DNA of 64,000 nucleotides from Methylotenera sp. (lineage in GTDB: Bacteria > Pseudomonadota > Gammaproteobacteria > Burkholderiales > Methylophilaceae). The translations under genes were made by a program, and so were the position numbers. The notes beneath the pieces were generated by a model. The model saw nothing but the letters and a program-made list of their open reading frames with translations. It was not told where the DNA came from and ran no database searches. Positions 1 through 64,000 of this stretch are shown piece after piece. Position 1 is the stretch's first letter. Each line of letters opens with the position of its first letter. Where the stretch lies: the NCBI GenBank assembly GCA_020622105.1, contig JAHRYP010000007.1:1-64000 (forward strand), read 5' to 3'.

Positions 1-1
1 A

Positions 2-850
2 CGTAAGTTTTACACTGATAAGTTAAGCAGTAACATTTACCGCATTGGTAGCAAGAGTACATTAAGTACGATTGAGCCAGGTGCAAGTTTGACTGTGCCG
101 GCCCGTTTATTCTCTGGTCCGCAGACTAAGCGTGATTTGCATGCAACAGCGCCAGGCCTTGAGTTCACGGTAGATTATGGTTGGTTGACGATTATTGCAG
201 CGCCGTTATTCTGGCTGCTGGATAAAATTCACTCAGTTGTTCAAAACTGGGGCGTGGCAATTATCTTGCTGACTATTTTGATTAAAGCAGCTTTCTTCAA
301 ATTGTCAGCTTCAGGTTATCGCAGCATGGCGCAGATGCGTGAATTAGCGCCGCGCCTGCAGTCTATGAAAGAAAAATTTGGTGATGACCGCCAGAAGATG
401 CAAATGGCTATGATGGATCTCTATAAAAAAGAAAAGATCAATCCGATGGGCGGCTGTTTCCCAATTCTGATTCAAGTGCCTGTTTTCATTGCGCTTTATT
501 GGGTGTTGCTGGGTTCTGTAGAACTGCGCCATGCGCCGTTCTTTGGCTGGATCAAAGATCTTTCAGCGATTGACCCTTACTACATATTGCCGCTACTCAT
601 GGGCGCTACCATGCTGATCCAGACCAGGCTGAATCCTAAGCCAACTGACCCGATGCAGGCGAAAATCATGACCTGGATGCCGGTGATATTCAGTGTGTTC
701 TTCTTCTTCTTCCCGGCTGGCTTGGTATTGTACTGGCTGGTGAATAACGTGTTATCTATTGCTCAGCAATGGTACGTAAACAAAATGATTCATGCTGAGA
801 CTTTGTTGAAAAAACAAGGTAATCACCATAAAAAGTCAGGTGACCACTAA
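2..850 (+). CDS. yidC: Membrane protein insertase YidC (5' end outside window)
   Basis: YidC inserts and folds inner-membrane proteins, alone or with SecYEG; subunits a and c of the ATP synthase encoded downstream are classic clients. The reading frame is already open at the window edge, so about 282 C-terminal residues are visible: the end of the periplasmic domain, then the conserved core with five hydrophobic segments. The [12 protein letters not shown] stretch follows the first core helix and the [13 protein letters not shown] segment is a typical late membrane helix. The C-terminus is a short basic tail ([11 protein letters not shown]). The stop codon overlaps the GTG start of mnmE by 11 bp, the usual yidC-mnmE arrangement. 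An apparent TTG start at 89 is internal and not the true start. Family assignment is secure; only the N-terminus is missing. Confidence 0.97.
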
Positions 851-2186
851 TCTAACAGATACCATTGCCGCTATTGCCACAGCTAGTGGCGCTGGCGGTA
901 TTGGTGTTGTTAGAGTTTCTGGCCCGTTAAGCAAGGCTATCGCAATCGCAGTGCTAGGACACTGCCCTGCCCCGCGGCATGCAGCATATCTCGATTTTAA
1001 GCAGGCAGATGGTGATCTGATTGATCGTGGCATTGCCATTTTCTACCCTAATCCTCATTCTTACACCGGTGAAGACGTGCTTGAACTACAGGCGCACGGT
1101 GGCACTGCCCTGATGCAGATTGTATTGGCACGCTGTATTGCTTTAGGTGCGCGTCAGGCAGAGCCTGGAGAGTTTACGCGCCGTGCTTATCTTAATGACA
1201 AAATGGACCTTGCACAGGCCGAGGCAGTTGCTGATGTCATTAATGCAGCTACAGTAGAGGCAGCCAAAAGTGCGGTGCGTTCTCTGTCCGGCGAGTTCTC
1301 GCAGCGTATCAATACCTTGCTACTTAAACTCACAGATCTGCGCATGTATGTCGAGGCCTGTCTGGATTTTCCAGAAGAGGAAATTGATTTCATCACACAA
1401 GGCCGTGTTGGCGAAAAGCTGGCTGCAATTATTGCAGAGTTATCTTCAGTATTTGCAAAAGCAAAACAAGGCAGTTTACTACGAGAAGGTATTAATGTCG
1501 TTTTGGTTGGTCAGCCCAATGTCGGAAAATCAAGTTTGATGAATCAGCTTGCAGGTGAAGATATTGCGATTGTGACTTCAATTGCCGGAACCACACGTGA
1601 CACTATCAAGAATGCAATTCAGATTAATGGTGTGCCATTGCACATTATTGACACTGCTGGCTTGCGTGAAACTGATGATGAAGTGGAAAAATTCGGCATT
1701 GCGCGAACTTGGCGAGCCACAGAAACGGCTAATATCGCATTATTATTGGTAGATGCAGCTCATGGTATTACCGAAACAGAAAAATCGATTTTAGATAGGT
1801 TGCCGCAAGAAATCGCCAAAATTTGGGTTCATAATAAAATTGATGTGACTCAGGAACCGGCTTTAGTCGAAGAAAAAAACCAAGCAACACATATTTACCT
1901 CTCTGCTAAAACCGGAGTTGGTGTTGATTTACTAAAAGCGCAATTATTAAAATTAGCTGGATATCAGAATAATTCTGAAGGTGTTTTTATGGCGCGCACC
2001 CGACATTTGCAAGCGCTGTACGCAGTAGATGCACATTTGCAGCTGGCAAGTACACAAATTGATTCGGCTGAGTTGGTGGCAGAAGAGTTGCGATTAGCGC
2101 AAGAAGCGCTCAGTACGATCACCGGAGAATTTACACCCGATGATTTACTGGGTGAAATATTCTCTAAATTTTGTATCGGTAAATAA
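840..2186 (+). CDS. mnmE: tRNA uridine-5-carboxymethylaminomethyl GTPase MnmE
   Basis: With MnmG it forms the complex that installs the (carboxymethyl)aminomethyl group at C5 of wobble uridine-34 in certain tRNAs, using GTP, a folate one-carbon unit and FAD. The 448-residue length is standard. The N-terminal folate-binding domain ([19 protein letters not shown]) is followed by a helical domain carrying an embedded GTPase with G1 GQPNVGKSS near residue 224, the G3 element DTAG, and G4 NKID. The protein ends in the family-specific CIGK motif, whose cysteine is catalytically required. Start is GTG, overlapping yidC by 11 bp, which implies translational coupling. Its partner mnmG lies 3 kb downstream, separated here by the parS region. 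Confidence 0.98.
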
Positions 2187-2279
2187 CTACAATTTTTAAG
2201 CGATACTTATTCGTAGTTACGTGCCAATAAAAATATCAACTTCAGATCTCCCCAGTATCGAATTAGGGACAGGCTTTGC

Positions 2280-2320
2280 ATCCGTTCACATTTAGACGAG
2301 CGCAATGCGAACGGATTTTA
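2280..2320 (+). terminator. Possible terminator hairpin after mnmE
   Basis: Arms ATCCGTTC (2280-2287) and GAACGGAT (2309-2316) pair perfectly, with three further inner pairs after one mismatch, followed by a short T-rich stretch. It lies about 95 bp after the mnmE stop, in the convergent gap with the yegP-type gene. The T-run is weak, so termination is uncertain. Confidence 0.35.
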
Positions 2321-2356
2321 ATATCATCGTACCATAAGTAATGGCAGCCCGATAAA

Positions 2357-2692
2357 TTAAGCTGTCGTATCTACCACCTGCGCGTCAGGCGCATTTTTCT
2401 TCACAGATTCAATACCATTATCGCGAGCAGCTTCACTTTCATATTGCTGACTTTGGCCAATAATCTGATGGTTACCTGCTTTAAGTGTAAAGTACGGCTT
2501 GCCAGATTTTGACACTAGTCGCTCATAGCGACCATCTTCCGGCGCGTTTTTCTGGATAGAAGCAATGCCGTTTAAAGCGCTGGTTTTGGTTTCGTACATC
2601 TCGGATTGCAGAATAACCTGACCATTGCCTGCTAGTAAATTGAAATGAAATTGCCCATCTTTAGCTACTTTTAGTTCAAATTTCCCGGCCAT
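2357..2692 (-). CDS. yegP: YegP family (DUF1508) small protein
   Basis: A 111-residue protein made of two tandem DUF1508 modules. Each has the pattern KxGxxxFxLxAGNxQxIxxSxxY, followed by a helix ending IxSxxKNAP: the first at about residues 9-52 (FHFNLLAGNGQVI ... IQKNAPED), the second at about 58-103 (YFTLKAGNHQII ... VKKNAPDA). E. coli YegP has the same two-repeat design; its function is not established, though it is often associated with stress or stationary phase. It reads convergently to mnmE. A purine-rich AAGGAGCAC-type ribosome site precedes the ATG on the minus strand. Family assignment is firm, role unknown. Confidence 0.93.
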   Translation of the reverse strand: MAGKFELKVAKDGQFHFNLLAGNGQVILQSEMYETKTSALNGIASIQKNAPEDGRYERLVSKSGKPYFTLKAGNHQIIGQSQQYESEAARDNGIESVKKNAPDAQVVDTTA

Positions 2693-2840
2693 AGTAGTGC
2701 TCCTTATTGTTTGTTTTTAAAAAATAGAGGTATACCAAAACTAACTATACCTCTATTTAAAGCTAATTGCCAATCGTAAGCAGGTTATAAATATTGGTAT
2801 GTTTCCTATTGATAAGCACGGGTTTACCAGCTATCTGTAA

Positions 2841-2856
2841 TGTTTCACGTGAAACA
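2841..2856. promoter_or_regulatory. parS site 1 (ParB-binding centromere)
   Basis: The 16-bp palindrome TGTTTCACGTGAAACA matches the bacterial parS consensus exactly. ParB, encoded at 8810-9685 in this window, would load here and spread. The site is 50 bp upstream of the decayed methyltransferase start. Confidence 0.95.
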
Positions 2857-2905
2857 TAAGCATCACGGTATTACTTTTGCTAATAATAAAGTGTATGCAT
2901 ACATT

Positions 2906-4185
2906 ATGGGCCTTTCCCGGAACGAGATAAAAAACTCGCGCAAATGCCTTTTCTAAAGAATGGCAAGATGCATCTTAATAGTCATGCCAAACCCTTTATT
3001 GTCGGCATCTTTGAAATGTTGGTATCACCAATAAACGTGTAGACACCTTTGAACATTCTGTTAAAAAGCACGCTGGAAAATGGTTGCGTTGGCGCTGAAG
3101 CCGATGTAAAGAATGGTTATGTAGATTTATTTTGCCTGTTTGCAGAAGATACCACTATCTTTGAAAGATGCCAGCTTCAGGATTATATCGAAACCAATGC
3201 AAATGCAGATGTCAGTGATTCGGCACATCATCTTAGCAGTATGTTTTATGTAGTCAACACGACGCCGGGCAAGCGGCTAAAAATCTGGATGAAAGCTTGG
3301 CAGATTTTCCTTATGTAAATAACAAGCTGTTAGCAGAGCAATTACCACCAGCGCAGTTTGATAGAAAAATGCGCGATACATTGCTAGATTTGTGAGCGCA
3401 GGATTGGACTATAATCTCCACTGCTATCTTAGGTAGCCTGTTTTAAAGCAATATGATAGTGAAGCGCGACGTAATCTGGGAGCGCGCTACACGAGAGAAG
3501 GCAATATTCTAAGCATGCGGCTGCGGTAACTTTCTGGTTATTACTTACCGTGAACTTATATTGTTGGATATGGAGATATTAAGAGCCAATAGAGAATGCG
3601 GCCAGCAAGTGCTGGATGTGCAAACCCTAATTAATATTGGCGCAGGCCAGTTTTAAGGCATCAAGATTGAAGCGTTCCCGCGCAAATCGAATAAGTCGTG
3701 CTATGGCTCAGCGATCACCAGATGAACATGGAAATATCGGTAGAATTTGATGCTAATTTCGCACTTATTCCACTTAAAGACACGCCTCGTGCGTATGAGC
3801 AACGCCCTGCAAATGGATTGGGCAAGTGTATTGCCGCCAGACCGTTGTAGTGATGTGCTTGGTAATCCCGCAGCTTTTAGGTAAGAGTAATCTGTCAGCA
3901 GTACAAAAAACTGGCATGCAATTGGTGTGCGGCAATCCATATGAATTATCGCCTGAATTCCATGGTCACGAAGCTCCTCGCAATGGCAAGCAGATTAAGG
4001 CGGTCTAATCTCATTAGGGCAAGCGCATCAGGTACTGGATAGAGCTGTAGATGCAGCTTATGGTTGTAAAGATGTAAATGCCGATGCAGCGCGAGTAGTT
4101 TTTTGTTTGAGTGCTATCAGGCTATTACTAGTTTGCTGCCAGCAGTAAAAAAGTTAGGAAAGCTCGTAAGTCTTTAGAGAAGTAA
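2906..4185 (+). pseudogene. Decayed MmeI/YeeA-like DNA methyltransferase (type IIG-like) pseudogene
   Basis: No long frame survives, but joined frames retain a collinear set of family signatures. These are an N-terminus MGLSRNEIK at 2906, broken by a frameshift in an A-run near 2928-2934 and continuing as NAFSKEWQDAS; KRVDTFEHSVKKH near 3023; FCLFAEDTTIF near 3130; NLDESLADFPYVNNKL near 3280; the SAM-binding motif ACGCGNFLVITYREL near 3513; DWASVLPPDRCSDVLGNP near 3816, where the catalytic NPPF motif IV is damaged; and the C-terminal HQVLDRAVDAAYG near 4030. These match the large class I SAM-dependent DNA methyltransferases related to MmeI and E. coli YeeA. Intact members are about 900 residues (2.7 kb); the 1.28 kb here implies deletions between the C-terminal part and motif IV and within the N-terminal nuclease-like region, plus several stops and frameshifts. 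Recognised by eye from joined frames; boundaries are approximate. Confidence 0.8.
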
Positions 4186-4480
4186 AGTAATTCATATATC
4201 TAAGGTAGCCAACATCTTGCCCACTGATGTAAGTAATATTTTGCGTGTGTGTAGATAACTCCCCACCCTGCTCGGTAATGAAGAGTCATTCATAACCACG
4301 TCATTGCGACTGACGTAGTCGCGGGGCAATCCAGTCTAAAGGAAGGCAGACGAAATTTATTGCTTCGAAACAAAGTTTCTCGCAAATACAAGTCAGCATG
4401 CTTATGTTAGTTGCTAGCTTACTTTATAGCGCTTGTTTAATGAACTCAATGACGAGCAACATTGAAAAGAGACATAAAAA
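4186..4480. repeat. Intergenic segment with a CGTCATTGCGA...GCAATCCAG-type repeat
   Basis: Non-coding stretch after the pseudogene. At 4299-4335 it carries a unit starting CGTCATTGCGACT and ending GGGGCAATCCAGTC, with a GCGACT/AGTCGC hairpin (4306-4311 and 4317-4322). This resembles a short intergenic repeat seen in many bacteria, recalled rather than searched. At 4360-4385 a second inverted repeat, TTGC..GAAAC-AAA-GTTTC..GCAA, follows. No gene is evident in this stretch. Confidence 0.45.
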
Positions 4481-4509
4481 AAGCAGTGTTTCACGTGAAA
4501 CACTGCTTT
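4476..4509 (-). terminator. Intrinsic terminator of the SHP cytochrome gene, built around parS site 2
   Basis: On the minus strand the 30-bp perfect palindrome (4480-4509, core AAGCAG-parS-CTGCTT) is followed directly by a seven-T run (the complement of A4476-4482), the layout of a rho-independent terminator 67 bp past the cytochrome stop codon. The plus strand has a weaker TAATTTTT tail, so it may also stop rightward transcripts. Confidence 0.8.
4487..4502. promoter_or_regulatory. parS site 2 (ParB-binding centromere)
   Basis: Perfect TGTTTCACGTGAAACA. It is the centre of a longer 30-bp palindrome that also forms the cytochrome terminator. Confidence 0.95.
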
Positions 4510-4575
4510 AATTTTTGTACCAACGCTTACAACTTCTAAATCATTAGATAATTCACATGGAATTATCTAAAAGAT

Positions 4576-5019
4576 TTATTTTTTAGGTGTAGGCGTTTTT
4601 TCAGTTAACAAGTAAGCGATGTAGTTTGCTTTTTCAGCGGCAGTACAATCAGCACCGATCACTTCGTTGCAATGTTTAGTGAATTGTTCTTCAACTTTAT
4701 CAACATCAGCAAAGCGTTTATGATTTACGTTAGGTGATAATGGTGCAATTTTTTTGCCAGTAACGATGTGCTTACCTTCGTTAGCCGGGTTTTGTGTATG
4801 GCATGATGCACATGCTGTTTCTTTGCCATTTGCACCTTTGATCTTGCGATTAAAGAACAATTTACCATCAACAGCTGATGGGCTGCCATATTCTGGGTTG
4901 GCAGTTTTAGCGAATGATTTATATTTTGTTTGTAGTTTAACTGCATTTTCTACATCAGCATTGGCTGAGAATGCAGCAAAGCCTAATAAGGCCGCCAAAA
5001 CAATACTTAAGTTTTTCAT
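4576..5019 (-). CDS. SHP-type cytochrome c (DUF1924 family), periplasmic
   Basis: A 147-residue secreted monoheme cytochrome. A signal peptide occupies about residues 1-21 (cleavage after SANA), and the heme-attachment motif CASCH lies near residue 90. The C-terminal half closely resembles the Rhodobacter sphaeroides heme protein SHP: KKIAPLSPNVNHKRFADVDKV then CNEVIGADC. In SHP the equivalent CNSVIG segment supplies an asparagine sixth heme ligand flanked by a disulfide, giving a cytochrome that binds oxygen or small ligands; both cysteines and the asparagine are present here. SHP genes are usually next to a diheme cytochrome c and a b-type cytochrome; neither is adjacent. A GGAG ribosome site precedes the start. 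The function (ligand or oxygen binding, electron transfer) is inferred from the family. Confidence 0.85.
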   Translation of the reverse strand: MKNLSIVLAALLGFAAFSANADVENAVKLQTKYKSFAKTANPEYGSPSAVDGKLFFNRKIKGANGKETACASCHTQNPANEGKHIVTGKKIAPLSPNVNHKRFADVDKVEEQFTKHCNEVIGADCTAAEKANYIAYLLTEKTPTPKK

Positions 5020-5189
5020 TTATTTCTCCGTAGTGTGAATAAAGATACCAGCTTTAGTAAAACGTATTGAGTAGTTGGTAATTATAACCCCTATCAATTA
5101 TAAACCAATTTAACGCGCCGTATGCGTTATTGGAATACATTTTATGCGAATTTTGTTAAGAAAATGTTTCAGTGTTGTAATTGGCAGGT

Positions 5190-5205
5190 TGTTTCACGTG
5201 AAACA
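5190..5205. promoter_or_regulatory. parS site 3 (ParB-binding centromere)
   Basis: Third perfect TGTTTCACGTGAAACA, in the leader between the SHP cytochrome and mnmG, 92 bp before the mnmG start and about 2.8 kb from parA. Confidence 0.95.
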
Positions 5206-5296
5206 CTCATTTAAAACATCGTTTTACATGACCTTACAGGCAGATTGCGTTAAACTTTCAAACTCTTGGTTTTATAGAATTTTTAGCGGTTAAAAC

Positions 5297-7219
5297 ATGA
5301 ATTTTCCTGATATTTTTGATGTAATAGTAGTGGGCGGTGGTCATGCCGGTACTGAAGCCGCACTTGCGGCTGCCCGCATGGGCCTAAAGACCTTATTGCT
5401 TACGCACAACATCGAAACTCTGGGACAAATGTCCTGTAACCCTAGTATCGGCGGTATCGGTAAGGGTCATCTGGTAAAAGAGGTGGATGCACTTGGCGGC
5501 GCTATGGCAGCTGCAACGGATGAAGGCGGCATTCAGTTCCGTATTTTGAACTCCAGCAAGGGGCCTGCGGTAAGGGCGACCCGTGCACAAGCTGACCGTA
5601 TTTTGTACAAGGCGGCTATACGTCGCATGCTTGAAAACCAGCCTAACCTGTGGCTGTTTCAGCAGGCGGTAGACGACATTATTCTGGATGGTGAGCGCGC
5701 GGCCGGCGTGGTGACGCAATTAGGCTTACGTTTCAGCTCAAAATCTGTGGTGCTTACAGCGGGTACTTTTTTAGGCGGTTTGGTGCATGTGGGTCTGAAG
5801 AACTACAGTGCAGGCCGTGCCGGTGATCCCCCTTCTATTTCGTTGGCAGCACGTCTGCGTGAAATCGGGTTGCCAGCGGGTCGTTTAAAAACAGGTACGC
5901 CGCCGCGCATTGATGGCCGTACCATTGATTATTCAGTAATGACTATGCAGCCCGGTGATGACCCAGTGCCGGTGTTTTCATTTTTAGGTAATGCGGCACA
6001 GCACCCTGCCCAGCTTCCGTGCTGGATTACGCATACGAATGCGCGTACGCATGACATTATCCGCAGTGGTTTGGATCGCTCACCAATGTATACCGGCGTG
6101 ATTGAGGGCGTAGGCCCGCGTTACTGCCCAAGTGTAGAAGATAAAATTCATCGCTTTGCCGATAAAGAATCACATCAGATTTTTCTGGAGCCGGAAGGTT
6201 TAAATACGAACGAGGTGTATCCGAACGGTATTTCAACCAGCCTGCCATTTGATATTCAGCTGGCTTTGGTGCGCTCAGTAAAAGGTTTGGAAAATGCCCA
6301 TATTCTGCGTCCAGGGTATGCAATTGAATATGATTACTATGATCCACGCGCTTTAAAAAGCACGCTGGAAACTAAAGCGATTCAAGGTCTGTTTTTTGCC
6401 GGTCAAATCAATGGCACTACCGGATATGAAGAAGCTGCTGCTCAGGGCTTGCTCGCCGGTGCCAATGCCGGTTTATATGCGCAAGGTAAAGACGGCTGGT
6501 GCCCTGCCCGCGATGAGGCTTATTTAGGGGTGCTGGTGGATGACTTGATTACGCGCGGTGTCAGTGAGCCGTACCGTATGTTTACTTCCAGGGCAGAATA
6601 CAGGCTGCAACTCAGGGAAGACAATGCAGATATGCGTCTGACTGAAATCGGCCGTAAATTAGGTTTGGTGGATGATGTGCGCTGGGAAGCGTTCAGTCGC
6701 AAACTTGAGGCCGTGGCGCGCGAGCAGGAGCGTTTGAAGAAAACTTTTGTACAGCCGGCTAATTTAAGTGCCGAACTGATGCAATCTGTATTCGGCAAGC
6801 CGCTGGAGCATGAATATAGTTTGTTTGAATTACTGCGTCGCCCGGAAGTGAGCTACGAACAAGTACTGTCACTGGGTGAGTTGGGTTTAGGTGAAGTAGA
6901 GCCAGCCGTGCGTGAGCAGGTAGAGATCGCAGCAAAATATCAGGGCTACATTGATCGCCAGATTGATGAAGTGGCGCGTAGTCGCGGTCAGGAAAATACC
7001 AAATTACCGAATGATCTGGATTATCGTGAGATTCACGGATTGCCGATCGAAGCGCAGCAAAAACTGAATGCACATAAACCTGAAACCATAGGTCAGGCTA
7101 GCCGTATTTCCGGCATTACACCGGCAGCGATTTCATTATTGCTGGTGTATTTAAAACGTAAATCACGCGCTAAAGCGGTCAACTTGGATGATGCAGGCGA
7201 TGTAGGGAATGTAGCATGA
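5297..7219 (+). CDS. mnmG: tRNA uridine-5-carboxymethylaminomethyl modification enzyme MnmG
   Basis: FAD-dependent partner of MnmE (old name GidA), acting on wobble U34 of tRNAs in the cytoplasm. It is 640 residues, normal for the family. The dinucleotide-binding [10 protein letters not shown] sits at residues 13-22, and the family signatures [20 protein letters not shown] and [10 protein letters not shown] follow; the latter stretch contributes to FAD binding. The [18 protein letters not shown] stretch and the C-terminal helical MnmE/tRNA-binding domain ([23 protein letters not shown]) are intact. It overlaps rsmG by 4 bp (ATGA), giving the conserved mnmG-rsmG-parA-parB order typical of the origin region. 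Confidence 0.98.
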
Positions 7220-7947
7220 GTGCGCCAGGTGTAAATAATAGCCCAAAAAGTACCCCAAAACCCAGTCCGAAAACGAGTGCAGATAATAGTATGCCTGCCA
7301 ACCTGAAGCAAGATGCGCTGCTGGAGTTGCGTACCAAATTGGAAGCAGGCTTACAGGAAATGGGTTTGCAAATCAGTGCCGAACAGCAGCAAAAGCTCTT
7401 GGATTATGTGGCGTTGATCTACAAATGGAATCAGGTGCATAACCTGACCGCCGTGCGCGAACCATTGGAGATGGTAACGCTGCATATTCTGGATAGCTTA
7501 TCTGTATTGCCATACATTGATTGTAAGCGCTTACTTGATGTTGGCGCTGGTGCCGGCTTGCCAAGTATTCCATTGGCAATTTGCCTGCCAGAGTTGCAGG
7601 TGACGGCGATTGATGCCGTGCAGAAAAAAGTGAGCTTTATGCGTCAGGCAAAAGCGCAATTGGGCTTAACTAATTTCAATGTGATCCATGGCCGTATTGA
7701 AGATCAGCAAGTGCCAAGTAAAGACATGCCTGAGATGTTTGATGTGATTACTTCACGCGCATTTTCAGAAATTGGCTTGTTTGTAAAATTAACCAAACAT
7801 CTGCTGGCAGATGATGGCAGGTGGCTGGCGATGAAAGGCACTATTCCGCAGCATGAGTTTGAAAAGAGCGGGTTGCAGCCGGTGGAGATAAAGGTATTAA
7901 AGGTAGCGGGACTTGATGCCGAGCGGCATTTGATTGTTTTGAAGTAA
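7216..7947 (+). CDS. rsmG: 16S rRNA (guanine-527-N7) methyltransferase RsmG
   Basis: Methylates N7 of G527 in 16S rRNA using SAM (old name GidB). It is 243 residues, with the SAM-binding motif [13 protein letters not shown] near residue 106 and the RsmG-type [12 protein letters not shown] segment near residue 70. The first 25 residues are a Ser/Pro/Lys-rich extension not needed for the fold; translation could instead begin at the internal ATG at 7291 (MPANLKQD). The ATG overlapping the mnmG stop favours the longer form through translational coupling. Confidence 0.97.
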
Positions 7948-8031
7948 ATGCTTTTGAAATAAGATTTTTTTAAGTGTGTTCTTAGTTAATGATCGTTTGT
8001 TACGTAATACTGAAAGTCATAGAAAAATAAC

Positions 8032-8817
8032 ATGAAAATATTAGCAATTACCAATCAAAAAGGCGGCGTGGGTAAAACGACTACGTGCGTCAATTTGGCA
8101 GCTAGCCTGGCTAGTCTGGGTAAACGAGTGCTGTTGATCGACCTGGATCCGCAAGGTAATGCCAGTACCGGCAGCGGTATTGATAAAGCACATTTGAAAT
8201 TAAGTATTTACCATGTGCTGATAGGCGAAAAAACGCTGCAAGAAGTGGTGGTTAATAGTGACAAAGGCGGTTTTGATATCGCGCCTTCTAACCGTGAGCT
8301 CGCAGGTGCGGAAGTCGAGCTGGTTAATGAGTTGGCGCGCGAGAATCGTTTAAAGACTGCCATTGCAAAAGTAAACGGCGATTATGATTTCGTATTGCTG
8401 GATTGCCCCCCTGCCCTCAACCTGGTGACTGTAAATGCACTTACGGCCGCTAGTGCAGTGATGATTCCGATGCAGTGTGAGTATTATGCGTTAGAGGGTT
8501 TGTCAGATCTGGTGAACACTATTAAGAAGGTGCGCGCACATTTAAACCCGACATTAGAGATTGAAGGTCTGCTGCGCACCTTGTTTGATAACCGTAACAT
8601 GCTGGCACAGCAGGTATCGGCGCAATTAATCAGCCATTTTGGCGATAAAGTCTATACGACGGTCATTCCACGTAATATTCGATTAGCTGAAGCGCCAAGC
8701 TACGGTGTGCCGGTGCTTGTTTATGATAAGAGTTCTAAAGGCGCAGTGGCTTATATGGAGTTAGCGCAGGAAATTACCCATAAAGAAAATATACGCAAAG
8801 AGAAAAAACATGGCTAA
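8032..8817 (+). CDS. parA: Chromosome partitioning ATPase ParA
   Basis: ParA/Soj Walker-type ATPase that drives segregation of the ParB-parS complex near the origin. It is 261 residues with deviant Walker A KGGVGKTT at residues 10-17, Walker A' DLDPQGNAS, and the Walker B region FVLLDCPPALN. The chromosomal-type short N-terminus has no extra DNA-binding domain, unlike many plasmid ParAs. It starts 84 bp after rsmG and overlaps parB by 8 bp. Its cognate parS sites are at 2841, 4487 and 5190. Confidence 0.98.
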   Translation: MKILAITNQKGGVGKTTTCVNLAASLASLGKRVLLIDLDPQGNASTGSGIDKAHLKLSIYHVLIGEKTLQEVVVNSDKGGFDIAPSNRELAGAEVELVNELARENRLKTAIAKVNGDYDFVLLDCPPALNLVTVNALTAASAVMIPMQCEYYALEGLSDLVNTIKKVRAHLNPTLEIEGLLRTLFDNRNMLAQQVSAQLISHFGDKVYTTVIPRNIRLAEAPSYGVPVLVYDKSSKGAVAYMELAQEITHKENIRKEKKHG

Positions 8818-9685
8818 GTTAAAAGGTTTAGGGCGTGGATTAGACGCCCTGCTCGCTGGGGATATGGGTAGTGTGGGGGAAGCTGATTCATTGCTGATGC
8901 TGAAAGTTGAGCAATTACAGCCCGGTAAATATCAGCCGCGCAGCTATATGGATGAGGCCGCTTTGCAGACTTTGGCTGACTCTATCAAAGCACAAGGCAT
9001 TATGCAGCCAATACTTGTGCGCCAGCTGGCTGACGAACAGTATGAGATTATTGCCGGTGAACGCCGCTGGCGTGCAAGTCAGCGTGCCGGTTTAAAAGAA
9101 GTGCCGGTGCTGGTGCGCGAAATTGCCGATGAAGCTGCGCTCGCGATGGCGCTGATCGAGAACATACAACGTGAAAACCTGAATCCGCTGGAAGAAGCGC
9201 AAGGTATCAAGCGCTTGATTGACGAATTTGACATGACGCATGAAAAAGCGGCTTCAGCAGTCGGCCGTTCACGTGTTGCTGTTTCAAATATGTTGCGTTT
9301 GCTAACGCTCACGGCACATGTGCAGGATATGCTGATGCATGGCAAGCTCGATATGGGGCATGCGCGCGCACTGGTCGGTTTGGATGGCGCACAGCAAGTG
9401 CTGATGGCTGAGCAGATTGTTTATAACGGCTTATCAGTACGCGAGGCTGAAAGCTTGGTTAAAAAACATCATGGTGAACATGAAAAGCCAGCTGCCGGAA
9501 CTGGACAAGCAGATACTAAGAAGGTGAATGTCAGCCAAGACGTTTTGCGTCTGCAGGAAAGCTTAAGCGATAAATTGGGTGCGGCAGTGGTTATTAAGGC
9601 TGGCGCAAACGGTACGGGATCATTGAAAATCAATTACGCCAGCCTGGATCAGCTGGATGAAATTATTGCCAAAATATCGCGATAA
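8810..9685 (+). CDS. parB: Chromosome partitioning protein ParB
   Basis: CTP-dependent DNA clamp that loads at parS and stimulates ParA. It is 291 residues: the N-terminal ParA-interacting segment GLGRGLDALL (6-15), the CTP-binding domain with the GERRWRA motif near residue 83 and the ENIQRENLNPLEEAQG box, a helix-turn-helix region (EKAASAVGRSRVAVSNMLRLL) that recognises parS, and a C-terminal dimerisation domain. Three perfect parS sites lie within 6 kb upstream, as expected for a chromosomal system. Confidence 0.98.
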   Translation: MAKLKGLGRGLDALLAGDMGSVGEADSLLMLKVEQLQPGKYQPRSYMDEAALQTLADSIKAQGIMQPILVRQLADEQYEIIAGERRWRASQRAGLKEVPVLVREIADEAALAMALIENIQRENLNPLEEAQGIKRLIDEFDMTHEKAASAVGRSRVAVSNMLRLLTLTAHVQDMLMHGKLDMGHARALVGLDGAQQVLMAEQIVYNGLSVREAESLVKKHHGEHEKPAAGTGQADTKKVNVSQDVLRLQESLSDKLGAAVVIKAGANGTGSLKINYASLDQLDEIIAKISR

Positions 9686-9784
9686 CCGTTTGTCGGGCAA
9701 GTTTTAAAAATTAGTTAGTAAGTTGTAAATTTAACACCAGGCGGGTATTTTTACGCTAAGTGTTTAATTTACTTAACTTAACCC

Positions 9785-9813
9785 TTGACTAAAAAGTGCT
9801 AATAATTCAAAAT
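9785..9813 (+). promoter_or_regulatory. Candidate sigma-70 promoter for the atp operon
   Basis: In the 240-bp gap after parB, TTGACT (9785-9790) is separated by 17 bp from CAAAAT (9808-9813). It is the best -35/-10 pair I see ahead of the operon. No clear terminator for parB was found in this gap. Confidence 0.4.
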
Positions 9814-9925
9814 CGCGGTCTTTGCTGTCTTAGACTGAATATTTAAGGCAAAAGATTAAGATAGTCTGCAAGCAAGTCTGTAACTGAACGCAAAAGCAAC
9901 AATTCACGCGTTTGTAAATAAAGTA

Positions 9926-10327
9926 GTGTTTAATTTAACTGGGTTTAAGCCATTGTCAGCATCAAATACAACAGATGTTTTTAGTAAAATGCTTAAAATC
10001 CAGGTGATTGCTACAGCAGCAGTGGCTGTAATCGCGCTAGTTTTGTCAGGTTTGTATGCTGGTTTATCAGCAGCTTTAGGCGGTGCAAGTGTAATCATTG
10101 GTGCTTATGCTGCCTCAATGATTGCCAGGCGCAGCAAAAATAAAAATGACCCTTCTGCTATTTTGATTAATTTACTCAAGGCAGAAGCAGTAAAGATTCT
10201 GGTGATAATCGTAGTTTTACTTATCATCTTTGTGGTTTTTAAGCAGTTGGTGCCATTCGCACTGATTGCAGGTTTGGCGGCTGCTGCCTTGTTTTCCGGT
10301 GCAGCCCTCAGTAAGTTAAACGTGTAA
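9926..10327 (+). CDS. atpI: ATP synthase subunit I-like membrane protein
   Basis: A small hydrophobic protein, 133 residues from the GTG start, with four predicted membrane helices arranged as two hairpins and the basic loop ARRSKNKNDPSAI between them. It is the first gene of the ATP synthase operon, the position of AtpI, a factor thought to assist c-ring assembly or Mg2+ supply and not part of the final enzyme. The start is uncertain: GTG at 9926 lacks a strong ribosome site, and an ATG at 9988 (MLKIQVIATA) would remove about 20 residues without losing a helix. The assignment rests on position and topology more than on conserved motifs. Confidence 0.85.
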   Translation: MFNLTGFKPLSASNTTDVFSKMLKIQVIATAAVAVIALVLSGLYAGLSAALGGASVIIGAYAASMIARRSKNKNDPSAILINLLKAEAVKILVIIVVLLIIFVVFKQLVPFALIAGLAAAALFSGAALSKLNV

Positions 10328-10359
10328 TTTAAACAACCGTTTTTAGAAAATATTGGATT

Positions 10360-11202
10360 ATGGCTACAGAACACGCAGATAACGCACAACACGCTGAACA
10401 CGCTCTTACCCCATCAGGTTATATCGAGCACCATTTAAGTTTTAATGCGCAACCTCTCAACGAAAGTGCCGGATTCTGGACTTTGCACGTTGATACTTTT
10501 GTGATGTCAGTGGCTTTGGGTTTGTTGGTGATGGGTTTTGTGTGGTTGATCGCACGTAAAGCGACTGCCGGTGTGCCTAGCCGCGGCCAGGCATTTGTTG
10601 AGCTGGTATTTGGTTTTGTTGATGATCAAGTCAAGAATATTTTCCACGGTAATCGTCATAGCTTCATTGCCCCAACCGCTTTAACCGTGTTCTTGTGGGT
10701 GTTTGCCATGAACTCCATGGACTTTTTGCCGGTTGACTGGGTTGCAGGTATTGTTTCATTCTTTGGTGGCCCTGACGCTAAATGGCGTGCAGTACCAACT
10801 TCAGACATCAACACTACATTTGCGTTAGCATTATCTGTGTGGATTTTGATGATCTTCTTTGCAATCAAGGTTAAAGGCCTCGGTGGCTTCATTCATGAGC
10901 TTTTCTGTGCACCATTCGGTTCAAAAATCTGGGTATGGCCAGCTAACTTCCTGTTCAATCTGATTGAATACGTTTCGAAACCACTTTCACACTCATTGCG
11001 TCTGTTCGGTAACATGTACGCTGGTGAGGTGATCTTCCTGTTGTTGGGTCTGTGGGCCGCTACGGGCGTAACGGGTACGATTGCAGGTGCGATTCTGGGT
11101 GCTGGCTGGTCAATCTTCCACATTTTGATCGTGGCATTGCAAGCGTTTATTTTCATGATGCTGACAGTGGTTTACTTAGCGATGGCGCATGAGTCACATT
11201 AA
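10360..11202 (+). CDS. atpB: ATP synthase F0 subunit a
   Basis: Stator subunit forming the two proton half-channels against the c-ring. It is 280 residues with five or six membrane helices. The [12 protein letters not shown] motif near residue 211 contains the essential arginine (E. coli R210 equivalent). The C-terminal helix [19 protein letters not shown] is typical, as is the N-terminal HHLSFN segment. It follows the I-like gene by 32 bp within the complete operon. Confidence 0.98.
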
Positions 11203-11565
<363 letters not shown>

Positions 11566-11583
11566 TTAAGCAAAACTAAGCCA

Positions 11584-11615
11584 ACTAGTCATTAAACGCA
11601 GGTTTAATGACTAGT
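11584..11615 (+). promoter_or_regulatory. Strong intercistronic hairpin between atpE and atpF
   Basis: Perfect 14-bp stem ACTAGTCATTAAAC / GTTTAATGACTAGT with a GCAG loop, followed by GCTTTTATG. It lies 19 bp after the atpE stop and 30 bp before atpF. It could partially terminate, or protect the 3' end of an atpB-atpE message, to raise c-subunit output. The short T-run argues against full termination. Confidence 0.6.
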
Positions 11616-11644
11616 GCTTTTATGATTAACAATATGGATCAAAA

Positions 11645-12115
11645 ATGAACATTAACTTTACACTTATCGCACAAGCTATCGCATTTGCTGTGTTGATTTG
11701 GTTCACAGTGAAATTCGTTTGGCCGCCGCTGTTAAAAGCGATTGAAGCGCGCCAAAAAGAAATTGCTGATGGTTTGGCTGCAGCAGCAGACGGCAGAAGT
11801 GCTTTGGAAGTAGCTGCTAAAAAATCAGAAGTGACATTGACTGAGGCTAAACAAAAGGCGAGCGAAATTATTGCGCAAGCTGAAAAACGCGGCACACAAA
11901 TCATCGAAGAAGCTAAAGGTAATGCCAAAGTTGAAGGTGATCGTATTATCGCTGGCGCTAAAGCTGAAATTGACCAAGAAGTTAACCGTGCGAAAGAAGG
12001 TTTGCGTGCGCAAGTTTCTACATTGGCAATTGCAGGTGCTGAAAAAATCTTGCGTAAAGAAATTGACGCAAAAGCACATAGCGAATTGTTAGCTAAACTT
12101 GCGGCAGAACTTTAA
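11645..12115 (+). CDS. atpF: ATP synthase F0 subunit b
   Basis: Peripheral stalk subunit, 156 residues: one N-terminal membrane helix (LIAQAIAFAVLIWFTVKFVW, about 7-26), then a long charged Ala/Glu/Lys coiled coil that dimerises and reaches delta and F1. The WPPLLKAIEARQKEIADGL segment after the helix is family-typical. Its length equals E. coli b. Only one b gene is present in the operon. Confidence 0.98.
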   Translation: MNINFTLIAQAIAFAVLIWFTVKFVWPPLLKAIEARQKEIADGLAAAADGRSALEVAAKKSEVTLTEAKQKASEIIAQAEKRGTQIIEEAKGNAKVEGDRIIAGAKAEIDQEVNRAKEGLRAQVSTLAIAGAEKILRKEIDAKAHSELLAKLAAEL

Positions 12116-12152
12116 GGCCTAGTGAAAAAGGCAAGAGATAAAGGAAAATCAC

Positions 12153-12689
12153 ATGGCTGAAATATCAACCATCGCAAGACCTTATGCTGTAGCAGCCTAT
12201 AAATTAGGCCGCGAGCAAAATGCACTCAGCAAATGGTCTGAGATGTTGGGTTTTGCTGCTGCAGTTGCAGAGAATGAGCAAATCAAGGCTTATATTCAAG
12301 ATCCGAAAGTAGTGAGCAGCGATCTGCAAGCAACGTTCTTGAAAGTGTGTGGCGATAATCTTAACGAAAACGGACAAAATCTTGTCAAAGTTTTGGTTGA
12401 GTATGGTCGTTTATCCATTTTGCCTGAAATTTTTAGCGCATTTGAAGCATTGAAAGCGCAAGACGAAGGTACCTTAGATGCGCAAATTATTGCAGCAACT
12501 AAAATCAGCGCGGCAGAAACCAAAGACTTGGTAAAACGCCTGGAAGCAAAATTCGGCAAGAAAATTGAAGCCAGTGTTTCTGTAGACCCAGAAATTATCG
12601 GTGGCATCAAGATTATTGTTGGCGATACCGTAATAGACGCATCCGTCAAAGGCCAGTTACAAAATTTAGCCTATTCGCTTACAGCATAA
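12153..12689 (+). CDS. atpH: ATP synthase F1 subunit delta
   Basis: Connects the b-dimer to the top of the alpha/beta hexamer. It is 178 residues. The N-terminal helical bundle begins STIARPYAVAAYKLG and the C-terminal signature DPEIIGGIKIIVGDTVIDASVKGQL is complete. It lies 37 bp after atpF with a GAGATAAAGGA-type ribosome site, and 18 bp before atpA. Confidence 0.98.
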   Translation: MAEISTIARPYAVAAYKLGREQNALSKWSEMLGFAAAVAENEQIKAYIQDPKVVSSDLQATFLKVCGDNLNENGQNLVKVLVEYGRLSILPEIFSAFEALKAQDEGTLDAQIIAATKISAAETKDLVKRLEAKFGKKIEASVSVDPEIIGGIKIIVGDTVIDASVKGQLQNLAYSLTA

Positions 12690-12707
12690 GGCACAGGAGA
12701 CAAAGTA

Positions 12708-14249
12708 ATGCAGTTATCTACATCAGAAATCAGTGAACTGATTAAAAGCAGATTAGAAAATTTTTCGACCAGTGCTGAAGCGCGTACCCAAGGTACAGTA
12801 ATTTCAGTAACTGACGGTATCGTTCGTATTCACGGTCTTTCAAACGTGATGTCAGGCGAGATGATCGAATTCCCGGGTAATACATTCGGTTTGGCACTTA
12901 ACCTTGAGCGTGACTCAGTAGGTGCAGTGGTATTGGGTGACTACGAACACATTACAGAAGGCGACGTATGTAAATGTACCGGCCGTATTCTGGAAGTGCC
13001 AGTTGGCCCAGAACTGATTGGTCGCGTTGTTAACGCATTGGGTCAGCCTATTGATGGCAAAGGTCCAGTTAACGCTAAAATGACTGACAAAATTGAAAAA
13101 GTTGCTCCTGGCGTTATTGCACGTAAATCAGTTTCACAACCAGTACAAACCGGTTTGAAATCAGTAGACTCTATGGTTCCAGTTGGCCGTGGCCAACGTG
13201 AATTGATCATTGGTGACCGTCAAACAGGTAAAACAGCGGTTGCAGTTGATGCGATCATCAACCAAAAAGGTCAAAACATGACCTGTATCTACGTAGCGAT
13301 CGGCCAAAAGGCTTCAACGATTGCTAACGTGGTACGTAAACTTGAAGAAAACGGCGCAATGGCTTACACCATTGTTGTTGCAGCAGCAGCTTCTGACTCA
13401 GCAGCATTGCAATATCTGGCACCATACGCTGGTTGTACTATGGGTGAATACTTCCGTGACCGCGGTGAAGATGCATTGATCGTTTATGATGATTTGACTA
13501 AACAAGCGATTGCTTACCGTCAAATTTCATTACTGTTACGTCGTCCACCAGGCCGTGAAGCTTACCCAGGTGACGTGTTCTACATTCACTCACGTTTGTT
13601 AGAGCGTGCTGCTCGTGTAAATGAAGACTATGTAGAAAAATTCACTAACGGTGCCGTTAAAGGTAAAACAGGTTCATTGACTGCATTGCCAGTGATTGAA
13701 ACAGCTGCCGGTGACGTTTCTGCATTCGTTCCAACTAACGTGATTTCTATTACTGATGGTCAGATCTTCCTGGAAACTGACTTGTTCAACGCCGGTATCC
13801 GTCCTGCGATCAACGCTGGTATTTCAGTGTCTCGCGTAGGTGGTGCAGCGCAAACTAAAGTGATCAAGAAATTGGGCGGCGGTGTACGTCTGGCTTTAGC
13901 GCAATACCGTGAATTGGCTGCATTCGCGCAGTTCGCATCTGACTTGGATGAAGCAACACGTAAACAATTGGACCGCGGTCGTATGTTTACCGAGTTGATG
14001 AAGCAAGCACAATATGCACCTTTAAGCGTATCAAACATGGCGATTACCTTGTTTGCAGCTAACAAAGGTTACTTTGATGATGTAGCAACTAACAAAGTAT
14101 TGGCATTTGAAGGCAAATTGCACGGCTTTATCGCTTCTAAATACAAAGCATTAGCTGACGCGATTGAAACAAGCAAAGATTTGAACGCTGAAAATGAAAA
14201 AGCGCTTGATGCTGCAATTCAAGACTTCAAAGCGACAACTGCTTACTAA
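12708..14249 (+). CDS. atpA: ATP synthase F1 subunit alpha
   Basis: Non-catalytic nucleotide-binding subunit of the F1 hexamer, 513 residues, identical in length to E. coli AtpA. Walker A GDRQTGKT falls at about residues 169-176, and the alpha-type arginine-finger region [13 protein letters not shown] lies near 370. It begins [19 protein letters not shown] as in other proteobacteria. Preceded by CAGGAG. Confidence 0.99.
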
Positions 14250-14287
14250 TATCTAACTATTAGGACTATGCTTTTTTAGGAAAATAT

Positions 14288-15226
14288 ATGGCTGGTAGTA
14301 AAGAAATTAGAACCAAGATCAAGAGTGTAGAAAATACACGCAAGATCACTAAAGCGATGGAAATGGTGGCTGCTTCTAAAATGCGTAAAGCGCAGGATAG
14401 AATGCGTGCATCACGTCCATACGCTGAAAAAATTCGCAATGTTGCAGCGCACCTTTCACTTGCGCATTCAGAATACAAGCACCCATTCTTAACGAAGCGT
14501 GATGATGTTAAAAATATCGGCATTATCATCGTTAGCTCAGACAAGGGTCTGTGCGGTGGCTTGAATACCAATGTATTGCGTTTAACTGTTAACCAGATGA
14601 AAACCTGGGAAGCAGAAGGCAAGAAATTGACTGTAAGCGCAATTGGTAACAAAGGCTACGCTTTCATGAATCGTGTTGGTGCCAATGTGAAATCACACAT
14701 TATCGGTTTAGGTGATGTGCCGCATATGGAAACACTGATCGGTACCATCAAGGTGATGCTGGATGCTTATACAGCCGGTGAAATCGACCAGTTGCACATC
14801 TGCTACACACGCTTTATTAACACCATGAAGCAAGAGCCAGTGATTGAGCAATTACTGCCATTGACAGCGGAGCGTCTGGGTACACACCCTACTGCTGAAA
14901 AAACTGAAGAGTTAAGTGCAAGTGCAGTAGTTAAAAGCGCACTTGAGATCGGTGCAGCTAAAGGCCATTGGGATTATATTTATGAGCCTGAAGCACAGCC
15001 GGTGATTGATCAGTTAATGGTACGTTACATCGAATCATTGGTTTATAACGCAGTGTCAGAGAACATGGCATCTGAACAATCATCACGTATGGTTGCGATG
15101 AAATCAGCGTCGGACAACGCGAAAAACGTGATCGGTGAATTGAAACTGGTTTACAACAAAGCGCGTCAAGCAGCCATTACCAAAGAGATCTCAGAGATTG
15201 TCGGCGGTGCGGCAGCGGTTGCTTAA
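14288..15226 (+). CDS. atpG: ATP synthase F1 subunit gamma
   Basis: Central rotor shaft. It is 312 residues, about 25 longer than E. coli gamma. The N-terminal helix ([25 protein letters not shown]) and the C-terminal helix ([19 protein letters not shown]) of the coiled coil are conserved. The extra length is mainly an insertion at about residues 203-225 ([19 protein letters not shown]) in the Rossmann-like domain, in a position that is variable in the family. Confidence 0.98.
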
Positions 15227-15259
15227 GCAAACAAAGAATTTAATTAAAGTAATATCTGA

Positions 15260-16717
<1,458 letters not shown>

Positions 16718-16758
16718 GTAATACTTGGTTAATTAGTTAAACGCTTTAAGGAAAAAAA

Positions 16759-17184
16759 ATGGCAAATACTGTTCATATTGATGTAGTTAGTGCAGAGGCA
16801 AGCATTTTCTCAGGAGAAGCTGAGTTTGTGGTTGCACCTGCAAGTGCCGGTGAAGTGGGTTTATACCCAAATCACGCGCCTATGATTACTACCATCAAGC
16901 CTGGTGCTTTACGTATCAAGCAAGCCAATGAAGCGGAAGAAACTTTGATTTTTATCTCAGGCGGTTTGCTGGAAGTGCAGCCTGGTGTAATCACAGTTTT
17001 GGCCGACACGGCAGTGCGTGGTCATGATCTGGATGAAGCGAAAGCGATTGCGGCTAAAGAAGCTGCAGAAGAAGCGCTTAAAAACAGAACTTCAGATATT
17101 GATTACGCAACAGCGCAAGCTGAACTGTCAGAAGCCGTTGCGCAAATTCAGACCATTGAGCGTTTACGCAAAAAAACGCACTAA
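16759..17184 (+). CDS. atpC: ATP synthase F1 subunit epsilon
   Basis: Regulatory rotor subunit, 141 residues. The N-terminal beta-sandwich contains GEVGLYPNHAPMITTIKPG, the hallmark of the family, and the C-terminal helix-turn-helix (EALKNRTSDIDYATAQAELSEAVAQIQ) can inhibit ATP hydrolysis. It is the last gene of the operon and is followed by a strong terminator. Confidence 0.98.
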   Translation: MANTVHIDVVSAEASIFSGEAEFVVAPASAGEVGLYPNHAPMITTIKPGALRIKQANEAEETLIFISGGLLEVQPGVITVLADTAVRGHDLDEAKAIAAKEAAEEALKNRTSDIDYATAQAELSEAVAQIQTIERLRKKTH

Positions 17185-17212
17185 TAGTTGTGAAGCAGAT
17201 GGTGTAACAAGC

Positions 17213-17239
17213 AAAAAGGCAGCCTAGGCTGCCTTTTTT
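17213..17239 (+). terminator. Rho-independent terminator of the atp operon
   Basis: Perfect palindrome: GGCAGCC/GGCTGCC (17218-17233) flanked by five A and six T, 29 bp after the atpC stop. The symmetric A/T flanks allow function in both directions. Confidence 0.95.
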
Positions 17240-17293
17240 GTTATACTTTGATTATAAAACCATGTGCAATAACTACACATCACAAGATTAATC

Positions 17294-18664
17294 ATGAGCA
17301 AATTAAATATCGTCATTCTTGCTGCGGGCAAAGGCACCCGTATGTATTCTAACCAGCCAAAAGTATTGCATACCGTTGGTGGCAAGTCGATATTAGAGCA
17401 TGTGATAGATTGTGCTAAATCGCTAAAGCCGCATAAAATTATTGTGGTGTATGGTTTCGGCGGCGACACTGTAAAACAAGCTTTTGCACATGAAGACATC
17501 ATCTGGGTAAATCAGGCTGAGCAGTATGGAACAGGGCATGCCGTACAGCAAGCGGTAGCGCATTTGGAAGTAGATGCCGATACACTGATTCTGCTGGGTG
17601 ATGTGCCATTAATCGATGCAAAAGCCTGCCAGAAACTGGTTGAGCAAGCACAGAACAAGCTGGCTATACTCTCGTTTAATAAAGCAGACCCAACAGGATA
17701 CGGGCGTATAGTGCGTAATGCCATGTACGGCGTGACGGCAATAGTTGAACATAAAGATGCCAGCGAAGAGCAGCATAAAATCACCGAAGTGAATACCGGC
17801 ATCATGGCGATGCCAAATGTACATTTGCTGCAATGGCTGTCAAAGTTAACCAATAATAATGCACAAGGCGAATATTACTTAACAGACATCGTGGCTCTCG
17901 CAGTGCAAGATAATGTTAATGTAGTGGCTGAAATCACTACAGATGAGTGGTCAGTCACCGGTATCAACTCTAAAACCGATCTGTCACAGATTGAGCGTGT
18001 TTACCAAAGCCGCGCAGCACAAAAACTGTTGCTGCAAGGTGTCACATTAAGAGACCCTGCCCGTATCGATGTGCGTGGTAGTTTAAGCTGTGGCCGTGAT
18101 GTGGAAATTGATATTAACTGTGTATTCGAAGGTACCGTAACGCTGGGTGATAACGTAAAAATAGCAGCGAATTGCGTGATTAAAAATGCAGTAATAGCAG
18201 CTGGCACACAAGTCGCACCTTTTACCCATATTGACGATACGCAGATTGGCGAGAACGCGCGTATCGGCCCTTTTGCACGTTTGCGCCCAGGCACTACACT
18301 TGCAGCTGATACCCATATCGGCAACTTTGTAGAACTTAAAAATGCTCAAGTGGATGTAGGCAGCAAGATCAATCACCTGAGTTATGTAGGCGATAGCTCG
18401 GTCGGTAAAAACGTTAACATTGGTGCCGGTACCATTACCTGTAACTATGATGGCGCAAATAAATTCAGAACCGTGATTGAAGATGACGCATTCATCGGTT
18501 CAGATTCACAATTGGTAGCACCAATTACGATAGGCCGTGGCGCTACGATTGCAGCCGGCTCTACGATCACCAGAGATGCACCGCCAGATCAACTGACGTT
18601 CTGCCGTGCCAAAGAACAGAAATCCATTGCTGGTTGGAAACGACCACAGAAGCTTAAAAAGTAA
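17294..18664 (+). CDS. glmU: Bifunctional GlcN-1-P acetyltransferase / GlcNAc-1-P uridyltransferase GlmU
   Basis: Makes UDP-GlcNAc from glucosamine-1-phosphate, acetyl-CoA and UTP for peptidoglycan and LPS. It is 456 residues as in E. coli. The N-terminal pyrophosphorylase domain has LAAGKGTRM (9-17); the C-terminal left-handed beta-helix acetyltransferase shows hexapeptide repeats such as IGENARIGPFARLRPG and VNIGAGTITCNYDG. It forms a pair with glmS 24 bp downstream, the enzyme supplying its precursor two steps earlier; the intervening GlmM is not in the window. Confidence 0.98.
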   Translation: MSKLNIVILAAGKGTRMYSNQPKVLHTVGGKSILEHVIDCAKSLKPHKIIVVYGFGGDTVKQAFAHEDIIWVNQAEQYGTGHAVQQAVAHLEVDADTLILLGDVPLIDAKACQKLVEQAQNKLAILSFNKADPTGYGRIVRNAMYGVTAIVEHKDASEEQHKITEVNTGIMAMPNVHLLQWLSKLTNNNAQGEYYLTDIVALAVQDNVNVVAEITTDEWSVTGINSKTDLSQIERVYQSRAAQKLLLQGVTLRDPARIDVRGSLSCGRDVEIDINCVFEGTVTLGDNVKIAANCVIKNAVIAAGTQVAPFTHIDDTQIGENARIGPFARLRPGTTLAADTHIGNFVELKNAQVDVGSKINHLSYVGDSSVGKNVNIGAGTITCNYDGANKFRTVIEDDAFIGSDSQLVAPITIGRGATIAAGSTITRDAPPDQLTFCRAKEQKSIAGWKRPQKLKK

Positions 18665-18688
18665 TATAACAAGAAAGACTCAATAACT

Positions 18689-20518
18689 ATGTGTGGCATT
18701 GTAGGTGCGGTAGCAAATAGAAACGTCGTTTCAACACTGATTGAGGGCCTGAGCCGTCTGGAATACCGCGGTTATGACTCAGCCGGTATTGCCGTGTTAA
18801 ATAGCTCAGGCATCGAGCGTGTACGAGCTGTAGGTCGCGTATCTGCCATGACAGAAAAAGCCAATGAAGTGAGTCTGAGCGGCCAGGTAGGCATCGGCCA
18901 TACGCGCTGGGCAACACATGGCGGTGTCACTGAAAGCAACGCCCACCCGCATGTATCTAAAGGTGAGCTGGCTGTCGTGCATAACGGCATCATTGAAAAT
19001 CACGATGAGCAGCGTACGCGCCTGAAAATGCTTGGTTATGAGTTTACTTCGCAGACGGATACTGAGGTGATTGCGCATTTGATTCATTATTACCATCAAG
19101 ACCTGAACCTGCTGGCTGCTACACAAAAAGCCGTCAGCGAGCTGACCGGTGCATTTGCAATCAGTGTGATATCAATTAAAGAGCCTGAACATATGGTGAC
19201 GGCACGCTTGGGCTGTCCGCTACTGCTTGGTTTGGGAGATGGTGAGAACTTCATTGCCTCTGATGTTTCTGCTGTGCTTTCTGTAACGCGTAAAGTGATC
19301 TATCTTGAAGACGGCGATGTTGCAGATATCCGCCGTGACGGCATAACGATTTTTGGCCGCGATGGCAATACTGTGGAACGCAAAGTCCACATGAGTGATG
19401 TGTCGCTGGCAAGTATGGAACTAGGCCCCTACTCGCATTTCATGCAAAAAGAAATTCATGAGCAGCCACGTGCACTGACTGATACGATAGAAGCGCTGAT
19501 TGATGACAACAGCTTCTCCCCTGCTTTGTTTGGCGAAGCTGCAGCAGATGTATTCAAGCAAATTGATAGCATTCTGATTCTGGCCGCAGGCACCAGCTAT
19601 TACGCTGCGCTCACGGCAAAATACTGGCTGGAAAGCATCGCAAAGCTACCGACCAATGTAGAAATTGCCAGTGAATATCGCTATCGTGAGTCGGTGCCCA
19701 ATCCAAGGCAGTTAATCGTGACGATTTCGCAGTCCGGTGAAACGCTGGATACGATGGAAGCGTTAAAACATGCCAAGGCATTAGGCCAGAACCTGACTCT
19801 GGCTATTTGCAATGTGCAGGAAAGCGCTATTCCGCGTGCGTCGCAACTCGTGTTTTACACACGAGCCGGTGCTGAAATCGGCGTGGCTTCTACTAAGGCT
19901 TTTACTACACAGCTGGTGGCTTTGTTTACATTGGCAGCGACATTGGCAAAACAGCGTGGCTTGCTGAGTCCAGAAGTAGAGCAAGAGCATCTAAACGCTT
20001 TGCGACAACTTGCCGGTAGCGTACAGCATGCGCTGAATCTGGAACCGCAGATCCGTGAATGGGCGAAATCTTTTGCCAACAAACAACATGCATTATTTTT
20101 GGGCCGCGGCATTCATTATCCAATTGCGCTGGAAGGCGCACTGAAGCTCAAAGAGATTTCCTATATCCATGCCGAGGCTTACCCTGCCGGTGAGCTTAAA
20201 CATGGCCCTTTGGCGCTGGTAGATAGCGATATGCCGGTAGTGGTGATCGCGCCGAATGATGCGCTGCTGGAGAAAGTAAAATCCAATATGCAGGAAGTCA
20301 AAGCCCGCGGCGGTGAATTGTTCGTATTTGCCGATGCAGACAGCCACTTTACCGCATCAGAAGGTGTGCATGTGATTCGTACTCCGCGCCATGTGGGCGT
20401 GCTTTCCCCTATTCTGCACACGATACCGGTACAGATGCTGGCTTATCATGCGGCACTGTTAAAAGGTACGGATGTGGATAAACCTAGGAATCTGGCGAAG
20501 TCAGTGACCGTTGAGTAA
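18689..20518 (+). CDS. glmS: Glutamine-fructose-6-phosphate aminotransferase (isomerizing) GlmS
   Basis: Converts fructose-6-phosphate and glutamine to glucosamine-6-phosphate. It is 609 residues. After removal of Met the N-terminal Cys2 (MCGIVGAV) is the glutaminase nucleophile. Two SIS domains follow ([34 protein letters not shown]), and the C-terminus ends [11 protein letters not shown], the universally conserved tail. The DNA for that tail is the TnsD target (attTn7) in many bacteria, with insertion expected about 25 bp past the stop. Confidence 0.98.
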
Positions 20519-20545
20519 CCAAAAAATCAGAATAAAGTTAAGGAT
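20485..20545 (+). other. Potential attTn7 site at the 3' end of glmS
   Basis: The last codons ([11 protein letters not shown]) and the following ~25 bp correspond to the region read by TnsD and used by Tn7-like elements. No Tn7 ends or tns genes are seen; an AT-rich unknown gene begins right at the expected insertion point. Confidence 0.4.
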
Positions 20546-20563
20546 AAGAAAATAGGCAAACAC

Positions 20564-21322
20564 CTAGATTATTGATTCAGCTTCTTTTTGAGTTCGCTCT
20601 TTATTTTCTTTTTGAAAATTCTCATGTTTCAAACGAAGAAAACCTTGAGGGTTTCGTTCACAATGATAGTGATGATGTCTAATACGTAAGTCTTCAGCAT
20701 CATTTGCAATTTCTTTTGCTGATTTCTTCCATCTACCCGTCATTTTCAACCATTGAATTAATGCTTTACTTAGTCCATATACCAGAACCAGTATAGCTAC
20801 CCATTGAGGACTAAAAAACTCTAACACCAAAACTACTGCAGGTAATATTACAGCCCAAAATATGATGATATTGGTCCCTAAACGCAATTTCTTGATACGA
20901 GTTGCTGCTTCGGATTTTAGCTCTGCTGAAGTTTTTCTGTCTAGGGATTTGTAGACTTCTAAAAGATAATTAATGTCTAGTGCATCCTTAGGCATTTCTT
21001 CGTCTTTAAGTAGTTCCCAATGAAGTTCAATATTAGTTTTATTAGGGTTGTAAAAACAAATAAGATGATTTTCTGGTTTTACATCTTCTAGATAAATTAA
21101 ATCCTCTACATCATTAAAAGCTGAAATCATTATTGCGATAGGATAGCGTTTAAGCCAAATAGCGGCCTCTTTCTCCATTATGTCAACAATCTCTTGATGA
21201 GTTAGTGAATCTAAAAAAGTAATACTTAATGTTGCAAAACTTGTTTTATGGTGCGGCGGATAATATTCAACGAAATATTTATCGCGCTTTTCTTTAATAG
21301 ATGAGAAATAAATTTTATTCAA
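20564..21322 (-). CDS. Uncharacterised membrane protein downstream of glmS
   Basis: 252 residues, not recognised. An N-terminal soluble part of about 150 residues includes a Lys/Glu-rich segment; two closely spaced hydrophobic stretches (about 150-167 and 172-190) form a membrane hairpin. A basic, His-rich C-terminal region (RIRHHHYHCERNPQGF) follows, ending in a charged helical tail. Base composition is clearly more AT-rich than glmS and ald on either side, and it stands alone on the opposite strand at the attTn7 position, which suggests acquisition. No catalytic motif is visible; no function is proposed. Confidence 0.75.
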   Translation of the reverse strand: MNKIYFSSIKEKRDKYFVEYYPPHHKTSFATLSITFLDSLTHQEIVDIMEKEAAIWLKRYPIAIMISAFNDVEDLIYLEDVKPENHLICFYNPNKTNIELHWELLKDEEMPKDALDINYLLEVYKSLDRKTSAELKSEAATRIKKLRLGTNIIIFWAVILPAVVLVLEFFSPQWVAILVLVYGLSKALIQWLKMTGRWKKSAKEIANDAEDLRIRHHHYHCERNPQGFLRLKHENFQKENKERTQKEAESII

Positions 21323-21435
21323 AACTTTCTCCTATATTTTCTTAATAATCTCAAATGCAAAATTATTTTAGAACGTGATAGAAAATTATGTAAGTATTAC
21401 TTGATTACTAACAAGTCGGGGTTGCCGACAGCAAG

Positions 21436-21620
21436 CTACTTTACTTTTGCTTGCTCAAAAGAAAGTAGCCAAAGAAAAGAGCACCCCCTACCATGGCCTT
21501 CGGCTCCCTTGCGCTGCTCAAAAAGACGGGCAGCTGCGGAACTCGGGCTAAAGCCCTCAAACAGTCCTCGCTGAAATCTCCCGTCTTTTCTGTGCTGCTC
21601 AGCATGGCAGCAGGGGATGA
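21436..21620. repeat. Nested palindromic intergenic repeat element
   Basis: Within the 394-bp gap before ald. It begins with an imperfect hairpin CTACTTTACTTTTG / CAAAAGAAAGTAG (21436-21449 and 21456-21468, one bulged base), then a larger inverted repeat AAAAGACGGG / CCCGTCTTTT (21521-21530 and 21580-21589), inside weaker outer arms (CCCCCTACCATGG near 21484 against GCATGGCAGCAGGGG near 21602). I recall similar CTTTTG...CAAAAGAAAGTA elements between genes of other betaproteobacteria. Open frames across it are artefacts. Confidence 0.55.
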
Positions 21621-21716
21621 AAGTCAAAATTATGTGAATTTGGTTACTAGTTGCGGATATGTGCAACTTGCGGTACTTTGACTCATACGTCAACTATTGT
21701 GTGAGGAGCTTGGATC

Positions 21717-22835
21717 ATGCTGATTGGGGTCCCTAAAGAAATCAAGGTGCGTGAATACAGGGTAGGCCTAGTACCCGCTAATGTACGTGAACTGGTGGCG
21801 CATGGTCATCAGGTACTTGTGCAAGCAGGGGCTGGAGAAGGCATCGGTGCGGATGATATGCAATATCAGGCTGCTGGTGCTACGGTAGTGAGTTCTCCAC
21901 AGGAAATATTCGAGCGTGCCGAGCTGATCATCAAGATCAAGGAGCCACAGGCAGCTGAGCGTAAGTGGCTAAAACCAGGTCAGATTCTGTTTACCTATTT
22001 ACACTTGGCGCCAGATTTTGAGCAGACGCGGGATTTGCTTGATAGCGGTGCTACTTGCATCGCCTATGAAACAGTGACTGCAGATGACGGCGGTCTGCCT
22101 TTGCTGGCACCGATGTCTGAGGTGGCTGGGCGACTTGCGATTCAGGCTGGTGCTTATTTTCTTGAAAAAGCGCATGGCGGCTCCGGTATATTGCTGGGCG
22201 GTGTCACGGGAGTTGAGCAGGCTAAGGTGACGGTTATCGGCGCTGGCGTAGTAGGCACCCATGCCGTGGATGTTGCGCTTGGTATGGGTGCATCAGTAAC
22301 GGTGCTGGATCGTAATCTCAGCATCTTACGCCAGCTCAGAAGGCAGTTTGGGCCGCATCTCAATACCGTTTATTCGACAATGGAAGCAATAGAACATCAC
22401 TGCATAATCGCAGATCTGGTCATAGGCGCAGTGCTGGTAACCGGTGCAGCAGCCCCCAAGCTGATTACGCGCGATATCGTTAAGCGCATGAAATCAGGGA
22501 GTGTGATTGTTGACGTGGCGATTGACCAAGGAGGCTGTTGCGAGAGCTCTTATCCAACCACACATGATGCACCGACTTTTGTCGTTGATGATGTTATCCA
22601 CTATTGCGTTGCCAACATGCCGGGCTCTGTGCCGCGCACATCTGCTTATGCACTGAATGATGCTACCTTACCTTACGTGCTGGCGCTTGCAGATAAAGGC
22701 TTGCAGGCGCTACGTGAGGACAGGCATTTGCTTAATGGACTGAATGTGCATCAAGGAAAAATAACCAACCAGGCCGTTGCTACGGCACATGGTTTAGCAT
22801 ATTACGATCCTTCTACAGCGCTGGGAACAGTGTAG
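21717..22835 (+). CDS. ald: Alanine dehydrogenase
   Basis: NAD-dependent interconversion of L-alanine and pyruvate plus ammonia. It is 372 residues, the usual length. Substrate-binding residues can be placed: Arg15 (VREYR), Lys75 (KIKE) and catalytic His96 (TYLHLAP). The nucleotide-binding Rossmann motif GAGVVGTHA is near residue 175 and [10 protein letters not shown] near 265. GAGGAG precedes the ATG. It stands alone between the palindromic repeat and the convergent thpR. In a methylotroph it could serve ammonia assimilation or alanine turnover. Confidence 0.96.
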
Positions 22836-22852
22836 CAATGCCGGCAGACTGA

Positions 22853-23443
22853 TCAGTACGCAAAAGGCCATTCATGCAGTATTTTGTATTGCGTTCTCTG
22901 GTGAACTGTTACCGATTCCACTAAAACGAAGCTATTTACCAGCCATGTCACCGGCGTGAAACTCTGCGCTGCCAGAATATGCTCAACGTTACGTAACAGC
23001 GTGACGTGCGGGCTGAATGTGGAGCTATCCGTTATAAAACCTTCTTTTGCAAGCTCATGCTGCAGTGTTGCGGCTAGCGTTTCCAGCACAGGCTCACTGG
23101 CTGTTAATGTGGCATAGCCGATGCGATTATGTTTCCAGAATGAGAGCAGGTTCAATTCAAGCCGAAATGGTGGTGTAGTTGACATTCTGTCTGCGGCAGT
23201 TATCAATTCAGGTAGCTGCGACCGTTTTATATTGCCTATAAATTGTAAAGTCATATGCAGGGTGTCCGTCCGCATTACCCGTGCATCACACTTAGCCTGA
23301 TATTCTTTAGCAACGGCATGTAATTGGCGCTGAATGGCAGCTTGCGGCCACAGGGCAAAAAATACACGCGCGGTAGCAGTACTTTTTATTGACGCAGGCC
23401 GTTTTGCACCAGTGTTGGCTAATGATTCAGTAAGGTTTTTCAC
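22853..23443 (-). CDS. thpR: RNA 2',3'-cyclic phosphodiesterase ThpR (LigT family)
   Basis: 2H phosphoesterase that opens 2',3'-cyclic phosphate RNA ends. It is 196 residues with the two catalytic HxTx motifs: HMTL (His63, Thr65) and HVTL (His146, Thr148). The family usually starts just before RVFFALWP; here 25 extra residues precede it because the only in-frame start is a GTG inside the end of the CAP-domain gene, giving a 17-bp overlap and likely translational coupling. Last gene of a leftward run from the phosphoketolase. Confidence 0.93.
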   Translation of the reverse strand: MKNLTESLANTGAKRPASIKSTATARVFFALWPQAAIQRQLHAVAKEYQAKCDARVMRTDTLHMTLQFIGNIKRSQLPELITAADRMSTTPPFRLELNLLSFWKHNRIGYATLTASEPVLETLAATLQHELAKEGFITDSSTFSPHVTLLRNVEHILAAQSFTPVTWLVNSFVLVESVTVHQRTQYKILHEWPFAY

Positions 23444-23954
23444 CTACGAAATTTCCGGCTGGAGAATAATGACATACCCAAATCTGCTCATGAGTGTTAC
23501 CGCATGTTGCCATGCCGCAACCCACTTTTAATGTATCGCGCCATACAATCTGTGTGTAATGGCCACATACCGCGCCAGCCTTGCACGCATTGCTTGCAAG
23601 GTCATAGTCTGACTTTTCGTTGCCCCAGCTATCGATGACTTCAGTTGGTGACACTTTACGTAATTCTTTACGGCCATCAGACCACATCAGCGGGCTTGCC
23701 CAGAAAAGGTTCTCACCATAGCGCCCTTGTGGTTTGCTATGCTGCATAGCGCAATGTCGTGATTTTTTTAAGTGGTTCGCCCAGGCCTGTGCTGACTTAG
23801 CCAGCTTGGGCGAGTGACTGAGCGCTTGCACACCGACTTCAGCGCGCCACTTGTTATGTACTGCAACAATTGATGATGTGTCTATGCTTTCAGCATGGGC
23901 TATTGATGTCAGCAGCGCTGCAATACAAAAGTGAATAATGGTTTTTAATGTCAT
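23427..23954 (-). CDS. Secreted CAP-domain (SCP/PR-1-like) protein
   Basis: 175 residues with a signal peptide (cleavage after about residue 21, IAHA). The CAP fold signatures are complete: HNKWRAEVGV with His33 near the start, YGENLFW (Glu81), GHYTQIVW (His132) and the C-terminal CHYSPAGNFVG, plus six cysteines likely to form disulfides in the periplasm. Bacterial CAP proteins have varied or unknown functions. It starts 3 bp after acetate kinase and overlaps thpR, so it is probably cotranscribed with both although no metabolic link is obvious. Confidence 0.9.
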   Translation of the reverse strand: MTLKTIIHFCIAALLTSIAHAESIDTSSIVAVHNKWRAEVGVQALSHSPKLAKSAQAWANHLKKSRHCAMQHSKPQGRYGENLFWASPLMWSDGRKELRKVSPTEVIDSWGNEKSDYDLASNACKAGAVCGHYTQIVWRDTLKVGCGMATCGNTHEQIWVCHYSPAGNFVGEKPY

Positions 23955-23957
23955 GAT

Positions 23958-25025
23958 CTACTCAATTACTCTCACGCATAAATCACGAATCATGATTTCT
24001 TCATCAGCTGGAACAATCACGATAGGCTTGCTGCCTGCTTGTGCAATTTGAGTTGTGTTAGCCTGATTCTGTTCCATATTTAAGCTGAAGCCGATGAATG
24101 CTAACGGCGCACATATTTTCTGGCGGATTTCAGCAGAATACTCGCCAATGCCGGCGCTGAATACCAATGCATCTACCCCGCCCGCTTTGGCTGCCAAAGC
24201 GCCGATAGCACCGCGCACCTGCTGGCAGAAGTATTCAATAGCAAACTTGGCATGTTCGCTTTGACTTGCCAGCAAGTCCTGCATTTCTGCGCTTTCACCG
24301 TCAGAGAGTGCCAGTAAGCCCATTTTATGAAAAACAATATCGCTTAATTGTTCAGGGTTGTAACGTTTTGCAAGCTCCACCATCACGCCGGGGTCCAAGT
24401 CACCGCTGCGTGTGCCCATGGTAATGCCGCCTGCTGGTGTGTAGCCCATCGTGGTATCAATGGATTTCAGGTTTTCCATCAGGCACAGGCTGGCACCGCT
24501 GCCTAGGTGCGCAACAATTACCTTTTGGTAGGCAGTGTCGCCAATAATGTCCGGCAGTGTTTTAGCAATATAGGCATAGTTAATGCCATGAAAGCCAAAA
24601 CGGCGCAGACCAAACTCATCGGGAATCGGCAGGCGTTTTGCCAGCGCTGGCATGCTGGCGTGGAATGCCGTATCAAAGCAGGCAATCTGCGGCACCTTAA
24701 ACAGCTTGCGGCATAAATCCAGCCCGAGCAGATTGCTTGGCAAGTGCAGGGGTGCGAGGTGAATCAGGTTATTAAGCCGCGCACGTTCAATGTCATCGAT
24801 GCTGCGGGCAGCGTCTGTAATATCGCCGCCATGTACAAAGCGGTGCCCTACCAACGTTGGTTTATCAGGGCCCAGGTCATCGAGCAGATTATTGAAAGCC
24901 TGTTGCAGGCTATGCGTTTTATCATCACTGATATGTTCATAGCGAAAGTTGCGTCTGCCGCCATCGGTCAGAAACAGGCTGGCTTTTAGGCTCGAGGAGC
25001 CGCAATTGATCGTGAGTATGCTCAA
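23958..25025 (-). CDS. ackA: Acetate kinase
   Basis: Transfers phosphate between acetyl-phosphate and ADP. It is 355 residues, shorter than the usual 400 or so, as in the shortened acetate kinases sometimes found with phosphoketolases. Conserved blocks are INCGSSSLKASLF at the N-terminus (nucleotide site), GHRFVHGG, FDTAFHASMP, FGFHGINYAY, AHLGSGASLC and GGITMGTRSGDLDPG. The start is TTG (25025) behind AGGAG; no ATG fits. Downstream of the phosphoketolase xfp, it would turn the acetyl-phosphate made there into acetate and ATP. Confidence 0.95.
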   Translation of the reverse strand: MSILTINCGSSSLKASLFLTDGGRRNFRYEHISDDKTHSLQQAFNNLLDDLGPDKPTLVGHRFVHGGDITDAARSIDDIERARLNNLIHLAPLHLPSNLLGLDLCRKLFKVPQIACFDTAFHASMPALAKRLPIPDEFGLRRFGFHGINYAYIAKTLPDIIGDTAYQKVIVAHLGSGASLCLMENLKSIDTTMGYTPAGGITMGTRSGDLDPGVMVELAKRYNPEQLSDIVFHKMGLLALSDGESAEMQDLLASQSEHAKFAIEYFCQQVRGAIGALAAKAGGVDALVFSAGIGEYSAEIRQKICAPLAFIGFSLNMEQNQANTTQIAQAGSKPIVIVPADEEIMIRDLCVRVIE

Positions 25026-25089
25026 GGACGCTCCTATCTATACATTTTTTGCGAGCATCAGCTTTGCTGATTGCCTGCTTAAACCATTT

Positions 25090-25243
25090 GGGCGCATTAC
25101 TGCGTTGCGGCTATATTTTAAATAGACTCGAAACCTCGCTGTATTCCGTATACTATCTAGGTTTCTCCGTTCCGTGCGCCTTTGGCGTATGAACAATGCG
25201 CTTGAGCGCATATGTTCTACGGACACGCCCTTTACGGGTGTAC
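25090..25243. repeat. Structured dispersed repeat, copy A
   Basis: Lies in the 251-bp xfp-ackA gap. Starts GGGCGCAT, then hairpin 1: outer stem GAAACCT/AGGTTTC (25130-25136, 25159-25165) with inner GTAT/ATAC. A conserved linker CGTTCCGTGCGCC, TTTGGCGT follows, then hairpin 2: GAACA/TGTTC around TGCGC-TTGA-GCGCA (25191-25217), then CGGACACGCCC and TTTACGGGTGTAC. Copy B at 56640 keeps the linkers but has different stem sequences. Confidence 0.75.
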
Positions 25244-25276
25244 TGCATCCCAAACTCTGCATAGATAGAAGTGTCC

Positions 25277-27649
25277 TCAATATGGCCATGTCCAATCGCC
25301 AGCTTCCGGCAGGTCGACCCCATACTCATAGGCGTATTGGCAGCATTCGAGCTGTTTGTTGCGCATTTGCTCTTTCACATGGGCACCGGCTACGTGCAGC
25401 GCCGGGATATGGTCAATCACACTCATGACCAGACTGTAACGGTCGATCTCATTCTGGATTGCAAGCTCCAGCGGCGTATTGATGCTGCCTTTTTCCTTAT
25501 AGCCGCGCACATGCAGGTTGCAGTGATTTTTGCGACGATAAGTCATGCGGTGGATGAGCCAAGGGTAACCGTGGAAGTTGAAAATGACAGGTTTATCAAT
25601 CGTGAACAGGCTATCAAAATCGTCGTCAGACAAACCGTGCGGATGCACACAGGACGGTGTCAGCTTGTAGAGGTCGACTACGTTGATGAAGCGCACTTTA
25701 AGCGCAGGGAAATGCTCACGCAACAGCACAACAGCAGCCAATGCCTCTTTGGTTGGAATGTCACCGGCGCTTGCCATCACTACATCCGGTTCGCTGTTGC
25801 CATCGTTGCTCGCCCATTCCCAGATGCCCAGACCTTTGGCACAGTGTTTAATGGCAGCATCCATATCCAGATACTGTAAATGTTTCTGCTTGTCTGCAAC
25901 AATCACATTGATGTAATCGGTGCTCTTCAGGCAGTGGTTTGCTACCGATAACAGGCAGTTTACATCGGGCGGCAGGTAAATGCGCGTGACGTTCGGGCTC
26001 TTATTGACGACCACATCCAGAAAGCCTGGGTCCTGATGTGTGAAGCCATTGTGATCCTGCCGCCATACGGTGGAGGTGATCAGCAGGTTAAGCGACGATA
26101 TCGGCGCGCGCCACGGCACGGCTTTGCACATGTCCAGCCATTTGGCGTGCTGGTTGAACATGGAATCAATTACATGCACAAACGCTTCGTAGGTGGAGAA
26201 AAAGCCATGGCGGCCACTGAGCAGGTAGCCTTCCAGCCAGCCTTCCAGCGTGTGTTCGGATAGCATTTCCATAACTCGGCCATCGGGTGACAGTTCACCG
26301 CCGTCAGCATCTTCCGGCAAATAATCCGCCAGCCAGGTTTTTTTGCTCACTTCATAAACGCTATCGAGTTTATTGGAGGTATTTTCATCTGGTCCGAACA
26401 CGCGGAAATTCTGCATATTGCGCTGCATGATGTCACGCAGAAACTCTCCCAGCGGATGCGTATTGCCAACACTGATCTTGCCGGGGCCTGGCAGCTTGGC
26501 GGCGTAGTCACGGTAATCCGGCATACGCAGCTCTTTGCGGATTAGACCGCCGTTGGCAATCGGGTTTGCACTCATGCGGCGAGTGCCTTTGGGCGCAAGT
26601 GCTTTCAGGTGGGGTTTCAGTTTGCCGGAATCGTCGAACAGTTCCTGCGGTTTGTAGCTGCGCAGCCATTGTTCAAGCTGTTCGAGGTGTTTAGGATTGC
26701 CGATTACGTTACCCAACGGTACTTGATGTGCACGCCAGAATGCTTCAACCTTATGGCCATCCACTTCTTTGGGGCCAGTCCAGCCTTTGGGCGAGCGCAG
26801 GATAATCATCGGCCAGCGCGGACGCGTAGGTTTGCCGCTGCTACGGGCTTCCTGTTGCAGATGACGGATTTCCTGCACACACTGTTCCATGGTTGCTGCC
26901 ATCTTGGCATGCATCTCCATCGGGTCGTTACCTTCAACAAAATGCGGTGTCCAGCCATAGCCTTTGAACAGGTCTTCCAGCTCTTCGTGAGAAATGCGTG
27001 ATAACAAGGTTGGGTTGTTAATCTTGTAACCGTTGAGGTGCAGCACCGGCAGCACCGCGCCATCGCGTATCGGATTCAAAAACTTGTTGGAGTGCCATGA
27101 TGTTGCCAGCGGTCCGGTTTCTGCCTCCCCGTCCCCCACCATGACTGTTACCAGCAAATCCGGGTTGTCGTAGGCCGCGCCAAACGCATGTGAAACACTG
27201 TAACCCAGCTCGCCGCCTTCGTGGATAGAGCCCGGCATTTCTGGCGTGCAGTGACTGCCGATGCCGCCCGGAAACGAAAACTCTTTGAAAAACTGCTGCA
27301 TGCCGTCTTCGTCTTCCCCTTTATTTGGGTAAACTTCGCTATAAGTGCCTTCAAGATAGGTAGGTGCTAGTATGCCGGGAGCTCCGTGGCCGGGGCCTGC
27401 AAGGAAAATGGCATCCAGGTCATATTTATTGATGAGTCGGTTAAGATGCGTATAAGTGAACGCCAGGCCTGGACTTGAACCCCAATGCCCTAGAAGCCGG
27501 CCTTTAATGTGTTCCTCACGTAACGGTTCTTTTAATAGCGGATTGCCGCGCAGGTAAATCATGCCTGCAGCCAGATAACAGCAGGCTCGCCAGTAGGCGT
27601 TGATATCTTCAAGTTCTTTCTGCGACAGTTTGGCTGTTACCGCACTCAT
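25277..27649 (-). CDS. xfp: Phosphoketolase (xylulose-5-P / fructose-6-P)
   Basis: Thiamine-diphosphate enzyme that splits xylulose-5-phosphate (and often fructose-6-phosphate) with phosphate into acetyl-phosphate plus glyceraldehyde-3-phosphate (or erythrose-4-phosphate). It is 790 residues, full length. The signatures [20 protein letters not shown] (start near 54), GPGHGAPG, the TPP/Mg motif GDGEAETG (172-179) and the C-terminal HVREHGVDLPE-like [11 protein letters not shown] are present. In an organism using the ribulose monophosphate cycle it would route sugar phosphates to C2 units without decarboxylation; acetate kinase follows in the same orientation. Confidence 0.97.
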
Positions 27650-27808
27650 GATTTTTCTCTCCAGATTTACGTTTTATAACGTTATTGATGATGGCATTAT
27701 TTGATGCAGATAAATAATACTCGCACATTGTTACGGTTATATCTATACGGCTTCACGCGTATAACTTGGTTATCATATAGTTATCTTGGAGCAGGGTGAG
27801 ACTTTGAA

Positions 27809-28339
27809 TCATTTCAGAATAACAGGCTTGATTTCCACGCTGCCAGTAGCATGCCCGAGCATAATCTCTTTATCCTGAATCGTGCAGCTGATCGCCATAC
27901 CGCGCGATACGATATCGGCTATTTCCTGCGTATCCGTTAGATTGATGACGGTCAGGTTATTCTGCTTCAATAGCGCCTTTTTATTATTGTCCCACCACAT
28001 ATCAGCAATGCGCCCACCGTACAGTACAACCGCAACCTGTTTAGCGCGGCCGCAAGCTTTGCGCACCTCACGTTCATCTGGCAGGCCTACATCTATCCAT
28101 AGTTCAATGGCACCGGTCAGATCTTTTTGCCATAAATCCGGCTCTTCATCGTCACTCAAGCCTTTACCAAAAGCAAGCGTATCGGTAGCAAACAGCATAA
28201 ATGCAACCAGCCGCACCATCAGGCGCTCATCAGTTTCAGACGGGTGTCTGGCCAAGGTCAAATTGTGAGTAGCGTAGTAATGGCGATCCATATCCGCGAT
28301 TTGCAGGTCGATTTTGTATATAGTTGATTTGATTGCCAT
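27809..28339 (-). CDS. yaeQ: YaeQ family protein
   Basis: 176 residues. Recognised by the N-terminal MAIKSTIYKIDLQIADMDR and the internal HPSETDERLMVRLVAF and ELWIDVGLPDEREVRKACG blocks that define the family, which has a PD-(D/E)XK nuclease-like fold. Its molecular role is unresolved; the E. coli gene was studied as an rfaH-related suppressor. It stands alone between xfp and the divergent ettA. Confidence 0.94.
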   Translation of the reverse strand: MAIKSTIYKIDLQIADMDRHYYATHNLTLARHPSETDERLMVRLVAFMLFATDTLAFGKGLSDDEEPDLWQKDLTGAIELWIDVGLPDEREVRKACGRAKQVAVVLYGGRIADMWWDNNKKALLKQNNLTVINLTDTQEIADIVSRGMAISCTIQDKEIMLGHATGSVEIKPVILK

Positions 28340-28495
28340 GATTATTTGTTCTAATTAGTTGTTTCTGAATTTGTCTTATGTTTTGGGCACTTCTATAAAC
28401 GCATTATACCGATTCGCGTAGGTCATAATGGGTATACCTTGTTATGTCATGTTTCTGTTAAGCTTTCATTCTTTGTAATCAAGTAAAGTTTCGTT

Positions 28496-30160
28496 ATGGC
28501 CCAGTATGTAATGTCCATGCTCCGCGTGAGCAAAATTGTTCCTCCTAAAAAACAGATCATTAAAGACATTTCCCTGTCTTTCTTTCCCGGTGCCAAAATC
28601 GGCTTGCTGGGCTTGAACGGCTCCGGTAAGTCTACCGTGCTACGCATTATGGCGGGTGTCGATAAAGAATTTGAGGGTGAAGTGCAATGGCAGCCGGGTA
28701 TCTCTATCGGCTACCTGCCGCAGGAGCCACAGCTGGACCCGGATAAAACCGTGCGTGAAGAAGTTGAATCCGGCATGGGTGAAGTGATGCAAGCCAAGCA
28801 GAAGCTGGAAGAAGTGTATGCAGCCTATGCTGACCCGGATGCCGATTTTGACAAACTGGCAGAAGAGCAGGCCAAATATGAAAATATCATTGCCGCCAGC
28901 GGCTCAGATGTTGAACACCAGCTGGAAGTAGCCGCTGATGCGCTGCGTTTACCAGCATGGGATGCAAAAATCGGCCCACTTTCCGGTGGTGAAAAGCGTC
29001 GTGTGGCTTTGTGTAAACTACTCTTATCCAAGCCGGATATGCTGTTGCTGGATGAGCCGACCAACCACTTGGATGCTGAGTCTGTGGAATGGCTGGAACA
29101 ATTCTTGGTACGCTTTCCGGGTACCGTTGTGGCAGTCACCCATGACCGTTACTTCCTGGATAACGCAGCAGAATGGATTCTCGAGCTGGATCGCGGTCAT
29201 GGTATTCCATGGAAAGGCAACTATTCAAGCTGGCTGGATCAAAAGCAAGCACGTTTAGCGCTGGAAGAATCTCAAGAGTCTTCACGCCGTAAGGCACTGA
29301 ATACCGAACTGGAGTGGGTGCGTCAGAATCCTAAAGCGCGTCAGGCCAAGAGCAAGGCGCGTATCGCCCGCTATGAAGAGCTGGCAAGTGCTGAATACCA
29401 GAAACGTAATGAAACGCAGGAGATTTTCATCCCTGCCGGTGAGCGATTAGGTGACCAGGTCATCGAATTTGACGGTGTAAGCAAAGCGTTCAAAGACCGC
29501 CTGCTGATTGATAACCTGAGCTTTAGTATCCCTGCGGGTGCCATTGTGGGCATTATCGGCCCGAACGGTGCCGGTAAGTCTACTCTGTTTAAAATGATCA
29601 CCGGTAAAGAACAGCCAGATAGCGGTACTGTGAACATTGGCCAGACCGTTAAACTGGCTTATGTTGACCAGAGCCGTGATGACCTCAGTAACGATAAATC
29701 AGTGTTTGATGAGATTTCAGGTGGCTCAGATATTTTAACCGTGGGTCGTTATGAAACGCCATCGCGTGCTTACATTGGTCGTTTTAACTTTAAAGGCGGC
29801 GATCAACAGAAAATCGTCGGTCAGTTATCAGGTGGTGAACGCGGTCGTCTGCATCTGGCTAAAACGCTGATTTCCGGCGGTAACGTGCTGCTGCTGGATG
29901 AGCCGTCAAATGACCTTGATGTGGAAACGCTGCGTGCATTGGAAGACGCATTGCTTGAGTTTGCCGGCTGTGTACTAGTGATCTCGCATGATCGCTGGTT
30001 CCTGGATCGTATCGCTACGCATATTTTGGCAGCCGAGGGTGATTCACAATGGACATTCTTTAACGGTAACTATCAGGAATATGAGGCAGATAAGCGTAAA
30101 CGTTTGGGTGAGGAAGGCGCGAAACCTAAGCGCATTCGCTACAAACCGATTACGCGATAA
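28496..30160 (+). CDS. ettA: Energy-dependent translational throttle protein EttA
   Basis: ABC-F ATPase that binds the ribosomal E site and gates the first elongation steps according to the ATP/ADP ratio. It is 554 residues with two ABC domains: Walker A GLNGSGKST (39-47) and GPNGAGKST (second domain), signatures LSGGEKRR and LSGGERGR, and Walker B LLLDEPTNHLD and LLLDEPSNDLD. The inter-domain P-site linker (KALNTELEWVRQNPKARQAKSKAR) is EttA-type. The C-terminal tail GAKPKRIRYKPITR is duplicated 140 bp downstream. Confidence 0.97.
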   Translation: MAQYVMSMLRVSKIVPPKKQIIKDISLSFFPGAKIGLLGLNGSGKSTVLRIMAGVDKEFEGEVQWQPGISIGYLPQEPQLDPDKTVREEVESGMGEVMQAKQKLEEVYAAYADPDADFDKLAEEQAKYENIIAASGSDVEHQLEVAADALRLPAWDAKIGPLSGGEKRRVALCKLLLSKPDMLLLDEPTNHLDAESVEWLEQFLVRFPGTVVAVTHDRYFLDNAAEWILELDRGHGIPWKGNYSSWLDQKQARLALEESQESSRRKALNTELEWVRQNPKARQAKSKARIARYEELASAEYQKRNETQEIFIPAGERLGDQVIEFDGVSKAFKDRLLIDNLSFSIPAGAIVGIIGPNGAGKSTLFKMITGKEQPDSGTVNIGQTVKLAYVDQSRDDLSNDKSVFDEISGGSDILTVGRYETPSRAYIGRFNFKGGDQQKIVGQLSGGERGRLHLAKTLISGGNVLLLDEPSNDLDVETLRALEDALLEFAGCVLVISHDRWFLDRIATHILAAEGDSQWTFFNGNYQEYEADKRKRLGEEGAKPKRIRYKPITR

Positions 30161-30255
30161 TCATTAGTTTGGTTTGTTAGAAAGCCTTCCGTACCAGTAA
30201 CTGGCATGTCCGCCGAAACTAAGCCACAAAAAACCGTGGCAAGTTCGGCGCCAAA

Positions 30256-30300
30256 GGCGCGAAACCAAAACGCATTCGCTACAAACCGATTACTCGATAA
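30256..30300 (+). repeat. Duplicated 3' end of ettA
   Basis: 45 bp matching 30116-30160, the last 14 codons plus stop of ettA, at 42 of 45 positions. All three differences are synonymous third-base changes (Pro, Lys, Thr codons). The frame is still readable upstream as GKFGA. No start or function is implied; it looks like the remnant of a second ettA 3' end. Confidence 0.85.
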
Positions 30301-30312
30301 AGTTTCAAACAT

Positions 30313-30340
30313 CGTCATACCGGCCTACGCCAGTATGACG
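30313..30340. repeat. Inverted repeat between ettA and the SDR gene
   Basis: CGTCATAC (30313-30320) and GTATGACG (30333-30340) around a 12-base loop, in the convergent gap. There is no T-run, so it is not a convincing terminator; it resembles common short intergenic palindromes. Confidence 0.5.
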
Positions 30341-30360
30341 GTTACATGAGTGGCTAAATA

Positions 30361-31158
30361 TTACTCCACATTAATTTTTGGTTTATGCGGCGCATTCTTC
30401 GCCATAAAATCCCATAACACCGGCGGAATCAAGCGCATCAATCTTGCCACCCAGCCCATCTGCCATGGAATCACTATAAAGCGGCGTTTGTTTTCAATCG
30501 CATTCACAAACTTAGCGGCAGCAATATCTGCATCCATCAAAAACGGCATGCTGTAAGTGTTGATATCAGTCATTGGCGTACGAATGTAACCCGGCGCGAT
30601 CGTGGTCACAGCGATGTTGTGATGCAGCATTTCCACACGCAGGCTTTCCAGATAGGCAATGGCCGCAGCTTTTGATGCGCTATATGCCCCTGCGCCTGGT
30701 AGGCCGCGTATGCCTGCAACACTGGCAATACCAACTAATTGTGCTATGTGACCATTTTTTGCAGCTAAGCGCATAGCGTTGATAAATGGCTGAAAGGTAT
30801 TCACTAGCCCGGTGACGTTAATGTCCATGATTGCCTGAAATGCGTGTGTGTCATCGGCATTTTCTGTGAGCGTACCGCTACTCACACCCGCACTGCCAAT
30901 CACGATATTAGGTGCCCCAAACTGCTGTATGTAGTCATCAGCCGCAGCGCTAAGTGCAGCAGCATCGCGTACATCCAAGGTATAAATGGCGCATTTGATG
31001 TTGTAGTGCGCTTCTAAAGTTTGACGTAATGCTTGTAAGTGCTCACTGCGTCTGGCGGCCACTCCAATAATTGCATTTTCATTTTGATAACGCTTTGCAT
31101 AAGCATGAGCAAGAGCTTCACCGATACCGCTGGATGCGCCTGTGATAAAAACTTTCAT
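30361..31158 (-). CDS. Short-chain dehydrogenase/reductase family protein
   Basis: 265 residues. Classical SDR with the cofactor motif TGASSGIG (6-13), the NxAG-like element recast as IGSAGVSSG, and the catalytic YSASK near residue 159. The loop between the substrate-binding helices is followed by a hydrophobic C-terminal extension (QMGWVARLMRLIPPVLWDFM) that may associate with the membrane. Substrate cannot be told from sequence. It is last in the leftward argS-SPOR-dsbA-SDR cluster, but an intrinsic terminator separates it from dsbA. Confidence 0.9.
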   Translation of the reverse strand: MKVFITGASSGIGEALAHAYAKRYQNENAIIGVAARRSEHLQALRQTLEAHYNIKCAIYTLDVRDAAALSAAADDYIQQFGAPNIVIGSAGVSSGTLTENADDTHAFQAIMDINVTGLVNTFQPFINAMRLAAKNGHIAQLVGIASVAGIRGLPGAGAYSASKAAAIAYLESLRVEMLHHNIAVTTIAPGYIRTPMTDINTYSMPFLMDADIAAAKFVNAIENKRRFIVIPWQMGWVARLMRLIPPVLWDFMAKNAPHKPKINVE

Positions 31159-31211
31159 GACTATCTTTCATTAATGGGTTATGACTGAATGACTATATTA
31201 ATTATCAATAC

Positions 31212-31253
31212 AAAAAACCCGTTTTACCATCAAGGTATAAACGGGTTTTTTTT
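31212..31253 (-). terminator. Terminator between dsbA and the SDR gene
   Basis: A-run plus CCCGTTTTACC / GGTATAAACGGG plus T8, with one bulge. It is symmetric, so it works in either direction; on the minus strand it follows the dsbA stop by about 80 bp, making the SDR gene a separate unit. Confidence 0.9.
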
Positions 31254-31330
31254 GAAGTTCAGCACGTGTTTACAGCATCACCAGTTAAAGACTTTTTGAT
31301 AAAGTGCTTTAAACCAGTGAGTGGGTGCTG

Positions 31331-31981
31331 CTACTTTTTTGCTGGAGCAGCAGCTTTCGCTTTATCAGCACGGATGTTGGTGATGATGTAATCCGCAGTT
31401 TTTAAAGCAGCATCATTGTTGCCAGCCATAGTGCTTGAAGTGATGAACTGACCATTAATTACCAGGCTCGGCACACCGGTTGCGCCTGATGCACGGAAGA
31501 AGTTGGCGGCACGTTTCAAGTTAGAGTTAGTAGAGAATGCGTTGAATGCCTCTTCTACTTTAACTTTGTCCAAGCCGCCTTGCTTGGTGATCCAGTCAAT
31601 GGCTGCTTTTTCATCAGTTGGGTTCAGGCTTTTTTGTTTGTGGATAGCATTAAATAGCGGGCTATGCAGTTTTTCCAGAACACCCAATGTTTCCATAGCG
31701 TAATAAGCTTTGGCCATCGGTGCCCATGATGCATTAGGTAAGCCGGGCACGCGTTTAAATGTTACATCTGCCGGTAATTTTTTTACCCATGCGTTTAATG
31801 GTGCTTCCATGTGGTGGCAGTGGCCACAGCCGTACCAGAACAGCTCAACAACTTCGATCTTGTTAGCATTTTCGTTTGGGATAGCCTGTGCAGTTCTGTC
31901 AAACTCTTTACCCATTTCCGGGTCTGCTGCCATGACATTAAATGAGGCCAGCAACATTAAAGCGGCAAGTAACTTTTTCAT
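31331..31981 (-). CDS. dsbA: Periplasmic thiol:disulfide interchange protein DsbA
   Basis: Introduces disulfide bonds in exported proteins. It is 216 residues with a signal peptide (cleavage after VMA, about residue 18). The thioredoxin-fold active site is C52-G-H-C55 in FWYGCGHCHHMEAP and the cis-proline loop is TGVPSLV. The C-terminus is a low-complexity Lys/Ala tail. Cysteine-rich exported proteins in the window (CAP protein, SHP cytochrome) are plausible clients. Confidence 0.97.
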   Translation of the reverse strand: MKKLLAALMLLASFNVMAADPEMGKEFDRTAQAIPNENANKIEVVELFWYGCGHCHHMEAPLNAWVKKLPADVTFKRVPGLPNASWAPMAKAYYAMETLGVLEKLHSPLFNAIHKQKSLNPTDEKAAIDWITKQGGLDKVKVEEAFNAFSTNSNLKRAANFFRASGATGVPSLVINGQFITSSTMAGNNDAALKTADYIITNIRADKAKAAAPAKK

Positions 31982-32168
31982 TCATTTTTCCTTTTTAACT
32001 ATTTGTTTTAACTATATTGTTTTTTATGGTCTTAAAATCTGTGCTTAATCTGGCTATATTAAAAATGTGACAACTACAACAACGCATCGATCTAGCATTC
32101 GGCTGACAAAGTAATTAAACGTTCCTGAAGTTTAAGCAAGCTTAATGCAATACAGACCATGTTTCGGA

Positions 32169-32771
32169 CTATTGGTTTTCGTTATTCACTTTTATTAAAT
32201 CAGTTTTGAAACCATTCGCTGCTAAATCATTTTTGGCTTTGTTGATTTCATCGAGGTTGTTGAGTGGGCCTACACGCACGCGATGCCATACGCCTTTGTC
32301 AGGAATAGTAGCAGTTTGCACGACTGCTTCAAAACCTTGTAAAGCAAGTTTGGCTTTCATGTTGTCTGCGTCTTCGCCAGTTTGAAAAGCACCAACCTGC
32401 AAATAATAGGAATATTCGACAACTGGTTGTTGATCCTTTATGCTAAGTTCTTCGGCGCTTACTTTGCTCTCACTGCCTGGCAGTATCGTGTAAAAATCGA
32501 AACGCGCTTTATCGCTTTCTGCTGAGCCATCCGCTGGCTTTTCACTATCAGCTGCAGCAGACTTCTTGGCATCTTCTGCAATTTTTTCTGCGATAGGTTT
32601 TTTAACATCAGCCTGCGTTGCAAAAGGACTTTCGCCACCTTTGATGTACATGACAACAGCTAACGATGCCGCCACACCCAGCAAAAAACCAACTAATAAA
32701 CCAGAAAAGAAGGGGCTGCCTTTGCTCTGGCCTCTTGTGCGTTCCGGGTTGGGTTTGTAATCTCTGCTCAT
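32169..32771 (-). CDS. SPOR-domain membrane protein (FtsN-like)
   Basis: 200 residues. A short basic cytoplasmic N-terminus, one membrane helix at about residues 20-43 (FFSGLLVGFLLGVAASLAVVMYI), an acidic/Lys linker, and a C-terminal SPOR domain from about residue 122 (YYLQVGAFQTGEDADNMKAKL ... WHRVRVGPLNN). SPOR domains bind denuded septal peptidoglycan, so a division role is likely; the architecture matches betaproteobacterial FtsN-like proteins encoded just after argS. The 54-bp gap from argS suggests cotranscription. Confidence 0.92.
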   Translation of the reverse strand: MSRDYKPNPERTRGQSKGSPFFSGLLVGFLLGVAASLAVVMYIKGGESPFATQADVKKPIAEKIAEDAKKSAAADSEKPADGSAESDKARFDFYTILPGSESKVSAEELSIKDQQPVVEYSYYLQVGAFQTGEDADNMKAKLALQGFEAVVQTATIPDKGVWHRVRVGPLNNLDEINKAKNDLAANGFKTDLIKVNNENQ

Positions 32772-32825
32772 TGTTAATCCTTATCTTTCTTCCAATTTTA
32801 TATAGTTACTACATCAAAATTGAAA

Positions 32826-34484
32826 TTACATTTTTTGTATAGCTGCAACGCCAAGCAAATCCAGGCCATTTTTAAGCACTTGCTGCGTTGCACGAATCAG
32901 ACTCAGGCGAGCCAGTTTGAGTGGCTCATCATCAATCAGGAATTTGTATTCATTGTAATAACTGTGCAGGTCACTCGCCAATTCTTTCAGGTAGTTGGCA
33001 ACAACGTGCGGCGCCAGCTCGGTAGCAGCATTGGCAACCACTTCAGGATATTCGCTCAAGCGCTGCATCAATGCGGTCTCATGTGCATTATCCAGTGGCG
33101 TGAGGTCGGTGAATATCAGATTATTCACATCGCCATCCCATTGGCTCAATACGCTGCAAATGCGGGCGTGCGCATATTGAATGTAGTACACCGGGTTGTC
33201 GTTGCTTTGGCTGCGTGCCAGGTCAATATCAAATACCAGTTGTGAATCAGCACGGCGCGCTGCCAGAAAATAACGGGTGGCGTCGCAGCCAACCTCTTCA
33301 ATCAGGTCGCGCAGTGTGACGTAACTACCTGCACGTTTTGAGAGTTTGACTTCTTCGCCACCGCGCATCACCGTTACCATCTGGTGCAGTACGTAATCAG
33401 GCCATCCCTGAGGAATGCCGATGTCTAAAGCCTGCAAGCCGGCACGCACACGGGTGATGGTGCTATGGTGGTCGGCGCCCTGCTCGTTAATGACACGCAC
33501 AAAACCACGCTGCCATTTTTCTGCATGGTAGGCTACATCGGGTACAAAATAGGTGTAGCCGCCATCGGTTTTACGCATTACGCGGTCTTTGTCATCACCA
33601 AAGTCCGTGGTCTTAAGCCACAATGCATCGTTTTCTTCATAGGTATGGCCGCTTTTAATCAGCGCCTGCACGGTATCTTCTACCCTGCCGTTTTTGTAGA
33701 GTGCGCTTTCCAGTGAAAATACATCAAACTTGATTTGAAATGCTTTTAAGTCCAGATCCTGCTCGTGGCGCAGATAGGCAACGCTGAACGCGCGGATGGA
33801 TTCCAGATCATTGATGTCGCCGCTGGCGGTTACTTCAATGTCGTCTGCAACAACAGTATGCTTGGTCAGGAAAGCCGCGGCAATATCATTAATGTATTCA
33901 CCGCGATAGCCATTTTCCGGGAAGCTTTCATGCTCAGTTGAAATGCCCTTGCAGCGTGCCAGCACGGAAATCGTGAGGTTATCAATCTGTGCGCCGGCAT
34001 CGTTGTAGTAGAACTCACGCGTGACATCCCAGCCGTTTGCATCCAGTAGGCGCGCTAAACAATCGCCTACTGCCGCACCGCGGCCATGGCCTACATGCAA
34101 TGGGCCAGTCGGGTTGGCAGACACAAACTCGACCTGCACTTTTTGGTTGCTGCCGCTATTATTGCGGCCGAATTGGTCGCCTGCTTTAAGCACTTCTTTA
34201 ATTACAACCTGCTTGGATTGCGGGTTTAAAAAGAAATTGATAAAACCGGCACCTGCGATTTCTGTTTTAGCGATATATTCGCTGGCAGGCAGTGCGTCGA
34301 TAATCTGCGTGGCAATCACGCGAGGATTCTGTTTTAGCGGCTTGGCCAGAACAAGTGCCAGATTTGTGGCAAAATCACCATGTTCTGCTGACTTCGGGCG
34401 CTCCAGCACAATGTGCAAATCGGCCATATCCGGCGCGATTGTTTTTGCGGCTGTTGCTAATAATTGGTTAAGATGTGTTTTCAC
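32826..34484 (-). CDS. argS: Arginyl-tRNA synthetase
   Basis: Class I synthetase charging tRNA-Arg. It is 552 residues. The N-terminal tRNA-recognition domain contains [17 protein letters not shown]; the HIGH box reads HVGH in [16 protein letters not shown] near residue 133, and the KMSKS-equivalent is [10 protein letters not shown] near 375. The C-terminal anticodon-binding helical domain ([22 protein letters not shown]) is complete. It is divergent from priA with an 80-bp shared promoter region, and is first of the argS-SPOR-dsbA run. Confidence 0.98.
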
Positions 34485-34564
34485 AATAATTGCATAAAAG
34501 CTAAAAGTGCTATTTTAACCTACTGCTGTCATTTTTTCTTTAAACATACGTTATTCGAACAATT

Positions 34565-36778
34565 TTGCCTGAAACTATCCTCAAAATCGCACTTGATGTA
34601 CCACTAGACCGCTTGTTTGATTACTTGAGCGGCGAGCATGACGTGCAAGTCGGCCAGCGTGTTTTAGTTCCGTTCGGCAGCCGCAATCAGATCGGTATTG
34701 TGATGGATATTGCTGACAGCAGTGATATTGCGATAGAAAAACTGAAGTCTATTTTGCAGGCGTTTAACGAAGAAACGCCGCTGGATGCGGAAATGCTGAG
34801 CCTGATTAAATTCAGTGCAGATTATTATCAATACCCGTTTGGTCAGGCGCTGCTGTCTTCCCTGCCGGCGCGGTTGCGCCAGATCGCCCCTGCCGTTTCA
34901 CGTAAACAATACCTGTATCAATTAACCGATGCAGGCCGTGAAGCTGACGTTGAAGATATTCCTAAAAAACAAAAAGTGTTGCGTAGTGTATTGTCTGCTT
35001 TGCAGGCAGCAAACCAGTTAACAGAAGCTGAGCTAGATGATATTTCAGGCACTGCACGTAAGGCAGTAAAAGCACTGGTAGATTCAGGATATGCAAGCTG
35101 TGAGAGGGTGCTTGCGTTTCAGCGCGTCATGGCAATTGCCGAAGCTGTAGAACCAAAGCTTAATGCAGAACAAATGCATGCAGTGCAGCAAATTACCGCA
35201 GAATCGGACGTGTTTAAAGCATGGCTGCTGCACGGAATTACCGGCAGCGGTAAGACGGAAGTTTACATCCGCCTGATGCAATATGCATTGCGACATGAAA
35301 GTGCTCAGGTGCTGGTACTGGTGCCTGAAATCAACCTGACGCCGCAGCTGGAAGCACGTTTCAGGAGTCGCCTGCCAGATTTTCCTTTAGTCAGCTTGCA
35401 TAGTAATCTGAGTGAGAGTGAGCGTTTACATCATTGGCAGCTGGCACAATCAGGTGCGGCAAAAATCATTATTGGTACACGGCTCTCAATTTTTACGCCG
35501 CTACCCGATTTAAAGCTCATTATTATTGATGAAGAGCATGATAGCTCCTACAAACAGCAGGATAGTATGCGTTATCACGCGCGCGATGTGGCGATGGTGC
35601 GTGCCAAGCGCCTGAATATCCCGGTAGTCTTGGGTTCCGCCACACCTGCCCTTGAAACCTGGTATAACGCGACCGTAAATTCGAATCAAGCCAGTAAGTA
35701 TGGATTACTGCGCTTAAAAGAGCGCGCTGTATCAGCGGCACAGCTGCCACAGATAGACTGTATTGATACGACCAAGGTGAATCTGCAGCATGGCTTTACG
35801 CCACAGCTGATTACCGCCCTACGCTTAAGGCTGGAGCGCAAAGAGCAGTCCCTGCTCTTTATTAACCGTCGCGGCTATTCGCCGGTTCTGCTGTGCTCAG
35901 CCTGTCACTGGATCGCGCCGTGCACGCGCTGTAGCAGTCGTTTGGTGGTACATTTAGGTCAGAGAAAGCTGCGTTGCCATCATTGCGGCCATGAGCAGCG
36001 CATACCGCATCAATGCCCAAGCTGTGGTGACGCAGACTTGCATCCCACTGGGCACGGTACGCAGCGTCTGGAACAGACGCTTGCGCAATTGTTGCCTGAA
36101 GCGCGCATCGCAAGGGTAGACCGTGACAGTATTAGCCGTAAAAATGCGCTGGTTGAGATTCTGGATCGTGTGCATAATCAAGAGATCGATATTCTGGTTG
36201 GCACGCAAATGCTGGCCAAAGGGCATGATTTTCCTAACCTGACTTTAGTTGGCGTGATTGATACCGATAGTGCCTTACATAGTCCGGACTTTCGTGCCAG
36301 TGAACGCCTGTTTGCGCAACTGATGCAAGTGGCAGGCCGTGCCGGGCGTGCGGATAAGGCTGGCCAGGTGATTATCCAGACCCAGTTTCCTGATCACGCG
36401 CTGTTTAATGCTCTGCGCATTCAGGATTATGAAAGCTATGCCAATGTTTTGCTGGAAGAGCGGCAGCAGATGCAGTTTCCACCTTATGTGTTCACAGCGC
36501 TGCTACGTGCAGAGGCGAATGATTACACTTTGGTGCAGCAATTTCTGCAACTCGCATTTGCGCAGGCACGCAGCTTGAGTGATCAAGTTCTTGTGTACGA
36601 CCCGGTACGGCCGCAGATGGAGCGCCTGAAAGGCATGGAGCGCGGTTACGTACTCATGCAGGCAAAGCAGCGCCCGGCCTTGCATCAGCTACTAAAACAT
36701 CTGGTTAGCCAGATGAGAGCGCATAAAATGGCAGCAAAAGTCAGATGGGCTGTGGATGTGAATCCACTCGAGTTCTAA
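34565..36778 (+). CDS. priA: Primosomal replication restart helicase PriA
   Basis: Superfamily-2 3'-to-5' helicase that reloads DnaB at stalled forks. It is 737 residues from a TTG start, the only plausible start between the upstream stop (34541) and conserved sequence (ILKIALDVPLDRLFDYL). The N-terminal 3'-end-binding domain is followed by Walker A GITGSGKTEV near residue 224, DEEH, and the helicase motif VLGSATPALETW. The zinc region has CSACH, C-x2-C, C-x2-C and C-x2-C pairs at about 443-490, then GTQMLAKGHDFPN. Confidence 0.97.
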   Translation: MPETILKIALDVPLDRLFDYLSGEHDVQVGQRVLVPFGSRNQIGIVMDIADSSDIAIEKLKSILQAFNEETPLDAEMLSLIKFSADYYQYPFGQALLSSLPARLRQIAPAVSRKQYLYQLTDAGREADVEDIPKKQKVLRSVLSALQAANQLTEAELDDISGTARKAVKALVDSGYASCERVLAFQRVMAIAEAVEPKLNAEQMHAVQQITAESDVFKAWLLHGITGSGKTEVYIRLMQYALRHESAQVLVLVPEINLTPQLEARFRSRLPDFPLVSLHSNLSESERLHHWQLAQSGAAKIIIGTRLSIFTPLPDLKLIIIDEEHDSSYKQQDSMRYHARDVAMVRAKRLNIPVVLGSATPALETWYNATVNSNQASKYGLLRLKERAVSAAQLPQIDCIDTTKVNLQHGFTPQLITALRLRLERKEQSLLFINRRGYSPVLLCSACHWIAPCTRCSSRLVVHLGQRKLRCHHCGHEQRIPHQCPSCGDADLHPTGHGTQRLEQTLAQLLPEARIARVDRDSISRKNALVEILDRVHNQEIDILVGTQMLAKGHDFPNLTLVGVIDTDSALHSPDFRASERLFAQLMQVAGRAGRADKAGQVIIQTQFPDHALFNALRIQDYESYANVLLEERQQMQFPPYVFTALLRAEANDYTLVQQFLQLAFAQARSLSDQVLVYDPVRPQMERLKGMERGYVLMQAKQRPALHQLLKHLVSQMRAHKMAAKVRWAVDVNPLEF

Positions 36779-36850
36779 TTGGTTTTTTGAAAAATACCCG
36801 CTTAAGCAGATAACAGGTAGCAGGTAAAATACAGTAAAATGGTGCGCTGT

Positions 36851-36924
36851 GCGGGTGTAGTTCAATGGTAGAACGCTAGCTTCCCAAGCTCGATACGCGG
36901 GTTCGATTCCCGTCACCCGCTCCA
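36851..36924 (+). tRNA. glyU: tRNA-Gly (anticodon CCC)
   Basis: 74 bases including the encoded CCA. Acceptor stem GCGGGTG/CACCCGC, D arm GTTC..GAAC, anticodon loop TTCCCAA, T arm GCGGG-TTCGATT-CCCGT. It is close to E. coli glyU. The anticodon stem CTAGC/GCTCG has a T-C mismatch at the second pair. Its 3' end is repeated at 38761-38785. Confidence 0.96.
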
Positions 36925-37048
36925 GATACTCTGAGCCTTCTTGTTAAAACCTCACAAAATTGTTACGCTCAAACTATAGCCACTTAAATTACCTTTGGTT
37001 GGTGTAGAAAATAATCAAATCAACGATCACATGTAAAATTGTCACCAG

Positions 37049-38599
37049 ATGCAAACTCACATAGTTGCAACAAAATATTTTGTATTGATTTTCCTTGCGC
37101 TTTTTGCGGTGACACAGTTTCCGCTTTATTGGGTGCAATATCCTGACATCGTAGACTTTCCAAATCATCTGGCTAGACTGCATATTCTGATACATTTATC
37201 AGATTCTGAGGCATTGCAGCAGTATTACACCCTCAGGCAGCTGAAGATCGGGACTAATTTGGCAATGGAAGTGCTAGTGCCCTTACTGGCCAAGGGCATG
37301 AGCCTAATGCTTGCGCTCAAAGTTTTTGCTTCGCTTGCGATGTTGTCACTGACATCAGGTGCCGTAGTTTTAGGCCGTGTAATCAATGGCAAAGTCAGTT
37401 ATTTATCGCTGGGTGTACTATTTTTTGCTCAAAATGCGATGTTTCAATTGGGTTTGTTGAATTATCTTTTTGGTCTTGGTTTAGCTTTCTGGTTGCTTGC
37501 CGCATGGATTTACGCCAGAAATAACAGCAGATTATTTCATTGGGTTGCCTTTTCTGCGGGTTGTATTCTGCTATATCTCTGTCATCTGAGTGCATTTGGC
37601 GTTTATGCCGTTTGTGTATTGAGTTATGAGGTTGGATGCGCACAATCGAAGTTTGGTCTGAAGAGTCGATCTGCATTAAAAGCATTATTATTATCCATGA
37701 CACAATTTATTCCCGTAGTTGTGCTGCATATTCTGATATCAGTATCAGCGGGAACCTATACTCCAGCTCCAATGGAGCATTCATTACTGCAAATTATATA
37801 TATCTGGCTCAAATACAAGCTCATACTTTTAATAATTTCACCATCGATATGTGTCTCCGGCTATGTTATGGGGCAGGCCATATTTGGAGTTTTTCTCGTT
37901 TTTGCACTTTATGTTGGATTTCGTGAAGGGCTGTTAAAGTTGAATGCATCGGTTAAATGGATGGCCAGTGCGCTTGCTATCTGTATATTTTTGCTTCCGT
38001 TTGCGGGATTCGGTTCCAGGTTTCTTGATGTTAGGCTTATCCCGGCGCTTGGGCTAATTTTATGGTCTGGTCTGGAAGTCGGTCAGCATCGAAAATTTAA
38101 GCCGAATGTGATGCTGGGCGTGATAGCAGTAATTGTGGTGCTAATGAGTTTAAATGCAGCTAGGGAGTGGTTATTGCGTGATGCCGAATACAGGCAGGTC
38201 AGGGCAGTGTTGCAAAAGATTCCAGAGGGGTCGAAGGTGGCTACCATCATATTAAATAAGCCAGTTGGCCCAGATTCAATTTCAGCGCATGCCGGCGCAT
38301 ATAGTGTTATAGACCGTTCAACACTGTTGTCGAATATGTTTGTTTGGCCATTCCAGCCATTCTGGGTTGCATACCGAGAAGAATATGTTCCATTAGTCAC
38401 GAGGGCAAGGCTGGATGATCTGGCAACAGATTTGCCAAAGTACGAAAACATAAAGGAGATCTACAATTATGTTTTAATATTTGGAGGAAAAGATATCGAT
38501 CGTAACCAATATGCACAAAATGCAGAAACAGTTTTTAGCTCTAAATCGCTAAGGCTGATTCGAACTAACCTTGCCCAACCGGCAAAGGACTCATGGTAA
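37049..38599 (+). CDS. Large multi-pass membrane protein, putative GT-C-like
   Basis: 516 residues with about ten hydrophobic helices. The first extracytoplasmic loop has YPDIVDFPNHLARLHIL, an acidic Asp-Pro-Asn-His motif like that following the first helix of GT-C fold glycosyltransferases; further on, LKIGTNLAMEVLVPLLAKG matches uncharacterised proteins of the same type that I recall. A soluble C-terminal domain of about 140 residues (KIPEGSKVATI ... YVLIFGGKD) follows. It is more AT-rich than its neighbours and is the only gene on the segment between the tRNA-Gly and its duplicated 3' end. Sugar-transfer activity is a guess from topology; no partner genes are nearby. Confidence 0.7.
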   Translation: MQTHIVATKYFVLIFLALFAVTQFPLYWVQYPDIVDFPNHLARLHILIHLSDSEALQQYYTLRQLKIGTNLAMEVLVPLLAKGMSLMLALKVFASLAMLSLTSGAVVLGRVINGKVSYLSLGVLFFAQNAMFQLGLLNYLFGLGLAFWLLAAWIYARNNSRLFHWVAFSAGCILLYLCHLSAFGVYAVCVLSYEVGCAQSKFGLKSRSALKALLLSMTQFIPVVVLHILISVSAGTYTPAPMEHSLLQIIYIWLKYKLILLIISPSICVSGYVMGQAIFGVFLVFALYVGFREGLLKLNASVKWMASALAICIFLLPFAGFGSRFLDVRLIPALGLILWSGLEVGQHRKFKPNVMLGVIAVIVVLMSLNAAREWLLRDAEYRQVRAVLQKIPEGSKVATIILNKPVGPDSISAHAGAYSVIDRSTLLSNMFVWPFQPFWVAYREEYVPLVTRARLDDLATDLPKYENIKEIYNYVLIFGGKDIDRNQYAQNAETVFSSKSLRLIRTNLAQPAKDSW

Positions 38600-38760
38600 A
38601 GCATCATAATAAATCTATAAATGATGGATTCATTAGCATTCGGCAATGTAAAATGCTATTTAAGTCACTTCTATTTAGGGGTGCAAATTTATTTAACAGC
38701 TTTTGTATTTAGGGGTAAAGCCCTGCGTCAATAAGTAGTTAGAGGTTTTATAGCGGTAGA

Positions 38761-38785
38761 GATTCGACTCCCGTCACCCGCTCCA
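38761..38785 (+). repeat. Duplicated tRNA-Gly 3' end (att-like) or tRNA remnant
   Basis: Twenty-five bases ending TCCCGTCACCCGCTCCA, matching the end of the intact tRNA-Gly. The 5' part of a tRNA is absent. The thiD start follows 29 bp later. Confidence 0.8.
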
Positions 38786-38814
38786 ACTTTAAGTAAACAT
38801 CAGTGGTAAACATT

Positions 38815-39675
38815 ATGGCTAATCAGGCACCTCCTTCAGTAATGACTTTTGCGGGCACAGACCCCAGCGGCGGTGCAGGCCTGCAGGCGGATATTCTTAC
38901 TTTTGCCAGTATTGGCTGCCATCCTCTTTCTGTGGTGACTGCTATTACTACGCAAGATACGGTTGGTGTTGATGGTGTATTGGCAATGGATGCTGATTGG
39001 GTGAATGATCAGGCGCGTGCAATTCTGGAAGATGTGCAGGTATCTGCTTTCAAACTGGGTTTGCTGGGTTCGGTTGAAAATATTGCGGTCATCGCCGAGA
39101 TCATGGCCGACTATCCGGACGTGCCATTGCTGATAGATCCGATACTGACTTCTGGCCGTGGTGACGAGTTCACCAATGATGAAATGATGAGCGCGATGAC
39201 TGAGTTGCTGTTTCCGCAAGCGACGTTGATTACGCCAAATAGTCTCGAAGCGCGCAGGTTTGCCTATGCAGAGGAAACAGATGAAGTGGCACTGACTTCG
39301 CTAGATGGAGCGGCAGCCCGATTGCTGGCTATGGGTAGCGAATACGTGCTGATTACCGGTACACATGAGCGCACACAGGAAGTGACGAATACGCTGTATG
39401 GTAATGACAAGCTGATTAAAGCTTACAAATGGGAGCGCTTGCCCGGTAGTTATCATGGGTCTGGCTGCACACTTACCAGTGCAATTGCCGCCTGTATGGC
39501 GCATGGCTTAAGTATTGAGGATGCTGTGCTGGAAGCGCAGGAGTATACATGGCAGACCCTGAAAAACGGTTTCAGGCCAGGTATGGGGCAGTACATTCCT
39601 GACCGTATGTTCTGGGCGCGTGATGAGGAAGATCCTGTCATCAATCCCGGAGATGGCAGCGTAAAAGCGCATTAA
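38815..39675 (+). CDS. thiD: Hydroxymethylpyrimidine/phosphomethylpyrimidine kinase ThiD
   Basis: Phosphorylates HMP and HMP-P in thiamine synthesis. It is 286 residues from the ATG at 38815, preferred over an in-frame GTG at 38803 because MANQAPPSVMTFAGTDPSGGAG matches family N-termini. The signatures GTDPSGGAGLQADI, DPILTSGRGD and the anion-hole GSGCTLTSAIAA near residue 222 are present. It forms an operon with thiE 10 bp downstream. No TPP riboswitch was recognised in the 200 bp upstream. Confidence 0.96.
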   Translation: MANQAPPSVMTFAGTDPSGGAGLQADILTFASIGCHPLSVVTAITTQDTVGVDGVLAMDADWVNDQARAILEDVQVSAFKLGLLGSVENIAVIAEIMADYPDVPLLIDPILTSGRGDEFTNDEMMSAMTELLFPQATLITPNSLEARRFAYAEETDEVALTSLDGAAARLLAMGSEYVLITGTHERTQEVTNTLYGNDKLIKAYKWERLPGSYHGSGCTLTSAIAACMAHGLSIEDAVLEAQEYTWQTLKNGFRPGMGQYIPDRMFWARDEEDPVINPGDGSVKAH

Positions 39676-39685
39676 AAAATTCTGC

Positions 39686-40339
39686 ATGGCCAATTTGTCA
39701 TATATGATCAAGGGCTTATACGCCGTTACGCCGGATGAGCAAAACACAGACGTGCTGCTAGCCAAAGTCGAGGCGGCGCTGCGTGGCGGCATCAATGTCC
39801 TGCAATACCGCAATAAACATGCAGATCACAAACTGCAAACGCAGCAGGCGCGCGCCATTTTGCCATTGTGCAGGCAATATCAGGTGCCGTTCATTATTAA
39901 TGATTCTATTAAACTTTGCCTGACGTTGGATGCAGATGGCGTACATTTGGGCGCAGATGACGGCAATTTAGCTGAAGCGCGTGTCAGGTTGGGTGCCGGC
40001 AAGATTCTCGGCGCTTCTTGCTACAACCGGATGGATCTGGCTTTAGCGGCAGCAGAGGCCGGTGCAGATTATGCTGCGTTCGGTGCTTGTTTTGCCTCTG
40101 GCACTAAACCCAATGCACTGGCTGCGCCATTGAGTTTATTCACGCAAGCGCGGCAGTCAATAGACATTCCCCTGGTGGCAATCGGCGGCATTAATCTTGG
40201 CAATGCTGCGCAGGCAATAGAGGCCGGTGCCAATGCCATTGCAGTTGTTGGTGCGTTGTTTAATCCTGCTGGCGAAGCTGGGCAATCTGTAGAAGCCACG
40301 GCACGCCAATTTTCACAGATTTTATCCACTTACCAATAA
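39686..40339 (+). CDS. thiE: Thiamine-phosphate synthase ThiE
   Basis: Joins HMP-PP and thiazole phosphate to thiamine phosphate. It is 217 residues, a TIM-barrel. The motifs LQYRNK, the NDSIKLCLTLDADGVHLGADD block and the phosphate-binding VAIGGI are complete. It follows thiD by 10 bp. Thiamine diphosphate made here is the cofactor of the phosphoketolase in the same window, though nothing ties their regulation together. Confidence 0.96.
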   Translation: MANLSYMIKGLYAVTPDEQNTDVLLAKVEAALRGGINVLQYRNKHADHKLQTQQARAILPLCRQYQVPFIINDSIKLCLTLDADGVHLGADDGNLAEARVRLGAGKILGASCYNRMDLALAAAEAGADYAAFGACFASGTKPNALAAPLSLFTQARQSIDIPLVAIGGINLGNAAQAIEAGANAIAVVGALFNPAGEAGQSVEATARQFSQILSTYQ

Positions 40340-40419
40340 AGGTTATGTTGCGTATTGAGCGTTAAGTAGGCATATTAACGTATGTGACATTATAAAAATA
40401 AATTTTTAGGGGTATAACT

Positions 40420-41190
40420 GTGGCCAAAGAGCTATTTAACAACGGGAGCCATGTCTGTATTGTATTCAATGACCTGGCAGACAAGTCTTCCTCAGAAGCT
40501 GTGCAGTCTAATCAGTTTCTGATTGTAACGGACGGGCACGGTGCCCTGATTGATCCGGGTGGTAATATGACCTACAGCGCTCTAATGGTGGGTATGGGTA
40601 AATATTTTAATTTCCGTAAACTGGAATATATCCTCGCATCACATCAGGATCCGGATATTGTGGCATCTATCAACAAATGGCTGATAGGTACCGAGTGTAC
40701 GGTCATGGCGCCGGCGATCTGGGAACGCTTTTTACCGCATTTTTGTGGTGTGGGTAATACAGAAAATCGTATTATTGGTATTCCGGATCAGGGCATGGAT
40801 ATTCAGCTTGGCAATACGATTATTAAGGCATTGCCTGCGCACTTCCTGCATTCTGAAGGTAACTTCCAGTTCTATGATGTAGCCAGCAAAATCCTGTTTT
40901 CGGGTGATTTGGGTGCGTCATTAGTGTCGGCAGAGTTGGCTGTTGAGCCGGTAACTGATTTTAATGCGCACTTGCCGGCAATGCTTGGCTTCCATAAGCG
41001 ATACATGACTTCTAACAAAGCGTGCCGCTTCTGGGCCAATATGGTGCGTACGCTGGATATAGAGTCTATTGTGCCGCAGCATGGCCGTCCGTTTGTCGGC
41101 AAGGCAATGGTGAATCAATTTATCTCATGGATAGAAAACTTAGAGTGCGGCATTGATCTGATGACGCAAGATAATTACAAGGTACCTTAA
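40420..41190 (+). CDS. MBL-fold protein of the oxygen-binding di-iron (ODP) type
   Basis: 256 residues, starting at GTG behind AGGGG. It has the metallo-beta-lactamase fold of flavodiiron proteins without the flavodoxin domain: LIDPGGNMTY near residue 43, SHQDPDIVAS (metal ligands in the HxDxD style) near 75, LHSEGNFQ near 144, SGDLGASL near 160 and the late ligand PQHGRPF near 225. Such stand-alone ODP domains can bind a di-iron centre and oxygen and are often linked to signalling or oxygen sensing. It lies 80 bp after thiE and 18 bp before hemL, so it is probably cotranscribed with hemL. The precise activity is unknown. Confidence 0.85.
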   Translation: MAKELFNNGSHVCIVFNDLADKSSSEAVQSNQFLIVTDGHGALIDPGGNMTYSALMVGMGKYFNFRKLEYILASHQDPDIVASINKWLIGTECTVMAPAIWERFLPHFCGVGNTENRIIGIPDQGMDIQLGNTIIKALPAHFLHSEGNFQFYDVASKILFSGDLGASLVSAELAVEPVTDFNAHLPAMLGFHKRYMTSNKACRFWANMVRTLDIESIVPQHGRPFVGKAMVNQFISWIENLECGIDLMTQDNYKVP

Positions 41191-41208
41191 ACAGAGAAGT
41201 AAAAGCAT

Positions 41209-42519
41209 ATGACATCAGTTAATCAGCAGCAGTTATTTGATCAATCCCAGCAACTTATCCCCGGCGGTGTGAACTCGCCGGTACGTGCTTTTCGCAGCGT
41301 AGGCGGTACACCGGTTTTTTTCAAAAAAGGATTGGGTTCCAAGTTGTGGGACGTCGACGGTAAGGAATATATCGATTACATCAACTCATGGGGGCCGATG
41401 ATTTTGGGCCATGCCCACCCGGAAGTGATTAAGGCGGTGCAGGAGGTTGCAGCGAATAGTCTGTCATTCGGCGCACCAACCGGTCTGGAGCTGGAGATTG
41501 CGCAGCTGATTAACAAGCTGGTGCCAAGCATGGAGCAGGTGCGTCTGGTGAGCAGCGGTACCGAAGCGACCATGAGTGCGATTCGTGTTGCGCGCGGCTT
41601 TACCGGTCGCAGCAAGATTGTGAAGTTTGAAGGCTGTTACCACGGCCATTCAGATGCTTTGCTGGTGAAAGCGGGTTCGGGCTTGCTGACGTTTGGTAAG
41701 AATAACCAGGCGGGTGTTCCAAGTTCTGCTGGTGTTCCGGCCGAAGTGGCAGCGCATACCTTAACGCTCGAGTACAACAATACCGAAGCGCTTAAAGAAT
41801 TATTTGCTGCCATGGGCGATGAGCTTGCGTGTGTGATTATTGAGCCGGTAGTTGGCAATATGAATCTGGTGGTACCGCACATGGAGTTTTTACAAACACT
41901 GCGTGAGTTATGTACTCAACATGGCACTGTGCTGATTTTTGATGAAGTCATGACCGGTTTTCGTGTGCATCTGGGCGGTGCGCAGGCGTTGTACAACATC
42001 AAGCCTGACCTCACGACGCTGGGTAAAGTGATCGGCGGCGGTTTGCCGGTAGGCGCATTTGGCGGTCGTAAGGATATTATGCAGTGCCTGGCACCAGTAG
42101 GTGCGGTATATCAGGCGGGTACGCTTTCTGGCAACCCGGTTGCTGTGACGGCAGGACTAATGACATTGAAACTGATTCAGGCGCCTGATTTTCATCTGAA
42201 ACTTGCAGCGCAGACTAAAAAACTGGTCGATGGTTTAGTGGCGGCAGCGAAAGAAGCTGGTGTGGTGTTCACTGCACAAAGCGTGGGTGGCATGTTTGGC
42301 CTTTATTTCAGCGAGAAATGCCCGACTAGTTTTGATGAGGTCATGCAATCCAATAAAGAAAATTTTAATCAATTTTTCCATATTATGCTGGATGCAGGTA
42401 TTTATCTTGCGCCATCTGCATTTGAGGCCGGTTTTGTGTCAGCAGCACATACAGATGAAGATATTGCATTCACGGTTGCGGTGGCAAAAAAAGCTTTTGC
42501 TGCCTTGGCATCACACTAA
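41209..42519 (+). CDS. hemL: Glutamate-1-semialdehyde 2,1-aminomutase HemL
   Basis: PLP enzyme giving 5-aminolevulinate in the C5 heme pathway. It is 436 residues. Starts with the family block [36 protein letters not shown] and the [19 protein letters not shown] segment follow. The Schiff-base lysine is in [18 protein letters not shown] near residue 272, and [10 protein letters not shown] is intact. A second heme gene, hemE, lies 6.5 kb downstream. Confidence 0.98.
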
Positions 42520-42523
42520 GCCC

Positions 42524-42541
42524 ACACTGGTGCTCCAGTGT
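42524..42541 (+). terminator. Weak hairpin after hemL
   Basis: ACACTGG-TGCT-CCAGTGT starts 4 bp after the hemL stop. It is followed by TGATG rather than a T-run, so it may only partially terminate. Confidence 0.35.
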
Positions 42542-42614
42542 TGATGTTAATTTCATTAAATCATATTTATTAAAAAATATTTATCTTTAAGTTCTATCTT
42601 ATTGAACTCATAGG

Positions 42615-42648
42615 CATTTAGCGGTAAACTTGAAGGTTCCGCTAAATG
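42615..42648 (+). promoter_or_regulatory. Terminator-like hairpin in the gltB leader
   Basis: Perfect 10-bp stem CATTTAGCGG/CCGCTAAATG with a 14-base loop, then TTTTGTG, ending only 17 bp before the gltB ATG. There is no room for a promoter between it and the start other than one giving a leaderless message, and no clear ribosome site is seen, so it may act as an attenuator or as the hemL terminator. Confidence 0.5.
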
Positions 42649-42665
42649 TTTTGTGATTAGATAAT

Positions 42666-45600
42666 ATGGCATCAGATTTAAGTAACTCAATTGGTTTCGA
42701 AAACGCACCTGCTGTGCACAATGGCAATGCGTCCATTGGCCTGAATTCAAGTGGTTCTGGCCAGCCTGTCAAGCAGGGTTTATATAGCCCTTCCAACGAG
42801 CGCGACGCTTGTGGCGTTGGCTTTGTGGCACATATCAAAGGCAATAAAACTCACGATATCGTGCAAAAAGGCTTGGAATTACTGACCAACCTGACCCATC
42901 GCGGTGCTACTGGTTATGATCCAAAGCTGGGCGACGGCGCGGGGCTGCTGATGCAGTTACCAGATGCTTTCATGCGCAAAGAAGCAGCCAAGCTCAATAT
43001 GCAATTGCCTGCTAGCGGACGCTATGCGGTAGGTAACGTATTTTTACCTCAGGCTGCTAAAAACCGTGAAGCCTGCGAAGCGCTAATCAATAATATTATT
43101 GCGGAAGAAAATCAGGTGTTGCTGGGCTGGCGCGATGTGCCGGTAGATAACAGCAATATCGCACAGGCAGCGCGTGATGTTGAGCCGACAATGCGTCAGG
43201 TGTTTGTAGCCAGTGCAAATGCGGACAACGACCTTTTTGACGCACCTTCATTCGAGCGCAAGCTATTTGTGATCCGCAAGCGCATTGAACATGCGGTGCG
43301 TGATCTTGATCTGCAGGACAACGCAGCGTTTTACATCCCCTCACTGTCATCGCGCACCATTGTCTACAAAGGCATGCTGCTGGCAAATGAAGTGGGTGTT
43401 TATTACACAGATTTGAATGATGAAAGCGTAGTGTCAGCACTGGCACTGGTGCATCAGCGCTTTTCAACCAATACTTTCCCGGCTTGGGATCTTGCACATC
43501 CGTTCCGCATGATTGCGCATAACGGTGAAATCAATACCGTACAGGGCAACGTTAACTGGATGGCGGCACGTCATGATGCGATGCGCTCTACCCTGCTCGG
43601 TGAAGATCTGGAAAAACTGTGGCCATTGATTGTTGACGGTCAGTCAGACTCAGCTTGTTTTGATAACTGTCTGGAATTGCTGGTGGCCGGTGGTTACAGT
43701 CTGCCGCACGCAATGATGATGCTGATTCCTGAAGCATGGTCAGGCAATGCGCTGATGGATGAAGAACGTCGTGCTTTCTACGAATACCACGCTGCGTTGA
43801 TGGAGCCATGGGATGGCCCGGCAGCAGTTGCATTTACTGACGGTAACATGATTGGTGCTACCTTGGACCGTAACGGTCTGCGTCCGGCACGTTATCTGGT
43901 GACAGATGATGACTTGGTCATGATGGCATCTGAAATGGGCGTGCTGACATTCCCACAAGAAAAAATCGTTAAAAAATGGCGTTTAGAGCCAGGTAAAATG
44001 CTGCTCATCGACACGGTGCAAGGCCGCATTATTGATGATGCTGAAGTGAAAAACGCTTTAGCAAGTGCTAAGCCTTACAAGCAATGGATTGAAGAATCAC
44101 GCTACTTCCTGGCTGATATGCCTAAAGTGGAAGGTGGTTTGCAATTGAATGCTGACCTGCTCGATACACAGCAGGCATTCGGCTTTACACAGGAAGATAT
44201 CAAGTTCGTGCTGCAGCCTATGGTGCAGAACGGCGAAGAGGGCTCAGGCTCTATGGGTAACGATGCAGCCTTGCCTGTATTGTCAGCCAGACCAAAAGTT
44301 TTGTATAACTACTTCAAGCAGTTATTCGCACAGGTAACCAATCCGCCAATCGATCCGATTCGTGAAGAGCTGGTGATGTCACTGGTGACTTTTATTGGCC
44401 CAAAACCAAATCTGCTGGGCATTGAGGAAACTACACCGCCGATGCGTCTGGAGGCCAGTCAGCCAGTATTGATGCTGGACGAACTGGAGCAGTTAAAGGC
44501 AATCGCAACGCTGACCAATAATCAATATAAATCACTGGTATTGGATATCACCTACTCTGCGCAAGAAGGTAAAGCAGGTATGGCAGCGGCTTTGGAAAGC
44601 CTTACTAAAGCTGCAGAAAAAGCGGTGCAGGATGGCTTCAACATTCTAATTCTTTCAGACCGCAGCATGAATGCCGAGCGCGTAGCGATTCCGGCACTGC
44701 TGGCATGTTCTGCAACGCATGAGCATTTAGTGCGTGCCGGTTTAAGAACCAGCGCTGGTTTGGTGGTGGATACCGGTTCAGCACGTGAAGTGCATCATTT
44801 TGCTCTGTTAGCTGGTTACGGCGCCGAGGCAGTTTGCCCATGGCTGACCTTTGAAACCATCAAAGGTATGTCAGATGACAGCTACAAGGCTAGCAAAAAC
44901 TTTGTGAAAGCGATTGGCAAAGGTCTTTATAAAGTGATGTCCAAGATGGGTATCTCTACTTACCAGTCTTACTGCGGTGGTCAAAGATTCGAAGCAATCG
45001 GCCTTAACAGCGCTTTTGTAGAGCAATATTTCACTGGTACCGCGACCAACATCGAAGGTATTGGTTTGGATCAGGTAGCTGAAGAAGCTGTGCGTTTACA
45101 TACTTCTGCATTCGGTACCGACCCGGTATTGGCAAACAGTCTGGATGCGGGTGGTGAGTATGCATTCCGTGTGCGCGGTGAAGAACATACCTGGACACCG
45201 GAATCAATTGCCAAGCTGCAAAATGCAACGCGCACCGGCAAGTTCGACACTTACAAAGAATACGCAAAACTGATTAACGATCAAACGCGTCGTCACATGA
45301 CATTGCGCGGTCTGTTTGAAATTAAACCGGCAGCAACACCGATTCCTCTGGAGTCTGTAGAGTCAGCTAAAGAAATCGTGAAGCGCTTCGCAACGGGTGC
45401 AATGTCACTGGGCTCGATTTCTACTGAGGCACATGCAACGCTGGCGATTGCCATGAACCGTATCGGCGGCAAGTCGAATACCGGTGAAGGCGGTGAAGAT
45501 GCAAAACGCTTTATCCCGGTAGCTAACGCCACTACGATGGCAGCTGTGATCGGTGAAAAACAGATTGAGCGAGATATCCCGCTTAAAGCTGGCGATTCTA

Positions 45601-47375
45601 TGCGTTCAAGCATCAAGCAAGTGGCATCTGGCCGCTTTGGTGTCACTGCGGAATACCTGGCAAATGCGGATCAGATTCAAATCAAAATGGCACAAGGTGC
45701 AAAACCGGGTGAAGGTGGTCAGTTACCAGGTCATAAAGTATCAGAGTATATTGCCAAGCTGCGTTTCTCAGTGCCTGGTGTGGGCTTGATCTCACCTCCT
45801 CCGCACCATGATATTTATTCGATTGAAGACTTGGCACAGCTGATTCATGACTTGAAGAATGCTAACCCTAAAGCCTCAATTTCTGTGAAGCTGGTGTCTG
45901 AAACCGGCGTAGGTACAGTGGCGGCAGGCGTGGCAAAAGCCAAATCTGACCACATTGTGATCGCAGGTCACGACGGCGGCACTGGTGCTTCACCGATTTC
46001 ATCTGTAAAACACGCAGGTACACCATGGGAGCTGGGCTTGTCTGAAGCGCAGCAAACGCTGGTATTGAATCAATTACGCGGCCGTGTAGTGTTGCAGGTT
46101 GATGGCCAGATCAAAACCGGTCGCGATGTGGTGATTGGTGCCTTGTTAGGTGCGGATGAGTTCGGTTTTGCTACAGCGCCGCTGGTGGTTGAGGGCTGTA
46201 TCATGATGCGTAAGTGTCACCTCAACACCTGTCCGGTAGGCGTGGCGACACAAGACCCGGAATTGCGTAAACGCTTTACCGGCCAGCCGGAGCATGTGGT
46301 GAACTACTTCTTCTTTGTTGCTGAAGAGGTGCGTGAATATATGGCTTCTATGGGTATCGCGAAATTTGCAGACCTGATCGGTCGTGCTGATTTGCTGGAT
46401 ACGCAAGCCGGTATCGATCATTGGAAGATTAATGGTCTGGATTTCAGCAAAGTATTCCATCAGCCAGATATGCCAGCCAGCGTTTCACGCAAGAACAATG
46501 ACGTACAGGATCATGGCTTGGTAAACGCGCTTGATAACAAACTGGTGGCGCTTGCGCAACCAGCGCTGGAAAAAGGCGAAAAAGTTGTGATAGATATCGC
46601 CATTACCAATACCAACCGTACTGTCGGTACCATGCTGTCTAACCAGATTGCTACACGTTACGGTAATGCAGGTTTGCCAGACGATACAATCCATGTGAAC
46701 TTCACCGGGACATCCGGCCAAAGCTTCTCGGCCTTCCTGGCGAAAGGTATTACTTTCAGCCTGACAGGTGAAGGTAACGACTACGTGGGTAAAGGCCTGT
46801 GTGGCGGTCGCATCGTGATTAAACCACCGAAAACTTTCCGCGGTATATCACATCAGAACATTATCGTCGGTAATGCGGTAATGTATGGCGCGACAACCGG
46901 TGAGAGCTATTTCAGCGGCGTTGCAGGTGAGCGTTTCTGCGTGCGTAACTCAGGCGCTTCTGCGGTGGTTGAAGGTGTTGGTAACCACGGTTGTGAGTAC
47001 ATGACCGGCGGTACAGTTGTGGTGCTCGGTGTAACCGGTCAGAACTTTGCGGCAGGTATGAGCGGTGGTGTAGCCTATGTGTACGACGAAGATGGCATGT
47101 TTGCAAAACGCTGCAATATGGGCATGGTATCTCTTGAAAAAGTGGAGCATGTAGCTAACGTCGCGGCAGATGCAGTGCATCATCTTGACCAGCCGGACGA
47201 GGTTACTTTGCTTGCTTTAATTAATAAGCATGCAGAATATACTGATAGCGGACGTGCCAAAGCGATACTTGCTGACTGGGAAAATGCGCGCGGCAAGTTT
47301 GTGAAAGTAATGCCGAACGAATACAAACGTGCTTTGGTCGAATTGGCTGAAGACAAGGCATTGATCGCGGCTTAA
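42666..47375 (+). CDS. gltB: Glutamate synthase (NADPH) large subunit
   Basis: GOGAT alpha subunit: glutamine plus 2-oxoglutarate to two glutamate. It is 1569 residues. A 48-residue leader (propeptide-like) precedes the glutaminase nucleophile Cys49 in ERDACGVGF. The amidotransferase domain, the central domain, the FMN-binding synthase domain ([22 protein letters not shown]) and the C-terminal GXGXG beta-helix are all present. The 3Fe-4S ligands are Cys1178, Cys1184 and Cys1189 ([12 protein letters not shown]). Partner gltD follows after 106 bp with a hairpin between. Central to ammonia assimilation with alanine dehydrogenase as a side route. Confidence 0.98.
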
Positions 47376-47403
47376 TGCAGTTTTAACCTAATGCAGTTTT
47401 AAT

Positions 47404-47435
47404 AAGTGCGGCTTTAAGTAAGTCGCACTTTTAAT
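47404..47435 (+). promoter_or_regulatory. Hairpin between gltB and gltD
   Basis: An 11-bp stem, AAGTGCGGCTT/AAGTCGCACTT (one G-T pair), with a five-base loop, followed by a short T-run at 47429-47432 and then AATAG. It could attenuate gltD or stabilise gltB mRNA. Just upstream TAATGCAGTTTTAA occurs twice in tandem. Confidence 0.5.
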
Positions 47436-47481
47436 AGAAATAAGTAAAGAGACTCTCTCTTATAGGAAAAGGCTTTATAGT

Positions 47482-48909
47482 ATGGGTAAAGTAACAGGCT
47501 TTATGGAATTTGAACGTCTTTCTGAGGCTAATCTGCCGGTTCAGGAACGCGTTAAAAATTACAAAGAATTTGTATTGCATCTGACTGATGATCAGGCCAA
47601 GCAACAGGGTGCGCGCTGTATGGACTGCGGCATTCCGTTCTGTACTACCGGCTGCCCGGTCAATAACATCATACCTGACTGGAATGATCTGGTTTACCAG
47701 CAGGATTGGCGCAGTGCGATCGATGTATTGCATTCAACCAACAACTTCCCTGAGTTTACCGGCCGTATCTGCCCTGCACCATGTGAGGCTGCCTGTACCT
47801 TGAACATCAATGCTGATCCTGTTGGCATTAAATCCATTGAGCATGCGATTATTGATAAAGCTTGGGAAAATGATTGGGTAAAACCACAGATCAATCCTGT
47901 TAAAACTGGCAAAAAAGTGGCGGTTGTAGGCTCTGGCCCAGCGGGTCTGGCTACGGCACAACAACTGGCGCGTGCCGGTCATAGCGTAGTTGTACTGGAA
48001 AAAAATAGCCGTATCGGCGGTTTGCTGCGCTACGGTATCCCAGATTTTAAAATGGAAAAGTCCCATATCGACCGTCGCATGGCGCAAATGGCAGCTGAAG
48101 GCGTTGAGTTCCGTGTCAACCAGCACGTTGGTGACAACGTAAATGCAGATGATGTATTAGCTGAATTTGATGCTGTAGTGCTGGCAGCAGGTGCTGAGCA
48201 GCCGCGTGATTTGCCGGTTACTGGTCGTGAGCTTGATGGTGTACATTTTGCAATGGACTTCCTGACACCGCAAAATAAAGTGGTTGCTGGTGATGTTATT
48301 CCAGACCAGATCAAAGCGACAGGCAAGCATGTAGTCGTGATTGGCGGCGGTGACACTGGCTCTGACTGTGTAGGTACCTCTAACCGTCACGGTGCATCGA
48401 GCGTGACCCAGTTTGAACTGATGCCGCAGCCCCCTGCAAAAGAAAACAAAGAACTGGTATGGCCAAACTGGCCGCTCAAATTGCGTACTTCGAGTTCACA
48501 CGAAGAAGGTGCAAACCGCGACTGGTCAGTGACTACCAAAGAATTGATCGGTGAAAACGGTAAAGTAGTTGCACTTAAGTGCGCTCGCGTAGAGTGGAAA
48601 GATGGCAAGATGAGTGAAGTGCCAGGCTCTGAATTCACGATTCCGGCTGATCTGGTATTTCTGGCGATGGGCTTTGTGTCACCAGTGCAGAAACTATTGG
48701 ACGTATTTGGTGTAGAAAAAGACCAGCGCGGCAATGCTAAAGCTACTACCGATGGCGAAGGCTGCTACAAAACCAGCAAGGACAAAGTGTTTGCCGCCGG
48801 TGACGTACGCCGCGGCCAGTCTCTGGTGGTATGGGCGATTCGTGAAGGCCGTCAGGCAGCACGTGCGGTGGATGAATATCTGATGGGTTCATCCGTATTG
48901 CCACGTTAA
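47482..48909 (+). CDS. gltD: Glutamate synthase small subunit
   Basis: GOGAT beta subunit passing electrons from NADPH through FAD and iron-sulfur centres to GltB. It is 475 residues. The N-terminal cysteine clusters [15 protein letters not shown] and [11 protein letters not shown] hold 4Fe-4S centres; the FAD motif [11 protein letters not shown] is near residue 150 and the NADPH motif [14 protein letters not shown] near 288. The C-terminal [14 protein letters not shown] binds FAD. It is followed by a strong terminator. Confidence 0.98.
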
Positions 48910-48948
48910 TCTCCTACGCTGAATAGGGCTTAATCTAGTAAAATAGAC

Positions 48949-48981
48949 GGGGATGCACGTGATGTGCATCCCCAATTTTTT
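48949..48981 (+). terminator. Rho-independent terminator of gltBD
   Basis: GGGGATGCAC-GTGAT-GTGCATCCCC followed by AATTTTTT. It ends 12 bp before the hemE ATG, so the hemE promoter must lie upstream of or overlap the hairpin, or hemE depends on readthrough. Confidence 0.9.
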
Positions 48982-48992
48982 GAGCAGAAACA

Positions 48993-50057
48993 ATGACACA
49001 ATTAAAAAACGACACCTTTTTACGCGCTTTGATGCGCCAACCTACCGAATACACACCTGTATGGATGATGCGTCAGGCGGGCCGCTACCTGCCGGAATAT
49101 AAAGCGACACGTAAGGATGCAGGCAGTTTTTTAAGTCTTTGTAAAAATGCACAGTTTGCGACTGACGTTACGCTTCAACCTTTAGACCGTTATCCATTGA
49201 TTGATGCGGCTATCTTGTTTTCAGATATTCTGACCGTGCCTGATGCAATGGGCTTGGGTTTATATTTTGAAGAAGGCGAAGGCCCTAAGTTCGAACGTAC
49301 GTTGCAACAGGAAGCTGATATTAAAAAGCTGGCTGTGCCGGATATGTCTGAGCTGCAATATGTATTTAACGCGGTCAGCAGCATACGTAAAGCCTTGAAC
49401 GGCCGCGTGCCGTTAATCGGCTTCAGTGGCAGCCCGTGGACACTGGCTACGTATATGGTGGAAGGCAAAGGCGGTACAGATTTTTTGAATATTAAAAAAA
49501 TGGCTTATGCACGCCCTGACCTGTTGCATCACATTTTAGAAACCACAGCGCAAACCGTAATCCAGTACCTCAATGCACAAATTGCAGCAGGTGCGCAGGC
49601 AGTCATGATATTTGACTCATGGGGTGGTGCATTGGCACATGATGCTTACCTTGAATTCTCACTGAATTACATGCAAAAAATCGTGAACGGCTTAACCAAA
49701 ACCAGCGAAGGCCGTAAAGTGCCTAGCATCGTCTTCACTAAAGGCGGCGGTTTGTGGCTGGAAGCACAGTCTGAAATCGGTGCAGATGCACTTGGTTTGG
49801 ACTGGGCAGTAGATATTGGCAGTGCGCGTAAGCGTGTAGGCGACAAAGTGGCGCTGCAAGGCAATCTTGACCCTGCAATTCTGTTATCCACCCCGGAAGC
49901 GATTGAGAAACAGGTTGCCAATGTGCTAGCCAGTTATGGTCATGGCAATGGCCATGTGTTTAATCTGGGTCACGGCATTACGCAGTGGACACCACCGGAA
50001 AATGCGGCAGCGATGCTTGCTGCGGTGCGAGAACATAGCCGTCAGTATCATCAGTAA
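48993..50057 (+). CDS. hemE: Uroporphyrinogen decarboxylase HemE
   Basis: Converts uroporphyrinogen III to coproporphyrinogen III. It is 354 residues, with the family motif [15 protein letters not shown] near residue 22 containing the catalytic arginines, the second motif [16 protein letters not shown] near 144, and [13 protein letters not shown] at the end. The gltBD terminator lies directly upstream and a bidirectional terminator directly downstream. Confidence 0.98.
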
Positions 50058-50070
50058 TCCAAATCACTAG

Positions 50071-50107
50071 TAATAAAAAAGCCCATCATTGATGGGCTTT
50101 TTTATTA
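50071..50107. terminator. Bidirectional terminator between hemE and cytochrome b561
   Basis: Near-perfect palindrome TAATA-A6-GCCCATCA / TGATGGGC-T6-ATTA, 14 bp past hemE and 17 bp past the convergent cytochrome gene. Confidence 0.95.
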
Positions 50108-50123
50108 CATGCAACTTAGCAAG

Positions 50124-50723
50124 TTATTTTAAAGACATACGTTTCATCGTATCGTCTTTATCAATGAATTTGTGTTTTAACGCGCCTGCAATGTGCAGAA
50201 TAACGATAATCACCAATATGGCGCCAATCGATTCATGCACTTCTTTGAAAAAATCGCGATACGCTTCGTTATCAAGGCCACCGATGAAGTCTATACCAAA
50301 CCATTTAATGCCATATTTACTGTTCACCGCCATGATCAGCCCACTTAACGGCATTGCTACCATAAGTAAATAAAGCAAGTGGTGTGTACCGGTAGCAAGT
50401 TTTTTCTCCCAGGTTTTGTATGAAGCTAATAATGCTGGAGCGCGATGCGTGATGCGCCATAGAACACGGATAATGATCAGTGCCAGCAGTGTTACGCCAA
50501 TAGATTTATGCAAGTTAAAGTAGAAGGTTCTTGGGCTGGCCTCTTCTGTAAGCTGCCAGGTGTAAATACCTAAATCAAACAGGTCAAACCCCATTTGCTT
50601 AGGCGCATCTTTAGGTAACTCACTCATATACCAGCCAAGTGCAAACATGGTAAAAATGCCTAGGGCGATCAGCCAGTGTAAAACAATTGCTGTTTTGGTA
50701 TAGCGTGTAGAGGTTTGATTCAT
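50124..50723 (-). CDS. Cytochrome b561 family membrane protein
   Basis: 199 residues from the ATG at 50723, preferred over a longer form because AGGATATT lies just upstream. It has four membrane helices with histidines placed as diheme ligands: VLHWLIAL (helix 1), NLHKSIGV (2), GTHHLLYLL (3) and EVHESIGAILVIIVILHIAG (4). The family oxidises quinol or accepts electrons from cytochromes. Such b-type cytochromes are sometimes encoded with SHP cytochromes, but here the SHP gene is 45 kb away. It is divergent from a secreted MBL hydrolase. Confidence 0.92.
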   Translation of the reverse strand: MNQTSTRYTKTAIVLHWLIALGIFTMFALGWYMSELPKDAPKQMGFDLFDLGIYTWQLTEEASPRTFYFNLHKSIGVTLLALIIIRVLWRITHRAPALLASYKTWEKKLATGTHHLLYLLMVAMPLSGLIMAVNSKYGIKWFGIDFIGGLDNEAYRDFFKEVHESIGAILVIIVILHIAGALKHKFIDKDDTMKRMSLK

Positions 50724-50832
50724 AGTAATATCCTGATGAGATTTAATCTTGTAGTATGTGACAGGTGTGCCGGAGAAAAATTGCACAAACTGGTCTCATT
50801 TTAATCTGTAACATAAATTCAAGGAATGTTTC

Positions 50833-51777
50833 ATGCGTATTTTAATGATAACCATGAGTCTGCTGAGTTTTATCGGCTGCAGCAGTGTTAGTTCAGGCCA
50901 TATACATTCAAAAACAGGTCATGAGGATTTCGCTGTAGAAAAAGTGGCAGACGGTATTTATGTGCATCATGGCAAGCATCTGGATATTGATACTGGCTAC
51001 CAAGGCGATATTTGTAATATCAGTTTTATAGTCGGCAATAGAGGCGTTGCCGTGATTGATACAGGCGGTAGTCTTAAAGTGGGTGCACAGCTGCGCGAGG
51101 CGATTCGAAAGGTGACACCGTTGCCGGTGTTGTATGTAGTGAATACTCATGTGCATCCGGATCATGTCTATGGCAATGCAGCGTTTCTGGCTGATAAGCC
51201 GATTTTCGTTGGACATGACAAATTAGCCAATAGCATGGAGCTGCGTCGCGATCAGTACGCCAAGCTCAATGAAAAGTTGTTGCATGAGGATGCTAAAGGT
51301 AGTGAACTGATTAAACCAACGCTGACGGTAAAAGACACGCTTACGCTGGATCTGGGGGATAGGCCGCTCGAGCTGACTGCGCACCCTGTCGCACATACTA
51401 ATACCGATGTATCGCTGATTGATGTTAAGAGCAGCACCTTATTTGCAGGTGATTTGCTGTTTATTGAGCGTACCCCGGTGGTGGAGGCCGATATCAAGGG
51501 ATTGATAGCGGAAATCGAAAAACTAAAAGCCAGTCCTGCCAAGCAAGTGGTGCCTGGGCATGGCCCAGTGACCAAAGACTGGCTTGCCGCGTTAACTAAT
51601 GCTCAGCGTTATTTGAATCTGCTACTGACGGATGTACGCGCCAGTATCAAGAAAAACGAAGGTATGGAAAAGGCGATGGCAACAGCAGCGGCTGGTGAAA
51701 AGGACAAGTGGCAATTATTTGAAATAGCTAACAGGCGTAATGTGAATACGATCTACCCCGGGTTGGAATGGGAGTGA
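50833..51777 (+). CDS. MBL-fold lipoprotein, quinoprotein-relay-type zinc hydrolase
   Basis: 314 residues. A lipoprotein signal peptide with lipobox SFIGC (Cys15) anchors it to a membrane facing the periplasm. The metal-binding HVHPDH motif near residue 97, HTNTDV, GDLLF and PGHGP define a metallo-beta-lactamase hydrolase, and the C-terminal NRRNVNTIYPGLEWE resembles the tail of the proteins named quinoprotein relay system zinc metallohydrolase, which occur near PQQ-dependent dehydrogenases. No PQQ enzyme is in the window. AAGGAATG precedes the start. Substrate unknown. Confidence 0.85.
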   Translation: MRILMITMSLLSFIGCSSVSSGHIHSKTGHEDFAVEKVADGIYVHHGKHLDIDTGYQGDICNISFIVGNRGVAVIDTGGSLKVGAQLREAIRKVTPLPVLYVVNTHVHPDHVYGNAAFLADKPIFVGHDKLANSMELRRDQYAKLNEKLLHEDAKGSELIKPTLTVKDTLTLDLGDRPLELTAHPVAHTNTDVSLIDVKSSTLFAGDLLFIERTPVVEADIKGLIAEIEKLKASPAKQVVPGHGPVTKDWLAALTNAQRYLNLLLTDVRASIKKNEGMEKAMATAAAGEKDKWQLFEIANRRNVNTIYPGLEWE

Positions 51778-51779
51778 TT

Positions 51780-51818
51780 AAAAAGCGGTGCCAGATCATT
51801 AATCTGGCACCGCTTTTT
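51780..51818. terminator. Terminator after the MBL lipoprotein gene
   Basis: A 17-bp perfect stem (AAAAAGCGGTGCCAGAT and its complement) with a CATTA loop, ending in TTTTT. It is bidirectional and also serves the convergent doxX gene. Confidence 0.95.
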
Positions 51819-51845
51819 AATGTGTTGGAGATTTATTTTTTCAAA

Positions 51846-52214
51846 TTACTTTTTTAAATTATCCAGGCTGCATGCCGTGTTTGGATTTGCATGTAATAAC
51901 AACAAGCCGCCGGCGATAGCCATATATTGTAATAATGGAAGCTTGAGTAAGAAGATCAGGGCAACCACATAAATTGCCATCACTAAAGCAACAGCTTTAG
52001 TTTTATAACCTAGAAGCAAGCCCAAGCCACCTATCAGGTTAATTAAAATAATCAATGGTGCGAAGATTCCTGGTAAACCAAGACTACCTAAACCAGCTTG
52101 ATATTCCTGATAACCGGAAGGATTGTTCATAAAGCTGATGACGAGTGCAACGACCTGGACCAGAAAAATCTGCGCAAGCAGAATACGTGCAATGGTTGTT
52201 AAATATTTTTGCAT
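51846..52214 (-). CDS. DoxX family membrane protein
   Basis: 122 residues, four membrane helices. The N-terminal RILLAQIFLVQ, the GYQEY-AGLGSLGLPGIFAPL loop and LIGGLGLLLGYKTKAVA are typical of DoxX/DoxD-like proteins. Functions in the family range from quinone-related redox reactions to unknown; nothing here narrows it. A single-gene unit with the terminator on its 3' side. Confidence 0.9.
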   Translation of the reverse strand: MQKYLTTIARILLAQIFLVQVVALVISFMNNPSGYQEYQAGLGSLGLPGIFAPLIILINLIGGLGLLLGYKTKAVALVMAIYVVALIFLLKLPLLQYMAIAGGLLLLHANPNTACSLDNLKK

Positions 52215-52315
52215 ATTAAACCTTAAGTTTCGTTAAATTAACTGAAAAGACAAACACGCATAATGCCTGTTACTGTCATAGCCTGCAAGAGGCAATCTAA
52301 TAGGGCGGTCAAGGT

Positions 52316-52741
52316 TTGAAAGATAATTTTGTGATTAAGCAAGTAACGTGGCAAACGCATGCAGCACCCTTAAAAAAAGTGCGTGAAGAGGTATTTATTA
52401 AAGAGCAGCATGTATCTATTGCGCTGGAATGGGATGGCATGGATGAGCCCGCACAGCATCTTCTGGCAGTGAGTGTTGCAGGTGAGCCTATAGGCTGTGC
52501 AAGGCTGACAGGTGATGGAAATATAGGGCGCATGGCTGTTCTAAAGCCGTGGCGTGGGTTTGGAGTTGGCAGCGCCTTGCTTACTAGGGCTGTTTCCTTG
52601 TATCAACAGCAAGGTGCAGACCGTATCATGCTGTCAGCACAGATGCATGCAATACCCTTTTATGAAAAGTTTGGCTTTAAGGGCTGCAGTGAGCCTTATT
52701 TAGATGCGGGCATTCTGCATATCGATATGCGACTAAAGTAA
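52316..52741 (+). CDS. GNAT family N-acetyltransferase
   Basis: 141 residues, TTG start behind AAGG. Acetyl-CoA-binding motif A is RMAVLKPWRGFGVGSALL near residue 72, and motif B is AIPFYEKFGFKGCSEPYLDAGILHIDM. The N-terminal LKKVREEVFIKEQHVS places it with the ElaA/YjcF-like GNATs. The acceptor substrate is unknown. Confidence 0.9.
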   Translation: MKDNFVIKQVTWQTHAAPLKKVREEVFIKEQHVSIALEWDGMDEPAQHLLAVSVAGEPIGCARLTGDGNIGRMAVLKPWRGFGVGSALLTRAVSLYQQQGADRIMLSAQMHAIPFYEKFGFKGCSEPYLDAGILHIDMRLK

Positions 52742-53006
52742 ATGTCAGAGAATTGCTAACATCACGGCTGAAATAACGACATCTGTAGGCTGTTAGCTTT
52801 CTAACTGAGAGGCAAACGTTTTTGTGCGTAATAAGTCAGAAAACGTAGAGTCTGTGCAATAGAGTTAAATAAGCATATTAATATTTTTTATGGTGAATCT
52901 ATAAAATACGCATACAGTCAATCACCCTTATGGGTGATTATTGATGTAAAATTTCCGACGAACCATAAGACAAGACTGGCTCTGTAATCCAGAGGGATAA
53001 TGGATA
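52742..53006 (+). promoter_or_regulatory. Leader of the coiled-coil AsmA gene with an 8-bp hairpin
   Basis: A 265-bp gap. The only notable element is AATCACCC-TTAT-GGGTGATT (52920-52939), followed by ATTGATG. It lacks a T-run, and sits 67 bp before the start codon, so an operator or leader structure is as likely as a terminator for the GNAT gene. Confidence 0.35.
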
Positions 53007-55874
53007 ATGGATTTAAAAACTATTTACAGTAAAACACCAAAGGCATCTCGTGCCCCATTACCTTGGGTAGGAGGCCTATCAGCACAATTTAAGCAAATAT
53101 TGTCACACGTAGATGGTAAGCAGAGTGTTGAGGATATTCTGCCTAAGGCCGGAAAACTGAGTATTCATGAGTTACACAAGGTACTACTCAAGCTCGAAGA
53201 AGATGGTTATATCAAGCGTGTATCAAGTCATCAGGCAGAACCAGAGTGGTTAAATGAGATCAGCAGTTATGGTATTAATGCGAATAATAATTACAGTATT
53301 GCAGTAGAGGAAATTGATCCAGCTGAACTGGATTTTGACAGCTCAGATTTTAGTGCTGACACCGCTGCTGAAATAAAAGAAACGGCTGAACAGAACCCAG
53401 AGGCCGAAGCTGCTGTGGATGCGGATGTAGCGCGCAGGGCTCAAGAAGTAAAGGCAATAAAAGCCAAGCGCGAAGCCGAGCGCAAGGCACAAGCAGAAGC
53501 TGCAGAAAAAGCCAGACTTGAGGCCGCAGAGCAAGCAAAACGCATAGCAGAAGCCGGAGCAAAGGCACGGCAGGAAGTCGAGCGTATAGAGCGTGAAAAG
53601 GTAGAGTTGCTTGCTAAAGCGAAAGCCGAGGCGGAGGAACAAGCGCGCATAGATGCTGAACGTAAGGCGCAAGCTGAAGCTACAGAAAAGGCAAGATTGG
53701 AAGCAGAACGTATCGCGCACGCGAAAGCTGAAGAGCAAGCAAGAATAGAGCTCGAACGCAAAGCTCAGGATGAGTTGGCAGCAAAAGCCAAGCAGGAAGC
53801 TGAAGAAAAGGCACGGCAAGAAGCAGAGCGCATAGAGCGCGAAAAAGCAGAAGCGCTCGCTAAAGCGAAAGCCGAAGAAGAAGCACGGTTACAGGCGGAA
53901 GCCGAGCGTAAAGCTCAGGTCGAAGCTGCCGAGAAGGCCAGACTTGAGGCTGAACGTATTGCCCGTGAGGAAGCTGAAGAAAAAGCTCGCTTAGAAGCAG
54001 AACGCATAGCGCGTGAAAAGGCAGAAGCGCTCGCTAAAGCGAAAGCTGAAGAAGAAGCACGTTTGCAGGCGGAGGCAGAGCGTCAGGCTAAAGCAGAGGC
54101 TGAGGAGCAAGTGCGTCTGGAGACTGAACGTAAAGCGCAAGAGGCAGCAGCAGAACAAGCCAGACTGGAACAGGAGCGTATCGCGCGCGAGGCGGCTGAA
54201 GAAGAGGCCAGAATTGAGCGTGAACGTGTAGCTCAGGAAGAGTTGGCAGCAAAAGCCAAACTGGAAGCGGAGGAACAGGCACGTTTAGAAGCAGAACGTA
54301 TTGAGCGTGAAAAGGCAGAAGCGATTGCCAAGGCTGAAGCCGAACATGAGGCTCGTCTGCAGGCAGAGGCGGAACTTCAGGCTAAAGCAGAGGCTGAAGA
54401 AAAAGCACGTGTAGAAGCAGAGCGTATCGCACAAGTCGAAGCGGCAGAGCAAAAGCTGCGTGAAGCGGAACGTCTGGCACGCGAGGAAGAAAGAGTGCGA
54501 CGTGAAGCCGAGGAAAAAGCACGTTTAGAAGCTGAAAAAACAGTGCGCGAAGAGGCGAAGCGCCTCGCCAAGGAAGAAAAAGCAGCCAAGGCTAGGCTTA
54601 AGGCTGAAGAAAAAGCGCGTGCCAGAGCGTTACGCGGACCAAACATGCTCAATAAATTGAGCTTCAACAAGTTGCTCAAGCCAATATTGATTGCTATCCC
54701 GGTATTACTTATTCTTGTAGTTGGATTAATCCATGTAATGAATCTGGCCATGCTGATTGAGCCAATCGAGAAGTTGGCAACAGACAGTCTGGGAGAATCA
54801 GTCAAAGTGCAGGAAGTGCATGCGACATTGTTTCCGCAGCCACACTTGATACTTACAAATGTGGCCGTCGGCAGCAATGGTGATGTCAAGATTGGCAGTG
54901 TGAATATGGTGTCTAGTGTTTCAATGCTGTTCAATGATGTAAAAGCCATTAAATCACTTGATATCAATGATGTCACACTTACGCCAGCCGACTTTGGTCG
55001 ACAGGCGCAGTGGATCAATAACGCTGCAAAATCCGGTAAACTCAAGATCGAGAATATTACTTTAAAGAAAATTTCGTTCAAGGTTTCTGATTTAGAGCCT
55101 GAGGCTTTTAGCGGTAAAGTTGCGCTTACAGCATCCGGTGAGCTTGATAATGTCGAACTGGTCAATGCTGGCGGCAACCTCACGTTGCTGCTTACTCCGC
55201 AGAACGGTAGCGCTGCAGTTACGCTGACTGCCAGTGATTGGCAGCCTCCATTATTTAAAACATTGGCATTTGACGAAGTGACTGCCACAGGCGTTATTAG
55301 CCAGAACCAGCTCAACTTCAGCCAGATTGAGGCCAAGGCATTTGGCGGTATTATTAAAGCGCAAGGTGAACTGCGCTGGGGCGGACGTTTGAGTGCATCA
55401 GGCAATTTTGAGCTGATAAAAATGACATTACCGCGCGCACTTTCAGCCTATGACAGCAGTGCCTCTATAGATGGCACCCTTAACGCCAATGGCGTATTTA
55501 CAAGTAATGCTAATCAGGTTTCAGAGCTGGCGCAAGCTACAGAAGTCGATGCAAATTTCGAAGTGCTTGCGGGCAAAATCAATGGTATTGCGCTGTCACA
55601 TACGCTGGTGGCCGGGCCTGCCAGCAAACCGTCGCCGGATGCTGACTTTACACGATTTGATACGCTAACTGGCAACCTGCAATTCAAGGATAGCCAATTT
55701 AAGTATAAACAATTTGCACTCAAAACCGAGCAGTTTCGTGCACGAGGTAATTTTAATATTGAATCTGATAAGACCGTATCTGGAAAAGTCAGTGCCGAGC
55801 TAACTTCAACATCGCAGCGCCGACAGGGTAGTTTCACTATCAGTGGCCAACTAGCGGACGTTAAATTTAAATAA
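53007..55874 (+). CDS. Chimeric protein: winged-helix-like domain, long coiled coil, membrane helix, AsmA-like domain
   Basis: 955 residues. Residues 1-75 look like a small winged-helix fold (FKQILSHVDGKQSVEDIL, HKVLLKLEEDGYIKRV). An acidic linker runs to about 140. About 141-540 is an unbroken Ala/Glu/Lys/Arg coiled coil of TolA character with repeating EAERIAREKAEALAKAKAEE-like units. A hydrophobic helix at about 557-580 (IAIPVLLILVVGLIHVMNLAMLI) crosses the membrane. From about 585 to the end the sequence is AsmA-like (ATLFPQPHLILTNVAVG, SGKVALTASGELD, ADFTRFDTLTGNLQFKDSQF). The predicted topology puts the first 550 residues in the cytoplasm and the AsmA part in the periplasm. Function unknown; AsmA-like proteins are implicated in envelope lipid transport. 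The start is ATG at 53007, with GAGGGATAATGGATA upstream. Confidence 0.88.
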   Translation: MDLKTIYSKTPKASRAPLPWVGGLSAQFKQILSHVDGKQSVEDILPKAGKLSIHELHKVLLKLEEDGYIKRVSSHQAEPEWLNEISSYGINANNNYSIAVEEIDPAELDFDSSDFSADTAAEIKETAEQNPEAEAAVDADVARRAQEVKAIKAKREAERKAQAEAAEKARLEAAEQAKRIAEAGAKARQEVERIEREKVELLAKAKAEAEEQARIDAERKAQAEATEKARLEAERIAHAKAEEQARIELERKAQDELAAKAKQEAEEKARQEAERIEREKAEALAKAKAEEEARLQAEAERKAQVEAAEKARLEAERIAREEAEEKARLEAERIAREKAEALAKAKAEEEARLQAEAERQAKAEAEEQVRLETERKAQEAAAEQARLEQERIAREAAEEEARIERERVAQEELAAKAKLEAEEQARLEAERIEREKAEAIAKAEAEHEARLQAEAELQAKAEAEEKARVEAERIAQVEAAEQKLREAERLAREEERVRREAEEKARLEAEKTVREEAKRLAKEEKAAKARLKAEEKARARALRGPNMLNKLSFNKLLKPILIAIPVLLILVVGLIHVMNLAMLIEPIEKLATDSLGESVKVQEVHATLFPQPHLILTNVAVGSNGDVKIGSVNMVSSVSMLFNDVKAIKSLDINDVTLTPADFGRQAQWINNAAKSGKLKIENITLKKISFKVSDLEPEAFSGKVALTASGELDNVELVNAGGNLTLLLTPQNGSAAVTLTASDWQPPLFKTLAFDEVTATGVISQNQLNFSQIEAKAFGGIIKAQGELRWGGRLSASGNFELIKMTLPRALSAYDSSASIDGTLNANGVFTSNANQVSELAQATEVDANFEVLAGKINGIALSHTLVAGPASKPSPDADFTRFDTLTGNLQFKDSQFKYKQFALKTEQFRARGNFNIESDKTVSGKVSAELTSTSQRRQGSFTISGQLADVKFK

Positions 55875-56075
55875 TACGGTATGGCAGAAGCCCGTTATTT
55901 ATATAGCGCTACTATTTGTGTTAGGCATGAATTTCAGGCAACTACTACTTAGGTGTAAATTGCTTAAAGCGGGGCTATTCTATAAAATCTCGTGTTACAG
56001 CATTTAAGCGTAACAGCTTAATTATCAGATTCATTTTATTCACAATTCTACATTTCTAATTCTCAAGGATTTCTC

Positions 56076-56627
56076 ATGTCAAAGATCGTTTTCAAAGCGG
56101 GTGAAGCTACCGTATACACTGAAGGTAAAGACGTAACAGCAGCAATGCCTGAAATTTTAATCGGCGCAGTTGATGGACCAGTAGGTCAGGCATTTGCCAA
56201 CTTGATGGCACAAAGCAAAGGTCACACTGCGATGTTTGCGGTGCGTGATATTAATCAGTTAGTGCGTCCAGTTTGTATGACCGTGCCAAAAGTAACTTTA
56301 AAAGGCAGCACAGATGTAAGCTTATTCGGTGGTGTGGTGCAAGCGGCGACAGCCGATGCGATTCTGGACTGTGTAATCGAAGGCATTATCCCAAAAGAGC
56401 AAGCAAATGACTTGTGCATTATCAGCCTGGTATGGATTGACCCAGGTTGTATCGCACTTGAAAAAGAAGGTACATTGGACAAAGCCGACATGTACAAAAA
56501 CAACTACGAAGCTACTAAACTGGCGATCAAACGTGCATTGAATGACGAGCCAACGATCGATGAGTTGATTGCAAACCGTCATAAGATCAAACACTGTATG
56601 TGGGAAGATTCTTGGGATCAAAAGTAA
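56076..56627 (+). CDS. Formaldehyde-activating enzyme (Fae) homologue, catalytic His apparently absent
   Basis: 183 residues; AAGGA lies seven bases before the ATG. Collinear with Fae, which speeds condensation of formaldehyde with tetrahydromethanopterin: GEATVYTEGKDV at the start, VTVPKVTLKGSTDVSLFGG in the middle, and near the end VIEGIIPKEQANDL and NNYEATKLAIKRAL. Aligned by hand, the position of the catalytic histidine in canonical Fae (AHIDLIIG) is AMPEILIG here, so His becomes Met24 and the following Asp becomes Glu26. It also has an insertion (CIALEKEGTLDKADM) and a different Cys/Trp-rich C-terminus (HCMWEDSWDQK). It is therefore probably one of the divergent Fae paralogues of methylotrophs rather than the main enzyme; no other H4MPT gene is near. 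Confidence 0.88.
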   Translation: MSKIVFKAGEATVYTEGKDVTAAMPEILIGAVDGPVGQAFANLMAQSKGHTAMFAVRDINQLVRPVCMTVPKVTLKGSTDVSLFGGVVQAATADAILDCVIEGIIPKEQANDLCIISLVWIDPGCIALEKEGTLDKADMYKNNYEATKLAIKRALNDEPTIDELIANRHKIKHCMWEDSWDQK

Positions 56628-56639
56628 AATCAATTTAAT

Positions 56640-56829
56640 GGGCGCATAGCTTTGTTGCGCGGTACTCGAAATCCTCATGTACTTCATGTACATTCCGGTT
56701 TCTGCGTTCCGTGCGCCTTTGGCGTCAAACCGAGCTGCTTAAGCAGCCGTTTTGACGGACACGCCCCTTTCACGCCAAGCTTCCTGCTTTAGCAGGTTAG
56801 CTTTGTGGGGACGCCCTTTACGGGTGTAC
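56640..56829. repeat. Structured dispersed repeat, copy B
   Basis: Begins GGGCGCAT 12 bp after the fae-like stop. Hairpin 1: GAAATC/GGTTTC (56668-56673, 56697-56702) with inner ATGTAC/GTACAT. Linker CGTTCCGTGCGCC, TTTGGCGT. Hairpin 2: GTCAAA/TTTGAC around GCTGCTTAAGCAGC (56724-56756). Then CGGACACGCCC and an extra hairpin absent from copy A, AAGC..CCTGC-TTTA-GCAGG..GCTT (56777-56803), ending ACGCCCTTTACGGGTGTAC. The stems differ in sequence from copy A but not in form. Confidence 0.75.
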
Positions 56830-56889
56830 GGGTGCTTTGCGTCCGATAAAATTAATTTTTGGCTCTAGAACCAGTTCCAAATATGCAAT

Positions 56890-56920
56890 AAAAAAGCGGC
56901 TAGAAATTAGCCGCTTTTTT
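56890..56920. terminator. Bidirectional terminator after yqjK
   Basis: A6-GCGGCTA-GAAAT-TAGCCGC-T6. On the minus strand it lies 16 bp past the yqjK-type gene; on the plus strand it would stop transcripts from the fae-like gene after the repeat. Confidence 0.95.
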
Positions 56921-56935
56921 ATTGTTTAAATATTT

Positions 56936-57238
56936 TTAATCTTTACGCACAGATTCACGTATGTTGCGCACCAGTTGAAATACAGACCAGCTGGTTTGTA
57001 GCAGCGCTGAGAAGCGCGCTACGTGAAGCCTGCTGATCAATATCCCAGTTAATGCGCTTACGCCGGTCATGAGTATCGGGTAGCGTTTAAAGTAACGCAC
57101 TACTTCCAAGCCACGGCCTGCAATTACCAGCGGTTTGCGTAATGGCTGCATACTCTGAGCTAATACTATGCGCTGTGACGCTGCTTTATCAATCAACTTT
57201 TGCTTGCGTTCAGCAAGTGTTGCTAATTTTTCATTCAT
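56936..57238 (-). CDS. yqjK: YqjK-like small protein
   Basis: 100 residues from the ATG at 57238, chosen because AGGAG lies six bases upstream. A basic N-terminal helix (NEKLATLAERKQKLIDKAASQR) leads to a short hydrophobic stretch (YPILMTGVSALTGILIS, about 53-69) and a basic C-terminus. This matches YqjK, last of the conserved yqjD-yqjE-yqjK cluster. The function is not established. Confidence 0.85.
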   Translation of the reverse strand: MNEKLATLAERKQKLIDKAASQRIVLAQSMQPLRKPLVIAGRGLEVVRYFKRYPILMTGVSALTGILISRLHVARFSALLQTSWSVFQLVRNIRESVRKD

Positions 57239-57255
57239 TACCAACTCCTGCCTGC

Positions 57256-57648
57256 TTAAGGGTTCGTGTCAATTTCCTGATGGTCTTTGATCAGTTCAGC
57301 GAGGCTGGCTTCAAACATGCGCGGCATGGATTTCAATTTACTTACCACTATCGCGCCTAATATGGTGCCAGTGAACAAGAATAGCCCGGTAAGTGAACCC
57401 AGTACCAGTAACCGGTGCGTATCCCAGAACACTACTACTATCAGGATTGTAAGCAGCACTGCACCAAAGCACAGGCTGAACAGCGAAACAAAGGCCAATG
57501 CCAGCACTGAAATGAAGCGCTCACGCCCTTCTTCTAAGTCAGCACTTATCAACTCAAGGCGTGTATGAACTATCGCAATGAGTGTTACGGTGAGGTTCTT
57601 CAGAGAGTTGAGTAAACCCTCTGCTGGTTGGTTAGGAGTCTCAGCCAT
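57256..57648 (-). CDS. yqjE: YqjE-like (phage holin family, DUF1469) membrane protein
   Basis: 130 residues. A soluble N-terminal helix ending LELISADLEEGRERF precedes two membrane helices (VLALAFVSLFSLCFGAVLLTILIVV and LVLGSLTGLFLFTGTILGAIVV). Middle gene of the yqjDEK cluster, with 6 to 17 bp gaps. Despite the family name there is no lysis context. Confidence 0.9.
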   Translation of the reverse strand: MAETPNQPAEGLLNSLKNLTVTLIAIVHTRLELISADLEEGRERFISVLALAFVSLFSLCFGAVLLTILIVVVFWDTHRLLVLGSLTGLFLFTGTILGAIVVSKLKSMPRMFEASLAELIKDHQEIDTNP

Positions 57649-57654
57649 CGCAGC

Positions 57655-57975
57655 CTAGCGCCTGCCGATAAGTAAGCCGACTACCAATCCAATGCCCGCA
57701 GCAATACCTACTGCATGCCAAGGTTTTTCATGTACATAATCATCAGTTGCCTGTGCTGCGATTTTGCCTTTTTCAACTAAAGCATCCTGTGCTTCGCTTA
57801 ATTTTACTTTAGCAACGGCCAGTGACTCTTCTGCTTTGGCGCGTAAATTGACAACTGCTTCACCACCTTGGTTAGCTGTAGCTCTAATAAGTGCCTCTGC
57901 ATCAGCAATCACAACTTTGAAGTCGCTGATCAATTGCTCTTTAGTTACCGTAGTGCTTTGAATGTTATTACTCAT
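57655..57975 (-). CDS. yqjD: YqjD/ElaB (DUF883) family protein
   Basis: 106 residues. An amphipathic helical N-terminal part (EQLISDFKVVIADAEALIRATA) is followed by a C-terminal membrane anchor starting YVHEKPWHAVGIAAGIGLVVGLLIGRR, the defining end of the family. E. coli members bind the inner membrane and ribosomes in stationary phase. First gene of the yqjDEK cluster, with AGGAG upstream. Confidence 0.93.
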   Translation of the reverse strand: MSNNIQSTTVTKEQLISDFKVVIADAEALIRATANQGGEAVVNLRAKAEESLAVAKVKLSEAQDALVEKGKIAAQATDDYVHEKPWHAVGIAAGIGLVVGLLIGRR

Positions 57976-58269
57976 TGAAATTCTCCTTTTTATTAGTCAT
58001 GGCAATGTTCAATTCGACAATTGCTTAATAACTTAATTCCGTATTGTATTAATTCGTTGATTAGCAATTGCTGATTTATTCCCTCATTGAGGTGAGCCAA
58101 CAGACGCAGCACTTCGTAATCTGTTGATAGTATAAATTACTTGATGGCTTATCTTCAGTTCGCAATCGCACATTAAGAATAAATCAATGTTTCTATTACT
58201 ATGCTACGCCTAGCAATCTGATTGGGCAAGGTAATGATTGTTTCTGTTGATGCAGGTCAAACTGCAGAT

Positions 58270-59316
58270 TCAGGTATTTAGATTGAGCATGGACTGCAGT
58301 ATTTTACGCACGGGTGTAGGAATGGCAGCGCCGATGGCATCTTCAATACTTAGCCATATCTGGCCAGTTTCACGCACTTCTGAATGTCGCTTTATGACCT
58401 CAAGAGGCTGCGGCGTGATATGCAATTTAAAGTGTGTAAATGCATGGCTTAGTTGAGGCAATGCCTGTTGCGGCTGCACAGTCATGCCAAACCGCTGTTG
58501 TGCGACGGCGCTATAATCATCAGTGCTTTCCTGTTCCGGGAAGCTCCATAATCCACCCCAGATGCCGCTGGGTGGGCGTTTTTCCAGCATGACATGATCT
58601 CCCTGCAGCATAATCAGCATCGTAGTATGTTTTTCAGGGATCGTTTTGCGTGGTTTTGGGGTAGGCAGCTGGCTCACACGCTGTTGTTGATAAGCTTGAC
58701 AGCTTTTTACCAGCGGACATTGCAGGCATTGTGGCTTGCTTCTGCTGCATAGCGTAGCGCCTAAGTCCATCAGGCCTTGGGTGTAAGCGACCATATCGGT
58801 TTTTGGCAGCAGACCCTCAGCCAGTGACCACAGTTCTTTTTCAGTTTTAGGTGTGCCGGGCCAGCCTTCAACAGCAAAATGTCTTGCTAATACGCGCTTT
58901 ACATTGCCATCGAGTATCGTTTGCACCTGATTGAAGGCAAATGAGGCAATAGCGGCAGCAGTGGAGCGGCCAATGCCAGACAAGGTTTGAATCGTATCAA
59001 AGTCTTGCGGAAACACGCCGCCATGGTCATCCATGATGGTTTGTGCCGCATTGTGCAGGTTGCGCGCTCTTGAGTAATAGCCTAAGCCGCTCCAGTGCTG
59101 TAGCACTTCATCCTGTGTTGCATTCGCGAGCGCAGAAATCGTTGGAAAGCGCTGCATGAATTTACTGTAATAACCAATCACGGCTGTAACCTGTGTTTGC
59201 TGCAGCATGATTTCTGATACCCAAATAGCGTAAGGGTCAGTGGTATTCTGCCAGGGTAGATCATGGCGGCCGTGTAGCTTTTGCCAAACGATGAGGCGGC
59301 TGGAGAAATCAGTCAT
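58270..59316 (-). CDS. mutY: Adenine DNA glycosylase MutY
   Basis: Removes adenine mispaired with 8-oxoguanine. It is 348 residues. The catalytic Glu is in WVSEIMLQQTQV near residue 35. The helix-hairpin-helix LSGIGRSTAAAIASF leads to the catalytic Asp in LDGNVKRVLARHF near 138, and the 4Fe-4S cluster cysteines follow as C-x6-C-x2-C-x5-C (CSRSKPQCLQCPLVKSC). The C-terminal MutT-like domain recognising 8-oxoG is present (EKRPPSGIWGGLWSFPE). Confidence 0.98.
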   Translation of the reverse strand: MTDFSSRLIVWQKLHGRHDLPWQNTTDPYAIWVSEIMLQQTQVTAVIGYYSKFMQRFPTISALANATQDEVLQHWSGLGYYSRARNLHNAAQTIMDDHGGVFPQDFDTIQTLSGIGRSTAAAIASFAFNQVQTILDGNVKRVLARHFAVEGWPGTPKTEKELWSLAEGLLPKTDMVAYTQGLMDLGATLCSRSKPQCLQCPLVKSCQAYQQQRVSQLPTPKPRKTIPEKHTTMLIMLQGDHVMLEKRPPSGIWGGLWSFPEQESTDDYSAVAQQRFGMTVQPQQALPQLSHAFTHFKLHITPQPLEVIKRHSEVRETGQIWLSIEDAIGAAIPTPVRKILQSMLNLNT

Positions 59317-59372
59317 AGGTTATTTATATGATCTTTGATACGATGTAAGTTGATTTAATTTTAGGATTTAAG

Positions 59373-59558
59373 ATGAAACATATTTTAGTAATGGTTGCCG
59401 CATTTGTGGCGTTAAGTGGATGCGTAGTGGTGCCTGCTGGACACCATCCTAACGGCCCTGGAAATAGCGAAAATGCACCAGGTCACAATAAGGCTTGCGG
59501 CGAAGGGCCAGGTAATAGTGGCTCAGCTCCAGGACAAGTCAAAAAGAACTGCTACTAA
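59373..59558 (+). CDS. Very small glycine/asparagine-rich lipoprotein
   Basis: 61 residues. The signal peptide ends in lipobox LSGC (Cys17), so the mature lipoprotein is about 45 residues. It contains two near-identical modules, GPGNSENAPG and GPGNSGSAPG, separated by HNKACGE, with two further cysteines near the end. It is on the opposite strand from mutY and asmA with its own upstream region. Not recognised beyond being a lipoprotein; the clear signal peptide and lipobox argue that it is real. Confidence 0.7.
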   Translation: MKHILVMVAAFVALSGCVVVPAGHHPNGPGNSENAPGHNKACGEGPGNSGSAPGQVKKNCY

Positions 59559-59593
59559 CTTGATTGTTAGCGGCAGTTGGCTATGCGTTTAGT

Positions 59594-62590
59594 TTAGAAC
59601 TTAAACAGTTTCTTTAGCTCTTCTGCCGCTTTTTCTTTAGCAGCATCTCCTGTCGATTTAGGTGCTTCAGCTGGTGCAGGGGCAGTATTGGTAGCGCCAT
59701 CAGTTGTTGCCGGAGCGGTCGCGGGATCAGCTGGCTTTTTCTTACCTAACAGGCTCTCCAGAGCTTTGGTTTTATCGCCATCACCTAGCAGCTCTTTAAC
59801 CGCAGTACCCTTTTCGCCACCCACTTTATCCAGCAGGTTGGACTTGGCCATCGCCGCGCCAATCGCGGCAAAGTCCATGCCGTATTTAGGCGCAGAAAAA
59901 GTACCGGTGATTTTTACCGGGATGCTCAACCCGGCTAAAGAATCGAGATCAGCACCGCCTTGGCCTTTCAATGATTTAACGATGGTTGGTTTAGCCAGAT
60001 AGTTGATGGTTTCATTGCCGATATCAATATCACCGCGGCTATCCCCTTTTGCCAGACGCAAAATTGGTGCCTTCATGGTCAGGTCTTCATTGTGCGCCAC
60101 GCCATTCTTGATATCGAAAGATGCGCTGAGCTCGCTGAAATCAGTTTTCTTCTTCTCGTCGGCGCCTATGCTGCTTTTATCCTGAAACAGAGCTACCTTG
60201 GATTTTATATCGCGCAGCGTACCGGGAATATCAATTCCTCTGATGGCGCCATCAGCAAGGTTGACCGTAGATTTGCCAGCTAAGGCTTTTTTAAGCGCGC
60301 TTACGGTGTTGCCAGTTGTTGTTACATCGACATTCAGGGTGCCTTTTCCTTCCAGCATGTCATTATTAATGGCATCTACCAGCAATGGACCTATCGCGAT
60401 GTTTTTCATGCTTTGTTTAAAAGTGATGCTGGGAGTACTGCGCGCATCTACTTTCAGCAGACCATCCATGCTGCCTTGATACAGGTTGGCAGCGAATGGG
60501 GAAACCGTGGCGATACCGTCTGCGGCTTTCAGGCCGATATTTACATTCTGTGTTTTAACATTGGCAAGTTTAAGCCAGCCGATTTTAGCTTCGCCGCTGG
60601 CATTAAGCTTTTTTAGCGCACTCAGATCAATCGGGGTGTCGCCGGAACTCTTGGTGGCAGGTTGATCACTTTTGGTGATGTATTTATCCGCATCCAGCTT
60701 GTCAATATTCAGGTTGAAGCTGTAAATCGGGTCATGAAAACGTGTAATGCCTATATTTGCATTCACCTGACTGTCATCAACTCTCGCTGCCAGTGGATTC
60801 AGGCTCAGTTTCTGGCCATCCGCTTTTAAGTCAATACGCACATTTGATGCTTTGGTTTTGCCATACTTGAGGTTGCCGATACGCAGTGAGCCATCTGCAT
60901 TCAGTGCTTTCAGGGCACTTAAATCCAGCGGCTTATCATCACCTTTGCTGGCGGCTTTGCTTGACGCGCTGTTATCACTAGCGCCGACATAACGGTCAGC
61001 ATCAATCTGGTCGATATCAACATCAAAGGTGTACAGCGGCTTGGCAAAATGGCTGATGCCGAAGTTACCCTTAATGTTGCTGTCATCAAGCTTAATGTTG
61101 AGTCCAGATAAAGTCAGCTTTTCGCCATCGGCTTTAACATTGACGTTGAGGCCGGATAACCGGTATTTGTCATAGATTAAATTGCCGATATTGATCTTGC
61201 CATCGAGCAGGATATTTTTCAGCGCTGATAAATCGGCGGGTTTGTTGCTGGCTGGCTCGGCTTTTTTAGATTTGCTGCTGCCCAGTAGTTTATTCAAATC
61301 CAGTGTGTCTGCATTGATATTGAATTTGACGTTTGGCTTTTTAAAGCTGTTAACGGCAACATCGCCGTTGAGCTTGGTTGCATCTACATTCAGGTTGAAT
61401 TTGCTGTTAATTTGCTCTTGTTTCGCATCTGTATGCAGGCTCAGAGCAAAGCCGACTTTTGCGGCACCGTTAGGCAGCGCTGGGTCTTTAATGTCAACAT
61501 TGCCTGCCAGTTTCGGCAGATCGAAAATCAGGTTTTCAAGGTTGCCCTGAAATGGAGACGAGAATTTCCCGTCAATGGAACGTGCACCCTGTTTGCCGGA
61601 AATATCACCGCTGATACCGCTGCTTTGCAGTGCTTTAGGTGAGCCTTTGATATCGGCTAATACCAGATTCGCTTTTAAGGTGTCGCCGGCTTTATCCTGC
61701 GTCAGGTTTACAGTGACTTTTTTACCGGTCACTTCATCTTTTTTCGCAATCAATTCAGGTGCGTTTAAGTCCAGCGTGATTTTTGCCCCACTGAACTGAC
61801 CATTTAGGGCGAGTTTCAGGCTATCAACCAGAAACTCGCGTGTTTCTGGTTTAGCGTCAATATCACCACTGGCCGTGATAGAAACATCTTTGCCGCCTAG
61901 CAAGTCACCGGTGATCGTTGCGTCCAGACCTTTGGCAAAAAAGTGCTTGTTTTCTGGGTCAGCCAGAAAATTACCTTTAACCTTCACATCCGCACTAACG
62001 GCTGGCTGGTTGGCTTTAATGCTAAAATCAGTTGTTAAATCAATCGGTTCCGCCAAGGCAATGTGGCCTGAAGTCAAATTGAATTTTGATAGTGCGTATT
62101 GCGCGCCGCTGCCTTCGTCTGTGTAAGCTACTGCAGAGTTTGTAACTTTAACGCCGTCTACATCAAATTTAATTTCTTCTGATTCTTCTTCCTTGCTCAG
62201 CAGATCATCAAAGTTGGTTGTGCCATCCTTGTATTTAATGATGTTGGCTTTGGCACCATCAATGTAAATGGTATCAACCACCAGCTGTTTTTTTAACAGC
62301 GGTAATACTGCCAGTGCTACCTGTGCGCTTTGGATAGAGGCAAATTCTTTGTCGGACTTATGTTCGGAGATAGAGACTTTACCCAGATTGGCACCGATTT
62401 TTGGCCAGAACGCGAGCTTGATATCGCCTTCAATATTCAGGGTGCGCTCTTTTTTGTCTTTCACCATCTTGACCACGAGTGGTTTGTAATCATTCGGGTT
62501 AAATGTTGCGGCAATCACTGCTACTACTAATATCAATAAGGCAACAACGCCGCCTAAACCAAACAAGCCGTATTTAATTAGTTTTTTCAT
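59594..62590 (-). CDS. asmA: Large AsmA family protein with tandem modules
   Basis: 998 residues, against about 617 for E. coli AsmA. An N-terminal membrane helix (residues 8-29, YGLFGLGGVVALLILVVAVIAA) is followed by the AsmA start FNPNDYKPLVVKMVKDKKERTLNIEGDIKLAFWPKIG-type sequence. Three consecutive modules of about 100 residues begin DLSALK near residues 450, 554 and 652, each with IGxL, LKADGxKL, DDSxxxxNxGI and IDxxDADxY positions. The C-terminal AsmA signature (ISGTFSAPKYGMDF-like VKITGTFSAPKYGMDF near 900) is followed by an Ala/Pro/Thr-rich tail ending KKLFKF. AsmA-like proteins are thought to bridge the periplasm in lipid transport or outer-membrane assembly. Second AsmA-type protein of the window. 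Confidence 0.92.
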   Translation of the reverse strand: MKKLIKYGLFGLGGVVALLILVVAVIAATFNPNDYKPLVVKMVKDKKERTLNIEGDIKLAFWPKIGANLGKVSISEHKSDKEFASIQSAQVALAVLPLLKKQLVVDTIYIDGAKANIIKYKDGTTNFDDLLSKEEESEEIKFDVDGVKVTNSAVAYTDEGSGAQYALSKFNLTSGHIALAEPIDLTTDFSIKANQPAVSADVKVKGNFLADPENKHFFAKGLDATITGDLLGGKDVSITASGDIDAKPETREFLVDSLKLALNGQFSGAKITLDLNAPELIAKKDEVTGKKVTVNLTQDKAGDTLKANLVLADIKGSPKALQSSGISGDISGKQGARSIDGKFSSPFQGNLENLIFDLPKLAGNVDIKDPALPNGAAKVGFALSLHTDAKQEQINSKFNLNVDATKLNGDVAVNSFKKPNVKFNINADTLDLNKLLGSSKSKKAEPASNKPADLSALKNILLDGKINIGNLIYDKYRLSGLNVNVKADGEKLTLSGLNIKLDDSNIKGNFGISHFAKPLYTFDVDIDQIDADRYVGASDNSASSKAASKGDDKPLDLSALKALNADGSLRIGNLKYGKTKASNVRIDLKADGQKLSLNPLAARVDDSQVNANIGITRFHDPIYSFNLNIDKLDADKYITKSDQPATKSSGDTPIDLSALKKLNASGEAKIGWLKLANVKTQNVNIGLKAADGIATVSPFAANLYQGSMDGLLKVDARSTPSITFKQSMKNIAIGPLLVDAINNDMLEGKGTLNVDVTTTGNTVSALKKALAGKSTVNLADGAIRGIDIPGTLRDIKSKVALFQDKSSIGADEKKKTDFSELSASFDIKNGVAHNEDLTMKAPILRLAKGDSRGDIDIGNETINYLAKPTIVKSLKGQGGADLDSLAGLSIPVKITGTFSAPKYGMDFAAIGAAMAKSNLLDKVGGEKGTAVKELLGDGDKTKALESLLGKKKPADPATAPATTDGATNTAPAPAEAPKSTGDAAKEKAAEELKKLFKF

Positions 62591-62689
62591 AGTGCACCCA
62601 TCATTCAGGATAGTTATTTAAGCAGAGGATATTTTACTGCTACTTTTTAAATTTAGGAAAAGTTGTTATACAAGTAGGGTTATTTTTAG

Positions 62690-63487
62690 TTATTTAAAGT
62701 ACCAAATCACGATGATCCCCAATGCGATACGGTACCAGGCAAATACTCTAAAACTATGGCTCGCAACAAAGCGCAGCAGAAACTTGATGGCGATCAGCGC
62801 TGAAACAAACGCTGTAACAAAACCGACTGCAAACATGGCTAAGTCATCAATGGAAAGCAACTGCCAGTTTTTGAGCAAGTCATAGCCAGTCGCGGCAAAC
62901 ATGATAGGAATCGCCAAAAAGAATGAAAACTCGGTAGCTGTGTGACGACTGAGGCCAAACAGCATGCCGCCTAAAATTGTAGCGCCGGAGCGTGACACGC
63001 CAGGGATAAGTGCGACCGCTTGAGCAAAGCCGATCTGCCATGCCTGTTTGCGCGATATGTCGTCGATTGAAACCGTTTTAGCTTTAAGCGGCATCTTTTC
63101 AATCAGTAAAATTGCCAAGCCGCCCAGTATCAGCGCAATCGCGACTGTAATCGGTGTAAATAAATATTCTTTGATTTTGTCGTGAAAAACCAGGCCCATC
63201 AGAGCCGCTGGCAAGAAGGCAATAAGCACGTTCAGTGAAAAATTCTGTGCTTTGGTTTGATGGGTAATGTGCATCACGGTATTCATGAGCTTGCGGCGGT
63301 ATTCCCAGCACACCGCCAATATTGCCGCCAACTGGATCACGATATCGAAAACCTTGGCTTTGTCGTCATTGAAATTCAGCAAGTCACCGACGATAATCAG
63401 GTGACCGGTGCTGCTGATAGGCAGGAACTCAGTCGCGCCCTCAACGAGGCCTTGAATAAACGCTTTTAAAAGTAAAATAAAATCCAT
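62690..63487 (-). CDS. uppP: Undecaprenyl-diphosphatase UppP (BacA)
   Basis: Dephosphorylates undecaprenyl pyrophosphate to recycle the peptidoglycan carrier lipid. It is 265 residues, polytopic. The signature VEGATEFLPISSTGHLII (near residue 15) and PGVSRSGATI (near 160) carry the active-site Glu, Ser/His and Arg. It is adjacent to asmA in the same orientation (99-bp gap). It uses the same cell-wall pathway fed by GlmS and GlmU. Confidence 0.97.
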   Translation of the reverse strand: MDFILLLKAFIQGLVEGATEFLPISSTGHLIIVGDLLNFNDDKAKVFDIVIQLAAILAVCWEYRRKLMNTVMHITHQTKAQNFSLNVLIAFLPAALMGLVFHDKIKEYLFTPITVAIALILGGLAILLIEKMPLKAKTVSIDDISRKQAWQIGFAQAVALIPGVSRSGATILGGMLFGLSRHTATEFSFFLAIPIMFAATGYDLLKNWQLLSIDDLAMFAVGFVTAFVSALIAIKFLLRFVASHSFRVFAWYRIALGIIVIWYFK

Positions 63488-63527
63488 ATTGTTGTGCTCT
63501 ATTGTTTCTTTATAGTTCTATCTAAGT

Positions 63528-63554
63528 AAAAACGGGCCTGTATGCCCGTTTTTT
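63528..63554. terminator. Terminator between yidB and uppP
   Basis: AAAAACGGGC-CTGTAT-GCCCGTTTTTT. On the minus strand it follows yidB by 13 bp. Confidence 0.9.
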
Positions 63555-63567
63555 GATAATTTTGGAT

Positions 63568-63957
63568 TTACTTAAGCATACCTAACAGCGTTGCAAGCAG
63601 GTTACCAGAATCTTTACCTACTTCGCCGTTTGGCGTCATTCGGTCTACTACTTGAGGCAGGTATTCAGCGATTTTTGCACTGATTTCATCAGCGTTGATG
63701 CCTAGTTTGTTGGCGGCCGTTTGAATGGTCGAGCTACCTAAGACTTGCACAACCTGCGAAGCGGATATTGGCAGATTGGCACCCTTGCCGACCCATGAGC
63801 TTACCTCATCGGTGAACCCGGCTGCCTTGAATTTTTCCAGCACGCCCGGCAACCCTCCGTTTTGATTAAACAAGTCTATCGCCACCTGTGCTATTGCGCC
63901 TTTTTCACCGCCTAACTTACCTAGCATGCCACCGGCGAGGCTATCAAATAATCCCAT
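63568..63957 (-). CDS. yidB: YidB family (DUF937) protein
   Basis: 129 residues. N-terminal MGLFDSLAGGMLGKLGG, the FNQNGGLPGVLEKFKAAGFTDEVSSWVGKGANLPISASQ core and the C-terminal LPQVVDRMTPNGEV are the standard YidB signature. The protein is small, helical and soluble; its role is unknown. Monocistronic, ended by the terminator above. Confidence 0.94.
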   Translation of the reverse strand: MGLFDSLAGGMLGKLGGEKGAIAQVAIDLFNQNGGLPGVLEKFKAAGFTDEVSSWVGKGANLPISASQVVQVLGSSTIQTAANKLGINADEISAKIAEYLPQVVDRMTPNGEVGKDSGNLLATLLGMLK

Positions 63958-64000
63958 ACTAACTCCTAAAATTTAGAAACGCTCTTCAGGACGCAGATAG

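Follow-up and report, generated by a model that had tools for sequence, protein, structure and literature searches.

A winged helix, a long charged rod and an AsmA-like domain joined in one gene of Methylotenera and other Burkholderiales: a candidate stalked adaptor for envelope lipid handling

The window analysed here is a stretch of 64,000 nucleotides from Methylotenera sp. (Burkholderiales, Methylophilaceae; contig JAHRYP010000007.1 of assembly GCA_020622105.1), in which a single intact ORF of 955 codons occupies positions 53007-55874 of the plus strand, preceded by a likely ribosome-binding site that ends 10 nt upstream of the ATG. At full length the 955-aa product has no Pfam match at E <= 1 and no NCBIfam match at E <= 0.01. 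Its parts, and the gene that follows it, are these:

52991..52996, plus strand: AGAGGG, likely ribosome-binding site, as read from the sequence
53007..55874, plus strand: whole gene (955 aa), winged helix, rod, membrane helix, AsmA-like domain
53007..53249, plus strand: N-terminal winged-helix domain, aa 1-81 (approximately 1-75), with KTxKG-type and DGK motifs, from alignments, Pfam wHTH matches of relatives, and a model compared by VIA-align
53298..53321, plus strand: conserved short (I/V)VEE-type motif, aa 98-105, at the junction of winged helix and rod in Methylophilaceae relatives, from alignment
53364..54659, plus strand: Ala/Glu/Lys/Arg rod, aa 120-551, single-alpha-helix type by composition and sequence statistics
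53794..54132, plus strand: imperfect tandem duplication within the rod, period 174 nt (58 aa), 1.9 copies
54684..54740, plus strand: sole membrane helix, aa 560-578
54741..55871, plus strand: AsmA-like beta-rich domain, aa 579-955, predicted periplasmic, from homology searches and a model
56076..56627, plus strand: Fae-family protein (Pfam 4.5e-58)

The order of winged helix, rod, single membrane helix and AsmA-like domain had been read in a first-pass annotation of this DNA, and it stands on the evidence of the sequence, the Pfam matches of relatives and structural modelling. The N-domain of the window protein gives weak, sub-cut-off Pfam wHTH matches (best E 0.0017), and the N-domains of 11 of 25 relatives match HTH_47 at E <= 0.1 (best 1.5e-6). 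Structure prediction of the two terminal regions, which the annotation had proposed, returned a beta-rich C-domain and an N-domain that is winged-helix-like but of low confidence (AF2, pLDDT 59), the structural matches of the latter in VIA-align being mostly winged-helix proteins. We assign the N-domain to the winged-helix fold, a helix-turn-helix plus wing. Foldseek comparison of both domain models with the PDB yielded no match at E <= 0.001, and a sequence search of solved structures yielded nothing useful.

Membership of the C-domain in the AsmA-like superfamily is indicated by its sequence relatives. PF05170 AsmA is matched by 21 of 24 family C-domains at E <= 0.01 (best 2e-18), and the same 24 include matches to YhdP (nine), DUF748 (four) and TamB (one). 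The window C-domain alone has no Pfam AsmA match at E 0.01 or at E 1 and a sub-cut-off NCBIfam AsmA match (E 1e-4); it matches at E 1.1e-27 a short TM-AsmA paralogue in its own genome (G000 C44:138-1271, a 451-aa frame), which itself exceeds the Pfam cut-off (AsmA, 6.8e-20). This paralogue, one of 28 such short forms, has a homologous C-domain but neither winged helix nor rod. A scan of the genome with PF05170 found three loci, the window protein not being among them. A canonical AsmA-family protein of 998 aa (59594-62590, minus strand; Pfam AsmA 4.5e-62) is encoded about 4 kb from the gene, beside a MutY-type glycosylase gene (58270-59316), and the cell thus has other AsmA-like proteins. Between the window and its closest relative (G006), dN/dS for the C-domain is 0.18 versus 0.02-0.10 in six neighbouring genes; synonymous changes in the N-domain are saturated, leaving its ratio without value. 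A plasmid collection searched with the C-domain of one relative (L140) gave no match.

The window protein has one hydrophobic segment only, at aa 560-578. In all 18 relatives measured, the 25 residues preceding the helix carry a net charge of +3 to +9 and the 25 following it -2 to +2; this set comprises the 20 loci fetched minus one whose contig ends inside the C-domain (L130) and one whose KSAKG was missed by the motif filter (L143). Such positive-inside charge predicts a cytoplasmic location for the winged helix and rod and a periplasmic one for the AsmA-like part, as the first-pass annotation had supposed.

AsmA and TamB are relatives of the chorein-N lipid-transfer proteins (PMC6791001, in excerpt). 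Members of the superfamily (PF05170 AsmA; YhdP, TamB, YdbH, YicH, YhjG) share with the window protein a single inner-membrane helix and, after it, a beta-rich domain in the periplasm, the topology being predicted in our case. In the described members, among them the AsmA-like proteins of Pseudomonas aeruginosa, the helix is N-terminal (PMC10900882, in excerpt), whereas here it follows 559 predicted cytoplasmic residues, and the groove domain measures only about 375 aa. An N-terminal helix is a usual trait of AsmA-like proteins and does not define homology; with its helix placed after winged helix and rod, the window protein is a variant of the superfamily and not a standard member. Closest in size is PA2708 of P. 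aeruginosa (361 aa, Pfam PF05359), likewise short and AsmA-like, with a periplasmic domain described as probably not long enough to span the periplasm; the resemblance is one of size, and the excerpted description of PA2708 mentions neither a cytoplasmic winged helix nor a rod, both of which the window protein has (PMC10900882). Searches of open-licence PMC papers listed none recognisable as describing an AsmA-like protein that bears a winged helix or a stalk in the cytoplasm.

The rod (432 residues) consists to 83% of A, E, K, R and Q, with four Gly/Pro, and, if helical throughout at 0.15 nm per residue, would extend about 65 nm, in line with the earlier estimate of a cytoplasmic rod of some 60 nm. 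Its earlier description as a coiled coil is not supported: windowed heptad power has a z of -1.0, versus 8.4 and 3.7 in two stretches of an SMC arm of the same genome, chosen by position rather than by predicted coil ends and run through the same script. Apolar residues make up 13% of the rod versus 23-25% of the SMC stretches, and the excess of opposite-charge over like-charge pairs at i+3/i+4 is 27 per 100 residues versus 4-6. Seven other rods compared with the SMC control gave heptad z values of -1.4 to 2.6. In a set of 27 rods, which leaves out one of only 55 residues (L142), opposite-charge pairing from i to i+3/i+4 is enriched in every case (z 4.8 to 21.2), and Gly/Pro are few in most, L137 being an exception with 49 in 830; together these features suggest selection for a helix. 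Five of the 27 (G006, L128, L129, L135, L136) have a heptad power matched by at most 12 of 200 shuffles. Single-alpha-helix (ER/K) stalks are familiar from eukaryotic proteins such as myosins, whereas the present rod is bacterial and its helicity and monomeric state are predicted. The rod shares with such stalks a high density of opposite-charge pairs from i to i+3/i+4, a low apolar content and the lack of a heptad. By its sequence, then, the rod has the pattern of a charge-stabilised single alpha-helix, and the stalk is predicted to be a monomeric single helix.

A different comparison is with domain II of TolA, a long Ala/Lys/Glu-rich helix in an inner-membrane protein. The likeness of composition, and a relative of the winged helix joined to a TonB_C domain (L154, E 7e-11; membrane helix assigned by eye), might suggest an energy transducer of the TolA/TonB kind, with a dimeric coiled-coil rod transmitting force between the membranes. 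The order and the membrane side are, however, reversed, the helical region of TolA following its membrane helix into the periplasm while the window rod precedes the helix and is predicted cytoplasmic. Moreover, the window rod lacks the heptad signal of a coiled coil, and no ExbB/ExbD- or TolQ/R-like neighbour was recognised among 33 nearest-neighbour pairs, which were read by eye only. We consider this explanation highly improbable.

The layout had been taken for a singular chimera, an impression not borne out by the domain-architecture search that the annotation had called for, in which the combination recurs as one gene across the order. Of 120 genomes in a family sample, whose named relatives are Methylotenera, Methylobacillus and further Methylophilaceae, 46 matched the C-domain query at E <= 1e-5, a figure that includes short paralogues, and 16 matched the N-domain at E <= 1e-3; in 15 genomes, as counted from match tables, the two share contig and strand. 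In the order sample, the N-domain occurs in 67 of 150 genomes (E <= 1e-5), the C-domain in 70 (E <= 1e-20), and 45 genes in 44 genomes join the two. The gap between the domains in these genes ranges from 36 to 1187 aa (median 494), exceeding 250 aa in 39 and measuring 36-141 aa in the remaining six. For eight of the 45, the reported N and C frames differ in length; a single ORF was read through both in the five that were checked (G402, G430, G437, G455, G505), the other three being G420, G449 and G510. In a class sample the N-domain was detected in 18 of 274 genomes, including the window's own, and the window's own match is the sole one of the 20 listed whose frame exceeds 369 aa. A tree of 58 C-domains, with partly open inner forks, several long end branches and an arbitrary root, has a branch, supported at 95/99, that separates every one of the 28 short TM-AsmA paralogues from the rest; on the other side are 24 forms labelled long, including the almost rodless L142, and six rodless winged-helix forms. 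As judged from sequence and as far as sampled, both terminal domains are constant and the stretch between them varies freely; the layout has a long history in the order, and its conservation there shows it to be no product of chance.

The freedom of the middle could mean that the rod is a passive low-complexity expansion whose reach is irrelevant, the winged helix regulating the adjacent membrane protein in cis through its folding, turnover or oligomerisation. Variation of about 30-fold in spacer length, down to 36 aa, would fit this notion, as would the tandem duplication inside the window rod and the coexistence in one genome (G421) of a 39-aa-gap form and a long form. The uniform charge-pair enrichment in 27 of 27 rods nevertheless speaks for a selected helix, and most of the joined genes retain the longer gap. 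We hold a passive rod to be possible, if on the unlikely side.

The winged helix is also found outside the AsmA-type gene, 67 of 112 N-domain rows in the order having no joined C-domain. Among 20 of these unjoined proteins that were read, picked partly for long frames, five carry a receiver domain (Pfam E 1.2e-20 to 1.5e-24) and one the TonB_C domain noted above; another (L150) has a membrane helix by eye and a C-domain weakly found by the family profile (69 bits), two continue into a rod up to the contig end, and 11 are small or Pro/Ala-rich, five of these 11 having been scanned with no Pfam match at 0.001. The family further includes winged helix and rod without a membrane helix (G038, G101), as well as stand-alone winged-helix copies of 69-73 aa (G038, G101, G116). 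Found by itself as well as fused to receiver domains and to a TonB-type protein, the domain looks like an adaptor. The neighbours of 12 winged-helix-only genes have no common theme by eye. Three KTxKG winged-helix proteins of 69-73 aa (L071:7723-7932, L069:7676-7885, L070:1215-1436) adjoin genes that start, by eye, like heavy-metal-binding domains (GMTCNNC or similar). Small winged-helix genes of about 160-190 aa form adjacent tandem pairs at L161 (about 3061-4180) and L162:3250-4416.

These fusions, which point to signalling or adaptor use, lend no support to the earlier leaning towards DNA as the target of the rod. According to that proposal the winged helix would bind DNA, with the rod spanning from membrane to chromosome and linking envelope growth to the nucleoid. 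A winged-helix fold is compatible with such a tether, as is the basic character of the N-domain (mean net +3.2 in the first 25 residues and +3.7 over the whole), and in two relatives, L063 (G012) and L065 (G061), the gene's neighbour is homologous to the mnmG-like gene of the window (5297-7219); L063 also has homologues of the next window genes, and parA/parB-like genes, nearby, all of these names being given by eye. Yet the same domain is borne by proteins with receiver or TonB_C domains, the six genes with gaps of 36-141 aa could hardly reach far from the membrane, and no conserved neighbour from a DNA system appeared in the 33 nearest-neighbour pairs. Recognition-helix charge, tried as a test of DNA binding, is uninformative and was dropped, being non-discriminating in a LysR control of two helices only. 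On the sequences at hand we regard a nucleoid tether as improbable.

A conserved partner gene was sought in 20 family-level loci, 20 order-level loci and the 33 nearest-neighbour pairs (script-picked ORFs of at least 90 aa, with L059, L065 and L143 left out), and none recurs throughout; the largest clusters of order-level neighbours span five of the 20 loci. The Fae-family gene, offered earlier as a hint, is instead a lineage-specific neighbour, being the next gene in only two of 33 neighbourhoods, those of the window and G006. The Fae copies of these two are 96% identical, and the preceding winged-helix/AsmA genes 74% in the N-domain and 63% in the C-domain. Other context likewise occurs at the level of lineages, including a 168-aa gene downstream in L054, L055, L056, L062 and L064, and mutL- and amidase-like genes (by eye) in some members of the order. 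At L062:8685-10770 (G116) and L064:11738-13824 (G106) what look by eye like a response regulator and a sensor kinase lie directly upstream on the same strand, 176-178 bp from the winged-helix/AsmA gene, and in L128 the upstream gene likewise starts like a response regulator.

What can be read from the sequences is one gene, kept across the order, with a fixed N-terminal winged helix, a freely varying charged spacer of helical pattern, one positive-inside membrane helix and a fixed AsmA-like domain of about 375 aa. We propose, at about even chances, that the cytoplasmic part acts as an adaptor on a helical stalk, by which a short AsmA-like lipid-handling module anchored in the inner membrane is placed or controlled. 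The partner of the winged helix would be a protein of the cytoplasm rather than DNA; the stalk, as a monomeric single alpha-helix, would let the domain reach it at a distance; and docking would set the place in the cell, or the time, at which the periplasmic groove joins inner-membrane lipid handling, with lipid as the presumed cargo and placement or control as the presumed purpose. A groove this short would probably depend on a periplasmic or outer-membrane partner if lipids are to be moved all the way. Counting against the stalked adaptor are its patchy distribution, the lack of a partner gene in the neighbourhoods searched, the low-confidence N-model, the lack of a direct Pfam match for the window C-domain and the recognition-helix test that failed its control. 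A broader and rather doubtful extension would regard the KTxKG winged helix as an unnamed plug common to two-component receivers, TonB-type, small cytoplasmic and AsmA-like proteins of this one order, through which cytoplasmic signals might dock onto stalks and so gate or place envelope lipid transport.

The predicted stalks are strikingly long, the largest gap of 1187 aa corresponding to about 178 nm if it forms one helix. AsmA-like proteins are leading candidates for phospholipid movement to the outer membrane, and their placement and regulation are open. YhdP, TamB and YdbH are enriched at the poles of E. coli, the molecular bases of this localisation being still to be investigated (PMC12977461, in excerpt). 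A natural, order-wide version with a large conserved cytoplasmic module offers a handle on these questions, with the winged helix usable as bait, and the recurrence of the layout across the order suggests that in these bacteria envelope lipid handling may be wired to something cytoplasmic.
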